A DNA stretch of 55,081 nucleotides from contig JAQYVF010000025.1 in NCBI GenBank assembly GCA_030145625.1, positions 1 through 55,081 of the forward strand, given 5' to 3'. Positions 1-55,081 of the stretch are shown here, piece by piece (position 1 is the stretch's first letter; each line of letters starts with the position of its first letter). The notes under the pieces were generated by a model. The model did not search any database. It was not told the DNA's origin and worked only from the letters and a program-made list of their open reading frames with translations. The position numbers and the translations under genes are program-made. Origin of the DNA: Desulfocapsa sp. Its GTDB lineage: Bacteria > Desulfobacterota > Desulfobulbia > Desulfobulbales > Desulfocapsaceae.

Positions 1-1
1 A

Positions 2-124
2 AATATTGTGCTGGTGGATGATGTCTTTACCACCGGTACAACAGTGTCCGAATGCAGCAAGATGTTGTTGCGGGCAGGGGCCGCTGAAGTGCGTGTTGTG
101 ACTCTGGCAAGAGTACGGGAGTAA
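2..124 (+). CDS. ComF-like phosphoribosyltransferase, C-terminal fragment
   Basis: The window opens inside this gene, so only the last 40 codons and the TAA stop are visible. The reading frame contains the PRPP-binding signature LVDDVFTTGTT, in which two acidic residues are followed by a Thr/Gly loop. This is typical of type I phosphoribosyltransferases. The signature sits close to the C-terminus and is followed by a short strand and the ending LARVRE, the arrangement seen in ComF/GntX proteins, which are linked to DNA uptake or to an unknown PRTase reaction. Other PRTases carry more sequence after the loop, so ComF is the best call, but the N-terminal zinc ribbon that would confirm it lies outside the window. 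A repeat element is inserted 18 bp after the stop. Confidence 0.7.
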   Translation, partial: NIVLVDDVFTTGTTVSECSKMLLRAGAAEVRVVTLARVRE

Positions 125-142
125 GGCCTGTTTCTCTGTTGT

Positions 143-329
143 CCACCTTGCAAAATTGCCTTTTCGCCCAAACTCTTCGGAGTGAGGAGAATTTTATCCT
201 CGGAATATCTAGCATATGCACCCCAATGGTACTCGTACCCGTAGTTAGGGTGATTCTTGCAGGGCACCTGCAGTGAAATTTTTTTCATGCCTCGATTTTG
301 AACGAAAATTCTCATTTTTCAAGGTACCC
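143..329 (+). mobile_element. MITE-like repeat, copy 1
   Basis: A 187 bp non-coding element that begins CCACCTTGCAAAATTG and ends TTTTTCAAGGTACC. The ends form an imperfect terminal inverted repeat of about 22 bp: ACCTTG, then an A-rich stretch, then TTTTCG, matching the complement of the other end. It is flanked by a 7 bp direct repeat CTGTTGT (136-142 and 330-336), which looks like a target-site duplication. The interior holds small hairpins, GGTAC-tc-GTACC and GCAGG-gca-CCTGC. Copies at 2674-2860 (inverted) and 12729-12866 (shortened) share most of the sequence. It encodes no protein and would have to be moved by a transposase elsewhere. Confidence 0.75.
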
Positions 330-989
330 CTGTTGTTTATTCTGATTCGTCCTTGAGCAGTAAAGAAAAATCTCTCAAAAATTGAAGGGAGAAGAGATCT
401 TCATTTCTGAGTACCATTAATACTCAGGTCATCATCGCATGTTCCTCTGCAGGAATAACTCAAATCCGCCATCGGCATTATTATGACCCTTTGATGTCTT
501 GTAGGCATAGTATGCGCTGTGCACACTATATCAGGTCAAAGTTGAGTTTCAGTGCTAAGCAACTCTTCATTTGTATTCTCAAAGGCTTTAAGCCGATTGT
601 TTTTTTAAAAAGTCCATGTGATGTAAGAAGCGCAGTTTGTATTCTTTGCGGGATAGAATCGGAGACTCCGTTAACCTGGATTTGCAGTGGTTCATCTGGT
701 GAGATGGGCGAGAGAGAAATGGGCTAAAAAGGTCCTCTCTTGTTATTTTATACTGCCCGGGTGACACACTGTTTTCGTCTAAAAAAATATCTCTAAAAAT
801 GTTGCATGAGAAAATCACTGGACTATGTGATATTACGAAGATATTGAATTGCTGGTGGTGTAATATGCAGTATTATGTAGTTTTTACTATCTATGTTGAG
901 CTATCTTGAGTTAAAGGAAAATAAAATATTGTTAATAAGTTGTTTGTAAAGGTACTAAGGTTTGAAGATAACAGCAAATTAGGAGGGGG

Positions 990-1240
990 TGGGTGCTCGT
1001 CCCATGAATCGCGGGTTTCAGAGAGAGATGAATCGAGATCCCGTGAAGGTAGAGGGGTACAGAGTAGGGACAGTAATATGTGGTACGCCAGGAAAAACTT
1101 GTCCTAATCGGCTTTGACCGTGAACGAAAAATGGGGTTAATTATTCGGCGTGATTTGCGGTGGTGTATTCCACCTCCAAGACTAATCTGTAGGGAAGAGG
1201 GTTAGTCTCTGGTTCTTCTGTGAAAGGTACTGCTTTTCGT
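990..1240 (+). promoter_or_regulatory. Candidate structured leader upstream of dnaA
   Basis: This stretch can form several stems. GTCCC (999-1003) pairs with GGGAC (1067-1071) and encloses CGCGGG (1010-1015) with CCCGTG (1040-1045). The same GGGAC segment could instead pair with the downstream TGTCC near 1100, so two folds exclude each other. Two more hairpins follow: GGTGG-tgtatt-CCACC and GACTAA...TTAGTC. Mutually exclusive stems upstream of a gene would suit a cis-regulatory RNA, but I do not recognise a known riboswitch or RNA family. Transcription of the region is not shown by the sequence. Confidence 0.25.
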
Positions 1241-1334
1241 GGTCTAACAATGAAAAAAGAAGAGCAAAAAGCTTAATAGTTGTCTGATTTGGCGGAATTC
1301 CGTCATCGTTTTTTTGTCGCATTGAGGGGGGAAG

Positions 1335-2657
1335 ATGGTCTGGGAGAAGGTGAAAGCAGTTTTAAAAGAGAGTCTAGGTGAGAGCGTTTACAGTCTATGG
1401 ATCGAGCCCCTTGAGTGTGTCCATTCCGAAGCCGAAAACATACACCTTGCCTGTCCAGACCGCTTTTATCGTGCCCACCTGACTCGTAATCATCTCTGTC
1501 TGGTTCAGGAAAAGATCAATCAGCTCAGTGCTGTTCCCTGTAAAGTGACGCTTTGCGACAAGGGAGGGGAGGCCCTGCCTGCTGCAAGGCCCAAAGGTCA
1601 GCTTCGTCTGCCGCATATTCCCGAGCGTCGATCCGTTGTTCGGGCTCTGCACCCGCGCTATACCTTTGACTCCTTTATGCTGGGTGAGAGTAATCTCCTG
1701 GCCCAGTCTGCCTGTAAGTCTATGGTTAAAGGTGATGATAGTGTTGGTTCCTGTCTCTATATTAATAGTTCAACTGGGCTTGGGAAAAGTCATCTGACCC
1801 ATGCCGTGGCCCACTGGTTACTGGCAGAGTCTCCTGAAACCAGGCTTCGTTATGTGACAGCTCAGCAGTTTGCCTCGGAGATGGTTCGGGGGATTCAATC
1901 CCATGATATGGATCAGTTTAAAAACAAGTATCATGATCAGTGTGATTTTTTACTGGTAGAAGATGTACACGCCCTGAAGGGAAAGAAAAAGACCCAGGAG
2001 GAGTTGAATGAACTCTTGGATTCTCTGATTAAGTCCGGTAAACGGGTGATTTTTACTGCCAATAATACCCCACGTGATCTGGATGGTATTGATAATGAAT
2101 TCCGCTCTCGTATGGGAGCTGGCCTAGTGACGACCATTCAGGCCCCGGATCTCGGAACCCGTTATCGTATTGTGGAAAGCAAGGCTGCACAGTGTGGACT
2201 GGATCTGCAAGAGGATGCGATTTCCCATATCAGCGGCCAGATTAAAGGTGATGTTCGTCGAATCGAATCGGCTTTACTGGCATTGCGAGCCAAGGCTGCT
2301 CTGGTTGGGGGACAGGTAGAGATGGAGATGGTTCGGGAGGTCGTGGAAGGTCTCGTTGGAGTGTCTCAGGCCCTGACCACTAGCCTGATCGGAGAAATGA
2401 TAAGTCGGGAGTTTAAGGTCAGTGTCAAGGAACTCCAGTCTCGGTCGAGAAAAAAGGTGGTGAGTTTTCCCCGCCAGGTGGCCATGTACCTGGGAAGAAA
2501 ACATACCTCCGAGTCTCTGGCTGATATCGGTCAGGCCTTTAATCGAAACCACGCCACTGTTCTTCATGCGGTGAAGGTGGTTTCAAACCTCTGTCTTCAC
2601 GATACTTCAGTTCGGCGGCAGATGGAAATTCTTGATCGAAAAATGAGTCAGCTCTAA
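1335..2657 (+). CDS. dnaA: Chromosomal replication initiator protein DnaA (divergent)
   Basis: A 440-residue AAA+ initiator with the full DnaA layout: domain I at residues 1-70 (YSLWIEPL), a short linker, an AAA+ core from about 107 (YTFDSFMLGESN) and a DNA-binding domain IV ending near 420. The Walker A loop reads SSTGLGKS at 145-152, so the usual first Gly is Ser. Walker B is LLVED (206-210). The arginine-finger region (NEFRSRM) and sensor II (GDVRRIE) are present. The domain IV signature is AFNRNHATVLHA, one residue shorter than the common GGRDHTTVLHA form. The ATG follows GAGGGGGG. dnaN, recF and gyrB are not adjacent and there are no obvious DnaA boxes, so it may be the sole dnaA away from the classical cluster or a second paralogue. 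Confidence 0.85.
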   Translation: MVWEKVKAVLKESLGESVYSLWIEPLECVHSEAENIHLACPDRFYRAHLTRNHLCLVQEKINQLSAVPCKVTLCDKGGEALPAARPKGQLRLPHIPERRSVVRALHPRYTFDSFMLGESNLLAQSACKSMVKGDDSVGSCLYINSSTGLGKSHLTHAVAHWLLAESPETRLRYVTAQQFASEMVRGIQSHDMDQFKNKYHDQCDFLLVEDVHALKGKKKTQEELNELLDSLIKSGKRVIFTANNTPRDLDGIDNEFRSRMGAGLVTTIQAPDLGTRYRIVESKAAQCGLDLQEDAISHISGQIKGDVRRIESALLALRAKAALVGGQVEMEMVREVVEGLVGVSQALTTSLIGEMISREFKVSVKELQSRSRKKVVSFPRQVAMYLGRKHTSESLADIGQAFNRNHATVLHAVKVVSNLCLHDTSVRRQMEILDRKMSQL

Positions 2658-2673
2658 TGCGTCGAGGGTGAAG

Positions 2674-2860
2674 GGTACCTTGAAAGATTAGAATTTTCGT
2701 TCAAAATCGAGGCATGAAAAAAATTTACCACAGGTGCCCTGCAAGAATCACCCTAACTACGGGTACAAGTACCCTTGGGGTGCATATATTTGATATCCCG
2801 AGGATAAATATTTTTTCATAACGAAGAGTTTGGGAGAAAAGGCAATTTTGCAAGGTGGCC
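2674..2860 (-). mobile_element. MITE-like repeat, copy 2 (inverted)
   Basis: A full-length 187 bp copy of the element at 143-329, in the opposite orientation. It begins GGTACCTTGAAAG and ends TTTTGCAAGGTGG on the plus strand. The flanks carry TGAAG at 2669-2673 and 2861-2865, a likely 5 bp target-site duplication. The inner palindrome GGGTAC-tt-GTACCC differs from copy 1 at both arms but still pairs. It sits between the dnaA stop codon (2657) and what appears to be the dnaA terminator (2867-2897), so the insertion has pushed the terminator about 190 bp downstream. Confidence 0.75.
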
Positions 2861-2866
2861 TGAAGT

Positions 2867-2897
2867 GACTCCCCTGCTGCAGGGGAGTCTTCTTTTT
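2867..2897 (+). terminator. Rho-independent terminator of dnaA
   Basis: A perfect 10 bp stem GACTCCCCTG / CAGGGGAGTC (2867-2876 and 2880-2889) with a CTG loop, followed by TTCTTTTT. The T-tract follows the stem only on the plus strand, so it serves dnaA and not the convergent hemY-like gene. It lies beyond repeat copy 2. Confidence 0.8.
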
Positions 2898-2928
2898 GCT
2901 CAAAGTGAACGCTGTTTTTGTATCCGGA

Positions 2929-4329
2929 TTAAAAATAGACCTTTTTGACTGCTGCGTCCTGTTCTCCACTATCCTGTTCACCTTCTCTGATCGCTTCGCT
3001 TACCCGAAAAGCAGTCTTGATCATATCGTTGAGCCCGATTCCCTCCCAGCCAAATCCTGTTATATAAAGTCCTTTTTCTTTCTGCATGAGTGTGTTACGC
3101 CACTGGAGAAGGGCTGGATAGCCGGCCTCAAGCTGCGGAATGCTGCTCTGAGGGCGTAGGACACGGGAGTAGGTTGGCTCACCTGGCAGATTTAAGAGCC
3201 CTTGTAAATCTCTGACTGATTCCCTGATCAGGGTCTCGTCGTCAAGTTCCAAGCGTTCCGGATGCCGGCGACCTCCTACCAGGGCTTCCAGTAAGATGTG
3301 TCCTTCCGGGGAACGTCCGGGAAACATGTTAGAGGAGAAGAGGGCGCCCAGGCAGAAACGTTGTTCCTGTTCCGGGGTCAGGTAGCCGAATCCTGGAGGA
3401 AGGCTGGCTCCTTCCCCAAAGCCGAGGGCAATGGTGACGATCCTGGCCTCAGCTATTTTTGATTGGGGCGGAGGATCGCCCAGTGATGCGAGCAGGGCCA
3501 GGGCCTGATTCACCGGCAGGGCCAGTACCAGGTTACGACCGGTAAAGTTTCCCTGTGCTGTCTCTACTTGCCAGTACCCGTTTTCACGGGAAACAGCGTT
3601 GACCGAACAAGCGGTCAGTATCTCTTTTTCTGTGTCCAGATCCTGGCTTAATCGTTCGGCAAGACGATTCATGCCCTGGGGGAAGCTGGTCATGGCAGGT
3701 AAGCCTTTTTTCTTTCCCTTGTTCTTGCTTCCTGCTGCTTTCATCTTTTTCAGGAGCCCCCGGATTACTGAACCGTGTTCCTTTTCTACCTGTCGTACAC
3801 CGGGCATGACTCCGTCAATGACCAGTCGTTCCAGGTCACCGGCATAGGTTCCGGTGAAGACGGCATCCACATAAGGGAGCAGGGCTTGACCGAAACGGTA
3901 GCGTACCCACTCGCTCACTGTCGGTTCGCCGGGTAGCGGTTTCTTCCAGAGGTCAGCGGCAACGCGCAATTTCTGAAGTGGTGAGATAAGTGGTGCAGCC
4001 AGGATCTTTGTTGGTGTCTGGGGGATGAGTTTGAGGTTGCCGTTCATGCAGACATAGCGGACAAACTTGGCGAGAGGTGCCTTCACACATTCCTGGTCCA
4101 GTCCGGTCTCTGCAAGTAGAGTACGGCTTTCGGGGCAATTGTCGAGGAAGCCATGGGGGCCGCCCTCTGCCACATAGCCGTTTTCCGGATGGCTCCATAT
4201 GGCTCCGCCGGTTTTTTCAGACTGCTCCAGAAGGAGAAAGGAGTGGCCGGGGATTTGTCGCAGTTTCCAGGCAACGGTGAGCCCGGAGAGGCCAGCCCCG
4301 ATAATGATGGTATCTTTAATGTTTTTCAT
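2929..4329 (-). CDS. hemY: HemY-type protoporphyrinogen/coproporphyrinogen oxidase
   Basis: A 466-residue flavoprotein of the amine-oxidase/PPOX superfamily. The N-terminal dinucleotide-binding motif GAGLSGLTVAWKL is followed by the FAD-contact segment ending EKTGGAIWS. The C-terminal FAD motif ITGFGWEGIGLNDMIKTA lies near residue 435. The family oxidises protoporphyrinogen IX or coproporphyrinogen III in haem synthesis, usually with oxygen as acceptor. Length and domain order match HemY. The ATG overlaps the stop of the upstream metallophosphoesterase gene by 4 bp (ATGA), so the two are translationally coupled. An oxygen-using haem enzyme is notable in a sulfate reducer, where the siroheme-dependent Ahb route is common. 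The acceptor and exact porphyrin substrate cannot be read from sequence. Confidence 0.82.
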   Translation of the reverse strand: MKNIKDTIIIGAGLSGLTVAWKLRQIPGHSFLLLEQSEKTGGAIWSHPENGYVAEGGPHGFLDNCPESRTLLAETGLDQECVKAPLAKFVRYVCMNGNLKLIPQTPTKILAAPLISPLQKLRVAADLWKKPLPGEPTVSEWVRYRFGQALLPYVDAVFTGTYAGDLERLVIDGVMPGVRQVEKEHGSVIRGLLKKMKAAGSKNKGKKKGLPAMTSFPQGMNRLAERLSQDLDTEKEILTACSVNAVSRENGYWQVETAQGNFTGRNLVLALPVNQALALLASLGDPPPQSKIAEARIVTIALGFGEGASLPPGFGYLTPEQEQRFCLGALFSSNMFPGRSPEGHILLEALVGGRRHPERLELDDETLIRESVRDLQGLLNLPGEPTYSRVLRPQSSIPQLEAGYPALLQWRNTLMQKEKGLYITGFGWEGIGLNDMIKTAFRVSEAIREGEQDSGEQDAAVKKVYF

Positions 4330-5012
4330 TGGATAGTTGCTTTAAGTTTTCCTTTGTTTTCAATAACTATTTCAATCCAGCCGCCGTTGCTGATCATTCC
4401 CGGATTGAGTATCAAGGTTTCGCCGATTTGGTCACTGCCCTTTGCTTCGTGGATGTGACCGGTGAGACAAAGCGGCGGTTGGCTTCGCTCAATAAAACTA
4501 CGTACAGCCAAAGATCCCACATGACTGCCATCCGGCAGAAGGTCAAGGGCCGTATCCAGAGGTGGGGTGTGAGAGACGAGGATCAGTGGGATCTGGTGAC
4601 GCTCAAGGGGTTCGGCCAGTTCGATATAGTTTCTGGCCTGGAGATATGCCTGGTCCAGAGTGCGGCCCAGTTCTTTTTCACTAAATTCGGTAGGCGTGTT
4701 GAATGGGGTGGGGTTGGAGCCGCCGCAGCCCATGAGGCAGACCCCGCGTCTGAAGAGTCGGGCCTGGCCGTGAATGTTCATATTCAGGGCATCCAGGTAA
4801 TCATTGATTTCAAATTCATCTAGGTTGCCCACCTGGGCCAATACATGGGGGTTGACCGCAAGGACCTGATTGAGGACTTCGCGGGCATCGTGTCGAGACC
4901 CGTAGTTGGTGAGATCACCTGTGAGGATGATCAGATCTGCTGAAGAAATATCCGGAATTTTAGCAAAATTTCCAAGGGACATGTGGATGTCACCAAAAGC
5001 TATGATTCTCAT
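4326..5012 (-). CDS. Calcineurin-like metallophosphoesterase
   Basis: I chose the ATG at 5012 because GAGGAG lies 7 bp upstream and the protein then begins directly with MRIIAFGDIHMS; the frame extends further upstream but without similarity. The 228-residue product has the family metal-binding motifs in order: GDIH near the start, TGDLTNYG, GNLDEFE (in place of GNHD), VSHTPP and TGHIHEA at the end. These ligate two metal ions for phosphoester hydrolysis. It resembles the small YfcE/Icc-like phosphoesterases; the substrate is unknown. It is upstream of and overlaps the HemY-type gene, but no functional link with haem synthesis is evident. Confidence 0.8.
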   Translation of the reverse strand: MRIIAFGDIHMSLGNFAKIPDISSADLIILTGDLTNYGSRHDAREVLNQVLAVNPHVLAQVGNLDEFEINDYLDALNMNIHGQARLFRRGVCLMGCGGSNPTPFNTPTEFSEKELGRTLDQAYLQARNYIELAEPLERHQIPLILVSHTPPLDTALDLLPDGSHVGSLAVRSFIERSQPPLCLTGHIHEAKGSDQIGETLILNPGMISNGGWIEIVIENKGKLKATIQ

Positions 5013-5359
5013 ATCGTTCTCCTCAGTGGGTATGGCGTTGCAAGAACTCTTCGGCTGCTTTGTTGTTACAAAATTGCAGATGAAAGTTTTTGAAGTCTGT
5101 GCATTTTTAATTAGCCATCGGATTTCGACTTCCTTGACACTAAAACACTTACTCAACCCCAAGAAAACAGCGTTTTGTTCTGCACAGTGGGCTTGACAGC
5201 AAGGGATGTATGTTTATCATTTTGGCCGACTTCGGGAAAAAAAGCAACGGAATTGGGCTCGACCCATTCATCCATATCCCTGATACCGGTCGTAAGCAGT
5301 AGAGGTTTTGTTACGAAGATGTATCTCAGAATATAATTGACAGAGGAGGATTGTTACAG
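5013..5359. other. Divergent intergenic region, phosphoesterase/htpG
   Basis: This 347 bp gap separates divergent genes. It contains a good sigma-70 promoter facing htpG at 5193-5220 (separate entry) and a strong ribosome-binding site GAGGAGGA at 5343-5350. I looked for a CIRCE heat-shock operator (TTAGCACTC-N9-GAGTGCTAA) and found none. No small gene is evident. Confidence 0.6.
5193..5220 (+). promoter_or_regulatory. Sigma-70 promoter of htpG
   Basis: A perfect -35 box TTGACA (5193-5198), a 16 bp spacer and a -10 box TATCAT (5215-5220). The expected transcript start near 5228 leaves a leader of about 130 nt before the htpG ATG at 5360. Confidence 0.6.
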
Positions 5360-7228
5360 ATGAGCAGTCAAACAAGCACCCATGAGTTTCAGGCAGAAAC
5401 AAAGAAACTTCTTGATATCGTTATTCATTCGCTTTACACGGAGCGTGATATTTTTATCCGTGAATTGATTTCAAATGGTTCCGATGCGTTGGAAAAGATG
5501 CGTCACGAGAGCCTGCTGAAAAAGGAAGTTTTTGATGGGCATGTGCCACTGGAGATCTCCATTGATCTTGATGAGAAGGAGCATACCCTGACCATCACCG
5601 ATAGCGGCATTGGCATGACCAGGGCAGAGCTTGAGACGAATCTGGGTACCATTGCCCACTCCGGCTCCGGGACTTTTGTTGCAGAGCTTGCTGAGGCGGC
5701 GAAAAAGGATGTGAGCCTGATTGGTCAGTTTGGAGTTGGCTTTTATGCCGCCTTTATGGCAGCGGAAAAAGTCACGGTGCAGAGTCGTTCCTGGGATGGT
5801 TCCGAAGGAAATGAGTGGGTCTCTGATGGAACGGGTAGTTTTTCCATCACTGAATGTCCGGGGTTGCATCGCGGAACCAGAATTATTATTGACCTGAAGG
5901 AAGACGCCCACGGGTATGCTGAAAAGTGGAAGGTGGAAAATATCATCAAACAATACTCTTCTTTTGTCCCCTTTCCCATCAAGCTTGAGGGGGAGACAGT
6001 CAATACGGTACAGGCCATCTGGACCCGAAGTAAGAATGAGATCACTGAAGAGGAGTATAACGACTTTTATAAGTTTGTCGGTAACGCCATGGATGAGCCC
6101 CAGTTTCGCCTCCATTTCTCTGTGGATGCTCCCCTGGCCATTAACGCCGTCCTCTTTGTTCCCAAAGAGAATTTTGAGGGTATGGGATTTGGCCGGGTTG
6201 ATCCCGGAGTAAACCTCTACTGTCAGCGTATCCTTATTGATCAGCACTCTGAGCATATCTTGCCGGAGTGGCTGCGCTTCCTCAAAGGGGTGGTGGACAG
6301 TGAAGACCTGCCCCTCAATATCTCCCGTCAGGCTCTCCAGGATAATGCCCTGGTCCTTAAGCTGCGCAAGGTGATTACCAAACGCTTTCTTAAATTTCTC
6401 GACGAGGAAGCCAAACGGGATGCAGATGCCTACCTTGATTTCTGGAATACTTTTGGAATTTATCTTAAAGAGGGTGTGACCTCTGATTTTGAGTTTCAGA
6501 AGGAACTGGCCAAACTGGTTCGTTTCGAATCTTCCCGTTCCGAAGATGGTAAACCCACCTCCCTTACTGAATATGTGGAAGGTATGGACGAGGGTCAGGA
6601 AGAAATCTATTATATCAATGGTCCCAACCGGGCCGCCATTGAATCAGGTCCCTATGTGGAGATGTTCACCAAAAAGAATATCGAAATTCTCTACACCATG
6701 GAGCCCATTGATGATTTTGTCCTCAATCATTTAGGTGAGTTTGATGGCAAGAAACTGGTCTCTGCGGATCGGGCCGATCTTGATCTGTCCTCTGCCGATG
6801 ATGAGGCTGCAGAGACCGAAAATAAAGAGAAGCTAGGAAGCGAGGCTGGAGTTGAACTCATTTCCTGGCTTAAAAAGACCCTGGAAGACAAAGTGGCTGA
6901 GGTCATCGAGTCGAAACGTCTGGTGGATTCGCCTGCTATGATTGTTAATCCGGACGGTTTTATGACTTCTTCCATGGAACGGGTCATGGCAGCCAGTCGC
7001 ATGGAGAAGGGGATGGTTCCCGAGAGCTCCAAAAAGAACCTGGAGATCAACCTTGCCAGTCCCTTGATTAAGCAGTTGGCGGAGCTTGTGAAAAACGACG
7101 AGCCCTTTGCTGCTGATGTAGCTGCTCAGATCTATGATAACGCCATGATTCAGGCAGGCCTGGTTGTGGACCCCATGGTCATGGTAGAGCGGAATTATAA
7201 GATTTTGAACAAGGCCGTGGGTGCCTGA
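5360..7228 (+). CDS. htpG: Molecular chaperone HtpG (Hsp90)
   Basis: A 622-residue bacterial Hsp90. The GHKL ATPase domain carries the expected motifs: ELISNGSDAL (motif N with the catalytic Glu), DSGIGMT and GQFGVGFYAAF. The middle domain has the SEDLPLNISRQALQ segment, including the Arg that contacts ATP phosphate. The C-terminal dimerisation domain follows from about residue 510. HtpG folds client proteins as an ATP-driven dimer in the cytoplasm. I start at ATG 5360, 9 bp after GAGGAGGA; the in-frame TTG at 5351 touches that site and is unlikely. It appears monocistronic, since a 270 bp gap follows. Confidence 0.96.
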   Translation: MSSQTSTHEFQAETKKLLDIVIHSLYTERDIFIRELISNGSDALEKMRHESLLKKEVFDGHVPLEISIDLDEKEHTLTITDSGIGMTRAELETNLGTIAHSGSGTFVAELAEAAKKDVSLIGQFGVGFYAAFMAAEKVTVQSRSWDGSEGNEWVSDGTGSFSITECPGLHRGTRIIIDLKEDAHGYAEKWKVENIIKQYSSFVPFPIKLEGETVNTVQAIWTRSKNEITEEEYNDFYKFVGNAMDEPQFRLHFSVDAPLAINAVLFVPKENFEGMGFGRVDPGVNLYCQRILIDQHSEHILPEWLRFLKGVVDSEDLPLNISRQALQDNALVLKLRKVITKRFLKFLDEEAKRDADAYLDFWNTFGIYLKEGVTSDFEFQKELAKLVRFESSRSEDGKPTSLTEYVEGMDEGQEEIYYINGPNRAAIESGPYVEMFTKKNIEILYTMEPIDDFVLNHLGEFDGKKLVSADRADLDLSSADDEAAETENKEKLGSEAGVELISWLKKTLEDKVAEVIESKRLVDSPAMIVNPDGFMTSSMERVMAASRMEKGMVPESSKKNLEINLASPLIKQLAELVKNDEPFAADVAAQIYDNAMIQAGLVVDPMVMVERNYKILNKAVGA

Positions 7229-7438
7229 ACTGTTTAATTGTTAAAGGGAATTTATTTCAAGTAGAAGCCGGAGACACCAAGAGTTCACCACTCTTTCTCT
7301 CTTCCCATAAGCTGGCGGATAAATTAAAGAGTCAGCCAACAGGGAGAGAGTGATAGTGTCCCCAGGGGTGCTGCCGTTTTGGAGCAAAGATGGGTGCGGG
7401 TGAACTCTTACTTGAAAAAAGACGCTCTTCGGGCTATA

Positions 7439-7480
7439 GAACGGTTGAAATTACTAACTTCACGGTTTTTTTAACCGTTC
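7439..7480 (+). promoter_or_regulatory. Hairpins in the leader of the BamE-like gene
   Basis: GAACGGTT (7439-7446) pairs with AACCGTTC (7473-7480). An inner ACGGTT at 7462-7467 can pair with the same right arm as a shorter hairpin with a T-rich loop. The right arm ends about 20 bp before the ATG at 7501, close to the GGGAG ribosome-binding site. It could act on translation or as a weak attenuator. Confidence 0.35.
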
Positions 7481-7500
7481 ATTTTCAATGGGAGATTCTC

Positions 7501-7899
7501 ATGTCAATGACTCGTCGTCCTCTTTTTTTTCTGTTAATAGCTCTCTTTGTGGCTCTAGTCCTGGGTGGATGTTCCAAGGGGCCGGTTCGTCATCTGGCAT
7601 CCGATGTCTGTATGGTTAAGGCTGGACAGACCAGTCGTCAGGAGGTCCTTGAGTTGATGGGAGAACCTGACGCCAAACGAATGGTGGCGCCATCAACGGA
7701 ACAGTGGGTCTATTATGAGGAGGACAAATCCTCTTTGCAGTCTGCCCCTGTAGTGGGTGGGACCTTTGATCCCAGCGGTTATCATATGGTGGTGATAACC
7801 CTTGCCGGTGATACGGTTTCCACGTGCCGCTATAGTGCCTATGATGAAGATGAATTTGACTGGCAGGATGACTATTCCTGGCAAGAGATCGAAAAATGA
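7501..7899 (+). CDS. BamE/SmpA-like outer-membrane lipoprotein
   Basis: A 132-residue lipoprotein. The N-terminus has basic residues (MSMTRRP), a hydrophobic run and the lipobox LGGC, so Cys24 would be lipidated. The mature part has the BamE/SmpA signature: a Gly-Gln-Thr turn, a helix (SRQEVLELMGEP) and a strand with QWVYYEE, which ties outer-membrane assembly proteins together. The tail is acidic (YDEDEFDWQDD), which is not typical of BamE, so another SmpA/OmlA-domain role is possible. The ATG at 7501 has GGGAG 6 bp upstream; earlier in-frame starts would bury the signal peptide. It overlaps pcm by 4 bp (ATGA). Confidence 0.72.
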   Translation: MSMTRRPLFFLLIALFVALVLGGCSKGPVRHLASDVCMVKAGQTSRQEVLELMGEPDAKRMVAPSTEQWVYYEEDKSSLQSAPVVGGTFDPSGYHMVVITLAGDTVSTCRYSAYDEDEFDWQDDYSWQEIEK

Positions 7900-8543
7900 C
7901 GGATCGCTTCGCCACAGTGCGAGAGCGGATGGTGCAGGAACAGATCCTCTGTCGTGGGGTGACGGATACGCCTACCCTGCAGGCCATGGCAGAGGTGCCC
8001 AGGCATCTCTTTGTTGATGATGCCATGCAGGCCAGTGCCTATGGTGACCACCCCCTTCCCATTGCCGGTGGACAGACCATTTCTCAACCGTATATCGTGG
8101 CAGCCATGACTCAGGCCCTGCAGCTGCAGGGAGACGAAAAGGTCCTGGAGATCGGCACCGGTTCCGGTTATCAGGCCGCTATTCTTTCCAGGCTCTGTAC
8201 CAAAGTTTACACTGTGGAACGGATCAACACCCTTCTGGCCGGAGCTCGCAGGGTTTTTGATCAGCTTCACTACTACAATATCCTCTCCCGGCTAGATGAC
8301 GGGACTCTGGGCTGGGTCGAGCATGCACCCTATGATGCCATCATCGTTACTGCCGGTGGGCCTGAGATCCCTGATTCCTTAGTGGAACAGCTGGCAGATC
8401 CTGGTCGCTTGGTGATCCCTGTGGGCGATCGCGATGTGCAGGAGCTGCAGCTCCTCACCAAGGAAGAGGGAGAGATCAAGATTCAACGTCTGGAGAGTGT
8501 ACGGTTTGTCAGTCTCATTGGAGAACAGGGCTGGAATGGATGA
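7896..8543 (+). CDS. pcm: Protein-L-isoaspartate O-methyltransferase
   Basis: A 215-residue SAM-dependent methyltransferase that repairs isoaspartyl damage in proteins. Motif I (LEIGTGSGYQAAIL) near residue 85 binds SAM. The family substrate loop IAGGQTISQPYIVA lies just before it, and the post-motif segment YDAIIVTAGGPEIP follows. Length is typical. Translation is coupled to the lipoprotein gene upstream by a 4 bp overlap and to the membrane-protein gene downstream by an 8 bp overlap, so the three form an operon. The SAM product SAH could be handled by the ahcY and mtaD-like genes in this window. Confidence 0.94.
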   Translation: MTDRFATVRERMVQEQILCRGVTDTPTLQAMAEVPRHLFVDDAMQASAYGDHPLPIAGGQTISQPYIVAAMTQALQLQGDEKVLEIGTGSGYQAAILSRLCTKVYTVERINTLLAGARRVFDQLHYYNILSRLDDGTLGWVEHAPYDAIIVTAGGPEIPDSLVEQLADPGRLVIPVGDRDVQELQLLTKEEGEIKIQRLESVRFVSLIGEQGWNG

Positions 8544-9216
8544 GCCTGAGAAAAAGAAGGGGATGATTCGCAGGCTCTACGACTGGATGTTACACTGGGC
8601 AGACAGTCGATACGGTCTGCCAGCCTTGGTGGTACTCTCTTTTGCTGAGTCAAGTTTTTTTCCTATCCCACCGGATGTTCTGCTCATTGCTTTGGTCCTC
8701 GGGGCGAGCAGTCGCTGGTATAAATATGCCTTCTGGTGCACTCTTGCCTCGGTGGCTGGCGGCCTGGCCGGATATGGGATCGGTGTTTTTGCCTGGGAGA
8801 CCATGGGGCGATGGATAGTTGAGAATGTGGCCCACATGTCTTTGGTGGATGTCAATGGCCGACTGGATATTGCCCTTCCGGCCTATCTTATTTCCGCTAT
8901 GGGGAGTTCGTTGGGCGGGGAGTACTTGTTCCAGGTCTATGACCACTGGAATGCATGGATCGTTTTTGTCTTTGGCCTGACCCCCTTACCTTACAAATTG
9001 ACCACCATCACTGCCGGGGTGGCCAGGGTTAATTTGCCTGTCTTCCTGGTGGCTTCACTGGTGGCCAGAGCCTGTCGGTTCTTTTTCGTTGCCTGGCTGC
9101 TTTATAAATGGGGGCCACCTGCCAAACGATTTATTGATCGCTACTTCAACATACTCTGCGTTCTCTTTATTTTTCTGCTTGTCGGCGGTTTTGCACTGTT
9201 GAAGGTGGTTTTCTGA
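8536..9216 (+). CDS. YqaA-type DedA/SNARE-associated membrane protein
   Basis: A 226-residue integral membrane protein of the VTT (SNARE-associated/DedA) superfamily. Features include the early helix LVVLSFAESSFFPIPPDVLL with its conserved Glu and Pro residues, the Gly-rich segment GGLAGYGIG, and FGLTPLPYKLTTITAGVARV, the re-entrant loop with the conserved Pro and Gly. Several hydrophobic spans follow. Such proteins are thought to move or flip lipids in the inner membrane. The start is chosen at ATG 8536, which overlaps the end of pcm; ATG 8563 is an alternative with an equally hydrophobic core behind it. It is the last gene of the operon. Confidence 0.8.
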   Translation: MDEPEKKKGMIRRLYDWMLHWADSRYGLPALVVLSFAESSFFPIPPDVLLIALVLGASSRWYKYAFWCTLASVAGGLAGYGIGVFAWETMGRWIVENVAHMSLVDVNGRLDIALPAYLISAMGSSLGGEYLFQVYDHWNAWIVFVFGLTPLPYKLTTITAGVARVNLPVFLVASLVARACRFFFVAWLLYKWGPPAKRFIDRYFNILCVLFIFLLVGGFALLKVVF

Positions 9217-9326
9217 AAATTTCTTTTAAGGTTTTAAGGTGTCACTTGGTGAAGTCTCAATTTTCTGCTCTGCTATAAACCCTGGCTAAAGTGTCATTGC
9301 CTCTCGGCAGCAGACAGGGAACAGAC

Positions 9327-10082
9327 TCACATCTTCCACTGTTGTTCGAGGAAATTAAGCCCGCTATGATTGGTGAGATCGAGTTGGATAGGGGTTACTG
9401 AGATGTATCCTTTTCTGACAGCATGTTCATCGGTGTCACTGCCTCCCGTCCACTGTACTGTACCGCCCCCAATCCAGTAGTGTTTCCGTCCCCAGGGGTC
9501 AAAGGTTTCCTGGATGGCATCTTTATAGATCCTTCGCCCCTGCACAGTAAAACGAATGCCCTTGATTTCCCCTGCCGGGAGGTCAGGGATGTTGACATTG
9601 AGCAGGGTGGCTGGAGGGAGGCCAAAGCTCAGAGCCATGGATGCCAGTTTCCAGGCAACACCGGCGGCCACGGTGAAGTTATGGGGGGAGTCGCCTCCTA
9701 AGGAAAAAGCCAGGGAGGGGACACCATACATGGTGCCTTCAATGGCTGCAGAGACTGTCCCCGAATAGCTGATGTCATCGCCGAGGTTAGTGCCGGGGTT
9801 GATACCGGAAACCAGCAAGGTGGGTGGCTTAGACAGAATTTTACGCATACCGATGGTGATGCAGTCGGTGGGGGTGCCGTCCAGGGTGTAGATTTCATCA
9901 TCCAGTTGCTTGACCTGCAACGGCCGATTCATGGTCAGGGAGTGACTGACTGCAGAGTTGTCCCGCTCAGGAGCCACAAGGACTGCCCGTCCAAGGGAGG
10001 CAACCGCCTCAAAGAGAGCACGTACCCCAGGGGCATATACGCCATCGTCATTGGTGACGAGAATCACCGGTTTTTGATTCAT
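9327..10082 (-). CDS. surE: 5'/3'-nucleotidase SurE
   Basis: A 251-residue metal-dependent nucleotidase/exopolyphosphatase. The metal site is in VTNDDGVYAPG at the N-terminus, and the family loops DNSAVSHSLT and SGINPGTNLGDDISYSGT are intact. The start is set at the inner ATG 10082 because AAGGA lies 7 bp upstream; the in-frame ATG at 10100 directly abuts its AAGG. It follows the MTA/SAH deaminase gene on the same strand with a 32 bp gap, so the two are probably co-transcribed. Both act on nucleosides or nucleotides, consistent with a salvage role. Confidence 0.93.
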   Translation of the reverse strand: MNQKPVILVTNDDGVYAPGVRALFEAVASLGRAVLVAPERDNSAVSHSLTMNRPLQVKQLDDEIYTLDGTPTDCITIGMRKILSKPPTLLVSGINPGTNLGDDISYSGTVSAAIEGTMYGVPSLAFSLGGDSPHNFTVAAGVAWKLASMALSFGLPPATLLNVNIPDLPAGEIKGIRFTVQGRRIYKDAIQETFDPWGRKHYWIGGGTVQWTGGSDTDEHAVRKGYISVTPIQLDLTNHSGLNFLEQQWKM

Positions 10083-10114
10083 TGCTGTTTCCTTTTTCAT
10101 CCTTGATGAGTCGG

Positions 10115-11425
10115 CTACGATAAGCTGGAGTTGAGCGTGGTGGCAAGTCTTCTCACCTGTTGCATGGTTTCTTTAAGGTCGAAAGAGAGAAACTTTCGTT
10201 CTCTTAACACGACGTCACCATTAATGATGACGTCTGTAACGTCTGCTCCATTAGCACTGTAGACCAGCAGGTCTCCGTTATAACAGGGCTGGAGGTGGGG
10301 CTGGTTCAGGTCAAGGAGGATCAGGTCGGCCATGTAGTCAGGAGCTATCTTTCCCAGCCTTGAGAAACCCAGGATTCGGGCATTGACCTCGGTGGCTGAG
10401 GCCAGTGCGTTTTGGGCCGACATGGCTGTGGCTTCCAGGGTACACATCTTTTGTCCCTTGCTCAGGATATCCATCTCCCGGAAGAGGTCCAGACTGTTGT
10501 TGCTGGCACTGCCGTCAGTGCCCAGGCCCACAGGAATGTTCAGCTTTTCCAACTCAGTTACCCGGGCAATGCCGGAGGCAAGTTTGAAGTGGCTCTGGGG
10601 GCAGACCACAACCCCTGCACCACTCTCCTGAATAATTTTCCTGTCCTCTTCATCAAGCCATACGCAGTGGATAAGGATAGTGTTAGCATCAAGGAGGTCA
10701 AGGGCTGCCAGGTGGCGGATAGGGCTTGTGCCTTGCGGATCCATGAGGAGTTCCGGTTCCAGGCGACTTTCGGCTACATGGATAAAGAAAGGTGCCTGGT
10801 ACTTTGCGGCCAGTTTTTTTGCGCGCTGCAGGGTGTCAGGTGAGCAGGTATAAGGAGAGTGGGCAAAGATCCCAGGCCTGATACGCTCGTTTTTATCCTG
10901 CCAGGCCGAGAGAAAGGCCTCGGCAGCATCTATATTGTTTTTTGGGTCTGCAACTCCGGGGGCGGGAAAATCAATGATCCCCTGGGCCGGAATGGCCCTC
11001 ATGCCTGTATCAAGGAGTGCCTGGGCAGTCTGTTCTTCGTGAAAATAGCCGTCGGCCACGGTGCAGGTGCCTGACAAAATCATCTCGGCTGCAGCCAGTT
11101 TGGAGCACCAGTAGACCATCTCCGGGCTGACGTGAGCGGCTTCTGCCGGGAAAATGTGGTCGTTTAACCATTCCCCCAGCTCCAGATCGTCGGCCAGTCC
11201 ACGAAAGAGAGTCATGGCACAGTGGTTGTGGCCATTGATCAGACCAGGCATGAGCAGTTTGCCTTTTCCGTCGATCAGGGTGGCATCATCCTGCGGGGGG
11301 AGCGTGTCCATGGGGCCAAAGGAGTGGATAGTGTTCCCTTGGGTGAGGAGCCAGTGATTGCCAAGAAGAGGTGTGGCTGGATCGGTGAACAGAGTGACAT
11401 CTGTAATGAGTATGGATTTGTTCAT
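10115..11425 (-). CDS. mtaD: 5-methylthioadenosine/S-adenosylhomocysteine deaminase-like amidohydrolase
   Basis: A 436-residue TIM-barrel amidohydrolase of the MtaD/SsnA/TrzN group. Metal ligands are visible in GHNHCAM (His66, His68), HVAES, the HCVWLDEED segment and GTDGSASNNSLD, whose Asp is the catalytic residue. The family deaminates MTA, SAH or adenosine, and some members act on guanine or other rings. ahcY and metK in the same window make SAH/MTA deamination plausible, but this subfamily is broad and the substrate is inferred. It starts with the ATG at 11425 and is upstream of surE. Expected location is the cytoplasm. Confidence 0.82.
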   Translation of the reverse strand: MNKSILITDVTLFTDPATPLLGNHWLLTQGNTIHSFGPMDTLPPQDDATLIDGKGKLLMPGLINGHNHCAMTLFRGLADDLELGEWLNDHIFPAEAAHVSPEMVYWCSKLAAAEMILSGTCTVADGYFHEEQTAQALLDTGMRAIPAQGIIDFPAPGVADPKNNIDAAEAFLSAWQDKNERIRPGIFAHSPYTCSPDTLQRAKKLAAKYQAPFFIHVAESRLEPELLMDPQGTSPIRHLAALDLLDANTILIHCVWLDEEDRKIIQESGAGVVVCPQSHFKLASGIARVTELEKLNIPVGLGTDGSASNNSLDLFREMDILSKGQKMCTLEATAMSAQNALASATEVNARILGFSRLGKIAPDYMADLILLDLNQPHLQPCYNGDLLVYSANGADVTDVIINGDVVLRERKFLSFDLKETMQQVRRLATTLNSSLS

Positions 11426-11627
11426 AGTCGTAGCGTGTCCGGGCAGGATTCAGAGTGGAAAAGAGGTTAAAAAAAAGGGCTTTTTCTGCAGGAGACGAGT
11501 ATATTATCCTATTTTGCACTCTTTGTCGTGAATTTTACCATTGTTCGGGAAAACCTCTGTTGCTGTTGAAGGTACAAGGTGCTGACAATGATGTTTGTTT
11601 TTATAACTAATAATCAGGAGTTTTTTT

Positions 11628-12725
11628 ATGGGTTTTCGCTGTGGTATAGTTGGGCTTCCCAACGTGGGGAAGTCGACTATCTTTAATGCATTAACTGCAG
11701 CCGGCATTGGCGCCGAGAATTATCCTTTTTGTACCATTGAACCCAACGTCGGGATTGTCCCGGTTCCGGACAAGCGGCTTGATGTCCTGGCTGAGATGGC
11801 TAAAACAAAAAGTAAGATCTCCACACAGATGGAGTTCGTTGATATAGCCGGTCTGGTCAAAGGGGCCAGCCAGGGAGAAGGGCTGGGGAATCAATTTCTT
11901 GGACACATCAGGCAGGTGGATGCCATTGTTCATGTCATTCGCTGTTTTGAGGATGAGAACATCGTCCATGTGGATGGTTCCATTGACCCGGCAAGGGACA
12001 AGGAAGTAATCACCATGGAGTTGATTTTTGCCGATCTTGACACTGTGGAGAAACGCTTGAAAAAGGCACAGACTCAGGCCAAGTCAGGGGATAAGACCTT
12101 GAAGGCCCAGGCCCTGTTTCTGGAAAAGCTGCGTGATGTCCTAGATAGCGGTGCTTCTGCCAGAAGCCTTGCACCGGAGAGTGATCTGGAAAAAGAGCTT
12201 CTCCGCGATCTCTGCCTGCTCACAGACAAGCCTGTCCTCTACGTGGCCAATGTGGCAGAAGAAGATGTAATGGAGGGCAATGAATATGTCCGCGTCCTGG
12301 AAAAGATCGCTGCAGAAGAAGATGATGGGGTGGTGGTAATCGCCGGCAGTATTGAGCAGGAACTGAGTCAGCTTGATGCCGAAGAACAGCAGGAGTTTCT
12401 GGCAGATATGGGCATGGAGGAACCTGGCCTGAATCGTCTGATCCATGCCGGATATGAACTCCTGGGGCTCATTACCTATTTTACCGTGGGAGAAAAAGAG
12501 ACTCGTGCCTGGACCATAACTCGTGGAACCTCTGCTCCGGGTGCTGCCGGAAAGATTCATTCTGATTTTGAGCGGGGATTTATCCGCTCTGAAACCATCA
12601 GTTATGATGACTTTGTTGCCTGTGGTGGTGAGAACAAGGCCAAGGAAAAGGGTTTGATGCGATCAGAAGGGAAGGAATACATCGTTGCTGACGGAGACTG
12701 TATGCATTTCCGTTTTAATGTCTAA
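11628..12725 (+). CDS. ychF: Redox-regulated ATPase YchF (Obg family)
   Basis: A 365-residue P-loop protein. The G1 motif GLPNVGKSTIFNAL is at the N-terminus, followed by switch I with the typical YPFCTIEPN, the G3 motif DIAGLVKGASQGEGLGNQF, and a coiled-coil insertion near 130-170. Instead of the GTP-specific NKxD it has NVAEED, as expected for the ATP-preferring YchF/OLA1 subgroup. The C-terminal TGS domain ends with FRFNV. YchF binds ribosomes and influences translation and stress response. The ATG has AGGAG 8 bp upstream. A repeat element is inserted 3 bp after the stop codon, and its target duplication overlaps the stop. Confidence 0.95.
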   Translation: MGFRCGIVGLPNVGKSTIFNALTAAGIGAENYPFCTIEPNVGIVPVPDKRLDVLAEMAKTKSKISTQMEFVDIAGLVKGASQGEGLGNQFLGHIRQVDAIVHVIRCFEDENIVHVDGSIDPARDKEVITMELIFADLDTVEKRLKKAQTQAKSGDKTLKAQALFLEKLRDVLDSGASARSLAPESDLEKELLRDLCLLTDKPVLYVANVAEEDVMEGNEYVRVLEKIAAEEDDGVVVIAGSIEQELSQLDAEEQQEFLADMGMEEPGLNRLIHAGYELLGLITYFTVGEKETRAWTITRGTSAPGAAGKIHSDFERGFIRSETISYDDFVACGGENKAKEKGLMRSEGKEYIVADGDCMHFRFNV

Positions 12726-12728
12726 AGA

Positions 12729-12866
12729 CCACCTTACAAAATTACCTTTTCGCCCAAACTCTTCGTTATGGGGAAAGTTTTATCTTCGGAATATCAAATG
12801 TATGTCTGCAGTAAAGTTTTTCTCATGCCTCGATTTTGAACGAAAATTCTAATTTTCCAAGGTACC
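12729..12866 (+). mobile_element. MITE-like repeat, copy 3 (internally deleted)
   Basis: A 138 bp version of the element at 143-329 in the same orientation. Both ends and the segment CATGCCTCGATTTTGAACG are kept, but about 49 bp of the middle, including the inner hairpins, is missing. The flanks are CTAAAG at 12722-12727 and 12867-12872, a 6 bp target-site duplication. The left duplicate overlaps the ychF TAA, so the insertion left the stop codon intact. Confidence 0.75.
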
Positions 12867-12910
12867 CTAAAGGGTAAAGAGAGAAGATTTAAAAAAAACA
12901 GGTGCCTGCT

Positions 12911-13966
12911 GTGTCTGAACAAATTTCACTAAATGAAATGAGCAAAACACAATTTGTGAAAGATCTCGAGGAGGGAGTGCGAGTTGATGATCTGTTTCTG
13001 ATCAAGTCTTCTCGTCTGGCAGAGACCCGGGCCGGGAAACCTTATCTCCAGCTCTCAGTCATGGACCGGAGCGGCGAAATCAACGGTCCTGTCTGGGAAC
13101 GGGCAGAGGAACTGGCTCCTCACTGTCAGAGTGGGAGTTTTGTTCGTCTGCAGGGGATGGTGCAGTCCTATCGGCAACAACTGCAGCTGAAGATCGATTC
13201 CCTGCAACCATGGCCCCGCGATGATGTCTGTTTTGCTGACTTTGTTCCCAGTTGCAGCAGGGACAGAGAGGAAATGGCAGATCAGCTTCAGGGCCTGATT
13301 CGCTCTGTTGATAATCCATACCTGAAAAAACTCCTTAACCGTTTTTTGAAAAATGAACCGATGTGGCAAAAGTTTCAGGAAGCGCCTGCAGCCAAGGGGA
13401 TTCATCATGCCTACCTGGGAGGCTTGCTGGAGCATTCTCTTTCCGTGGCAGTGTTGGCCGACACGATTTCCGCACATTATCCCGGTGTAGATCGTTCTCT
13501 GCTGATAGCCGGAGCCTTGCTCCATGATGTGGGTAAGGTGGAAGAGTTGCAGATGGAGCTGGCCTTGATTGATTACACCCCGCGTGGCCGATTGAAGGGA
13601 CATTTGGTTATGGGCAGTGAGATGGTGGCAGCAGAGTCGGCACAGATCAAAAATTTTCCCGTAGAACTTTTGGAACAACTTCAGCACCTGATTCTCAGCC
13701 ATCATGGCAGGCAGGAGTTCGGTTCTCCAACGGTACCCATGACCATTGAGGCCTTTCTCCTCAGTTTTATCGATGACCTGGATGCAAAAATGAATCTTAT
13801 GGAGCAGCTCAGGACGAAGATGACGGAATCGGGACTGCAGTGGACTGAATATCAGCGTTCTCTGGAACGTTTTCTCTATCTCAGTCCCATGCCGGCAGAA
13901 GAAGAGCGGTCTGAGAAGCCCGAGAGGCAGGCATCTACTACCGGTCGTCAACAGACCCTGTTTTAG
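12911..13966 (+). CDS. YhaM-type 3'-5' exoribonuclease (OB fold plus HD domain)
   Basis: The protein has an N-terminal OB-fold nucleic-acid-binding domain (about residues 15-110, ending in a basic patch around SYRQQLQLKIDSLQ) followed by an HD phosphohydrolase domain. The HD metal ligands are visible as HHAYLGGLLEHS, LLHDVGKVEEL and LSHHG, with a terminal D in SFIDDLDAK. This OB-HD order is that of YhaM/CBF1, which degrades RNA and ssDNA from the 3' end. I use GTG 12911, with CAGG 8 bp upstream; GTG 12902 or ATG 12938 are alternatives. The C-terminal 20 residues are charged and unstructured. It follows ychF across the repeat insertion. Confidence 0.83.
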   Translation: MSEQISLNEMSKTQFVKDLEEGVRVDDLFLIKSSRLAETRAGKPYLQLSVMDRSGEINGPVWERAEELAPHCQSGSFVRLQGMVQSYRQQLQLKIDSLQPWPRDDVCFADFVPSCSRDREEMADQLQGLIRSVDNPYLKKLLNRFLKNEPMWQKFQEAPAAKGIHHAYLGGLLEHSLSVAVLADTISAHYPGVDRSLLIAGALLHDVGKVEELQMELALIDYTPRGRLKGHLVMGSEMVAAESAQIKNFPVELLEQLQHLILSHHGRQEFGSPTVPMTIEAFLLSFIDDLDAKMNLMEQLRTKMTESGLQWTEYQRSLERFLYLSPMPAEEERSEKPERQASTTGRQQTLF

Positions 13967-14028
13967 GGTCTTGGATGAGGGTGTTAAGGGGCTGTTTCTC
14001 AGGATAGAATCGCATTGCAGGTGGCCTT

Positions 14029-15039
14029 ATGATGACAGGCGAAAAAGAAGACAGAGAACTAAGTGAACTCCTCATCGGAGGCAAGCCGTTTTTGGGTCAT
14101 AAACAAGCCAGAAATCTGCTGACCAGGAGTCTTGCTTCTCATCGTCTGGCTCATGCCTACCTGTTTCAAGGGCCGGAAGGGGTAGGAAAACAGCTTTTTG
14201 CAAGGGGATTGACGGCGGCAGTAAACTGTGCTGCCGGAAAAGGGCTTGCAGCCTGCGGCCTCTGTGCCGGCTGCAGGAAGTTCTTCTCTGCTGGCCACCC
14301 TGATTTTTTGCTTGTCTCACCGGAAAAGGGCGCCATTAAGATTAATCAGGTCCGGGAGTTGATCAAAAAACTCTCTTATGCACCCTATGAAGCCCGCATG
14401 CGGGTGGTTTTGATTGAAGATGTCCACACCATGCGCCGGGAGGCGGCCAACAGTTTACTCAAGACCTTGGAGGAGCCGCCGGAAGATAATCTTCTTATCC
14501 TCACTGCAGATTCTTCAAGGAGCATCCTGCCGACGATCAGTTCCAGGTGTCAGACTATTCCCTTTTATCCACTGACTCTTGAGGAGACTGTGGAAATTGT
14601 TCTCAGGGAGAACAGAGGAGTGGGACGGGAGACGGCAATGCTTCTGGCCAGATTGGCCGAGGGGAGTCCGGGAAGGGCGCTACTCCTTCACAAAAAGGAT
14701 CTGGTGAGTTTTGGGACGCGGGTTGTGGATTTGATCAGTGATCCTGGTAAGGGCGGGGGGCAGCATGTAGGGCTTTTTCTGCAGATGGCAGAGGCCATGG
14801 CAGGGCTTAAGGAGGATCTTGGCTGCCTTTTTGGTCTGTTGCGTCTCTGGATCAGGGACGGTTTGTTCAGCGACTCTTGCCAAGAGGTGACGACCAGTAT
14901 CATGGGGACTCGGAAAGACTGGAATTCTGAACAATATTTTGCTAAACTGCAGGCTATTGACCGGGCGGAAAAAGAATTGAATCGGAACTGTAATCGAACG
15001 TTAGTCTGTGAGGTGCTTCTTTTTCAACTTCAGGCATGA
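14029..15039 (+). CDS. holB: DNA polymerase III delta' subunit
   Basis: A 336-residue clamp-loader subunit of the AAA+ family. It contains AYLFQGPEGVGKQLFAR (Walker A region), a zinc module formed by Cys residues in CGLCAGCRKF, VLIEDVHTMRREAANSLLKTLEEPP (Walker B and the SRC-adjacent segment), and SSRCQTIPF with the conserved SRC motif. The C-terminal collar domain is weakly conserved, as usual. The delta' subunit helps load the beta clamp during replication. Two adjacent ATGs (14029 and 14032) are possible after AGGTGG. It leads the run holB-ricT-metG, a neighbourhood seen in many bacteria, although tmk, often placed just upstream, is absent. Confidence 0.9.
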   Translation: MMTGEKEDRELSELLIGGKPFLGHKQARNLLTRSLASHRLAHAYLFQGPEGVGKQLFARGLTAAVNCAAGKGLAACGLCAGCRKFFSAGHPDFLLVSPEKGAIKINQVRELIKKLSYAPYEARMRVVLIEDVHTMRREAANSLLKTLEEPPEDNLLILTADSSRSILPTISSRCQTIPFYPLTLEETVEIVLRENRGVGRETAMLLARLAEGSPGRALLLHKKDLVSFGTRVVDLISDPGKGGGQHVGLFLQMAEAMAGLKEDLGCLFGLLRLWIRDGLFSDSCQEVTTSIMGTRKDWNSEQYFAKLQAIDRAEKELNRNCNRTLVCEVLLFQLQA

Positions 15040-15261
15040 TCAGCAGTCCCCATTGAGAAAGACTCTTTTGCTCCAGTGGGCGCCTTGAGCGTTCGCCGGA
15101 TTCTTTGCTGTACTGGGAGAAATATTCATTAATATCGGTTGGATGTGCTGCGGACCCTTTTGCTCCGGATATCTCGCGCTTCAATAAAAAAAACTCGTTT
15201 CCGAAATGGCACGAACTGCTTGATGATACGCAGAAAATTTCAATAGACTTTATGGCAGGTT

Positions 15262-16197
15262 ATGGCAGAACCGCAGGAAGAAGACAGTAATAAACAGGAA
15301 GGGCAGGAGAAAACGAAGCAGGAAGAGTCGTTTTTTTATCGTTTTCGTTTTCGTGATTCTGGCCAGGAGTTCACGGGTAAGTCATCGCTGAATGACCTAC
15401 TAAGAGGTGATGTGGTCATGGTTCGAAGTGAGTATGGACTGGAGCCGGCTACTATCAGCAGCTCTGCTCCAGCCTGTCGAGATGCAAAAAAAGAGCGTCG
15501 GGCGAGCTATGAACTGGCACGGCGAGCCGGTCATGAGGAGTGTGATCGCTACGTCAATATTCCTTTTGAAGAGGCTTCGGCTTTTAATACCTGTAAGAAA
15601 TTGATTCAAAAGCATTCCTTGCATATGCGTCTTGTCAGGGTTGAGTGCTTTTTTAACGGCAGTAAAATGATTTTCTATTTTACTGCCGATAAACGGGTGG
15701 ATTTCAGGGCGCTGGTCAAAGACCTGGTTCAGGAGTTTCGTACCAGGGTAGAGATGCGTCAGGTGGGAGTCCGCCATGAGACCAAGATGCTCGGCGGGGT
15801 TGGTACCTGCGGGCGAGAGCTCTGCTGTTCCGCCCACATGAAAAAGTTTGACTCCGTGTCCATCAAAATGGCGAAAGAGCAGGATTTGCCGTTAAATCCT
15901 GCCAAGATATCAGGGGTCTGTAATCGGCTGCTCTGCTGCCTGACTTATGAATTTGAGACCTATAAGCGAGAGCGCAAGGGAATGCCCAAGCCTGGAAAAA
16001 AGATCCTGGTGGATGGCCGGACTCTGCGGGTCAAACGTCAGAACCCTCTGCAAAGAACTCTATTGGTGGTGGATCAGGAAGGAGAACAACATCTGTTAAC
16101 AGCCGCTGAATGGCAAAATTGTGAAGTATTGAAAACAGAAAGACCACCGAAAAAAAAGAAAAAGGAAAAAGGAAAAAAAGCTAATAAGGAAAAGTAA
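15262..16197 (+). CDS. ricT: PSP1-domain protein RicT/YaaT
   Basis: A 311-residue protein with a charged N-terminal tail, a central PSP1 domain (about residues 80-240) and a Lys-rich tail (KKKKKEKGKKANKEK). The cysteine clusters CGRELCC and CNRLLCC are diagnostic. In Bacillus the homologue joins RicA and RicF in a complex that binds iron-sulfur clusters and promotes RNase Y-dependent mRNA maturation. The gene lies between holB and metG, as yaaT does in Firmicutes. No ricA or ricF is visible here. The start is the ATG at 15262 after CAGG; a 220 bp gap without a clear gene precedes it. Confidence 0.85.
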   Translation: MAEPQEEDSNKQEGQEKTKQEESFFYRFRFRDSGQEFTGKSSLNDLLRGDVVMVRSEYGLEPATISSSAPACRDAKKERRASYELARRAGHEECDRYVNIPFEEASAFNTCKKLIQKHSLHMRLVRVECFFNGSKMIFYFTADKRVDFRALVKDLVQEFRTRVEMRQVGVRHETKMLGGVGTCGRELCCSAHMKKFDSVSIKMAKEQDLPLNPAKISGVCNRLLCCLTYEFETYKRERKGMPKPGKKILVDGRTLRVKRQNPLQRTLLVVDQEGEQHLLTAAEWQNCEVLKTERPPKKKKKEKGKKANKEK

Positions 16198-16252
16198 GTC
16201 CTCGCGATATATTTTTTGTGGGCGAACTTTTTTTTGTTGAGATAGACAGATC

Positions 16253-18190
16253 ATGACAACCTATATAACCACCCCCATCTACTATGTGAATGCAGAGCCG
16301 CATCTTGGCCATGCTTATACAACCATTGTTGCTGATACCTATTCTCGTTTTCGACGTCTCCAGGGCGAGAAGGTGCGTTTCCAGACCGGAACCGATGAAC
16401 ACGGAGATAAAATTGCTGAGGCCGCAGCCCGAGAAGGGGTGAGTCCCAAGGAATATGTGGATCGAATCAGCGGGATGTTTAGAGATACCTGGCCCTTGTT
16501 GGGTGTTGCGCCGGATAATTTTATTCGTACGACCGATGCAAAACACATGTCCACGGTCCAGAAAATTCTCCAGCAAGTCTATGACCAGGGAGATATCTAT
16601 TTTGATGAGTACTCCGGACTCTACTGCAAAGGGTGCGAACGCTTCCTGACCGAAAAGGAACTGGTGGACGGAAAATGTCCGGACCATCAGATTGCGCCTG
16701 CACAGATTGCCGAGCAGAACTATTTTTTCCGCATGTCGCGCTATCAGCAGCAGTTGATCGATCACATTCAGGCCAATCCCGAGTTTATTACTCCGGAGAG
16801 GTATCGAAATGAGGTCCTCTCTTTCCTCAGCGAGCCTCTGGAAGATCTCTGTATCTCTCGTCCTACATCCCGTCTCACCTGGGGGATTCCACTTCCCTTT
16901 GATGACTCCTTTGTTACCTATGTCTGGTTTGACGCTCTGATTAATTATCTTACCGGATTGGGGTATCCAGATGGTGAGGAATTTGAGAGCTACTGGGGGG
17001 TGGCTGAACATTTAATTGCCAAGGATATCTTAAAGCCCCACGCCATTTATTGGCCTACCATGATTCTTTCTCTGGGCTTGCCCCTGTATAAAAAACTCCA
17101 TGTTCACGGTTATTGGAATGTCGATGAAACCAAGATGTCTAAGAGTATCGGTAACGTTGTTCGCCCTGCTGAGCTGGTGGAAGAGTACGGGGTGGACTGC
17201 CTCCGTTATTTTACTTTGCGGGAGATGTCCTTTGGTCTAGATGCCTCCTTTAGCTCTGAGTCCATTGTGGCAAGAAAAAATTCAGATCTGGCCAATGATC
17301 TGGGTAATCTTTACAGCCGTTCCATGGCAATGCTTGTGAAATACACAGGCGGTGTTGTGCCAAATCCTGCTGCTGACCAGACGAGTGATACTGTTCTTGA
17401 AGAACTGGCCGGATCAGTTTTGCTCCGTTATCAGGAGGCCATGGAGAACTTCCAGTTTCACCGTGCCCTTCAGGCCATGTGGGAGTTGATCAGTCTGGCC
17501 AATAAGTATATCGTCACCAATGAACCCTGGGCTCTGGCCAAGGATCCCGGACAGGAAGGTCGGCTCCATGCTGTGCTCTATAATCTGGTTGAAGTCCTGC
17601 GCCTGCTCACTCTCCTTCTCCAGCCTGTTATGCCCGGGACCTGTGCGAAGATGGCTACCGGCTTAGGCCTGGAGGGCGACAGCCCGCTGGTGAACAGTTT
17701 GGAGATTGGCGGGGGCTGGGGACTTCTGCCGGTTGGGACTGAGCTACAGAAGATTGATGCCCTCTTTCCCCGGGTTGAACAAAAGAAGGTGAAACAGCCT
17801 GTCCAGAAAGTATCGGGGAAGAAGAAAAAAGAAAAAGTAAAAGCGGAACCCCTTGCAGGGATAATCACCTTTGATCAATTCAAGGCAGTGGAATTGCGGG
17901 TGGCGGAAATTGTGGCCGCCGAGCCGGTGAAAAAATCGGATCGATTGCTCAAGCTCACGGTCAAGGCCCCCGAAGAGCGGGTCATTGTCGCAGGAATTGC
18001 AGAATATTATCGCCCGGAGGAAATCGTTGGCATGCTGGTCCTGATCGTGGCCAACCTCGAACCGGTTCGCCTGATGGGTGTTGAGTCTCAGGGTATGGTT
18101 CTAGCAGCGAAGATGGAAGAGGAGGGCAAGAGTCGTCTGGTCCTTTCCACAGTAAGCGGCCCTGTGGTACCAGGCTCCCGTGTGGCCTGA
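16253..18190 (+). CDS. metG: Methionyl-tRNA synthetase
   Basis: A 645-residue class I synthetase that charges tRNA-Met. It has the HIGH-like motif PHLGHAY at the N-terminus and the KMSKS motif in TKMSKSIGN near residue 300. A zinc knuckle is suggested by CKGCERF and KCPDH. The anticodon-binding helical domain follows, then a Lys-rich linker (KKKEKVK near residue 525) and a C-terminal EMAP/Trbp111-type tRNA-binding domain from about residue 535 (TFDQFKAVELRVAEI). That appended domain makes the enzyme dimerise and bind tRNA more tightly. It is 55 bp downstream of ricT. Confidence 0.97.
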   Translation: MTTYITTPIYYVNAEPHLGHAYTTIVADTYSRFRRLQGEKVRFQTGTDEHGDKIAEAAAREGVSPKEYVDRISGMFRDTWPLLGVAPDNFIRTTDAKHMSTVQKILQQVYDQGDIYFDEYSGLYCKGCERFLTEKELVDGKCPDHQIAPAQIAEQNYFFRMSRYQQQLIDHIQANPEFITPERYRNEVLSFLSEPLEDLCISRPTSRLTWGIPLPFDDSFVTYVWFDALINYLTGLGYPDGEEFESYWGVAEHLIAKDILKPHAIYWPTMILSLGLPLYKKLHVHGYWNVDETKMSKSIGNVVRPAELVEEYGVDCLRYFTLREMSFGLDASFSSESIVARKNSDLANDLGNLYSRSMAMLVKYTGGVVPNPAADQTSDTVLEELAGSVLLRYQEAMENFQFHRALQAMWELISLANKYIVTNEPWALAKDPGQEGRLHAVLYNLVEVLRLLTLLLQPVMPGTCAKMATGLGLEGDSPLVNSLEIGGGWGLLPVGTELQKIDALFPRVEQKKVKQPVQKVSGKKKKEKVKAEPLAGIITFDQFKAVELRVAEIVAAEPVKKSDRLLKLTVKAPEERVIVAGIAEYYRPEEIVGMLVLIVANLEPVRLMGVESQGMVLAAKMEEEGKSRLVLSTVSGPVVPGSRVA

Positions 18191-18238
18191 AATTGATGAA
18201 AAGTTTTTTCGACACCCAAAAAAAGATGGAGTATTTAA

Positions 18239-18538
18239 ATGTTTGTTGTAAATAATTTTATGATGGCCATTGCGCAGCTGATTGATTTTCTGCTTACGGC
18301 CTACATGTGGATCATCATCGGTCGGGCTGTGATATCCTGGGTCAATGCAGATCCACATAATCCCATAGTTCGTTTTCTCTATGAGGCCACTGAACCATTA
18401 CTTAGCCGTATCAGACGGATGTTGCCGTTGAGTATGGGAGGGATTGATTTTTCGCCGATGATCCTGATTATGGCGATTATGTTTCTTCAGAGTTTTCTTG
18501 TCCCCACCCTGAAACAGTTGGCTGTGGGAATGGGATAA
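18239..18538 (+). CDS. YggT family membrane protein
   Basis: A 99-residue protein with two hydrophobic helices (about 8-30 and 72-90). The conserved YggT core is clear: the segment IIGRAVISWVNADPHNP, then a short amphipathic stretch ending PLLSRIRRMLP, and the second helix after GGIDFSPM. Such proteins occur next to divIVA/sepF-type genes and have been linked to cell division or osmotic shock resistance; the molecular role is unknown. Here divIVA and yggU follow directly, which is the classic order. Confidence 0.88.
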   Translation: MFVVNNFMMAIAQLIDFLLTAYMWIIIGRAVISWVNADPHNPIVRFLYEATEPLLSRIRRMLPLSMGGIDFSPMILIMAIMFLQSFLVPTLKQLAVGMG

Positions 18539-18595
18539 GCCCGGCCCAAGGCTGATCCGGCAAGTATCTGTCCATTGAAAAAGGAAGTGTCTCTT

Positions 18596-19600
18596 ATGTC
18601 TATTACTCCGCAGCTTATCAAGGACCAGGAATTTCAAGTCAAGTTCAGGGGCTTTGACCCCATTGAAGTGAGAGATTATCTGCAGACCATTGCCGATGAA
18701 TTTTTTGATCTGCAGGAACAGTATAAAGAACACCTTGAAGAGCTGGAGGGCTTGCGTCAGGAGAAGGACACTTTTGAGACCTATAACAGTTCCCTTGAAA
18801 CTGATATGCAGTTTACCCGGAAGATCTCAGAGGAGCTGAAGGATGGTTGTGCTCTGAAGGAAGAGAAAATTAAGGAGCTGACAAAAGAGATTGATGAGCT
18901 CCATCTCCGCATTGGTGATATCGAACAGGAAAAAGCGGAACAGGAAGAAGAGGTTAGTGCTGCTGAGGCCAGAATAAAAGAGGCGGAAGAGGCCTTGAAA
19001 GTCGTGAGTGAGGAGAAGGAAGGGCTGGGCCGCAAGGTAGAGTCGCTGAAGGAACAGAATGATGATCTAAGAAAGGAAGAGGTCGATTTTAAGTCTACCC
19101 TGGCCTCAGCACAGCGTTTTGCAGAGGACCTGAAAGAAAAGAGCCGAGTAGAGGCTGCGGAAATGATTGCAGCGGCGCATGCTGAGATCAATAAGGTCCG
19201 AGATGATGCGCAGGCCGAATTGGAACGTTTGCCCCGGGAGATTGATGCTCTTCTGAAAAAGAGGGGAGAGGTCAAAGGGGAGCTGAAGGGGATACTTGAG
19301 ACCTATCTGGAAACCCTTGATGTCTTTTACCCGGAAGAGAAAGAAGAGCAGGCCACTGAGATAGAATATGACACTGAACTTTTTCAGAAGGTGGCGATCG
19401 GAGAGGATGGCCTTTTGAATCCGGAAGACTTGGAGAAGGTTGAGATGGGTTTGGAAACGCCCCTTTCTTCAGAGTCGGTGGATGAAGAGTCCTTGGCCTC
19501 TTTACTTGGCGATAATCGAGAGGAGGGTGAAGATATTGATCTCAAACAAATGTTTAGCTTGGATTTAAAAGAAGAGGATGACGAAAAAAGATCTTCTTGA
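18596..19600 (+). CDS. divIVA: DivIVA-domain coiled-coil protein
   Basis: A 334-residue protein. The N-terminal DivIVA signature (PQLIKDQEFQVKFRGFDP and VRDYLQTIADEF) targets membrane curvature at poles or septa. It is followed by a long Glu/Lys-rich coiled coil to about residue 200, a second helical block (ELERLPREIDALLKKRGE) resembling the DivIVA tail, and a very acidic C-terminal part. I use ATG 18596, which has AAGGAAG 8 bp upstream; a TTG at 18575 would add residues before the domain. The acidic tail is longer than in Firmicutes DivIVA. It overlaps yggU by 23 bp. Confidence 0.85.
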   Translation: MSITPQLIKDQEFQVKFRGFDPIEVRDYLQTIADEFFDLQEQYKEHLEELEGLRQEKDTFETYNSSLETDMQFTRKISEELKDGCALKEEKIKELTKEIDELHLRIGDIEQEKAEQEEEVSAAEARIKEAEEALKVVSEEKEGLGRKVESLKEQNDDLRKEEVDFKSTLASAQRFAEDLKEKSRVEAAEMIAAAHAEINKVRDDAQAELERLPREIDALLKKRGEVKGELKGILETYLETLDVFYPEEKEEQATEIEYDTELFQKVAIGEDGLLNPEDLEKVEMGLETPLSSESVDEESLASLLGDNREEGEDIDLKQMFSLDLKEEDDEKRSS

Positions 19601-19904
19601 GATGTCCTTTCTTTCCATGCAGAAAGATGGCAGGGTCCTTCTTGATCTGTATGTGCAACCCAGGTCTTCCCGCAATGGCCTGGTTGGAATTCATGATAAT
19701 TCAGTAAAACTGGCAATTACGGCTCCACCAGTAGATGGAAAGGCCAATGCTGCTGTGGTCAATTTCCTTGCTTCTTTCCTTGGATTGAAAAAAAAAGATA
19801 TAGAAATTAAGCATGGCCTCAATTCCAGGAACAAGGGAGTCCTGATTGGTGTGTTAGATGGCGAGGAGATCAGAATGCGGATTCTTGCTGCTCTTTCTAC
19901 CTGA
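19578..19904 (+). CDS. YggU/DUF167 family protein
   Basis: A 108-residue protein (100 if the ATG at 19602 is used). It carries the whole DUF167 core: VQPRSSRNGLVG, ITAPPVDGKANAAVVNFLA and GLNSRNKGVLI. The fold is small and basic and is suspected to bind nucleic acid, but no function is proven. The gene overlaps the end of divIVA, with the yggT-divIVA-yggU order conserved in many genomes. Choice of start is uncertain because neither ATG has a clean ribosome-binding site. Confidence 0.85.
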   Translation: MTKKDLLEMSFLSMQKDGRVLLDLYVQPRSSRNGLVGIHDNSVKLAITAPPVDGKANAAVVNFLASFLGLKKKDIEIKHGLNSRNKGVLIGVLDGEEIRMRILAALST

Positions 19905-19936
19905 ACTCTTATGAAATGCGCTCAAAGGAGATGTTT

Positions 19937-20638
19937 ATGGTAAAATATGTTGTTGGTAACTGGAAGTGTAACAAGGGGCGGGAAGCGGCAAGGGAATGGT
20001 TTGCAGAGTTTGCCGGACTGTATCGTCCTGTTGATGGCCTGGAGGTTATTGTTGCTCCTTCTCTTATCTGTCTCCTGCCTCTCTGTGAGTATGTCCAGGC
20101 CCTTCAGCTTGAAAATGTCTCCTTGGCAGCGCAGGATGTATCTCCTTTCCCAAAAGGTTCTTATACCGGAGCTGTGGCAGCCGATATGCTCAAGGATCTG
20201 GTGGATTATGTTATTATCGGGCACTCTGAACGAAGAAGATATTTTCACGAAACATCTACAGACACTGCCAACAAGATGGCAGAGTCTGTAGATGTTGGCT
20301 TAAAGCCCATTGTCTGTATTGATCAGCCATATGCCATGTCTCAGCTGACGGCTTTAAACGATATTGACTGTGATGAAATGATCATCGCCTATGGTCCGGT
20401 GGAAGGAACCATGTCCAGGATTCCCGAGGAGCCGCAACGAGTGGCAGAGGCGGCCGGGTTTATCCGTCAGGTACAACCGAAAAGGCCAGTGATTTATGGT
20501 GGTTCTCTCTTCCCGGACAATGCCGAGGGCTATGTCGCCCTGCCCCAGCTTTCCGGACTTTTTGTCGGCGAGTCCAGTCTGGATGTAAAATCTTTTGTGG
20601 ATATCTGCAATAAGGTGGGAGATTCCCTGAAGAGCTAG
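19937..20638 (+). CDS. Triosephosphate isomerase homologue lacking the catalytic Glu
   Basis: A 233-residue TIM-barrel protein clearly homologous to TpiA: GNWKCNKG (Lys10), IIGHSERRRYF (electrophilic His96) and YGGSLFPDNAEGYV near the C-terminus. The segment that should read AYEPVWAIGTGK instead reads AYGPVEGTMSRIP, so the general-base Glu is Gly153 and the flexible loop 6 is replaced. The usual VCIGE is VCIDQ, and the phosphate-binding VGGAS is VGESS. The codon is GGT, two changes from any Glu codon. Unless Glu156 substitutes, the normal isomerase reaction should fail. ATG 19937 is chosen because AAGGAG lies 6 bp upstream. It may be a repurposed paralogue; whether a normal tpiA exists elsewhere is not visible. 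Confidence 0.8.
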   Translation: MVKYVVGNWKCNKGREAAREWFAEFAGLYRPVDGLEVIVAPSLICLLPLCEYVQALQLENVSLAAQDVSPFPKGSYTGAVAADMLKDLVDYVIIGHSERRRYFHETSTDTANKMAESVDVGLKPIVCIDQPYAMSQLTALNDIDCDEMIIAYGPVEGTMSRIPEEPQRVAEAAGFIRQVQPKRPVIYGGSLFPDNAEGYVALPQLSGLFVGESSLDVKSFVDICNKVGDSLKS

Positions 20639-20661
20639 CTTGAGAATACCTTTGGGGGAGT

Positions 20662-22356
20662 CTACTTCTTTTTCTTTTTTGGCAGGAGAAAAGAGGCCAC
20701 AAAACCGGCAGAATAGATTCCTGCCCCGATCAGTCCTATGATTCCCAATATCCCGAGAAAGCCGGATTTTTTGGAGAGGGAATCTGCAAGGATGAGAATG
20801 GATGACGCAACAATCAGGGCGGAAGTGAGCATTGATATACCCATTACCTTGCTGGAGAGTTCCACTTTGTCGGCCAGATGTTCGAATCGTCGCATCTCCA
20901 GATTCAGGGTGAAGCGGCCATGTCGTATCTGGTCCAGGATACGTTGTACGTCCGTTGGCAGATTTTCCAGGAGTTCAGCATATTCGTTCATGGTTTTTTG
21001 CATGCGTTGCCGCATGGCGGTGAAACCATATCTGTTAATGACCACTTCCTGAATCTGAGGCTCAACATGGGCCAGGACATTGAAAGTCGGATCGAACTGT
21101 TCCGCCACTCCTTCTATGGTGGTTAACGCCTTGGTGAGAAAGAGCAGGTCACTGGGGCAGAGAATGTGGTAACGCTGGAGCATGGAAAAGAAGTCGGAAA
21201 GGAGTTTGCTGATATCCAGTTGTTTGAGATCCGCATCTTCAAAGGTGGATGTCATTTGCTGCAGTTCCAGGCGAAAATTCCTTTTGTCAGTGATGGCCGG
21301 ATCTACATCGGTGAGTTCGATAACCACTCGACAGAGTTTGTCGATATCTCCCTGGATAACACCAGCAACGAGATCGATGAGTTGTTCTGCTGTTTTTTTA
21401 TCCAGATGTCCTGTCATACCGCAATCGATAAAACAGAGTTTCTGCTCCGGCAGGAGAAAGATGTTGCCCGGATGGGGATCGGCGTGAAAGAACCCGAAGC
21501 GAAGGCATTGTTTGAAAACAGCATCAGTGCCATTTGCCACAATTTTTCGCCGTTCCTCGGCGCGGAGCTCCTCTGGATTGACTGTTGACAGGAGCCGTCC
21601 TTGAATTTCTTCAAGGGTCAGGATATTGCGGGTGGAAGAGTCTCTATAGACCTTCGGGAAGCTTATGTTTGGATCGTCTTCAAAGTATCGGCGGAGTTTA
21701 TTGGTCGCATGTGCCTCCTGGATCAAGTTCATTTCTTTGAAAATTTCCCTTGAGAATTCAGTGGATACTGCGATAGGACTGTAGCCAAGATTGGAAAAGT
21801 AAGACTCGACAAGCTGGGCCATTCCTTCGAGCAGTGCCATATCTTCTTCTACAAGTTGTCGTATTCCGGGACGCAAGACCTTGATTACCACTCGGCTTCC
21901 GTCTGTCAGTCGTGCCCGGTGTACCTGGGCCATTGAGGCAGCAGCAAGGGGAATCTCATCTATGGAAGAAAAAAGGAGGTCCAGGCGACCTGGGAATTCG
22001 TCGGCCAGGACCTTCTCTATCTCGCTAAAGGGGACCTGGCCACAATTGTCCTGAAGCTGTTTGAATTCTTCCGCCCATTCTTGTGGAATGAGATCAGGTC
22101 GGGTGGCCAGGATCTGGCCGAGTTTGATAAAGGTGGGACCCAGTTCTTCCAAGACCATGCGCAGACGAACAGGTCGGGAAAGCTTGTTGGTCTCTTGCTC
22201 ACTGTCTCCATCGTTATTCCCTTTTTTGCTGCTGGAAAAAGCATCCAGCCCCATATCAACGATCACTTCTCGAAAACCGAATCTGGAAAGGACCTTGATG
22301 ATCTCCGTCAACCTCTTGGTGCTGCGAATGGTCTTTTTGATATTGGTGATCTTCAT
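20662..22356 (-). CDS. ubiB: UbiB/ABC1-family atypical kinase
   Basis: A 564-residue ABC1/AarF/UbiB protein. The N-terminal KxGQ-type segment is LGPTFIKLGQILATRPDL. An Ala-rich nucleotide loop (PLAAASMAQVHRARL) is followed by the Lys of VVIKVLRPG, then FHADPHPGNIF and the metal-binding FIDCGMTG. Two C-terminal transmembrane helices (about 495-550) end in a KKKKK tail. The family supports quinone (ubiquinone or menaquinone) biosynthesis through ATPase activity at the membrane. It is the last gene of the minus-strand group behind the HDOD and GGDEF-like genes, with an 87 bp gap, so co-transcription is possible but not certain. Confidence 0.9.
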   Translation of the reverse strand: MKITNIKKTIRSTKRLTEIIKVLSRFGFREVIVDMGLDAFSSSKKGNNDGDSEQETNKLSRPVRLRMVLEELGPTFIKLGQILATRPDLIPQEWAEEFKQLQDNCGQVPFSEIEKVLADEFPGRLDLLFSSIDEIPLAAASMAQVHRARLTDGSRVVIKVLRPGIRQLVEEDMALLEGMAQLVESYFSNLGYSPIAVSTEFSREIFKEMNLIQEAHATNKLRRYFEDDPNISFPKVYRDSSTRNILTLEEIQGRLLSTVNPEELRAEERRKIVANGTDAVFKQCLRFGFFHADPHPGNIFLLPEQKLCFIDCGMTGHLDKKTAEQLIDLVAGVIQGDIDKLCRVVIELTDVDPAITDKRNFRLELQQMTSTFEDADLKQLDISKLLSDFFSMLQRYHILCPSDLLFLTKALTTIEGVAEQFDPTFNVLAHVEPQIQEVVINRYGFTAMRQRMQKTMNEYAELLENLPTDVQRILDQIRHGRFTLNLEMRRFEHLADKVELSSKVMGISMLTSALIVASSILILADSLSKKSGFLGILGIIGLIGAGIYSAGFVASFLLPKKKKK

Positions 22357-22443
22357 TGGTGATAAAGGGGTGAAGCAAAGAGATGAGAGGTGAAGATATC
22401 GAGTACGTTCTGCAGGAAATGTATGAGAGAGCTTCCTGCAACA

Positions 22444-23328
22444 TTAAGAAAGCATCTGCAGAATTCCTCCGTCTTTTTCAAGGCTTGTTTGCAGTTTTTC
22501 CATCCATTCTTCCAGGTGTTCTTCTTCAATAACTAGGCTATGCCTCTCCCAGAGGGATTTCGTTTCGGGGAGCAGGGTGGAAATTTGAGAGAGCAAGCTA
22601 TCACTGGATTTGATAGCATCTTCATGAAACAGGATAGAAAGGATGTCGCTGAGCTGAACGATGAGGGCATAGAGTGAGTGGGCACCGTCATTTTGAGGAT
22701 GGTGATGAAAGCCCACCGAGTCGAGGAGGCGTTCCGGAAACAGCCAGCGCGTAAGGAGGCGAAATCCGACCTGCTCATGGTTGATATTAAAGGTTTTACT
22801 TTCTGCTCGATGACACTTGACTTGATGAATGCCGGTGAGTTCCAGTATGGGGAGGTATTCCCCTGGCAAGGCCATTAAAATGACTAGTTTGCCTATGTCG
22901 TGGATGAGGCCGGCAATAAAGAGTTCGCTTGGAGAGCAGCCCAGATCTTCGGCAATGATCTTGGCGGCCAGTGCACAGGAGAAGGAGTGGTCCCAAAAAG
23001 CGCTAATTGTCTCTTTGCTTTCCGGGCCTATCTTTTGAAAGGAGTTGAATACGGCTTTTCCCAAGACGATATTGTGCACCTCATTAAAGCCAAGGACGGT
23101 GACTGCCTTGTCAAGAGTGGCAACCTCCCTGGGCATTCCGAAGAAGGCGGAATTGGCGATTTTGAGGATGGTGGCACACATGGACTGGTCAGGAAGGATG
23201 GCTTCCATCAGATCATTAGCAGAACTTTCAGGATCTGCGGTTACTGCCAGAACCTTGGAGACAGTTGCCGGTAGAGAGGGGAGAGAATCCACTTGATTAA
23301 AAACTTGGGTTATATACTGGTTTTGCAT
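22444..23328 (-). CDS. HDOD-domain signalling protein
   Basis: A 294-residue protein made almost entirely of one HDOD domain, a non-catalytic relative of HD phosphohydrolases. The N-terminal SLPSLPATVSKVLAV and the LKIANSAFFGMP segment are typical, and the HD-like core reads AGLIHDIGKLVIL. HDOD proteins act in signal relay and often occur beside c-di-GMP proteins. The gene starts 7 bp after the stop of the degenerate GGDEF/HD-GYP gene, so the two are surely co-transcribed and may work together. Because HDIGK is kept, some metal binding is possible, unlike many HDOD proteins. Confidence 0.88.
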   Translation of the reverse strand: MQNQYITQVFNQVDSLPSLPATVSKVLAVTADPESSANDLMEAILPDQSMCATILKIANSAFFGMPREVATLDKAVTVLGFNEVHNIVLGKAVFNSFQKIGPESKETISAFWDHSFSCALAAKIIAEDLGCSPSELFIAGLIHDIGKLVILMALPGEYLPILELTGIHQVKCHRAESKTFNINHEQVGFRLLTRWLFPERLLDSVGFHHHPQNDGAHSLYALIVQLSDILSILFHEDAIKSSDSLLSQISTLLPETKSLWERHSLVIEEEHLEEWMEKLQTSLEKDGGILQMLS

Positions 23329-23335
23329 GAATAGT

Positions 23336-24994
23336 TTATCCTAAGGTATTGAGGATCCTGTCTCTGGTTTCAGTAAGGAGATGATTCTCCAGGGACAGGA
23401 AGTCTTCCTGCTCAAGGATATCGAGTAAAAGTAAGACAAGTTGTGGGTCCCACTGTTTGCCTGCGCCCTGTTCAAGCTCCTGCAGGACCTTTTTCGAGGC
23501 GAGACGTTTTCGGTAGGGCCTGTCTGTAATCATGGCGGCCAAGGCGTCGGCCAGGTTGAATGTCTTGGCACCAACCGGGATTTCATCACCGCTGAGTCCC
23601 TCAGGGTATCCTTTTCCATTATACCACTCGCGATGGCAGAGGAGAATTTGACGTTCCTGGGAAAAATAGTCGAAGAGTTGAGTCAATTCAACAAATTTGT
23701 AAGGAAGGTCTTCGATGGTTTTCAATTCAGCAGGGTTCAGGGTGCCAGCCTTGTTGACGAGGTCTTTGTGGAGCAGGTAGCGGAAACAGACGGAAAGGGT
23801 CAGTGAATTCTTCAGGGTTTGCTTGATTGACTCGGTGAAATTGAGGCGCTGGCTGAAAAGCTCAAGGATATGTTCTGCCTTACGGATATGTTCTTTGTCA
23901 TTTGCGCTGCCGATGTTACGCGCCAGCAATTCAATGGAGGCAAGGGAACTGTTTCGTGTCTTTTCCATCATCCTGTTCAGGGTTTCCTGGAGGATGGTGA
24001 GGCTGTCAAGGGGTTCTGATGACTCTTGTTTGAGGAATACCTGGCACCTGTTTCTCCCTTCGGACTTGGCTTGGTACATGGCTCTGTCGGCCATGTGAAT
24101 GAGTTGATCAGGCGTTTCAGGATGGGACTCCTGAAGGGAGGCAATGCCGATGGAAATGGTTACGTGTTTGCTGATCTGACCGTTGTCGAATTTTTTGGTT
24201 TCACAACTCTGTCTGAGCTTATCCGCCACCAGGCAGCTGTAATTGATATCAGACTGAGGAAGAAGGACGATGAAATTTCCACCCCCAAATCGAAAACAGA
24301 TGTCCTTGTCGCGAGTCGTGCTGGTGAGTCTGGCTGCCATTTCGTTAAGGACAAAATCGCCATAGAGTTGGCTGGAGGTCTTGTTGATTTCATTGAAGTG
24401 ATCAATGTCGAGGAGAAGGAGTGAGATGTCTGTGCTGTGGTGCTTGGCCCGCTCGAATTCCTGCTGCAGTACTTCGGAGAGATGTTTTCGGTTGTAGAGA
24501 CCTGTGAGACCGTCACGTTCGGCCAGGATGTCAAGATAATGTTGGTGAGAAATCAGTGCCTGCTCGGCATTGTTGATTTTTTCTGTCAGGCTTTTGACCT
24601 GTTTTTGACACTTCTTAAGTTCTTTGCTGACCTTGTTCAGTTTGAGGAAAAGTTGAAGTTTTAGTCGAAGCTCTGCACTGGTAACAGAGGGAGTGATGAC
24701 GTCGCAGGCCCATGGATGCTTGGCCAGTTGTTCCAGATATTTTTTTGCATGATCAGGCTGTGATATCAGGAGGAGCAAAGAGTGCTCGGGCAACAGGAGG
24801 TCAGGTAGGTTTGCAAAGAAGAGGCTGCTGTCGATAAGCACCATTTGGCAGCTATATTCTTTAGAGAGTGTGGAAACTCCTTTGCAGGAGTCGGCATGGA
24901 GGATGCTCAACTCTGCTACAGCGGCGGTCACTCGTGCTTCAAGGGATTGTGCTTCCTCGGAGCGTGGATGAGCTATGATGATGGTTTCACGCAT
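23336..24994 (-). CDS. Degenerate GGDEF/HD-GYP two-domain protein
   Basis: A 552-residue protein from the ATG at 24994 (a TTG at 25009 is also in frame). The N-terminal 120 residues resemble a receiver-like fold without a clear phospho-acceptor. A coiled coil (about 120-155) leads to a GGDEF domain starting at RDGLTGLYNRK. The active-site motif reads GGGNF (237-241), so the catalytic acidic residues are lost, whereas the inhibitory-site motif RDKD (228-231) is intact. The C-terminal part resembles HD-GYP: HREWYNGKGYPEGL (454-467) and ALAAMITDRPYRKRL remain, but the first HD pair is missing (RYLLHKDLVNK). It is more likely a c-di-GMP sensor or scaffold than an enzyme. It precedes the HDOD gene. 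Confidence 0.82.
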   Translation of the reverse strand: MRETIIIAHPRSEEAQSLEARVTAAVAELSILHADSCKGVSTLSKEYSCQMVLIDSSLFFANLPDLLLPEHSLLLLISQPDHAKKYLEQLAKHPWACDVITPSVTSAELRLKLQLFLKLNKVSKELKKCQKQVKSLTEKINNAEQALISHQHYLDILAERDGLTGLYNRKHLSEVLQQEFERAKHHSTDISLLLLDIDHFNEINKTSSQLYGDFVLNEMAARLTSTTRDKDICFRFGGGNFIVLLPQSDINYSCLVADKLRQSCETKKFDNGQISKHVTISIGIASLQESHPETPDQLIHMADRAMYQAKSEGRNRCQVFLKQESSEPLDSLTILQETLNRMMEKTRNSSLASIELLARNIGSANDKEHIRKAEHILELFSQRLNFTESIKQTLKNSLTLSVCFRYLLHKDLVNKAGTLNPAELKTIEDLPYKFVELTQLFDYFSQERQILLCHREWYNGKGYPEGLSGDEIPVGAKTFNLADALAAMITDRPYRKRLASKKVLQELEQGAGKQWDPQLVLLLLDILEQEDFLSLENHLLTETRDRILNTLG

Positions 24995-25046
24995 ATGGAT
25001 TACTGACAATAAAGAATGACATAAGGGATGAATGCACTATATTGAC

Positions 25047-25076
25047 ATTATATTGTCTGATACTGGGAAAAAGCAA
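25047..25076 (-). promoter_or_regulatory. Sigma-70 promoter of the GGDEF-like/HDOD operon
   Basis: Read on the minus strand: -35 TTGCTT (25076-25071), an 18 bp spacer and a perfect -10 TATAAT (25052-25047). The expected start near 25040 leaves a leader of about 45 nt before ATG 24994. The -35 sequence equals that upstream of rpoD. Confidence 0.55.
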
Positions 25077-25103
25077 CTGTTATGTGATGGAAAGGTAGCT
25101 AAC

Positions 25104-25145
25104 AGCAAACAATCAGGTACGGTAGGGGGCATCTGATTGTTTGCT
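25104..25145. other. Perfect 13 bp inverted repeat next to the htpX stop
   Basis: AGCAAACAATCAG (25104-25116) pairs perfectly with CTGATTGTTTGCT (25133-25145), with a 16 bp loop. It begins 8 bp after the htpX stop on the minus strand. No T-tract follows on either strand, so it is not a classical terminator. It may stabilise the htpX mRNA 3' end or bind a regulator of the neighbouring promoter. Confidence 0.5.
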
Positions 25146-25152
25146 TCAGGTG

Positions 25153-25989
25153 TTAAAGAACGCTCAAGCGCTTGATTCGTTCTTCAAGGGGTGGGTGGGT
25201 AGAGAAGAGATTGGCAAGCTGGCCTCCTGCCAGGGGATTGACAATATACATCTGTGCCGTTGCCGGATTGACCTGCATGGGGCGGCGTCGATTGAAACTC
25301 TCAAGTTGTTGGAGGGCGGAAGCCAGGGAGCGAGGGTGTCCGCAAATGGCAGCACCTGTGGCGTCGGCCTGGAATTCTCTGCTTCTCGAAATAGCCATCT
25401 GGATGATGGCGGCGCCAATGGGTGCCAGAATCATCATCAGCAGACTGCCGATAAGGCCCCCGCCGTTATCTTCATCGGAACGACCGCCAAAAATCATTGC
25501 CCATTGAGCCATGCTGGCCATATAACTGATGGCACCAGCCATGGTGGCGGCAATGGAACTGATAAGGATATCCCGATTTTTGATATGTCCCAGTTCATGG
25601 GCCAAGACTCCCTCCAGTTCGGCGGGTTTAAGAATTTGCATCAGACCGGTGGTCACCGCTACTGCTGCATGATCAGGATTTCTCCCGGTGGCAAAGGCGT
25701 TGGGAGTGTCCTGGTGAATAATATAGATTCGTGGCTTGGGCAGACCTGCCCGGGAAGAGAGGCTTGCCACCATCTGGTGGAGATCCGGTGCTTCTATCAG
25801 GGAGACCTCCTGGGCACCACTCATTTTTAAGGCCATTTTGTCGCTGTACCAATACGCGAAAAAATTCATTCCCAAAGCCATGAGCAACGCAAAGACCATT
25901 CCATTGCTGCCACCCAAGAGTTGTCCGGCTACCATAAAAACAGCAGTCAAGGCTGCCATGAGCAGGCCTGTTTTGAGCATACTTGTCAT
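25153..25989 (-). CDS. htpX: Membrane zinc protease HtpX (M48B)
   Basis: A 278-residue M48 peptidase. Two N-terminal hydrophobic segments (about 5-25 and 30-48) precede the zinc motif HELGHIKNRD (131-140); the third ligand lies in REFQADATGA. Two further hydrophobic stretches follow the motif, and the C-terminal FSTHPPLEERIKRL is diagnostic. HtpX cuts damaged inner-membrane proteins and is part of membrane protein quality control. I set the start at ATG 25989, with GGAGG 5 bp upstream, instead of the longer frame, which would place extra polar residues before the first membrane helix. Confidence 0.94.
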   Translation of the reverse strand: MTSMLKTGLLMAALTAVFMVAGQLLGGSNGMVFALLMALGMNFFAYWYSDKMALKMSGAQEVSLIEAPDLHQMVASLSSRAGLPKPRIYIIHQDTPNAFATGRNPDHAAVAVTTGLMQILKPAELEGVLAHELGHIKNRDILISSIAATMAGAISYMASMAQWAMIFGGRSDEDNGGGLIGSLLMMILAPIGAAIIQMAISRSREFQADATGAAICGHPRSLASALQQLESFNRRRPMQVNPATAQMYIVNPLAGGQLANLFSTHPPLEERIKRLSVL

Positions 25990-26096
25990 AGCTCCTCCAT
26001 GATTGTTTGTCTTCCCATGAGTGTCGCCAAGGGGAGGGATTGATAACACAATAATGATGGGCTGGTTTCTGTCAAGATGGTGAGAGGGACAGTTGG

Positions 26097-26816
26097 TCAG
26101 AGTTCCTTCAGGTCAAAATCCGGTTGTAATGCGTAGGCCTCATTGATCAGCGCATTTAATTCTGATTTTATGGTGGCGAAATCAGGGATGGGGGGAAGGG
26201 TGGGGAGGAATTTCTCCACTGATTGCGGGGGGTGTATACGCATTTTCTCTTCCATGATAACTGGCCCTTCATTCTCAATGGTTCCAGACATGGAACCGGA
26301 GGTGCCGGATTCGATAACGTCGAGGTTGCGCAAAAAAATCATGATGCCGGTAATGTCATTTTTCTGGTAGAAGAGTTTGATTTCTTCTTCTATGATTTCA
26401 TGCTCTTCTACCAGGCCAGCAATTTTTTTCCGGTAGCTTGCAACGTGATCGCCAAGTGCTGTGTATACATCAATAAACATATTGCGAAAACGGGATTTTC
26501 TGAAAAAACCACGGACATGTTGATCTTTAAAAAGACGTTTGCGGATGGTGGGAGACTGGCTGATGTAAGAGTCAAAAAAGAGGACGTCATTGAGTTTGGT
26601 GAGCTCGAAAAAACGGGTGATGAGATGGTCTTTCTGGAGCAGGGAGTAGATACGGAGGAGGTCAAAACCGATTCGTCTTTCCAGCAGGAGGGTGGAGGCA
26701 ATGATTTCCTGCTGGTAATCATTCGAGTCTTCCTCTATGATTTTACGGAAACCAAAGTAGCGGTCAGCGATCTCTTTTTTGACCTCAAAGGCCAGGGTTT
26801 TACTGAAATCTTCCAC
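26097..26816 (-). CDS. Hypothetical protein, largely alpha-helical
   Basis: I do not recognise this family. The frame runs upstream into dnaG, but the likely start is GTG 26816, which has GAGGT 6 bp upstream and gives 239 residues beginning MEDFSKTLAFEV. The product is rich in charged and aromatic residues, predicted mostly helical to about residue 165 (segments around LLLERRIGFDLLRIYSLL and YRKKIAGLVEEHEIIEEE). It then has a Ser/Gly/Glu linker and a Pro-rich stretch ahead of a short terminal helix (IKSELNALINEAY). There is no signal peptide, membrane span or Cys motif. It is divergent from dnaG across a palindrome at 26858-26877, so shared regulation is possible. Confidence 0.6.
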   Translation of the reverse strand: MEDFSKTLAFEVKKEIADRYFGFRKIIEEDSNDYQQEIIASTLLLERRIGFDLLRIYSLLQKDHLITRFFELTKLNDVLFFDSYISQSPTIRKRLFKDQHVRGFFRKSRFRNMFIDVYTALGDHVASYRKKIAGLVEEHEIIEEEIKLFYQKNDITGIMIFLRNLDVIESGTSGSMSGTIENEGPVIMEEKMRIHPPQSVEKFLPTLPPIPDFATIKSELNALINEAYALQPDFDLKEL

Positions 26817-26857
26817 AGGACACCTCAGAGCAGCCAGGCTGGCGAGTGTATCTTCTT

Positions 26858-26877
26858 GACAGGATGGGCATCCTGTC
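26858..26877. promoter_or_regulatory. Palindrome between a hypothetical gene and dnaG
   Basis: GACAGGATGGGCATCCTGTC consists of 9 bp arms around a 2 bp centre. It lies between two divergent genes, 42 bp from the GTG of the minus-strand gene and 78 bp from the dnaG ATG, where an operator could control both. It could equally be a leader hairpin of the minus-strand gene. Confidence 0.4.
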
Positions 26878-26954
26878 TTTCTATAGGGTAAATTAATTAG
26901 AGATACTATAGCGTGTTCAAGAAGGACGTGCACCTTTCTTTTTTGGGAAATGAT

Positions 26955-28787
26955 ATGGGATATTCGGAATTCGGTGATGATCTGGCGGCTCAGGTCAAGG
27001 AACAGGCTGACATTGTGCAGGTTATAGGAGAATGTGTGGAGTTGAAGCGGGCCGGTGTCCGTTATCTTGGTCTCTGCCCTTTTCATGGTGAAAAAACGCC
27101 ATCGTTTTCGGTGCATCCCGGTCAGCAATTTTTTTACTGTTTCGGCTGTGGAGCATCTGGAGATGTCTACAGTTTTCTCATGAAATATCATAATCTGGAT
27201 TTTCCTGCCGCATTAAAGGATCTGGCCAGGCGTTATCAGATTGAAATACCAGAGAAAGTGCAATCGGCGCAAGAGCAGGAAAGGAGTCGTCGGCGTAAGG
27301 CCATGTACGCAGTGAATGAGAAAGCGGCTACCATATTTCAGGACTATCTCATTCATGGTGCTAAGGCTGGAGGTGCCAGGAGGTATCTTAAACAGAGGCA
27401 GATTCCTACAGAGATCCAGGAACGGTTTAAGATAGGGTATGCTCCATCCCCGGAAGTAGCGGGCTGGAATTTCCTCGGAGGGCAATTAGACCCTGAAGAG
27501 CGTCTCATTGCAGAAGAGGTCGGGCTGTTGGTGAAAAAGGAGCAGGGAGGCACCTATGACCGTTTTCGGGACAGAATTCTTTTTCCGATCTTCGATCGTC
27601 AGGGACGAATAATCGGCTTTGGTGGTCGTATTGTGGGGGATGGTCAGCCCAAGTATATGAATTCCCCGGAAAGTCTGGTGTTTAATAAGAGTGGCTCTCT
27701 ACTGGGCCTGTATCAACAGGGAGAGGATATTCGACGAAGGCAGCAGGTGATAATGGTTGAAGGGAATTTTGATCTGGTATCGCTGGTGGTACATGGCTGT
27801 CCCAATGTGGTGGCCCCTCTGGGCACTGCACTCACGGTACAGCAGCTGAAGTTGTTGAAGGGCTATGCTGAGGAGTATGTATTGCTCTTTGATGGCGATG
27901 CCGCTGGAGTGAAGGCTGCCATGCGTGCGGTTCCGTTATTTTTAAGTGAGCAGGTAGCTGGGAAAGTGGCTCTGCTCCCTCTCGGTCATGACCCGGACAC
28001 CTTTGTTCAAGAAAAAGGACTTGCTGCTCTGGAAACCCTTCTGGGTCAGGCCAGACCCCTGCCTGAATTTACTCTGGAACAGTTGGTGGAAGAACATGGT
28101 CTGACCTTGGATGGGAAAAGTAGAATTATTGATGAGCTCCGTCCTTTAATCAAGGCGGCTGTCTCTCCTCTGCAGCGTTCTTTGATGCTCTCTCATTTTA
28201 GTGAAACCATCGGTGTCCCTGTAGAGGAACTGGGGGCTGCCCTGGTGTCTAGCCGGGTGCCGATGCCTTCAGCAGCTCCTGAGAGGAGGCGAGAGCAACT
28301 GCAGCGTCGTGAACACCTTGCCCCCTTGACTTTTTTTCAGAAACAGATGGTCACTCATATGGTGCTTTATCCACACTCGTTAGAAAAGTTGGAAAAGGCA
28401 GGAATTCGCTCATGCTTGATGGGCAGTATTGGCGAGATTCTCTATTTGCAGTTGAAGGCCTTGATTGAGAATTCGGGCGAAGTTGAGCCTGAGGAGTTGC
28501 TGGCAGGGTTACCGGAGGGAGGAGAGCGTGTTCTCGTTGCGGACATATTACTTAACTCTTCCTCTGATAGTAGATCATTCAGTGATGAGGAGACTGAAAA
28601 GGAACTGGCAGAGCTTCTTTCCTGGTTGGAACGGGAAGAACTGGAGCGAATGTCTGAAAAATTAAAACAAAAAATGATTACGTGCGCACAGGGAGGCGGT
28701 TCCAGTGAACTGTTGCAGCAACTTGTATTTGAAAAAAAAGAGGTGGACAATAAATTGCATTCTCTTCGTCCTAAAATGGTGGGTTGA
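26955..28787 (+). CDS. dnaG: DNA primase
   Basis: A 610-residue bacterial primase. The N-terminal CHC2 zinc motif is visible as CPFH (41-44) and CFGC (62-65). The catalytic core has RFRDRILFPI and GFGGRI, and the TOPRIM domain shows VEGNFDLVSL with the catalytic Glu and LFDGDAAG with the metal-binding DxD. The C-terminal helicase-binding part is divergent, as usual. The enzyme makes RNA primers at the replication fork. I use ATG 26955; GTG 26913 is in frame, but its extension would precede the conserved start. dnaG is followed by rpoD after 337 bp, the usual macromolecular-synthesis order, but rpsU is not upstream. Confidence 0.94.
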   Translation: MGYSEFGDDLAAQVKEQADIVQVIGECVELKRAGVRYLGLCPFHGEKTPSFSVHPGQQFFYCFGCGASGDVYSFLMKYHNLDFPAALKDLARRYQIEIPEKVQSAQEQERSRRRKAMYAVNEKAATIFQDYLIHGAKAGGARRYLKQRQIPTEIQERFKIGYAPSPEVAGWNFLGGQLDPEERLIAEEVGLLVKKEQGGTYDRFRDRILFPIFDRQGRIIGFGGRIVGDGQPKYMNSPESLVFNKSGSLLGLYQQGEDIRRRQQVIMVEGNFDLVSLVVHGCPNVVAPLGTALTVQQLKLLKGYAEEYVLLFDGDAAGVKAAMRAVPLFLSEQVAGKVALLPLGHDPDTFVQEKGLAALETLLGQARPLPEFTLEQLVEEHGLTLDGKSRIIDELRPLIKAAVSPLQRSLMLSHFSETIGVPVEELGAALVSSRVPMPSAAPERRREQLQRREHLAPLTFFQKQMVTHMVLYPHSLEKLEKAGIRSCLMGSIGEILYLQLKALIENSGEVEPEELLAGLPEGGERVLVADILLNSSSDSRSFSDEETEKELAELLSWLEREELERMSEKLKQKMITCAQGGGSSELLQQLVFEKKEVDNKLHSLRPKMVG

Positions 28788-29124
28788 AAAAAGAAGGCTT
28801 TTTCCTGGCGTGTCTATGGTGTGGGGAGGGTTGGTGTTGCCCACTGTTGTCAGTTGTGCAGTTTTGCTGCCAGGAACTGGTGTGAATGGTTCTTAACAGA
28901 TTGATTTGTGATCTTTTTTGTGTTCTTTTGAGTCGTTTTTTTGCTGAATTGTTCATGGCAAAATATGTAAAAAATTCTTTTTCTTTAATTATTTATCGTG
29001 AAAATGTTGCTTAACGTTACGATTTTGTTATAGTGTGCAATTGGAGAAACAGGGGATATGAGTTTGGTGTATATAGGCCGTTTTCTGTTGGTTTTGAGGA
29101 CGTGCTATTGCGTAGGAGAGATGT
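28788..29124. other. Intergenic region dnaG-rpoD
   Basis: This 337 bp gap holds a promoter for rpoD (29007-29034) and the ribosome-binding site TAGGAGAG at 29113-29120. Just after dnaG there is a weak A-rich/T-rich inverted repeat (GAAAAAAG...CTTTTTC) that might terminate some dnaG transcripts. No small gene is evident. Confidence 0.5.
29007..29034 (+). promoter_or_regulatory. Sigma-70 promoter of rpoD
   Basis: A -35 TTGCTT (29007-29012), a 16 bp spacer and -10 TATAGT (29029-29034). The inferred transcript start near 29041 leaves a leader of about 85 nt before the rpoD ATG. It would allow rpoD expression independent of dnaG. Confidence 0.55.
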
Positions 29125-30756
29125 ATGGCTGATGAAGATCAGGCAGGTGATGATCAGGCAGGTGATGATCAGGCAGGTGATGGTGTAATAGATCTAACCG
29201 GAATTTTTGATTCCGGAGAAAAAGTGCAATCTGTTGGCCTTCCCAAAGGCGTGGAAGAGGACCGGCGAGCCACCGGTCCCACTGATCGGCGCGCGGGTCC
29301 TCTTACCGACAGGAGGCACGGGCAGCGTCGGCGTCTTGCCAGGAGTTCTGCCAGGCGGTCCGATCATGCTGTGGATCCCATGAGTATCTATCTGCGGGAG
29401 ATGGGCACTCTGACTCTTCTAAGTCATGAAGAAGAGCTGGAGCTGGCTCGTATGATGGAAGAGGGGCTCCTCCAGGTTCAGAATGCAGTCTTGTCTTCTC
29501 CGCTGGCCATCCCGGCATTGCAGGAGGTTGCCGAGGAGTTGCGGGCTGATAATATGAAAATATTCCAGATTCTGCGCGGCATTCAGGATAATCAACCTGC
29601 AGTTGTTGCAAAGGAGAAGAAGGTTTTCCTCAAGAAGGTGGATAAGGTCTTGGTGCTGGAGCAAAAAAGACTGGCTCTTCAAAAGCAGATAGCTGCCTGT
29701 TCAGAGGACCTGGGAAAAGTTGAGGAAATTAGCGGGCAGATGCTGGCCATTGGTCGAGATGTTTCGGAACTGTTCCAAGACCGAATTATCTGCACCCGCT
29801 GTATCAACGGGGTTGCCTCTAATCTAAAAGATCTGGTCAGACGTTTTCGGAGAGTTCGGGTCGAGGTGCTGAAAGAACATAAACTGGCTGCGGCAGAAAA
29901 CGGCCAGGGTGATATTAGCCCAAGAGATTTAGAACATCGTATTGCCATGCAGTTGAAAGAGGGGCTGGGTTTTGGATACCGGGCTCTCAATGCTGTTCTC
30001 CATGAGGTGGAAACAGGACGTGATATCAATAAACATGGGAAGGAAGCACTGGTGCGTGCCAATCTTCGCCTGGTGATTTCAGTATCCAAGAAGTTTGTGA
30101 ATAGAGGCCTTCAATTTCCTGATTTGATTCAGGAGGGAAATATCGGTTTGATGAAGGCTGTGGATAAATTTGATTATCATCGAGGCTATAAATTCAGCAC
30201 CTATGCTACCTGGTGGATTCGTCAATCCATTACCCGTGGCATAGCCGATCAAGGACGTACCATCCGTCTGCCGGTACATATGATTGAGACCATTAACCGA
30301 TTGCTGCGGGTTTCAAAAGATTTTGTTCGTGAAGAAAACCGAGAACCCAGCCCTGAAGAGATGGCGGAACAGCTCGGGACGGATGTGGAAAAGGTGAAGG
30401 CGGCCCTGAAAACGGCCAAGGATGCCATTTCTCTTGATACCCCGGTGGGAGACGATGAAGAGACTTTTCTTGGTGATTTTATTGAAGATTGCTCCGGACT
30501 GAGTCCCCATGAGGCCTCCATGGTGGAGAGTTTGAAAGAGTGTCTCTGCAAGGTGATGTCTTCTCTGTCTCCTCGTGAGGCCAAAGTGGTGCGGATGCGT
30601 TATGGTATCGATGTGGGCTATGATCATACCTTGGAAGAGGTGGGAAAATGTTTTGCTGTGACCAGAGAACGTATTCGCCAGATCGAGGCCCAGGCTATCA
30701 AAAAACTGAAACATCCTTCACGTATCGAGGAATTACGTGTCTTTATGACCGATTAG
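29125..30756 (+). CDS. rpoD: RNA polymerase primary sigma factor RpoD
   Basis: A 543-residue group 1 sigma-70. Region 1.2 starts at [11 protein letters not shown] (84-94). Region 2 contains [35 protein letters not shown] and [15 protein letters not shown], which bind core and the -10 element. Region 3 follows with [13 protein letters not shown]. The region 4 helix-turn-helix is [17 protein letters not shown]. In place of an ordinary region 1.1 there is an 83-residue segment: three DQAGD repeats, an acidic part, then an Arg-rich part ([17 protein letters not shown]). The ATG follows TAGGAGAG. A strong terminator lies 36 bp after the stop, so rpoD ends its transcript. Confidence 0.95.
29137..29181 (+). 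repeat. Three perfect 15 bp tandem repeats inside rpoD
   Basis: GATCAGGCAGGTGAT occurs three times without mismatch (29137-29151, 29152-29166, 29167-29181) and encodes DQAGD three times at residues 5-19 of RpoD. Because the unit is a multiple of three, slippage would change the number of repeats without breaking the frame. Confidence 0.95.
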
Positions 30757-30791
30757 GTCTGAAAATTTATTTTTTAAAAATATGATCTATG

Positions 30792-30820
30792 AAAATCCCG
30801 GGCTTCTGCCCGGGATTTTT
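30792..30820 (+). terminator. Rho-independent terminator of rpoD
   Basis: A perfect stem ATCCCGGGC / GCCCGGGAT with a TTCT loop (30795-30816), flanked by an A-tract before and a TTTTT run after. The flanking A and T runs extend the stem and could let it work on both strands; only the plus strand has a gene ending here. Confidence 0.92.
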
Positions 30821-30849
30821 GTTTGAGATCCTGTCGTTATGGTGAAGCC

Positions 30850-31959
30850 ATGTCAAATGATTCTGTAATTGATTGGATGGCGCTGACCTTGGTCCCTGGC
30901 TTGGGGAGTAAGACCATCTGGCAGTTGGTGTCCCACTTTGGTGGCGTGCAATCTGTATTCTCCGCCTGTTCAGGCGGCCGGGCCAAATCTGTAAATATCC
31001 GCGAAAGTATATTGTCTTCCCTGGCCAATCCAGGGCCGTTGCGTGAAAAGGCAGCATTACATCTCAAAAATCTTCATGCCCATGGAGGGACTGCCGTCTG
31101 TCCTGATGATGAAAGCTACTCGGAACTGCTGCAAGAGACGACAGCTCCCCCCCCGGTCCTCTACCTCCAGGGGCGTATCGAACTCCTGCAGTCAGAGTGC
31201 GTGGCCATGGTCGGTTCCCGTGCGGCCACCGCTTATGGAAAAAGGAGTGCTTTTACTCTTGCCAGAGATCTGGCACTATCCGGAGTCACTGTGGTTTCAG
31301 GCCTTGCCCTTGGTGTTGACAGCGAGGCCCACTGTGGGGCACTGGCGGCAAAGGGTGCAACCATCGGTGTTTTGGGCTGCGGTCTGGATGTGGTTTACCC
31401 GAGACAGAATCGTGATTTGTATGCTCAGATCAGACAACATGGGCTCCTTGTTTCGGAATATCTTCCGGGGACGCGTCCTGAAGGATATCGTTTTCCTGCA
31501 AGGAACAGGATTATTGCCGGGCTGAGCAGGGGGGTTGTGGTGGTGGAAGCAGCGAGAAAGTCCGGCTCCCTCATAACAGCTGAACTGGCCCTTGAAGGGG
31601 GACGGGAGATTTTTGCCGTTCCGGGGCAGATCGACTCATTTAAGAGTGGTGGCACGCATTGGCTCTTGCAGCAGGGTGCCAAACTGGTACAATCTGCGGA
31701 TGATATTCTGATTGAATTGAATAACGGCTGGAGAGGGCAGGAGGAGGGGTGTAAACAGCAGTTCCATTCGGCGCCTGCCAATATTGATCCGGAGGCATTG
31801 GCTCTGCTTGAGGTGGTTGATGTCTATCCATGCCCCCGAAATGAGTTGATCGTAAGCTCCGGCCTTGGCCCGGCAAAAGTAACGGAGCTGTTGCTCCTTC
31901 TGGAACTGGAAGGAGCAGTAGAGATTCTTCCAGGTGACCAGATAAGGCGTATTGTTTGA
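30850..31959 (+). CDS. dprA: DNA processing protein DprA
   Basis: A 369-residue DprA/Smf. The N-terminal helical SAM-like segment (TLVPGLGSKTIWQLVSHFGG) precedes the Rossmann-like core with AMVGSRAATAYGKRSA, VSGLALGVDSEAHCGALAA, GVLGCGLDVVYPRQN and FPARNRIIAGLS. The C-terminal 60 residues resemble the DprA winged helix. DprA protects incoming single-stranded DNA and loads RecA in natural transformation. A comF-like gene is also present at the left edge of the window. The start is ATG 30850; a TTG at 30823 lies within the region after the terminator and lacks a ribosome-binding site. Confidence 0.93.
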   Translation: MSNDSVIDWMALTLVPGLGSKTIWQLVSHFGGVQSVFSACSGGRAKSVNIRESILSSLANPGPLREKAALHLKNLHAHGGTAVCPDDESYSELLQETTAPPPVLYLQGRIELLQSECVAMVGSRAATAYGKRSAFTLARDLALSGVTVVSGLALGVDSEAHCGALAAKGATIGVLGCGLDVVYPRQNRDLYAQIRQHGLLVSEYLPGTRPEGYRFPARNRIIAGLSRGVVVVEAARKSGSLITAELALEGGREIFAVPGQIDSFKSGGTHWLLQQGAKLVQSADDILIELNNGWRGQEEGCKQQFHSAPANIDPEALALLEVVDVYPCPRNELIVSSGLGPAKVTELLLLLELEGAVEILPGDQIRRIV

Positions 31960-32087
31960 AAAGGAACATGGGCTGCTTGAAAAAAATATCTTTTCCTGCC
32001 GCCTGCAGACCTGAGGATTAAGTTTGCTTGATTCTTAAAAAAAAATCTGATTTTTTAAAACACCTTCAAAAATAATGAGAGGAGAGT

Positions 32088-32768
32088 ATGCAGGAAATCC
32101 AATTCGCCCCATCGATCCTATCTGCTGATTTTTCCCGCCTGGGAGAAGAGATTGTTGCTGTGGATCAGGCTGGAGCTGAGGTTATTCACATTGATGTAAT
32201 GGATGGGCATTTTGTGCCCAATATTACCATTGGCCCCCTGGTGGTGGATGCGGCCAGATCGGTCACGGACAAGGTACTCGATGTTCATCTTATGATACAA
32301 AATGCTGATCAGTATCTGGAATCTTTTGCTGCTGCAGGTGCCGATTGGATCACAGTTCATGTTGAAGCCTGTACCCATCTTCATCGCACTGTTTCAAGAA
32401 TTAAAGAACTTGGCAAAAAAGCAGGTGTCGTGCTCAACCCGGCAACTTCCCTTTCCAGTCTTGATTATGTCCTGGAAGAGCTGGATCTGGTGATGCTCAT
32501 GAGTGTCAATCCGGGTTTTGGCGGTCAATCTTTTATTGAATCCACATTGAGGAAAACAGACACTCTGAAAAAACGGATAGATGAACTGGGGTTACGGGCG
32601 GGAATAGAGATAGACGGCGGAGTAAGCCCTGACACCATTGCCCGGGTGGCAGAGGCCGGAGCCAATATTTTTGTTGCCGGTTCAGCTATTTATGGTTGTG
32701 AAGACTATGGGGCGGTAATTCGACAGATGCGTGGGCTGGCTCAGGAGGGAAAAGCAAGAAGGGAATAG
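32088..32768 (+). CDS. rpe: Ribulose-phosphate 3-epimerase
   Basis: A 226-residue TIM-barrel epimerase that interconverts ribulose-5-P and xylulose-5-P. Metal and catalytic motifs are clear: [46 protein letters not shown] and [10 protein letters not shown]. The ATG has GAGAGGAGAG upstream. The glucose-6-phosphate isomerase gene follows 23 bp later, so the two form a sugar-phosphate operon. A KpsF/KdsD-type ribulose-5-P/arabinose-5-P isomerase gene lies further downstream in the window. Confidence 0.96.
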
Positions 32769-32791
32769 TTGCGAGAGGGGGGAGAAGAATT

Positions 32792-34384
32792 ATGGAACAG
32801 TGGAAGTCAATAACTGATTGTGAGGCCTTTGCGGCACTTAAACGCTGTGCGCAAAGTCCCTTAGATCTCACAGAACCAGGCAATCTGAATCCTGAACGGC
32901 TGCTTCACTTTCGCTGTTCAGGACCTGAATTTGATCTTCTTTACGGTTGCCAGCGGGTAACCTCGGAGGTCCTTGATCTACTCCAGACCCTGACTGATGA
33001 GTGTAGGGTTGTCGAACAGTTCAGGGAGATGCGACGGGGAACAGTGATGAATTGTATTCACGGCTGGCCTTCTGAAGAGCGACAGGTCCTGCATACGGCG
33101 TGTCGTGATCTCTTCTCGGGAGTTCCAGCCTGTCCGTCGGCGACAAAACAGGCAGGAAAAGAACTTGCCAAGTTAAAGATATTCCTGAGTGATGTTGATA
33201 ACGGTGTGATTTGTAACGAACGGGGAGAATCCTTTGTCAACCTGATCCATGTTGGAATAGGCGGTTCTGATCTGGGGCCGAGGTCCATTTATGAGGCCCT
33301 GCACGCATACGGGAAAAAGGGGAGGCAGGTATATTTTATTTCCAATGTGGACCCCGATGATGCGGCTGCCGTCCTTGACGGTCTCGATCTTTCCAGGACG
33401 CTGGTCTTAGTTGTTTCAAAAAGTGGGACAACCCTTGAGACGCTGAGTAACGAGATTCTTGTTCGAGAGGCTTTAAGGGAGGCGGGTCTGGATGCAGCAA
33501 AGCATTGCCTTGCTGTTACCGGGGAGTCGAGTCCTATGGATAACCCGAAACGCTATCTCAGATCTTTTCATATGTATGATTATATTGGCGGACGCTTCAG
33601 CTCAACATCTATGGTGGGAGCGGTCATGCTGGGTTTTGCGCTGGGGTATGACCAGGTGATGGAGTTCCTTGAGGGCGCGGCAATGATGGATGAGGCTGCG
33701 GAGGAAGAAAATATTCGCTCAAATCTTCCTCTTCTCCTGGCCCTTCTCGGTATCTGGAATCATAATTTCCTTGGTATGTCATCTTTAGCGGTTCTCCCAT
33801 ACAGTCAGGCCCTGCATCGTTTTGCAGCGCATCTGCAGCAGTGTGACATGGAAAGCAATGGGAAATCGGTTCAGCGCAACGGTGAAGATCTGACGCTGCA
33901 GAGCGGGCCTGTGGTATGGGGTGAGCCGGGAACCAATGGACAGCATGCCTTTTATCAGCTTCTCCACCAAGGAACGGAAAAGGTGGCCATTGAATTTATC
34001 GGATTCAGGCTCTGTCAGAGGGGTAGGGATATGGAAATTCATGGGACACGCTCGCAGCAAAAACTGGTGGCTAACCTCCTTGCCCAGTCACTGGCTCTGG
34101 CCATAGGGAAAAACGATGAAAATCCGAATATGCGATTTCCGGGGAATCACGCGAATTCTCTACTTATGGGAGAGAGGTTGACAGCCAAAAGTATGGGGGC
34201 GCTGCTTGCACTGTATGAGGCCAAGGTAGTATTTCAGGGGTTTTGTTGGAATGTGAATTCTTTTGACCAGGAAGGGGTGCAGCTTGGTAAAATTCTTGCC
34301 GGCCGGATTCTTTCGGCAATGAAAGGAGAAGGGGAGGAAGGGACCTTGGAAAAGGCGGTTCTTAAAGCAGCAGAAATGGAGTAA
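32792..34384 (+). CDS. pgi: Glucose-6-phosphate isomerase
   Basis: A 530-residue SIS-fold isomerase interconverting glucose-6-P and fructose-6-P. The motif VHVGIGGSDLGPR-like stretch is HVGIGGSDLGPRSI, followed by VVSKSGTTLETL, the signature GGRFSSTSMVGAV, and the C-terminal FDQEGVQLGK with the conserved residues around the catalytic Lys. The AGGGGGGAG upstream is a strong ribosome-binding site. It is co-directional with rpe. Length and sequence resemble the E. coli-type enzyme and not the short archaeal cupin type. Confidence 0.95.
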   Translation: MEQWKSITDCEAFAALKRCAQSPLDLTEPGNLNPERLLHFRCSGPEFDLLYGCQRVTSEVLDLLQTLTDECRVVEQFREMRRGTVMNCIHGWPSEERQVLHTACRDLFSGVPACPSATKQAGKELAKLKIFLSDVDNGVICNERGESFVNLIHVGIGGSDLGPRSIYEALHAYGKKGRQVYFISNVDPDDAAAVLDGLDLSRTLVLVVSKSGTTLETLSNEILVREALREAGLDAAKHCLAVTGESSPMDNPKRYLRSFHMYDYIGGRFSSTSMVGAVMLGFALGYDQVMEFLEGAAMMDEAAEEENIRSNLPLLLALLGIWNHNFLGMSSLAVLPYSQALHRFAAHLQQCDMESNGKSVQRNGEDLTLQSGPVVWGEPGTNGQHAFYQLLHQGTEKVAIEFIGFRLCQRGRDMEIHGTRSQQKLVANLLAQSLALAIGKNDENPNMRFPGNHANSLLMGERLTAKSMGALLALYEAKVVFQGFCWNVNSFDQEGVQLGKILAGRILSAMKGEGEEGTLEKAVLKAAEME

Positions 34385-34824
34385 TATGTCTGGCTTTTGC
34401 AGGGTTTTCGCAGGGCTTTTGCTGCAGTATTTTTTCTTACATGAGGACGTATCGGAGTACGCCGGAATAAAAGAAAAAATGGATGGTTTGTTCATGGAGG
34501 TTTTTGCTCGGCAATAAAAAAAAATATTTTTACTACGTTGTAACCCTTGGAGGATGAGATAAAGGTGAATCTCCATTCAGTTTTCCGGGTTCATTGTTTC
34601 GTTTTTTGTTGACAAAGGCCTGCTTCAGAGATATTCTCCCACGCTGAATGACTATTCAATAGTGTTAGTTTCATTTCTGCCGTTTAAGTCATTGGCAAAT
34701 GCATAAGGCCGAATGACAAGGGGTGATGATATAGCCTCTTTTTTCGGTTTTGAAGCAACCGCTTTTGATGTGTAGATTCTGGTAATGGTTGAAGTCTAAA
34801 TAGTAATTTAAAGGAGGAAAATTC
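34385..34824. other. 440 bp region upstream of dsrA
   Basis: Contains the dsr promoter (34609-34637) and a leader of about 180 nt. Immediately downstream of the -10 box lie two overlapping palindromes, TGAAT-gact-ATTCA (34645-34658) and CTATTCAATAG (34652-34662), placed around the expected transcript start where a repressor could bind. The leader has no recognised riboswitch. A strong AAGGAGG precedes dsrA. No small gene is supported. Confidence 0.6.
34609..34637 (+). promoter_or_regulatory. Sigma-70 promoter of dsrABD
   Basis: A perfect -35 TTGACA (34609-34614), an ideal 17 bp spacer and -10 TATTCT (34632-34637). The strength fits the high expression of dissimilatory sulfite reductase. The overlapping palindromes begin 7 bp downstream. 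Confidence 0.7.
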
Positions 34825-36105
34825 ATGGCAAAGCATGATACACCCTTGTTGGATGAGCTTGAGAGTGGCCCATGGCCAAGCTTCGTTTCCGACATTAAGC
34901 GGCAGGCTGAGAAAAACCCGGATTGTTGGGATATCCTCGGTCAACTCGAGCTGTCTTATAAAGAGAAGATCACTCATTGGAAACATGGCGGTATCGTAGG
35001 TGTATTCGGGTATGGTGGTGGTATTGTTGGTCGTTACTCTGATTTACCCAAGATGTTCCCCGGCGTTGAGCACTTTCATACCGTTCGTGTAAACCAGCCT
35101 GCATCCAAGTACTACTCCACCGAGAATTTGCGTGGCATCTGCGATCTCTGGGAGAAACATGGTTCTGGCATGACGAATATGCACGGTTCTACCGGTGATA
35201 TGGTCCTCCTTGGTTGTCGTACTGAGGCCCTGGAGCCCTTTTTCTGGGATCTGACCCATGGTATGGGACAGGATCTTGGTGGTTCCGGTTCCAACCTTCG
35301 TACCCCTGCCAACTGTCTCGGTCAGTCCCGTTGTGAGTGGTCCTGTTACGATACAGAAGAAACATGTCATCACCTGACCATGCACTATCAGGATGAGATC
35401 CATCGTCCTGCCTTCCCCTACAAGTTTAAATTTAAATTTTCCGGTTGTCCCAATGACTGTGTTGCCGCCATCGCTCGTTCAGATGTGGCGGTTATCGGTA
35501 CCTGGAGAGATGATATTCGTATCGACCAGGCTGCCGTGAAAGAGTATGTTGCAGGAAATTTCGCCTCCAACGGTGGTTCCCATGCCGACGGAGACTGGGG
35601 TGCATTTGACATTCAGAAAGAAGTTATCGACCTCTGTCCCACCGAATGTATGTGGATGGAAGGCGGTGAACTGAAGATCGACAATGCTGAGTGTACTCGC
35701 TGTATGCATTGCATCAATGTTCTGCCTCGTGCCCTGCGTCCAGGCGCACAACAGGGTGCTTCTATCTGTGTCGGTGCTAAGGCTCCGATCCTTGATGGTG
35801 CCCAGTTCGCCACCTTGATTGTTCCCTTCATGGAAATCTCTGCTGACAACGAGTTCGAGAATCTGATCGATTTTATCGAGACTATCTGGGACTGGTGGAT
35901 GGAAGTTGGTAAAAACCGTGAGCGTGTTGGTGAGACCATGCAGCGTGTTGGTTTGCCCACCTTTATCAAGGTTATGGGTATTGAGCCCATTCCGCAGCAC
36001 GTCAGAGAGCCCCGTTCGAATCCCTACGTCTTCTGGCAGGATGAGGAAGTTCCAGGTGGTTTTGAGCGTGATGTTCAAGAGTTCCGTAAAAAACACGCTG
36101 CATAA
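34825..36105 (+). CDS. dsrA: Dissimilatory sulfite reductase subunit alpha
   Basis: A 426-residue DsrA. The siroheme/[4Fe-4S] site is seen as CLGQSRC (CX5C) and SGCPNDC (CX3C). A ferredoxin domain is inserted near residue 270, with CPTEC and CTRCMHC. With DsrB it forms the cytoplasmic alpha2-beta2 enzyme that reduces sulfite, passing the product to DsrC. The length is normal. The leader has AAGGAGG 7 bp before the ATG. Codon use shifts towards a narrow set (GGT, CGT, GTT, AAC), as expected for a very highly expressed gene. dsrB follows after 56 bp. Confidence 0.98.
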   Translation: MAKHDTPLLDELESGPWPSFVSDIKRQAEKNPDCWDILGQLELSYKEKITHWKHGGIVGVFGYGGGIVGRYSDLPKMFPGVEHFHTVRVNQPASKYYSTENLRGICDLWEKHGSGMTNMHGSTGDMVLLGCRTEALEPFFWDLTHGMGQDLGGSGSNLRTPANCLGQSRCEWSCYDTEETCHHLTMHYQDEIHRPAFPYKFKFKFSGCPNDCVAAIARSDVAVIGTWRDDIRIDQAAVKEYVAGNFASNGGSHADGDWGAFDIQKEVIDLCPTECMWMEGGELKIDNAECTRCMHCINVLPRALRPGAQQGASICVGAKAPILDGAQFATLIVPFMEISADNEFENLIDFIETIWDWWMEVGKNRERVGETMQRVGLPTFIKVMGIEPIPQHVREPRSNPYVFWQDEEVPGGFERDVQEFRKKHAA

Positions 36106-36161
36106 GAACATTAATCGAGTTGAGTTAAGCGCTCGAATACATATTCAAGGAGGTTATAATT

Positions 36162-37289
36162 ATGGGTTACGATCCCGCAAATCCGATGGTGGACAGGATT
36201 ACAGACATTGGTCCCCCACATTACGCTAAATTCCATCCCCCGATAATTGCCAATAATAAGGGCAAATGGCTTTATCATGAGATCCCTCAGGCCGGCGTTT
36301 TAATGCATAAATCAGAAACAGGCGACGAGTGTTGGACCGTACGTGTCGGTGCTGCCCGTCTTATTTCTATTGAGCTCATTCGTGAGATGTGTGATGTCGC
36401 TGATGCACACTGCGATGGTTTCCTTCGTTTCACCACCAGGAACAATGTTGAGTTCATGGTAGACTCCAAAGATAAGGTTCAGCCCCTGCTGGACGACCTG
36501 GCTTCTCGCGGTAATAAGTTCCCCGTAGGTGGAACCGGAGCCGGTATAACCAACATCGTTCATACCCAGGGTTGGGTACATTGTCATACCCCTGCTACCG
36601 ATGCTTCTGGTGTTGTGAAGGCGGTAATGGATGAGCTGTTTGATTACTTCACATCCATGAAGCTCCCTGCTCAGGTTCGTATCGCTCTGGCCTGTTGTCT
36701 GAACATGTGTGGTGCTGTACATGCTTCCGATATCGCCATCCTTGGTGTCCATCGCAAGCCCCCCATGATCGATCATACCCGTATCAGCGGTGTTTGCGAG
36801 CTGCCTCTGGCCATCGCTTCCTGTCCTCTTGGCGCGGTTAAACCTGCCAAGGCCGAAGTAGACGGTAAAGAGATCAAGACCGTTAAGGTCAACGTTGATC
36901 GTTGTATGTTCTGTGGTAACTGTTACACCATGTGTCCTGCAATGCCTCTGGCTGATCCTGATGGCGACGGTATTGCCATCCTTGTTGGTGGTAAGGTCTC
37001 CAATTCCAGATCTGCCCCTAAATTCTCCAAACTGGTTATTCCCTTCATACCCAACACTCCGCCACGCTGGCCTGAGACTGTTGCTGCCGTGAAGAATATC
37101 CTGGAGACCTATGCCAAAGACGCTAAGAAATATGAGCGTGTTGGCGAATGGGCCGAGCGTATTGGTTGGGAGAAATTCTTTGAAAAATGTGATATCCCCT
37201 TTACTATCAAGTCCATCGATGATTATCGTCTGGCCTATGATACCTGGCGTACAACGACACAGTTCAAGTACACCAATCACATCAAGTAA
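36162..37289 (+). CDS. dsrB: Dissimilatory sulfite reductase subunit beta
   Basis: A 375-residue DsrB. The siroheme-binding cysteines are present as [13 protein letters not shown] and ACCLNMCG. The inserted ferredoxin domain shows [14 protein letters not shown], which ligates a [4Fe-4S] cluster. AAGGAGG lies upstream of the ATG at 36162. It pairs with DsrA in the catalytic tetramer and carries the functional siroheme. A perfect hairpin lies between its stop and dsrD (37303-37333). Codon bias is as strong as in dsrA. Confidence 0.98.
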
Positions 37290-37302
37290 TTGATCTGATA
37301 GT

Positions 37303-37333
37303 CGCAGTCGAGGAGATCCTTTTCTCGACTGCG
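37303..37333 (+). other. Hairpin between dsrB and dsrD
   Basis: CGCAGTCGAG (37303-37312) pairs perfectly with CTCGACTGCG (37324-37333) around an 11 nt loop, starting 13 bp after the dsrB stop. TTTCTC follows, a poor T-tract, so read-through into dsrD is likely. It could protect the dsrAB mRNA 3' end or partly terminate, giving less DsrD than DsrAB. Confidence 0.7.
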
Positions 37334-37380
37334 TTTCTCAGTCATTTGCCTGATAACACTTTGCTTTAGGAGTATGTGTT

Positions 37381-37626
37381 ATGGCACTTAGTGATGACGA
37401 GCTTAAAGCTGCAATTATTGAAAAGGCTAAAAAAGCCCCTAAACCGCAGCTTTATATAAAAGATTTTTATAAATGCGATCCTGATACTAAGCCTCGCGCG
37501 ATTAAGAATATGGCCAATTTACTGGTAAGAGAAGGAGAATTGATGTTCTGGTCCTCCGGTTCTACCACCATGTATGCCCGTCCTGATCGTATCAAAAATG
37601 AAGAGGGAGATGAGGGGGTAAATTAA
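37381..37626 (+). CDS. dsrD: Dissimilatory sulfite reductase accessory protein DsrD
   Basis: An 81-residue winged-helix-like protein found next to dsrAB in sulfate reducers. The sequence has the expected helical N-terminus (SDDELKAAIIEKAKKAPK), the central LYIKDFYKCDPDTKPRAIKN and the aromatic wing (MFWSSGSTTMYARP). DsrD is an allosteric activator of DsrAB. An AGGAG lies upstream of the ATG. It is typical of organisms running Dsr in the reductive direction and disproportionators. A terminator ends the operon 34 bp after the stop; the usual dsrN does not follow. Confidence 0.97.
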   Translation: MALSDDELKAAIIEKAKKAPKPQLYIKDFYKCDPDTKPRAIKNMANLLVREGELMFWSSGSTTMYARPDRIKNEEGDEGVN

Positions 37627-37659
37627 CCTTTATTTTCTTTTTCACGTTTGTTTTTAAAA

Positions 37660-37693
37660 GGTACAGAGTTTTCTCTCTGTACCTTTTTTTTTT
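37660..37693 (+). terminator. Rho-independent terminator of dsrABD
   Basis: GGTACAGAG (37660-37668) pairs with CTCTGTACC (37675-37683), a perfect 9 bp stem with a TTTTCT loop, followed by about ten T residues. It separates dsrABD from birA. Confidence 0.93.
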
Positions 37694-37707
37694 CAAAAAA
37701 ATGGATC

Positions 37708-38463
37708 ATGGACCAGATAATTCGTCTGCACTTGACCAGGTCAACCAATGAGGATGCCTATGCACTAGCCCTCAAGGGGGCTGCACATGGCTGTGGGGTG
37801 CTTGCAGAACAGCAGAGTCATGGGAGAGGGCGATTGGGCAGGGAATGGGTCTCTTCTCCGGGAACCGGTCTCTATTGCTCTATTATCATCAGGCCTTCAC
37901 TGCCGCCGATGGAGTTTCCTCGTATTACTCTTACAGCAGGCCTTGCCCTCTGCTCAGCCATCACCTCTCTCACCACTCGTCCCTTTGGCCTGAAATGGCC
38001 CAATGATCTCTATTGCGACGGAAAAAAGTGCGGAGGGATATTGGTTGAGTCCTCACCACTTCACAATGGAGAGGAAAATCTCTTTGCCATCGTTGGCATA
38101 GGGGTGAACGTCAATATTCCTCGCGATGGCTTTCCCAAAGCACTTGCAGAAAAGGCTAGCTCTCTGCTTATAGAAACAGCAGCCTTATGGGATATCTCTG
38201 ATTTATACGATACTATTCATGACTCCCTTCTCCATCATATTGCTATTCATGAACAACAAGGTTTTGCTGAAATTTTGAAAAGATGGAGAATGTGTGACGT
38301 TCTCTATGAAAAAGAGATGCAGTGGCTGACCAATGAGGGGAAGGTTATTCGCGGCTGGGGAATGGGACCGGATGCAGACGGTCAGTTAGTAGCCAGGGAT
38401 AAGGAAGGCGGATTACACAAAATCCTTTCCGGAGATGTACAGCTTTTTGAGAAAAATCAGTGA
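37708..38463 (+). CDS. birA: Biotin-[acetyl-CoA-carboxylase] ligase (BirA without HTH)
   Basis: A 251-residue monofunctional biotin protein ligase. It shows the biotinyl-AMP site SHGRGRLGREW, then PGTGLYCSIII, GLKWPNDLYCDGKKCGGIL and a C-terminal SH3-like domain. The N-terminal DNA-binding domain of E. coli BirA is missing, so it should modify carboxylases without repressing a bio operon. The true start is ATG 37708; the in-frame extension back to 37648 covers the dsr terminator. The gene starts 15 bp after that terminator, so it needs either read-through or its own promoter, which I could not identify. Confidence 0.9.
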   Translation: MDQIIRLHLTRSTNEDAYALALKGAAHGCGVLAEQQSHGRGRLGREWVSSPGTGLYCSIIIRPSLPPMEFPRITLTAGLALCSAITSLTTRPFGLKWPNDLYCDGKKCGGILVESSPLHNGEENLFAIVGIGVNVNIPRDGFPKALAEKASSLLIETAALWDISDLYDTIHDSLLHHIAIHEQQGFAEILKRWRMCDVLYEKEMQWLTNEGKVIRGWGMGPDADGQLVARDKEGGLHKILSGDVQLFEKNQ

Positions 38464-38511
38464 AGAGCACCGGATAAATTAATAGCCGATGCCCTTTCCT
38501 GTCTGAATCTG

Positions 38512-39810
38512 TTAATACCTGTAATATTCGGGCTTATATGGTCCTTCAACAGGTACACCTATATAGTCGGCCTGTTCGTTGCTTAAGGTTGTGAGGTGGG
38601 CATCGATCTTCTGCAGGTGCAGTCGTGCAACTTTCTCATCGAGACTTTTGGGAAGGAAGTAGACCTTGTTCTCATATTTTTCTGAGTTTTCCCACAACTC
38701 AATCTGGGCCAGTACCTGGTTGGTGAAGGAGTTGCTCATGACAAAGCTTGGGTGGCCTGTGGCGCAGCCAAGGTTAACCAGGCGACCTTCGGCAAGGACT
38801 ATGATTTTTTTGCCATCAGGGAAGACGACATGATCTACCTGGGGCTTGATGTTCTCCCAGGTGAGGTCTCTGATACCGGCTATGTCTATTTCGGAATCAA
38901 AATGTCCAATATTGCAGACAATGGCTTCGGCTGGCATCTGTTCCATATGGGTTCTGGTGATGACATTGAGGTTACCGGTACAGGTGACATATATATTTCC
39001 CTTTGCGGCAATTTCTTCCATGGTCACGACTCGATAACCTTCCATCGCTGCCTGCAGGGCACAGATGGGATCTACTTCAGTGACATAGACAGTGGCGCCC
39101 ATGCCACGGAGTGCTTGGGCACAGCCCTTACCAACATCTCCATAGCCGACGACAACTGCATTTTTTCCGGCAATCATGACATCCGTGGCACGCTTGATAC
39201 CATCAATAAGGGATTCGCGGCAGCCATAGAGGTTGTCAAACTTAGATTTGGTGACGGAGTCGTTGACATTGAAGGATGGGCACATCAGCTTGCCAGCACG
39301 AGCCATCTCATTGAGACGGTGAACACCAGTGGTGGTCTCTTCACTGATTCCTTTGATATCCTTCATTTCTTCTTTGTATTTCTCATGCATGATAAGAGTG
39401 AGGTCGCCACCATCGTCAAGGATCATGTTGGGCCTCCATCCATCGGGACCGAAGATGGTCTGGTCGATACACCACCAGAATTCTTCTTCGTTTTCACCTT
39501 TCCAGGCAAAGGTAGGAATTCCTACATCTGCCATGGCAGCCGCTGCATGATCTTGAGTGGAAAAGATATTGCAGGATGACCAGCGGAGTTCAGCTCCCAG
39601 GTCAACTAAGGTTTCCATAAGTACTGCGGTCTGAATAGTCATATGCAGGCAGCCCGCAATTCGAGCGCCTTTCAAGGGTTGGGCGTCATGATATTCTTTA
39701 CGCAGCGCCATGAGTCCGGGCATCTCGGTCTCGGCTATTTTGATTTCCTCGCGTCCCCAGGCAGCAAGGGACATATCAGCTACTTTATAATCATTAGTAG
39801 TATCACTCAT
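38512..39810 (-). CDS. ahcY: S-adenosylhomocysteine hydrolase
   Basis: A 432-residue NAD-dependent enzyme that splits SAH to adenosine and homocysteine. The substrate segment ([12 protein letters not shown]) and the NAD-binding [15 protein letters not shown] are intact, with [11 protein letters not shown] and the C-terminal tail ending YKPEYYRY as expected. I start at ATG 39810, with GAGGA 7 bp upstream; the longer frame adds residues without similarity. metK lies upstream on the same strand, with a probable terminator hairpin between them. It regenerates homocysteine for the SAM cycle. Confidence 0.97.
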
Positions 39811-39836
39811 TATACTATCCTCATTGATATCTTGTG

Positions 39837-39874
39837 AAAAAGAAAGACCCATCTGCTACAATGAACAGATGGGT
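39837..39874 (-). terminator. Terminator between metK and ahcY
   Basis: Read on the minus strand, ACCCATCTG pairs with CAGATGGGT (9 bp, 10 nt loop; plus-strand 39847-39855 and 39866-39874), followed by CTTTCTTTTTC. It starts 25 bp after the metK stop. The interrupted T-tract suggests partial termination, so some read-through into ahcY is likely. Confidence 0.65.
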
Positions 39875-39899
39875 TTGATATAGGTTTTAGAGAAAAGGG

Positions 39900-41063
39900 T
39901 TATAGTCCGGCATCACTCTTGAGGGCTTCAGCCTTGTCTGTTCTCTCCCAGGTGAAATCATCAAGTTCACGGCCAAAATGTCCATAGGCTGCGGTTGACT
40001 GATAGATAGGACGGAGAAGATTCAGGTGCTGGACAATGGCCTTGGGTCGCAAATCAAAGTGGCGGCTGATCAGGGCCTTGATGGCATCGTCATCAATCTT
40101 TCCGGTGCCGTAGCTTTCTACATTGATGGATACCGGTTGGGAGATACCGATAGCGTAGGCAATCTGGACTTCCAACTCTGAGGCGATACCGGCAGCAACC
40201 ATATTTTTGGCGACATATCGGCCCATGTAGGCCGAAGAGCGGTCAACCTTGGAGGGATCTTTACCGGAAAAGGCACCGCCACCATGGGACCCTTTACCAC
40301 CATATGTATCCACGATAATTTTTCTACCGGTAACCCCGCAATCACCTACAGGACCGCCTATGACAAATCTGCCGGTGGGGTTGATAAAGAATTTTGTGTT
40401 TTTATCAACCATGCCAGAAGGTAGAGTGGGTTTGATGATAAGTTCCATAACCGCTTCTTGAAGATCGGCATGGGAAACAGACTCATCATGCTGGGTGGAA
40501 AGCACTACCGCATCAATTCGTTTGGCCTTGTTGGCCTCATATTCGACGGTGACCTGACTTTTAGCGTCTGGACGCAGCCAGGGAAGTTGACCTGATTTGC
40601 GCACATCGGCCTGGCATTTGGTAAGGCGATGGGCATAGGTGATAGGCATGGGCATGAGAACTCGCGTCTCATCGCAGGCATAACCGAACATCAGACCCTG
40701 GTCTCCGGCACCCTGGTCCAGGTCCATTCCACTTCCCTCATCGACACCCATGGCGATATCTGCAGATTGTTTGTCAATGGAAGTGAGGACTGCACATGAT
40801 TGCCAGTCAAATCCCATGTCTGAAGAGTTATATCCTATGGAGCGAATAGTCTGACGCACTACATCAGACATGTCAACCCAGGCGCTGGTGGTTATTTCTC
40901 CAGCGATAATGGCCATACCAGTGGTAACCATGGTCTCGCAGGCGACGCGTCCGGCTGGATCCTGTCGAAGGATAGAATCGAGGATGGCGTCTGAGATCTG
41001 ATCTGCTACTTTGTCAGGATGACCCTCTGACACAGATTCAGAGGTAAAAAAGTGATTTGACAT
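39900..41063 (-). CDS. metK: S-adenosylmethionine synthetase
   Basis: A 387-residue enzyme that makes SAM from ATP and methionine. The signatures [19 protein letters not shown] (N-terminal, with the metal-binding residues), [16 protein letters not shown] and [16 protein letters not shown] are all present. GGAG lies upstream of the ATG. A perfect TATAAT at 41086-41081 (minus) could be its -10 box, though the -35 is poor. No SAM riboswitch is recognisable in the leader, which is only about 40 nt from that box. It is divergent from the AcuI-like gene and upstream of ahcY. Confidence 0.97.
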
Positions 41064-41280
41064 TGAAGGTCTCCGTTGAAATTATACTGTCATTTTCGCG
41101 GTTGTGAAAATAATTGGGGAATATGATAGTATCGAGATTTACATTGTGATTTTACAAAAAACAACTTTGAACTATGACGTTGTATGGCCTGTGTTGTCAA
41201 GGGAAAATGGCGAATAGGTAAGTTTTTTTGGGGTTGCAGTCGGTTTGCTTCAGCATACTATACAGAGAGAGGGCGATCAT

Positions 41281-42324
41281 ATGGGAAAAGACCAGGCTAC
41301 CTATAGGGCAATGGTTGTATGGGAGAAAGAAAAGGATAAATTTGTTTGTGAGGTTAAAGCACTGGACTTTGGGGAATTGCCCGATGATGAAGTGCTGGTA
41401 AAAGTCCATTATTCGTCGTTGAATTATAAAGATGCCTTGTCTGCCTCCGGCAACCGTGGAGTAACAAGAAGATATCCGCATGTGCCTGGTATTGATGCGG
41501 TGGGAGTGATTGAACGGTCACCAAGTCCGGCATGGAAGCCGGGAGATAAAGTGATTGTTTCAGGCTTTGATCTGGGGATGAACCATGACGGTGGATTTGC
41601 TGAATACCTGAGTGCTCCCCAAGAGTGGTTGGTACCTCTCCCAAAAGAGATGCGTTTTGAAGAGAGTATGAGTTGGGGGACAGCAGGATTTACTGCTGCA
41701 CAGTGCGTTGCTAAACTTCTTGAAAACGGGGTGTCACCCCATAAGGGAAAAGTCCTGGTTACTGGGGCCTCCGGTGGGGTTGGCTCGGTGTCTGTCGCGA
41801 TTCTTGCAAAATTGGGGTTTGAGGTTGTGGCTGTCACTGGAAAAGATGCGGGCCGGTATTTGCAAATCCTTGGTGCCGCTGAGGTCCTGACGAGAGAGGG
41901 CTTTTTGCAAGATAACAGCAAACTGCTTCTACAGGAGCAATGGGCAGGCGTTGTGGATACCGTTGGGGGGGAATATCTTGAGACTGCGATCAAGCAGGGG
42001 AGGTATGGCTCCACTGTGACATGTTGCGGCAATGCAGCTTCAGCTGATCTTCATCTTTCAGTCTATCCTTTTATTTTGCGCGGGGTGACCCTTGTCGGAA
42101 TAGACTCTGCACAATGTCCGGTTTTAAGAAGAACTGAGCTCTGGCAAAAGATGGCCGGTGAATGGGCTTTGGAGCAGCTTGCCGATCTTGTAACAGTGAT
42201 TACTTTAAACGAACTCGAGAAAAATATCGGTAAAATTCTGGCAGGAAAGGTAACGGGTCGAATCGTTGTCAGAATGATAGCGCCTCCCGATAGATTGGTC
42301 AATAACGGTAAAGAATCACAGTGA
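41281..42324 (+). CDS. YhdH/YhfP-family (AcuI-like) NADPH-dependent oxidoreductase
   Basis: A 347-residue zinc-free medium-chain dehydrogenase/reductase. The N-terminal GroES-like domain contains SSLNYKDALSASGN and PHVPGIDAVGVIE. The Rossmann domain has VTGASGGVGSVSVAILAKLG, the NADPH-binding glycine motif, and VDTVGGEYLE follows. The family includes AcuI, which reduces acryloyl-CoA, and YhdH. The Zn-binding cysteines of alcohol dehydrogenases are absent. ATG 41281 is chosen, with GAGGG 9 bp upstream. The gene begins divergently from metK and is followed by kdsD 22 bp later. The substrate is inferred only from family. Confidence 0.85.
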   Translation: MGKDQATYRAMVVWEKEKDKFVCEVKALDFGELPDDEVLVKVHYSSLNYKDALSASGNRGVTRRYPHVPGIDAVGVIERSPSPAWKPGDKVIVSGFDLGMNHDGGFAEYLSAPQEWLVPLPKEMRFEESMSWGTAGFTAAQCVAKLLENGVSPHKGKVLVTGASGGVGSVSVAILAKLGFEVVAVTGKDAGRYLQILGAAEVLTREGFLQDNSKLLLQEQWAGVVDTVGGEYLETAIKQGRYGSTVTCCGNAASADLHLSVYPFILRGVTLVGIDSAQCPVLRRTELWQKMAGEWALEQLADLVTVITLNELEKNIGKILAGKVTGRIVVRMIAPPDRLVNNGKESQ

Positions 42325-42346
42325 AAATATGTAAGGAGTAATGGTA

Positions 42347-43318
42347 ATGTCCATAGAAGAAGCTCAGGAAGTTCTGGCAATTGAAGAGCAGGGGCTGGCT
42401 GCCGTTCGAGAGCGTATTGGAGAGGAGTTTAATCAAGCGGTGGAAGCGATTCTCTCTTGTCCCACCAGATTGGTCATCACCGGTATTGGAAAATCCGGTA
42501 TTGTCGGGCAAAAAATTTCTGCCACATTAAATTCCACAGGCACCCCCTCTTTTTTCCTTCACCCGGTGGAGGCCATGCATGGTGATTTGGGAATGGTGGC
42601 TCCATCAGATGTGGTGGTTGCTATTTCCTATTCAGGAGAAACTACAGAACTCAACGGGCTTCTGATAAGTCTGAAAAAAAGAGGGACAACTATCATTGCC
42701 ATGACCGGTGGTTGTGAATCTACGCTTGCCAGATCCAGTGATATTGTCCTTGATATTCATGTTCCAATGGAGGCATGCCCCCTTGGCCTTGCCCCCACAG
42801 CTAGCACCACTGCAACCCTTGCTATGGGCGATGCCCTTGCCGTTGTACTTTTAAAGAGGAAGCAGTTCAGGGCTTCCGATTTCCGTGAGAATCATCCGGG
42901 CGGCAGTCTTGGTGAAAGGTTGAAGGTTAATGTCAGTGAGGTCATGTTAAAGGATGAGGCAATCCCGTCTGTAAAGTTGGGAACGCCGGCTGCCTCGGCA
43001 GTGGCTGTATTAAACAGGGAGAATATTGGCGCCGTGCTGATTATAGATGAGGCATGTAAAGTGAGAGGGATTGTCACTGACGGAGATGTCAGGCGTGCCA
43101 TGGTGGAAGATCTGAATCTCTCAACTATAAAGGTGGATGAGATGATGACTGTTGATCCGGTTACCATTCAGGGTGATGTCCAGGCTGTTGATGCCTTGAG
43201 CATCATGCAGCAGCATGAGATAACGATTTTACCCATTGTTGATAAGCGATTAGGGCTGATCGGGATTCTTCATCTGCATAATTTGCTGGGCAAAGGCGAA
43301 TTTCGTTTTTTAGTGTGA
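42347..43318 (+). CDS. kdsD: Arabinose-5-phosphate isomerase (KdsD/KpsF)
   Basis: A 323-residue protein with an N-terminal SIS domain (VITGIGKSGIVGQKISATL and ISYSGETTELNGLL) and two C-terminal CBS domains from about residue 200. It converts ribulose-5-P to arabinose-5-P, the first step to KDO for lipopolysaccharide, consistent with a Gram-negative envelope. The conserved FFLHPVEAMHGDLGMV and LGLAPTASTTATLAMGDALA are present. ATG 42347 is preferred, 8 bp after AAGGAG. No other KDO gene (kdsA, kdsB, kdsC) is adjacent. The CBS pair usually regulates or binds nucleotides. Confidence 0.93.
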   Translation: MSIEEAQEVLAIEEQGLAAVRERIGEEFNQAVEAILSCPTRLVITGIGKSGIVGQKISATLNSTGTPSFFLHPVEAMHGDLGMVAPSDVVVAISYSGETTELNGLLISLKKRGTTIIAMTGGCESTLARSSDIVLDIHVPMEACPLGLAPTASTTATLAMGDALAVVLLKRKQFRASDFRENHPGGSLGERLKVNVSEVMLKDEAIPSVKLGTPAASAVAVLNRENIGAVLIIDEACKVRGIVTDGDVRRAMVEDLNLSTIKVDEMMTVDPVTIQGDVQAVDALSIMQQHEITILPIVDKRLGLIGILHLHNLLGKGEFRFLV

Positions 43319-43327
43319 GGAGAATAT

Positions 43328-43534
43328 ATGTGTCAGATGAGTGTGTTTGTTGTTGAGAATGAAAAGGAAGAGCTGGTGATGGAAAGCGTTACCAGGTTGG
43401 AAGTCAGGGAGGGGGGGGTTGAGGTCAGTACCTTTTTTGAAGAACCGAAGTTTGTGCCGGGGGTTCAGGTGCAATCCATTGATTTTCTGGCCGGGAAGGT
43501 TTTTGTAGGATCTCTACTTGAGACTTCTAAGTAA
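43328..43534 (+). CDS. CooT-family nickel-binding protein
   Basis: A 68-residue protein beginning MCQMSVFV, with the CooT family hallmark of Cys2 directly after the start Met. In the Rhodospirillum CooT dimer this Cys is the nickel site. The remainder, TRLEVREGGVEVSTFFEEP and IDFLAGKVFVGSL, is the SH3-like barrel of the family. The ribosome-binding site GAGGAG is 7 bp upstream. It follows kdsD by 9 bp and precedes a small protein with a His7 tail. No CO dehydrogenase or hydrogenase gene is in the window, so the client enzyme is unknown. Confidence 0.87.
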   Translation: MCQMSVFVVENEKEELVMESVTRLEVREGGVEVSTFFEEPKFVPGVQVQSIDFLAGKVFVGSLLETSK

Positions 43535-43606
43535 AAACAAATCTGCCTTGTCTTCCGGTCTGTTTTTAAAAAATATATACCACTGGAGTGAGTTGGAGAA
43601 GAACAA

Positions 43607-43864
43607 ATGAATCAGTTAGAAAAATTACAGGTATTGCTTCCACACTGGATTGAGCATAATCGAGGTCATGCGGAAGAGTGTCGAAAATGGACGACTACCC
43701 TGGCAGCAGAAAGTGAAGAAGCGGAAGACGATGTAAGGTCGCAACTTGACGCTGCCCTGCTTGCCATGGAGACTGTTGGGGACTGTTTGGAAAAGGCTTT
43801 GTTGACAGCGGGTGGCGCTAAGAAGGATACAGAAAGCGGTCACCATCATCACCATCATCATTAA
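43607..43864 (+). CDS. Small helical protein with a C-terminal His7 tail
   Basis: An 85-residue protein. The N-terminal LLPHWIEHNRGHAEECRKWT carries three His and one Cys; the rest is two short amphipathic helices. Residues 79-85 are seven consecutive His, encoded by mixed CAC and CAT codons, right before the TAA. The core resembles the small proteins found beside CooT genes in Desulfobacterota (DUF8180-like, by memory). A poly-His tail is a strong nickel or zinc binder, and the CooT neighbour supports nickel storage or delivery. Flanking DNA is ordinary chromosome with no vector sequence, so I read the tail as natural. Confidence 0.78.
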   Translation: MNQLEKLQVLLPHWIEHNRGHAEECRKWTTTLAAESEEAEDDVRSQLDAALLAMETVGDCLEKALLTAGGAKKDTESGHHHHHHH

Positions 43865-43881
43865 TTTCAAGGTACCCTTCA
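43865..43881. repeat. Probable remnant of the MITE-like repeat
   Basis: Seventeen bases, TTTCAAGGTACCCTTCA, lie directly after the stop codon of the poly-His gene. They are identical to the outer end of repeat copy 2 plus its flanking CTTCA (complement of 2669-2685). The rest of the element is missing, so this may be a deletion scar or a chance match. Confidence 0.35.
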
Positions 43882-43917
43882 GGTGTTCTTCAGACAGGCA
43901 TGCTGTACCAGGAGAGC

Positions 43918-46389
43918 TTATTCTTCCTCATCATTGGAGAACTGCCACTGTCCATTGGCCGGCGTATAGAGGTAATGCATCTGCAGGCGTATAGGTCTAC
44001 CTCCACTCTCCTCGGTACATTGCATTTTGAATAGCAACTTGCTGCCTATCTTTCTTAAATACTCGACTTTTGGTGAGCTGAGTTCGGAGCGAACGGCAGT
44101 AGGATAGTGTTTGAGGAACATCTTTTTGAAATTATCTCTTAGATATGTGGTTTGGTCGATAATGAGCAGTTGTTTTTCCGCAGCCTCTACCTGGATGGAT
44201 ATTTCCTGAAGAATGATTTGAAATTCAGACTGGTTTGCAAATGGGCTGGCAGAAATAGATTCTTCAATGTTTTGCAGTTTGGCAAGTGCCGGCCTGTATT
44301 TCTCCGATTTGAGGTGCTTGGCCACATCCTGTTTGTCGCGGATGATAGAGGCGTGAAGCATGATACGGGACAGTTTTTCACGACTGTCCTTGGTGTTGAT
44401 CTGGCTGAGAAGTTTGCTGTTTTCTTCCAGGAGAACAATGGCATGTTCATATTGGGTAATGGCATTATCCCAATGCGAGGCAGCAAAGGCCTCTTGGCCC
44501 TTTTCCACAGTCATGTAAATTTTTGTTCTGGCAATGTTTTGGTGCAGGTCGGAAATGGTATCCGATTCAGGCAGTTTCAGTTTTACAACCAGTTCTAAAG
44601 CACGTTCGTAACTATCCAAGGCTGACAGCCATTTATTGTTGTTGAAAAAAGCGTGCCCTTGGTCCCGCAAGGTGTTGAATTTTGCCTGATTGGAGAGAAG
44701 TTCCAATTGAACAATGTCGTCCACTGGGATGTTAGGGTCTGTCTTGGCCAGTTGTAATGCATTACTGAAGTGTTCTGAGGCTCCGTTCCAGTCGGAGGTG
44801 GACAAAGATTTTTCTCCGGCCAGCATAAAAGAGTTTAAGCGGGCATGTGAGAGTTGTTTGTTTATCTCTGTAACCAGGGCCTTGTCGATGGCTGGTGTCT
44901 GTGTCGCAGTTTTCAGGGCTTTTTCGTAATGGGGAATTGCTTCCTGCCAGATTTGTTGCTGAAAGGAATTGTCTCCATTTTTTTTTGCTTCTTTGAACGT
45001 CAGGATTAAATTCTTTGTTGATTCAGAAACAAATTGTCCATCCAGTAATGTGTTGCCTGCCAGTCCCTGGCGAAGTGCTTCTGATACCAGCAGGGTTTGA
45101 ATTTCCTGGCTCAGTTGTTTTTTTTCATCTTGCTTGATCAGTTGAACGCTTGAGATGAGGTCGAGGGCTTCCTCGCACTTTCGCTCTGCGCCACTAAAAT
45201 TATTGGCATCTAACAAAGTACGACATTCGGCAACCTTCTCCTGTGCCTCTTTGAAGCCGGAACCGAGAGAAAAGTAGGAGATAGCTATGGTCGCAAGAAG
45301 GGCCAACGTTCCGCCTCCTATGGCATAGAGTGCCCACCGGCTCCCTCCGATTTTCTTTTCTTCGTAAAAGGTTCTTTCTTGCTTGGGAGAAGAAGGAGAG
45401 GATGCGGCAACTTCGGCAAGTTGTTCCTCTGGCTCCACAGGTTTCTCAGGTGGTTCCATCTCTATATTTTTTTGCCCTTCTCCTGTTACCCAGTCACCCA
45501 TGAGATTCAGGGACTGTTGGACTCTCTCTGTTGCCTCTTCAAGAAGGGGGTAGTCGGCGACCAGTTCGCGAGCGGCCTGATACTTTTCCAAGGCATTTTG
45601 GTGCTCTCCCCGATGTTCAAAATCATCAGCCTCACGGTAGAGCGCCATGGCTGTGTCCATGGCCGTTTGAACCTGTCCTTCCAGTTCCTCGCGTCCATTG
45701 AAGTGGGTGTCAATGGCCTTGAGTTCCTTGGAGAGGGCATGGAAATGTTTTTGTTTGGCTATGGCTCGCAGGCGATCAATGTCAATGGTTGCAGACAGGG
45801 GAGGTGGGGTGTTTTCTAAGGTGGGCTCTTCTTCCTGTTCAAGGGTGAAGGGCTCGCTAAAATCATCATCACTGAGGATGTCGATTTCATCTACTTCTAT
45901 TGCTTCATTTTCCGGCTCCATTGGTGGTGGGGAGGCGGAAAGGGTAGGCTGGTCAAAGGGGAGACGGTCCTTGTGTTCCTGATACCACTCGGCTGCCTCT
46001 TCGTTGAATGCATTGGTGAGTGAGTAAATCTCTCCAGAGATCATGTGGCCGATATGAAGGATGAGCTTGGTAATGGATTGTTCAGCTTGCCAGGCGTCAC
46101 CGATACATATTGCTGAAGAATCAAAATCAGGATGGAAGATGGGGGTTTCCGGTCGACAGTTAGGGGGGAAGTGGGGAAAACCAAAGGGGAGTGATATCGT
46201 AATTACGTGCTTATCGCAAGAACGTACCTCTCCATCTTCTTCCTTGCAGATCCCCTGTATCTGGTAAGTGACTCTGTATTGTTCCGGAGGAGTTCCTTCT
46301 TCCGGAGTTACAGTGATTTGAGGGAGGTCGGCAAAGTGATCTGTTATTTCCTGAAAAACGGTATCGAGTTGCTTGCTAGTATTGCTCAT
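43918..46389 (-). CDS. Membrane TPR protein with N-terminal E2 (ubiquitin-conjugating)-like domain
   Basis: An 823-residue protein with an unusual layout. Residues 1-140 resemble an E2/UBC fold: ISLPFGFPHFPPN, then IFHPDFDSSAICIGDAW (His86, Pro87, Cys95, Trp100) and a following helix SITKLILHIGHMI. The Cys position and the HP-x-C-x-W order match the E2 active site, but HPN is HPD. An acidic, Pro-rich linker runs from 140 to 200, followed by a helical repeat (about 240-300). One transmembrane helix (about 352-374) precedes TPR-like repeats each containing a Trp (FFNNNKWLSALDSYERAL, FAASHWDNAITQYEHAI). No E1, ubiquitin-like protein or deubiquitinase is adjacent. It is divergent from the cyclic-nucleotide/DUF4388 gene. 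E2 activity is unproven. Confidence 0.65.
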   Translation of the reverse strand: MSNTSKQLDTVFQEITDHFADLPQITVTPEEGTPPEQYRVTYQIQGICKEEDGEVRSCDKHVITISLPFGFPHFPPNCRPETPIFHPDFDSSAICIGDAWQAEQSITKLILHIGHMISGEIYSLTNAFNEEAAEWYQEHKDRLPFDQPTLSASPPPMEPENEAIEVDEIDILSDDDFSEPFTLEQEEEPTLENTPPPLSATIDIDRLRAIAKQKHFHALSKELKAIDTHFNGREELEGQVQTAMDTAMALYREADDFEHRGEHQNALEKYQAARELVADYPLLEEATERVQQSLNLMGDWVTGEGQKNIEMEPPEKPVEPEEQLAEVAASSPSSPKQERTFYEEKKIGGSRWALYAIGGGTLALLATIAISYFSLGSGFKEAQEKVAECRTLLDANNFSGAERKCEEALDLISSVQLIKQDEKKQLSQEIQTLLVSEALRQGLAGNTLLDGQFVSESTKNLILTFKEAKKNGDNSFQQQIWQEAIPHYEKALKTATQTPAIDKALVTEINKQLSHARLNSFMLAGEKSLSTSDWNGASEHFSNALQLAKTDPNIPVDDIVQLELLSNQAKFNTLRDQGHAFFNNNKWLSALDSYERALELVVKLKLPESDTISDLHQNIARTKIYMTVEKGQEAFAASHWDNAITQYEHAIVLLEENSKLLSQINTKDSREKLSRIMLHASIIRDKQDVAKHLKSEKYRPALAKLQNIEESISASPFANQSEFQIILQEISIQVEAAEKQLLIIDQTTYLRDNFKKMFLKHYPTAVRSELSSPKVEYLRKIGSKLLFKMQCTEESGGRPIRLQMHYLYTPANGQWQFSNDEEE

Positions 46390-46672
46390 GCTGATTCTTT
46401 AGTCGTATAAGGAGAAGGGGAAGTTGCAGATACCCGGTTTTTTAGATGGATAGAATTTGGCCCCTGCTAACTCCGCATTTTTGGATCGACTGAGCCTGTA
46501 AAGGTGAGTACGATTCGCAACTTCAGACAGTTATCACTTTTTCTATAATTACTTGATAAATATTAATGACTATACCAAGGAGTTCAAGCAAAATACAAAA
46601 AAAATGCTGTATTTATGAAAATAATATATTTTTCACCTCTAGTTACCAAAGAGTGTGGTAAAAGTATAACTA

Positions 46673-47731
46673 ATGAAAGCGTTCAAACTCTATTTTAAGA
46701 TTATTACCGATAATAACTGCCCGCTCTATGAGCGGGGAGAACTCTTATCACTTTCCCAAAAAACCCTCTCCTGTCCGGAGAATAAGGCAACCTGTCTAAT
46801 TCTTGTAAGGGAAATGACAGGACTGCTTTTTCATCTTCTCGATAATACGGAAGAACATGGCGAGAAAGGAAGCGTTTTCACCTGCAGCGGCTGTACAGGT
46901 CTGATCAAATTTGAGCTTATCTCTGAGGAGGATGCCCATGAAGCCGGTCTGATTCCGCCACCTCCTGAACTTGATTCAGAAGCAGAATCCTTGCTGGCCT
47001 GCATCCGTGATTTTCCGATTATTCAGGCAATACCGGAATCGGATCTCGTTCGGGTGGTCCACCGCTTACGCAGGGAGCTGGTCTATTCCGGTGCCACTCT
47101 GATCCATAAGGGACAGAGCTCTCTCTATCTGTATCTGATCCTTTCCGGAAATATGGTGGTCAGTGATGGTTCGTTGGTGATAGCCACATTGAGTCCCGGA
47201 GAAATCTGTGGCGAAATGAGCTACCTTGTGAGTGATGTGGCAGGGGCTGATGTCAAGGCGATCAATGATGCCGAGGTCCTTTCTATTTCCGGAGATGATG
47301 TCAGTAAGCTTCTTGACCGAATTCCCGGGTTGCAGCTATACATGGCTAAGGTCCTTGCCCAGCGATTGAGCCGAGCTAATGTTACCCGTTTTAATACCTT
47401 TGATGCCTGTATGAGTGGCTGGATCGCTGAAATGCCTCCAGCTGAACTCTTCCAGATTTTTCATATGAATAAAAAGACAGGCGTGCTCACCCTTGATTTT
47501 CCCCAAGGCATGGCCAAGGTTTCTTTTCGGGAAGGGTGTGTCATTAATGCTCATTACGGGGACAATAACAACCAGGAGGCCATCTTCGCCATGTTGGGAG
47601 AAAAGGAAGGGCGCTATGCCTTTACTACCGGTCTCTCACCAGAAGAGATGCGCTCTGCTGAAATCGGTGATTTTATGATGCTCCTCATGGAAGGAATCAA
47701 GCGGGTTGACGAAACAGGAGAGAGGGCGTGA
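46673..47731 (+). CDS. Cyclic-nucleotide-binding-like/DUF4388 signalling protein
   Basis: A 352-residue, three-part protein. The N-terminal 90 residues contain Cys-rich motifs (CPLYERGELLSL and FTCSGCTGLIKFE) of a type common in Desulfobacterota but of unknown role. A cNMP-binding-like barrel (about 110-235) has SSLYLYLILSGNM and PGEICGEMSYLVS, but the phosphate-binding Arg is absent (VAGADVKA), so cAMP binding is doubtful. The C-terminal third resembles DUF4388/PATAN (MNKKTGVLTLDFPQG and FREGCVINAHYG), a module in two-component and Mgl-type signalling. There is no ribosome-binding site, so the start is uncertain. It is divergent from the E2-like membrane gene. Confidence 0.72.
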   Translation: MKAFKLYFKIITDNNCPLYERGELLSLSQKTLSCPENKATCLILVREMTGLLFHLLDNTEEHGEKGSVFTCSGCTGLIKFELISEEDAHEAGLIPPPPELDSEAESLLACIRDFPIIQAIPESDLVRVVHRLRRELVYSGATLIHKGQSSLYLYLILSGNMVVSDGSLVIATLSPGEICGEMSYLVSDVAGADVKAINDAEVLSISGDDVSKLLDRIPGLQLYMAKVLAQRLSRANVTRFNTFDACMSGWIAEMPPAELFQIFHMNKKTGVLTLDFPQGMAKVSFREGCVINAHYGDNNNQEAIFAMLGEKEGRYAFTTGLSPEEMRSAEIGDFMMLLMEGIKRVDETGERA

Positions 47732-47733
47732 TG

Positions 47734-48369
47734 TCAGGGGCGGAAGTCGAGAAAGGGAGGCAGATCCAAGATTTCCATGAAGCTGGAGACGTGGTATTCT
47801 GCTGACAGATCTGTATTTTTAAAGGCGATGAGTCGCATATTACAAGCCTCGGAGTGTTGCCGGTCGATGATGGAGTCACCGATATAGATGGCTTCTTCTG
47901 CCTGACAGTTGCAGTGAGTGAGAATTTCAAGTAAGGCATCCGGTGCCGGCTTGGGACGTTTCGCATTCTCTGCCGTCATCACCTTGGTGAAGTAGTCGCG
48001 GAGGTGGAAGATATCCAGAATCGATGTCATGGTATTGGTTCGATTGGTGGAGATTGCCAGCTGATAACGTGATGTACAGACTTCGAGAAATTCAATGAGA
48101 TCTTCTTCAATCCGCATGTACTTGAGAAAGGGGGCGTATCCGATCTCTTCTCGGTAGCGGTTGACTGCTTGCAGGTCCTGCTCGGGGTAGTGACGAAAGA
48201 TGTGTGGAACTGATTCCATCACATTGTGGATATGCACAAAATCCAGTTCCTCTTCGTCCATGGGGCGGTAGTTGAAATGTTGGAGCAGGTGATTGTAGTA
48301 AGATTGATTGGCGGACTTGGAATCAAACATGACTCCATCGCAGTCAAAAATGACGACCTTGAGTTTCAT
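47734..48369 (-). CDS. HAD-family hydrolase (phosphoglycolate phosphatase-like)
   Basis: A 211-residue HAD superfamily hydrolase, subfamily IA. Motif I is IFDCDGVMFDS, motif II lies in AISTNRT, and the motif III/IV region contains AKRPKPAPDALLEIL and YIGDSIIDRQHS with the metal-binding Asp. The cap inserted after motif I is helical. The family dephosphorylates phosphoglycolate or other small phosphates. The substrate is not readable from sequence. It converges with the cyclic-nucleotide/DUF4388 gene; the two stops are 2 bp apart. Confidence 0.88.
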   Translation of the reverse strand: MKLKVVIFDCDGVMFDSKSANQSYYNHLLQHFNYRPMDEEELDFVHIHNVMESVPHIFRHYPEQDLQAVNRYREEIGYAPFLKYMRIEEDLIEFLEVCTSRYQLAISTNRTNTMTSILDIFHLRDYFTKVMTAENAKRPKPAPDALLEILTHCNCQAEEAIYIGDSIIDRQHSEACNMRLIAFKNTDLSAEYHVSSFMEILDLPPFLDFRP

Positions 48370-48458
48370 TGTAACAATTTGCCTGGGGTATAGAAAAAAA
48401 TATTAAACAGATGGCACTGCAGCTTGTCACTGTTGTAAGTGGTTACGGAGAGCTACAT

Positions 48459-49190
48459 TCATTTCTGAAAAAGTAGATTGGATAACCAGTCCACTGCAAA
48501 GAGAAGCAGTTGTTCGTCATCTATGCAGGCCTCTCTTTGCTGAAGGTACTGCTCCTGGTTTGGGAGTCCTCCAGCCTCCAGTTGTTCGCGAAAGCTATCG
48601 AGATTGTAAAGTGCCAGTACAAAAAAATCTGTCTCTTCGGCTGTCAGTTGCATTCCCCTGCGTATTTTTTCATGCTGCAGCAGTGAGGCCACCAGGTCGT
48701 TAGACTCGTTATAGGGCTTTACTCCTTGCTCCAGACTGTATTTCTTTGCTGTCTGAATCTCTTTTTCAATAAATCCGTGACAGTGTGGCTCTTTGAGGAG
48801 GACGAAGAACTCCTGCATGGACTGGTCATCCTGTCGGATGGCCGCCCTGCCCATGGGGTAGGTGCGGCAGGCACCAGGTCTGCCGGGATAAACGGTGCAG
48901 CCTTCTTTCGAGACAAAGACACATGAGGCCTGGCCGTCATCGACCATGGTGAGGTAGAAACGGGGAAAGGCGTCGCCTGCCTCCTGTTCCATGATCACAT
49001 AACGGTCGAGAAAGGTATTGGAGTGGAGGCCTGTTTCCTGTTTCAGGCGCAGGATATCGAAAGGGGTCAAGGCCAATTCCAGCTGGCGGCAGCAGTCGGT
49101 GAAACAGTCTACGCCGGGATGACAGGAAAAGGAGAATGCTTCATCGTCCTGGATGCGGCTGACATGTTTTGGGAGCTGAACCTGGTCCAT
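48459..49190 (-). CDS. YkgJ-family cysteine-cluster protein
   Basis: A 243-residue protein of the YkgJ (CxxxCxxCC) family. The Cys signature is visible as FSCHPGVDCFTDCCRQLEL near the N-terminus, then CVFVSKEGCTVYPGRPGACRTYPMG, giving a likely zinc or iron-sulfur site. The remainder is helical and rich in acidic residues. Members are abundant in Desulfobacterota and of unknown function. It begins 4 bp after the end of secDF, so it belongs to the same transcript. Confidence 0.85.
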   Translation of the reverse strand: MDQVQLPKHVSRIQDDEAFSFSCHPGVDCFTDCCRQLELALTPFDILRLKQETGLHSNTFLDRYVIMEQEAGDAFPRFYLTMVDDGQASCVFVSKEGCTVYPGRPGACRTYPMGRAAIRQDDQSMQEFFVLLKEPHCHGFIEKEIQTAKKYSLEQGVKPYNESNDLVASLLQHEKIRRGMQLTAEETDFFVLALYNLDSFREQLEAGGLPNQEQYLQQREACIDDEQLLLFAVDWLSNLLFQK

Positions 49191-49194
49191 CCTC

Positions 49195-51771
49195 TTAAGC
49201 CTTTTTGCCGGGCCAGAGGGTCAGGACCGGACTGGCAATAAAGATGGAAGAGTAGGTTCCCACCACTACCCCCAGAAGCAGGGCCAGGGAGAAATCATGA
49301 ATAACAGAGCCGCCAAAGAACAGGAGGCAAAGGAGCACCATGGCTGTGGTCATTGAGGTGACAAATGTCCTGCCCATAACCTCGTTGATGCTTTTGTTAA
49401 TATGTTCGAGCAGAGAGTGGGTTTCTGATTTCTGTATGTTTTCCCGGATTCTGTCAAAGACGACTACTGAGTCATTGAGCGAATATCCAGCCAGGGTGAG
49501 CAGGGCGGTGACGAGGAGGAGGGTGACCTCCACATTTAAGACCCAACAGACCCCCAGCACGACAATGACGTCATGGAAGGTGGCAATGGCAGCAGCAAGC
49601 CCAAAACGGATGTCAAAGCGTAAGGCCAGGTAGATAATAACGCCCAGCAGTGAGATGAAGATGGCCTGGATGGCTTTGTTGCGTAAGACGGCACTGACTG
49701 ATGAGCCGATTTCCGATTGACTTTCCAGGATGAACTGCTTGTCTTGAAGTTCCATATCCAGAAGGGTAGTTATCTCTTCACTGAGATTACCGATGACCTG
49801 TTCCGATCGTTTGATCTTGACGATCAGCCGGTGTTCTCCTTCAACTTCCTGGAGATTGATATCTTTCATGTCGTTTCTGGCAAAGGCCTTACGGACCTCA
49901 TCCATGGTAAAATCTTGGCTTGCCTGGTACTGGAGCAAGGAACCGCCGGAAAAATCAACGCCCATGTTGGCCTTGCCTCTGGCAATCTGGATAAAGGCAA
50001 TGAGGCCAACAGTCACCAGGACAGCGGAGATAGCAAAGGTAATATTTTTTATCTGCATAAAGTCCAGGTTCGGTTTCTTGATAAACTGCATGAAGGTCAG
50101 TTTTTTCAAGGAACGGAAGGAGTAAAGAGTATCGAAGATGAGCCGCGAGCAGAAGAGGGCGGTGAAGAGGTTGAATATGATACCTAAGGAGAGGGTAACG
50201 GCGAAGCCCTTGATGGGGCCGGTACCAAAAATAAAGAGGGCCAAGGCCGTGATAAGCGTGGTCACCTGGGAGTCAACAATGGTCCAGAGGGCCTTGCTGA
50301 ATCCGCCGTCCACACTTGATTTGACAGATTTTCCCAGGCTGTATTCCTCGCGCATCCTTTCAAAGATAAGGACATTTGCATCCACAGCCATACCAATGGA
50401 GAGAATGATGCCGGCAATACCCGGCAGGGTCAGGGTGGCATTGAGGATGGCAAGCCCGGTGAAAAGGAAAAGGATGTTGAGGATCAGGGCACTATTGGCA
50501 ATGACGCCGGAGAGGCGATAGTAGATGGTCATGAAAGCCAGCACAAGAATGGCACCGAAAACTCCGGCGGTCATTCCTTTGTTGATGGAATCCTGACCAA
50601 GACTGGCACCGACGGTCAGGTTCTGGATGATATCCACTGGTGCCGGCAGGGCACCAACGCGCAGGACAATGGCCAGATCGGCAGCGTCTTCATGGGTGAA
50701 ACTGCCAGATATCTGGGCAGAACCTCCCATGATCTTTTCTCGAATTACCGGGGCTGAACGGACCACATTATCCAGGACAATGGCCATCCGTTTACCCACA
50801 TTTGCCTCGGTGAGTTTGGCAAAGACTTTACCGCCTTTGGAGGTGAAGTCGATGGAGACATAGGGCTCATTGAATTGATTGGATATCCTTACCTGGGCAT
50901 TTTTGACCATTTCTCCAGTCATCAGGATCTGTTCTTCAAGGAGAATGGGGCGGATGATCTCTTTATTGGTTTGGCTGTCGGTATCTTTCTCTATATAGAT
51001 CCTGGTGTCTTTGGGTAAGCGGTTCTGCAGGGCGCGATTCAGTTTCTCGACTTCTTCAACATCGGTCCACTTGCCGTCCCATTGTCCGGCTAGCCTAATT
51101 TCTTCGGCAAGCAGACCGAGGTTGATACCGGCCGCATCAGCTACGCGCTTGAATTCCAATTGAGCGGTTTTCCCAATGAGATCGAGAGCACGTTTGGGAT
51201 CTTTGACACCTGGCAACTGGACTACTATCTCTGCCTCTCCCTGGCGGATAATCACTGGTTCAGCCACCCCGAATTCATCGATACGGTTACGAATGATCTC
51301 AAGAGACTGTTCCACTGCATGGGTGCGGATAAAATCGATTTCCGAATCCTTGAGGCTAATGGAAATTTTGGGAAAGGACCCTTCCTTGGCATCCACCTGT
51401 ACATTGATATTGGGGAAGCTGTCTTCAACTACACTGTTGACTATATCCACGGCACTGGAGTTGGGAAGGGTGAAGAGTACGGTTCCCGGAGCAGATTTTG
51501 TGCGTACCGCACTGATGGATTGCTCCTTGAGGCTATCCTTTAACTCTGTGGCAGCGAGTTCAAGAGAATGTTCCTCGGCTTTGTCCAGGTTGACTTGCAG
51601 GACCAGATGCATACCACCCTGCAGATCAAGACCCAGGCGTAAGCCTTCAGGTGCCATGTATTTTTGCCACCAGTCAGGTGTTGAGTCATAGAATGATGGA
51701 ATTATGGTGATAATTGAGAGTATGATGAAAAAAAAGAGGGCGCTGATTTTCAGTTTGAGTGAAGTGTTCAT
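49195..51771 (-). CDS. secDF: Fused protein translocase subunit SecDF
   Basis: An 858-residue fusion of SecD and SecF. The SecD half has an N-terminal membrane helix, the signature LRLGLDLQGGMHLVLQV, a large periplasmic domain, and a cluster of five membrane helices with GMAVDANVLIFERMREE. The SecF half starts near residue 570 with the F-type GVDFSGGSLLQYQ and ends with GYSLNDSVVVFDRIREN. It drives the last steps of secretion using the proton-motive force. In many proteobacteria secD and secF are separate genes; here the frame reads through without a stop. yajC, the usual neighbour, is absent: larB lies upstream and ykgJ downstream. Confidence 0.95.
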   Translation of the reverse strand: MNTSLKLKISALFFFIILSIITIIPSFYDSTPDWWQKYMAPEGLRLGLDLQGGMHLVLQVNLDKAEEHSLELAATELKDSLKEQSISAVRTKSAPGTVLFTLPNSSAVDIVNSVVEDSFPNINVQVDAKEGSFPKISISLKDSEIDFIRTHAVEQSLEIIRNRIDEFGVAEPVIIRQGEAEIVVQLPGVKDPKRALDLIGKTAQLEFKRVADAAGINLGLLAEEIRLAGQWDGKWTDVEEVEKLNRALQNRLPKDTRIYIEKDTDSQTNKEIIRPILLEEQILMTGEMVKNAQVRISNQFNEPYVSIDFTSKGGKVFAKLTEANVGKRMAIVLDNVVRSAPVIREKIMGGSAQISGSFTHEDAADLAIVLRVGALPAPVDIIQNLTVGASLGQDSINKGMTAGVFGAILVLAFMTIYYRLSGVIANSALILNILFLFTGLAILNATLTLPGIAGIILSIGMAVDANVLIFERMREEYSLGKSVKSSVDGGFSKALWTIVDSQVTTLITALALFIFGTGPIKGFAVTLSLGIIFNLFTALFCSRLIFDTLYSFRSLKKLTFMQFIKKPNLDFMQIKNITFAISAVLVTVGLIAFIQIARGKANMGVDFSGGSLLQYQASQDFTMDEVRKAFARNDMKDINLQEVEGEHRLIVKIKRSEQVIGNLSEEITTLLDMELQDKQFILESQSEIGSSVSAVLRNKAIQAIFISLLGVIIYLALRFDIRFGLAAAIATFHDVIVVLGVCWVLNVEVTLLLVTALLTLAGYSLNDSVVVFDRIRENIQKSETHSLLEHINKSINEVMGRTFVTSMTTAMVLLCLLFFGGSVIHDFSLALLLGVVVGTYSSIFIASPVLTLWPGKKA

Positions 51772-51851
51772 TCGAATTCCTGGATTCCTGGTGACGAGAA
51801 TTGGGAGTGATTGATTTTCAAAGATAAGTTATTCTATTGAATCGAAGGCGA

Positions 51852-52649
51852 TTATACAGTACTGCCTGAATCTTGCAAGACTTCCTCGCGATTTTCTCTT
51901 TTCCTGTTGATGGAAGAGGCTAGGCAGGCGGCTCCAAAACCGTTGTCTATGTTGACCACACCGAGTCCCGGAGCGCAGCTGTTGAGCATGCCGAGCAGGG
52001 CTGCAATTCCACCGAAACTGGTTCCATAGCCCACTGATGTGGGTACAGCCACCACCGGACAGCTGCATAGGCCGCTGACCACACTGGGCAGGGCTCCTTC
52101 CATACCGGCAACAACGATGATGACAGAGGCAGAGGTGAGGAGCTCTTGTTTGTTGAATAAGCGGTGCAGGCCGGCAACACCGACGTCATAGTGAGTGGCC
52201 ACCGGATTGCCGAGGCTCTCAGCTGTTATCCTGGCCTCTTCGGCCACCGGAATATCCGATGTCCCGGCGCAGAGGATAGCAATGGTGCCTCGGGTACGCC
52301 CCGGGGCAGGCTGCTGCTGGTTACAAGTGAGCATCCTTGCCTGCCGGTGATACGTGAGTTCCGGCAGAGCGGTCATAATCTGATGTGACTTTTCTGCATC
52401 GATCCGTGTGGCCAGGAACAGAGATTGGTGGTGGAGAAAGGTCCTGGCGATGTCGATGATCTGTTCGCTGCTTTTTCCTGCACCATATACGACTTCAGGG
52501 GTCCCGGTCCGTAGATTCCGATGGTGGTCGATGCAGGCGTCCTTAATAACCTGACCAGGCAGATGGCGTAGTTGGTGCAGGGCGTGTTCAACGGAACACG
52601 TTCCTTGCTGTACACCGGAGAGCAGTTCCTGTATGGTGTCTTGGTTCAT
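51852..52649 (-). CDS. larB: Nickel pincer cofactor biosynthesis protein LarB
   Basis: A 265-residue protein resembling PurE at its C-terminal half. The N-terminal part contains RTGTPEVVYGAGKS, followed by AILCAGTSDIPVAEEA, DVGVAGLHRLF and VVAGMEGALPSVVSGL, the carboxylase/hydrolase site of LarB. LarB carboxylates and hydrolyses the nicotinic-acid adenine dinucleotide pyridinium ring as the first step of nickel-pincer nucleotide synthesis. larC and larE are not adjacent. The gene is 80 bp upstream of secDF on the same strand. CooT and the poly-His protein elsewhere in the window are consistent with nickel use. Confidence 0.92.
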   Translation of the reverse strand: MNQDTIQELLSGVQQGTCSVEHALHQLRHLPGQVIKDACIDHHRNLRTGTPEVVYGAGKSSEQIIDIARTFLHHQSLFLATRIDAEKSHQIMTALPELTYHRQARMLTCNQQQPAPGRTRGTIAILCAGTSDIPVAEEARITAESLGNPVATHYDVGVAGLHRLFNKQELLTSASVIIVVAGMEGALPSVVSGLCSCPVVAVPTSVGYGTSFGGIAALLGMLNSCAPGLGVVNIDNGFGAACLASSINRKRENREEVLQDSGSTV

Positions 52650-52852
52650 GGTGAAGCAGAAAAAGAGGTTTAGTTGGATATCTCAGAAGTTGATTAATTA
52701 TGACCTTATTAAAAGTGGAAAGTATCACGATAACAAAATAAGGTAAAGCTTTTGTCCGGAGTTTACTCTCAGGGGGGATTCTGGTACTATAATTTTTTTG
52801 TGATCTGCCTTAATCGGCTATATTTTTATCAGTTCAATACAAGGAGTTGTTG

Positions 52853-53869
52853 ATGAGTGAAGCAAAGCTTCCCGCCTATATCCGTTACCTGCAGGAGGAA
52901 AATAGTTATCCGCACCCTGCAGCGGATATCAGCCTGGTGCAGACCCATATTTCTTTTGTGCTTCTGGCAGGCGAGTATGTCTATAAATGGAAGAAACCGG
53001 TTGATTTTGGTTTTCTCAATTTTTCTACCCTTGAGAAAAGAAAATTTTATTGTGAACAGGAGTTACTGCTTAATCGCAGGCTCTGTCCCGACATCTATGA
53101 AGAACTGGTCACTGTTACTGAAGAGGGTGAAGGGTTTTGTCTTAATGGTTCCGGAAAGGTCGTGGAGTATGGCATCAGGATGACAAGGATGCCGGAAGAG
53201 AAAATGATGGGCAGGATTATGGCTGCAGGTGAGGTGACGCATGCCCATATCGATGGCATCATTGATATCCTGGTTCCTTTTTATCAGGCTGCTGCAGGAG
53301 ACAAGACCATACAGGAGTTCGGCCTGGCTGATTCTGTTGCTATCAATGTCCTGGAAAATTTCGAACAGACGGAATCTTTTATTGATCAGGGTGCCCTCAG
53401 TCGAGGCCAGTTTGACACCATCAGCAGCTACGCCAGAGAATTTCTTGACCATAAGGATAGATTTCAGGAACGTATTGATGGCGGTAAGATCAGGGATTGT
53501 CACGGCGATATGCACTCGGCAAATATTTGCCTGGCAGATCCTGTTTATATCTTTGACTGCATCGAGTTTAACGAGCGTTTTCGCTATACGGATGTGGCTG
53601 CAGATGTAGCTTTTTTGGCCATGGACCTGGATTTTCATGGTCTTGAAGAGCTCTCTCACTATTTTGTCGAACAGTTTGCCGCAAAATCTGAGGACCCAGG
53701 GCTCTTTGCCATGCTTGATTTTTATAAGTGTTACCGAGCATATGTGCGTGGGAAAATAGGCCTGTTTACGGCGGCTGATCCGGCAGTGGATACAAAAACC
53801 GCAAGTTATTCTCTTGAGCAGGCAAGAAAGCATTTTCTCTTGGCCGAAAAGTATGCAGCAGCAAAGTGA
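52853..53869 (+). CDS. Aminoglycoside-phosphotransferase-like kinase
   Basis: A 338-residue protein of the APH/choline kinase superfamily. The nucleotide-binding region near the N-terminus (LAGEYVYKWKKPVDFGFL) resembles the APH N-lobe. The catalytic loop is IRDCHGDMHSANICL, with the Asp and Asn, and IFDCIEFNE follows as the DFG-like site. Such domains are usually found in a single protein of about 520 residues fused to a P-loop kinase. Here the second half is a separate, overlapping frame (53853-54449). ATG 52853 has AAGGAG 6 bp upstream. The substrate is unknown; antibiotic resistance is not indicated. Confidence 0.8.
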   Translation: MSEAKLPAYIRYLQEENSYPHPAADISLVQTHISFVLLAGEYVYKWKKPVDFGFLNFSTLEKRKFYCEQELLLNRRLCPDIYEELVTVTEEGEGFCLNGSGKVVEYGIRMTRMPEEKMMGRIMAAGEVTHAHIDGIIDILVPFYQAAAGDKTIQEFGLADSVAINVLENFEQTESFIDQGALSRGQFDTISSYAREFLDHKDRFQERIDGGKIRDCHGDMHSANICLADPVYIFDCIEFNERFRYTDVAADVAFLAMDLDFHGLEELSHYFVEQFAAKSEDPGLFAMLDFYKCYRAYVRGKIGLFTAADPAVDTKTASYSLEQARKHFLLAEKYAAAK

Positions 53870-54449
53870 AATTGGGGTGCCTTCAGGACTCCTTCTTGTT
53901 TTTTACGGAATGATCGCCACCGGCAAGAGTTATCTGGCCTCTGCCTGGGCAGAGCAATATGGGCTGCCTTACTATAATTCGGACAGGGTGCGTAAGGAGT
54001 TGGCTGGGCTTACTCCTCAGAGAAGTCAACAGGAGGAGGTGGATCAGGGAATCTATACACCTGCCTTTAGCAGGCGCACCTATGACGCCTTGCTTGATTA
54101 CGCCGAGAGCCATTTTCAAAAAGACGCACAGGCCTGTGTGGTTTTGGATGGTTCGTATCAGTCTGAGAAAGAGAGAGGACTTGTGCAAGATCGTTTTGGC
54201 GGTCGTGTGCGTGTTCTTTTTGTCCACTGCTTCTGTGGTGAGGCTGTGGTAAAAGAGCGATTGGAACAGCGGGCCAGAGATTCATCTGCTGTGTCTGATG
54301 GGCGCTGGGAAATCTATCTGGCTCAGAAAAAACGTTTTCAAGCTGTCACTGCTCTGGAACAGAAACAGGTGATAGAGCTTGATACCGATGCCCCCTTGCA
54401 GCAGTTGTTGAGGCAGGTAGATCAGATTATCCGAGAGCGTGGGGTGTAG
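53853..54449 (+). CDS. P-loop kinase partner of the APH-like protein
   Basis: A 198-residue AAA_33-type P-loop kinase. Walker A is visible as YGMIATGKSYLASAWAE, then NSDRVRKELAGL and a Walker B-like VVLDGSYQS. The gene overlaps the end of the APH-like gene by 17 bp in a different frame. In many genomes the two domains form one polypeptide, so this is either a gene fission or a frameshift that split it. ATG 53853 has no good ribosome-binding site, which fits translational coupling. Substrate unknown. Confidence 0.8.
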   Translation: MQQQSEIGVPSGLLLVFYGMIATGKSYLASAWAEQYGLPYYNSDRVRKELAGLTPQRSQQEEVDQGIYTPAFSRRTYDALLDYAESHFQKDAQACVVLDGSYQSEKERGLVQDRFGGRVRVLFVHCFCGEAVVKERLEQRARDSSAVSDGRWEIYLAQKKRFQAVTALEQKQVIELDTDAPLQQLLRQVDQIIRERGV

Positions 54450-54619
54450 CAGGTTTTACAAGGGGCGATAAAGAGTTATGGCCCATAGAGGCAAAAACAG
54501 GTTGAGCCTTGAAAGCTTCATCTGATCTGACCCTCATTTTGTTTCAAACATAGAGTAGTACTGTTATTGAGTCGGAGAAGTTTTCCGACCTTGAGATAAA
54601 CTTATAAAAGAGGTGTGTG

Positions 54620-55069
54620 ATGTCTACACGAATCTATATATTACGCTTTCCAAAAGAGACCAGCAATGAACCCATCATTTACCAGCTGGTCAAAAACTAT
54701 GACATTGAGTTCAATATCCTGAAGGCTGATATCCTGCCTCAGCGGGAAGGAGTTATGATTCTGGAGCTGAAAGGAAGCAAAGACAGCGTCAATAAGGCAC
54801 TGGAATTCCTGAAGTCCTTTGGAGTTAATGTGGAACGCCTGGCGGCTTCCATCCACAGAGATGATGAGAAATGTTTTCAGTGCGGGGCCTGCACCGGTAT
54901 CTGTCCTGTGGGGGCGCTGGCAATACAACGCCCGGAGATGTTGGTGGTGTTTGATCCGGATAAATGTACCGGCTGCTCCCTCTGTGTCCCGATTTGCCCT
55001 GTCCGGGCCATGGAAGTTTCCCTAGGTGCCGGTACCTTGGCGGAAGTAGAGGAAAAGACCATCGTCTGA
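54620..55069 (+). CDS. NIL-domain ferredoxin
   Basis: A 149-residue protein. Residues 1-75 form a NIL domain, the ACT-like fold also found in methionine ABC transporters. The C-terminal half binds two [4Fe-4S] clusters (CFQCGACTGICP and CTGCSLCVPICP). NIL-ferredoxins often accompany DUF39 proteins, which make homocysteine from aspartate semialdehyde and sulfide in methanogens and sulfate reducers. The neighbouring gene would lie beyond the window. ATG 54620 follows AGAGGT. That metK and ahcY occur here makes a methionine/homocysteine role reasonable, but it is inferred. Confidence 0.87.
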   Translation: MSTRIYILRFPKETSNEPIIYQLVKNYDIEFNILKADILPQREGVMILELKGSKDSVNKALEFLKSFGVNVERLAASIHRDDEKCFQCGACTGICPVGALAIQRPEMLVVFDPDKCTGCSLCVPICPVRAMEVSLGAGTLAEVEEKTIV

Positions 55070-55081
55070 GAGAAAACTGGA

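Follow-up and report, generated by a model that had tools for sequence, protein, structure and literature searches.

An orphan E2 fold in a membrane-anchored TPR protein of Desulfobulbales, probably turned from enzyme into binding module

The window analysed here, a stretch of 55,081 nucleotides from Desulfocapsa sp. (assembly GCA_030145625.1, contig JAQYVF010000025.1), encodes a protein of 823 residues in which an E2-like domain is joined to a transmembrane (TM) helix and TPR repeats. We consider it rather probable that the domain is a bacterial E2, now orphaned, which, fused to a membrane TPR protein, serves as a non-catalytic binding domain of the UEV kind and operates without conjugation of a ubiquitin-like protein (Ubl); the family would thereby have changed, probably, from catalysis to binding. 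The gene (P0001, 43918–46389; E2-like, TM and TPR regions assigned by Pfam and a full-length model) is real: its open reading frame exists where the preliminary description had placed it, starts with ATG at 46389 and ends at 43918, on the minus strand, which that description had left out.

The Pfam family UQ_con (PF00179) scores 28.1 bits against the whole protein and 31.8 bits against residues 1–150, over a curated cut-off of 27, and matches 28 of 28 members of our alignment A1 at E ≤ 0.1. When PDB sequences were searched with phmmer, the best 60 of 197 rows were all E2s, headed by Ubc12 (1y8x, E = 3.5e-5), with Cys95 aligned to their catalytic Cys; profile A1 gave E2 matches in the PDB with E values as low as 6.6e-7. 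The AlphaFold model of residues 1–150 has a mean pLDDT of 91.6 and a pTM of 0.88. Its best Foldseek match in the PDB has an E value of 9.0e-7 and a probability of 1.00, each of the 50 listed rows is an E2 or an entry containing one, and VIA-align superposes it on UBE2S (7ahf) with a Z of 13.9 and an rmsd of 2.5 over 128 residues. RWD is absent from the Pfam matches listed, and the listed Foldseek and VIA-align rows are E2s; the domain may also resemble RWD or other folds outside these listings. Taken together, profile searches and the predicted structure indicate that residues 1–147 (45949–46389, minus strand) are a genuine UBC (E2) fold, the outcome that the preliminary description had looked for from a structure prediction. 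The motif order it had read from the letters is present exactly as claimed, with LPFGFPHFPP at residues 67–76, His86-Pro87-Asp88 (46126–46134), Cys95 nine residues after His86 (codon 46105–46107) and Trp100, and the UQ_con score over cut-off puts the likeness far above chance. It was equally right that Asp replaces the Asn of the HPN motif found in active E2s.

Beyond the E2 domain, and on the same minus strand, lie a TPR-like helical segment, placed on the same side of the membrane as the E2 domain (residues 204–296, 45502–45780; TPR_12 at 245–278), a single TM helix (residues 353–371, 45277–45333), a helical TPR array that is putatively periplasmic (residues 381–752, 44134–45249; TPR_2 and helix pairs in the model) and a C-terminal region outside any Pfam family, modelled as a helix with a four-stranded beta domain (residues 754–818, 43936–44130; strands 770–781, 784–795, 798–809 and 814–818). 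The full-length model, built on 24 sequences, has a pLDDT of 81.3 and a pTM of 0.46, so that the arrangement of its domains is unreliable; pLDDT falls below 50 at residues 151–179, 185–199 and 300–353, with the helices of 204–296 lying between. Trp640 is invariant in the TPR array of 24 aligned proteins, and Trp534 and Trp587 are nearly so. Across the entire protein, the six windows of highest hydropathy lie within residues 352–379, no other window past residue 150 exceeds 1.6, and exactly one region above 1.6 follows residue 150 in 24 of 24 A2 proteins, the window's included. Pfam, AlphaFold and hydropathy thus bear out the fusion of an E2-fold domain to a TPR protein with one TM helix. Lys and Arg are in excess on the N-terminal side of that helix in 21 of 24 aligned proteins (summed, 104 versus 46); from this charge bias, our sole basis, we infer an N-in/C-out topology, in which the E2 domain would be cytoplasmic and the TPRs periplasmic. 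For the window protein, an NCBIfam scan returned weak TPR-type matches far under cut-off, and the PADLOC models gave no match.

We counted residues across 116 matches from 114 genomes, a set that includes one broken gene and two second copies, one of the latter being a different, operonic E2. Position 95 holds Cys in 53 rows, Arg in 48, Lys in seven and Ala in three, with Tyr, His, Pro, Ser and Trp once each. Cys prevails in f1, the family of the window (45 of 48 rows, the others being Tyr, Arg and His), and the window protein itself keeps it. None of the 49 f12 rows has Cys (45 Arg, three Ala, one Ser), nine of the 16 f3 rows are non-Cys (seven Lys and two Arg, beside seven Cys), the one f6 row has Cys, and the two second copies have Pro and Trp. 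This clade-wise split between Cys, Arg and Lys is an addition to the preliminary description. At position 88, 110 of 116 rows have Asp, whether their clade carries Cys or Arg at position 95. On a tree of the E2 domain (116 rows, being 114 plus two outgroup rows), which is built on few columns, leaves 43 of its 112 inner branches open and has long branches to both outgroups, Cys and non-Cys at position 95 interchange at least six times.

The preliminary description had made its case depend on conservation of both the HP motif and Cys95 among orthologues. The former is kept throughout (His86 in 116 of 116 rows, Pro87 in 115) and the latter is not, though it persists in most of f1. Because the Asn is replaced nearly everywhere and the Cys by clade, neither can be essential to any role that all members of the family have in common. 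A catalytic reading is therefore not supported for the family as a whole, while within f1 the high retention of Cys95 may reflect a Cys-dependent role. Of the three options offered at the outset, the best fit is a scaffold or a degenerate UBC fold with a binding role; a stand-alone modifier is unsupported.

The E2 domain is not decaying. Judged by comparison of homologues, it is the most constrained part of the protein with or without Cys. Mean pairwise identity was compared over loci L061–L146, leaving out second copies and any protein that was incomplete or no longer than 550 aa, so that 31 of 48 f1 rows are unused. In f12 (47 rows) it is 0.590 for the E2 domain, 0.308 for the linker/TPR segment, 0.327 for the TM region, 0.339 for the TPR array and 0.368 for the C-terminal part; the corresponding values are 0.553, 0.240, 0.184, 0.317 and 0.392 in f1 (17 rows), and 0.579, 0.246, 0.269, 0.325 and 0.428 in f3 (13 rows). 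Residues 701–823 rank second in all three families. Asp90 is kept in 114 of 116 rows, Trp100 in 115, Asn129 in 114, Ala132 in 115 and Trp135 in 114. These figures bear on the idea that the E2 fold is a mere structural cap or dimerisation module whose ex-active-site face has no special role. The tolerance of Cys, Arg, Lys and other residues at position 95 would suit such a module, but eight residues (those five with His86, Pro87 and Asp88) are each found in 110–116 of 116 rows, and the E2 domain is far better conserved than the remainder of the protein, which makes a passive cap unlikely in our estimate.

No E1, Ubl or JAB gene was seen beside the window gene, as the preliminary description had said: the protein, four neighbours and two small plus-strand ORFs at 43328–43864 were scanned with Pfam, the two flanking gaps were checked for ATG ORFs of 45–89 aa, and other ORFs of at least 110 aa were read by eye. 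The search was carried to the rest of the window's genome (100 percent complete, 229 contigs) and to 186 genomes of the order, a draw that differs from the 193 used for gene distribution. The window's genome has no match to Prok-JAB, none to YukD, and none to the E1 type of genome G120 at E ≤ 1e-25, a threshold at which more distant E1s would be missed. In the order, YukD was found in 0 of 186 genomes, a weak test of absence as the model is also blind to the Ubl-like protein of G120, and the G120-type E1 in two of 186 at E ≤ 1e-25, one of them G120 itself. JAB was tried as a co-occurrence marker and rejected: Prok-JAB matches 127 of 186 genomes, 67 over cut-off, and since many of these belong to families without a listed match to the window gene, it does not mark a pathway.

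Three ThiF-fold proteins occur in the window's genome, and we read them as sulfur-carrier or TcdA types. One is over the ThiF cut-offs and sits, by eye, in a thiamine cluster (L060); another has TcdA as its best match, below cut-off (L059); the third has ThiF/MoeB matches below cut-off and follows two genes identified by eye, one for a small MoaD-like protein and one AOR-like (L058). An alternative proposal is that the f1 domain is a working E2, its Cys95 being charged with a MoaD/ThiS-type carrier or an unrecognised Ubl through a borrowed E1, and that only the Arg and Lys clades are dead. Retention of Cys95 in f1 and of His-Pro would agree with this, as would the MoaD-like and ThiS-like genes that by eye adjoin E1-like genes in the window's genome, and G120, also of f1, encodes elsewhere in its genome an E1, an 89-aa Ubl-like small protein (no Pfam match), a Cys-bearing E2 and a JAB, all at one locus. 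Yet the Asn of HPN has become Asp in Cys and Arg clades both, JAB and YukD were not found in the window's genome, the G120-type E1 was found in two of 186 genomes of the order, one of them G120, and the Cys-less clades share domain, architecture and neighbour with the others. A working enzyme in f1 therefore strikes us as improbable, and a binding domain remains the reading that we prefer.

The gene is a widespread resident of the order Desulfobulbales, matched in 114 of 193 genomes (92 of 139 good genomes, 31 of 62 genera), and in all but two of these 114 the match is a single one; the window's genome has a single copy. In f1, which includes Desulfofustis, 48 of the 52 genomes of the draw have a match; f3 includes Desulfurivibrio and f12 Desulfobulbus. 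Named relatives, from 27 loci, include Desulfocapsa, Desulfofustis, Desulfopila, Desulfosediminicola, Desulfoprunum, Desulfobulbus and Desulfurivibrio. When genomes were drawn evenly across the phylum, profile A1 matched 12 of 395, ten of them from the order; UQ_con matched seven of 297 phylum genomes in a different draw, so the two figures are not comparable. The E2 tree tracks families, with support of 95 for f1 and only 41 for f12, and f3 needs two changes. Since this tree follows the families and neighbouring genes are conserved across them, the sequences point to mainly vertical inheritance within the order. Such family-following, order-wide inheritance goes beyond the preliminary description.

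Outside the order, the closest relative among the genomes searched is the E2 of locus L166 in genome G521, of the same phylum, with the motif HPNFNQTEVC. It lies in a gene run encoding a YukD-family Ubl, ThiF/E1, JAB, FHA, Prok-RING_1, the E2, DnaJ, AAA and subtilase, with a protein kinase gene further upstream. G521 is the one matching genome of the 46 in its class. Profile A1 gives the L166 E2 119.7 bits; an E2-TPR protein without the Cys, from G217 (sole genome of its order), reaches 108.7, an E2 on a Crinalium plasmid 50.1 and the operonic E2 of G120 31.7. On these scores the orphan domain groups with operonic, Cys-bearing E2s, and enzyme to binder would be the parsimonious direction of change. 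The window domain shares the G-x-PP, (L/I)FHP and N-x2-A-x2-W motifs with the L166 type; the latter has HPN and Cys amid YukD, ThiF/E1, JAB, FHA and Prok-RING_1, whereas the window gene has HPD, is fused to TM and TPR regions and has no such neighbours. That the family is related to E2s encoded in Ubl gene runs of bacteria is likewise new relative to the preliminary description. An operon type combining RING, E2 and YukD was reportedly described by Burroughs et al. in 2011. Plasmids searched with the E2 domain of the window protein gave no match, and with the L166 E2 they gave the single Crinalium record, its E2 flanked by ThiF and Mov34/MPN genes; among viral contigs, 62 pattern matches compared with A1 included no relative.

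Of the 116 loci, 100 have a divergently transcribed gene adjoining the E2-TPR gene, and both the Cys and the Arg clades show it (f12 44 of 49, f1 40 of 48, f3 15 of 16, f6 one of one, second copies none of two). The conservation of this gene is a further observation absent from the preliminary description. In the window this candidate partner (46673–47731, plus strand) has an N-terminal four-Cys domain followed by cNMP_binding and DUF4388 (Pfam). Three of four other partners read (two from f12, one from f3) are about 210–216 aa long, too short for the middle domain. The conserved Cys lie within residues 1–85 (46673–46927): among 89 aligned proteins, some genomes being counted twice, Cys16 is kept in 77, Cys41 in 88, Cys71 in 88 and Cys74 in 76. 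Residues 1–100 have no NCBIfam match and no PDB sequence match. The intergenic region (46390–46672) contains no ATG ORF of 45–89 aa and probably holds the promoters of both genes.

Among the 71 loci with sufficient upstream flank, the partner is present in 63, HAD in 43, SecDF in 42 and CxxCxxCC in 41, and on the opposite side an SIS-CBS gene is found in 58 of 71 loci with sufficient downstream flank. As the SIS-CBS count nearly equals that of the partner, adjacency alone is not special. We examined nine partner-lacking loci. Five (L061, which is cut off downstream, L069, L077, L096 and L140) retain three or four other neighbours, so that in these the partner gene alone seems to have been lost; L141 and L143 retain one, and L087 and L144, the latter with short flanks, none. 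Among 114 rows (excluding the broken gene of G157 and the operonic copy of G120), position 95 is Cys, Arg or Lys in 100 of 100 with the partner and in eight of 14 without it. The raw Fisher p for this link is 1.1e-6, or 8.3e-8 by clade consensus; counted in independent pairs it stands at 2–3 to 0 (p 0.25–0.5), or 3–4 to 0 under the clade-consensus definition (p 0.125–0.25), neither of them significant. Phe128, Phe74, Asp88 and Pro144 vary with partner loss as residue 95 does, and general relaxation would therefore explain the pattern equally well. We take a coupling between the E2 face and the partner protein as a lead, and a partnership between the E2-TPR protein and its divergent neighbour as possible, gene order being its sole basis. 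Genome-wide presence of the partner was dropped as a test, because its N-terminal part also matches paralogues elsewhere.

Cys-less E2-like domains are already known from Ubl operons. Iyer et al. 2006 (PMC1779556) place Cys-less E2/RWD-like domains in bacterial poly-Ubl operons (group 6e) and propose them as binders of ubiquitin moieties, and a 2024 review (PMC11354881) repeats that such domains lie inside Ubl operons. The group 6e domains resemble the window family in being bacterial, E2-like and able to lack the catalytic Cys; they differ in that they sit in operons with Ubl and pathway genes, whereas the window gene is an orphan on the chromosome, its product is fused to membrane TPRs, and its family has lost the Cys clade by clade. 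The binding role proposed by Iyer et al. lends support to a further alternative, that the domain is an adaptor which recognises a degron or modifiers and delivers what it binds to a protease, the membrane TPRs being an anchor. In genome G061 a second E2-like copy, with Pro at position 95 and no partner, follows clpS and a clpA-like gene; this association is seen in one genome only, no clp gene adjoins the main copy in the window (by eye), and these genomes are without a known modifier. An adaptor of this sort thus appears, to us, the least probable of the alternatives, if only slightly. BilB and Cap2 have the bacterial E2 fold in common with the window domain, although BilB, unlike the window gene, carries a CEHH motif and is encoded in an operon together with a Ubl and an E1 (PMC11354881). 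In open-licence literature, covered by titles and abstract openings, we found no work on an orphan TM-TPR-fused E2, which is weak evidence that the variant lacks precedent.

Eukaryotic UEVs (Mms2/UBE2V, TSG101) use the E2 fold for binding without a catalytic Cys, and bind ubiquitin or an active E2. Neither of these ligands is known in genomes with the window family. Returning to the non-catalytic binding domain that we favour, its history and function might be sketched as follows. A bacterial E2 would have become fused to a membrane TPR protein, its old active-site face now acting as a UEV-like docking surface, possibly for the neighbour with its four-Cys domain, (cNMP) domain and DUF4388. With the E2 domain in the cytoplasm, the TPR array in the periplasm and one TM helix joining them, the pair could relay signals that link a TPR assembly in the periplasm with a regulator in the cytoplasm. 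It is tempting to speculate, tentatively and with clearly less confidence than in the binding domain as such, that the protein is a vertically inherited, order-wide TM receptor in which the former E2 is a docking head for the four-Cys/DUF4388 regulator, position 95 lying at the interface.

Bacterial E2s have mostly been discussed in the setting of Ubl operons. In this family the fold belongs to a resident, usually single-copy gene of a large group of sulfur-cycle bacteria, and the E2 domain appears to have outlived its pathway. The family offers a natural series at position 95 (Cys, Lys, Arg and others) for probing non-catalytic roles of the E2 surface, and it may be a bacterial parallel to the eukaryotic UEVs, with a testable candidate partner gene. 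If the receptor proposal is true, it would mean E2-fold signalling in bacteria without any ubiquitin-like protein.

The divergent neighbour of the E2-TPR gene, its candidate partner, begins with an N-terminal domain that carries four conserved cysteines (window positions 46673-46927). This domain gave no match in searches against families or PDB sequences, and paralogues of it are present elsewhere in these genomes. On its other side, the E2-TPR gene is separated from the SIS-CBS gene by two small ORFs (43328-43864). The product of one belongs to the CooT family, scoring 62.4 bits against a cut-off of 27; the other encodes 85 residues with seven histidines at the end and has no Pfam match. Judged by eye, 12 of 113 loci have an ORF resembling the latter as the first one downstream.

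In genome G521, a Ubl-conjugation gene run (locus L166, 3904-17842) comprises genes for a kinase, a YukD Ubl, ThiF/E1, JAB, an FHA protein, Prok-RING_1, E2, DnaJ, AAA and a subtilase. In genome G120, an E1, an 89-residue small protein without a Pfam match, a Cys-bearing E2 and JAB occur together (L169, 3425-6000); this genome carries the E2-TPR gene as well. The window's own genome encodes, as read by eye, a MoaD-like small protein and a MoeB/ThiF-like E1 after an AOR-like gene (L058, 1110-2127).

Outside the Desulfobulbales, genome G217 encodes an E2-TPR protein of 1054 residues (L167, 6954-10118), adjoining a TPR protein, in which HPN is present but an Asp lies near the Cys position. A second E2-like copy of 532 residues in genome G061 has Pro at position 95 and is found without the partner gene. 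It follows clpS and a clpA-like gene (L168, 6894-11423), and a link of this copy to Clp proteolysis is possible.
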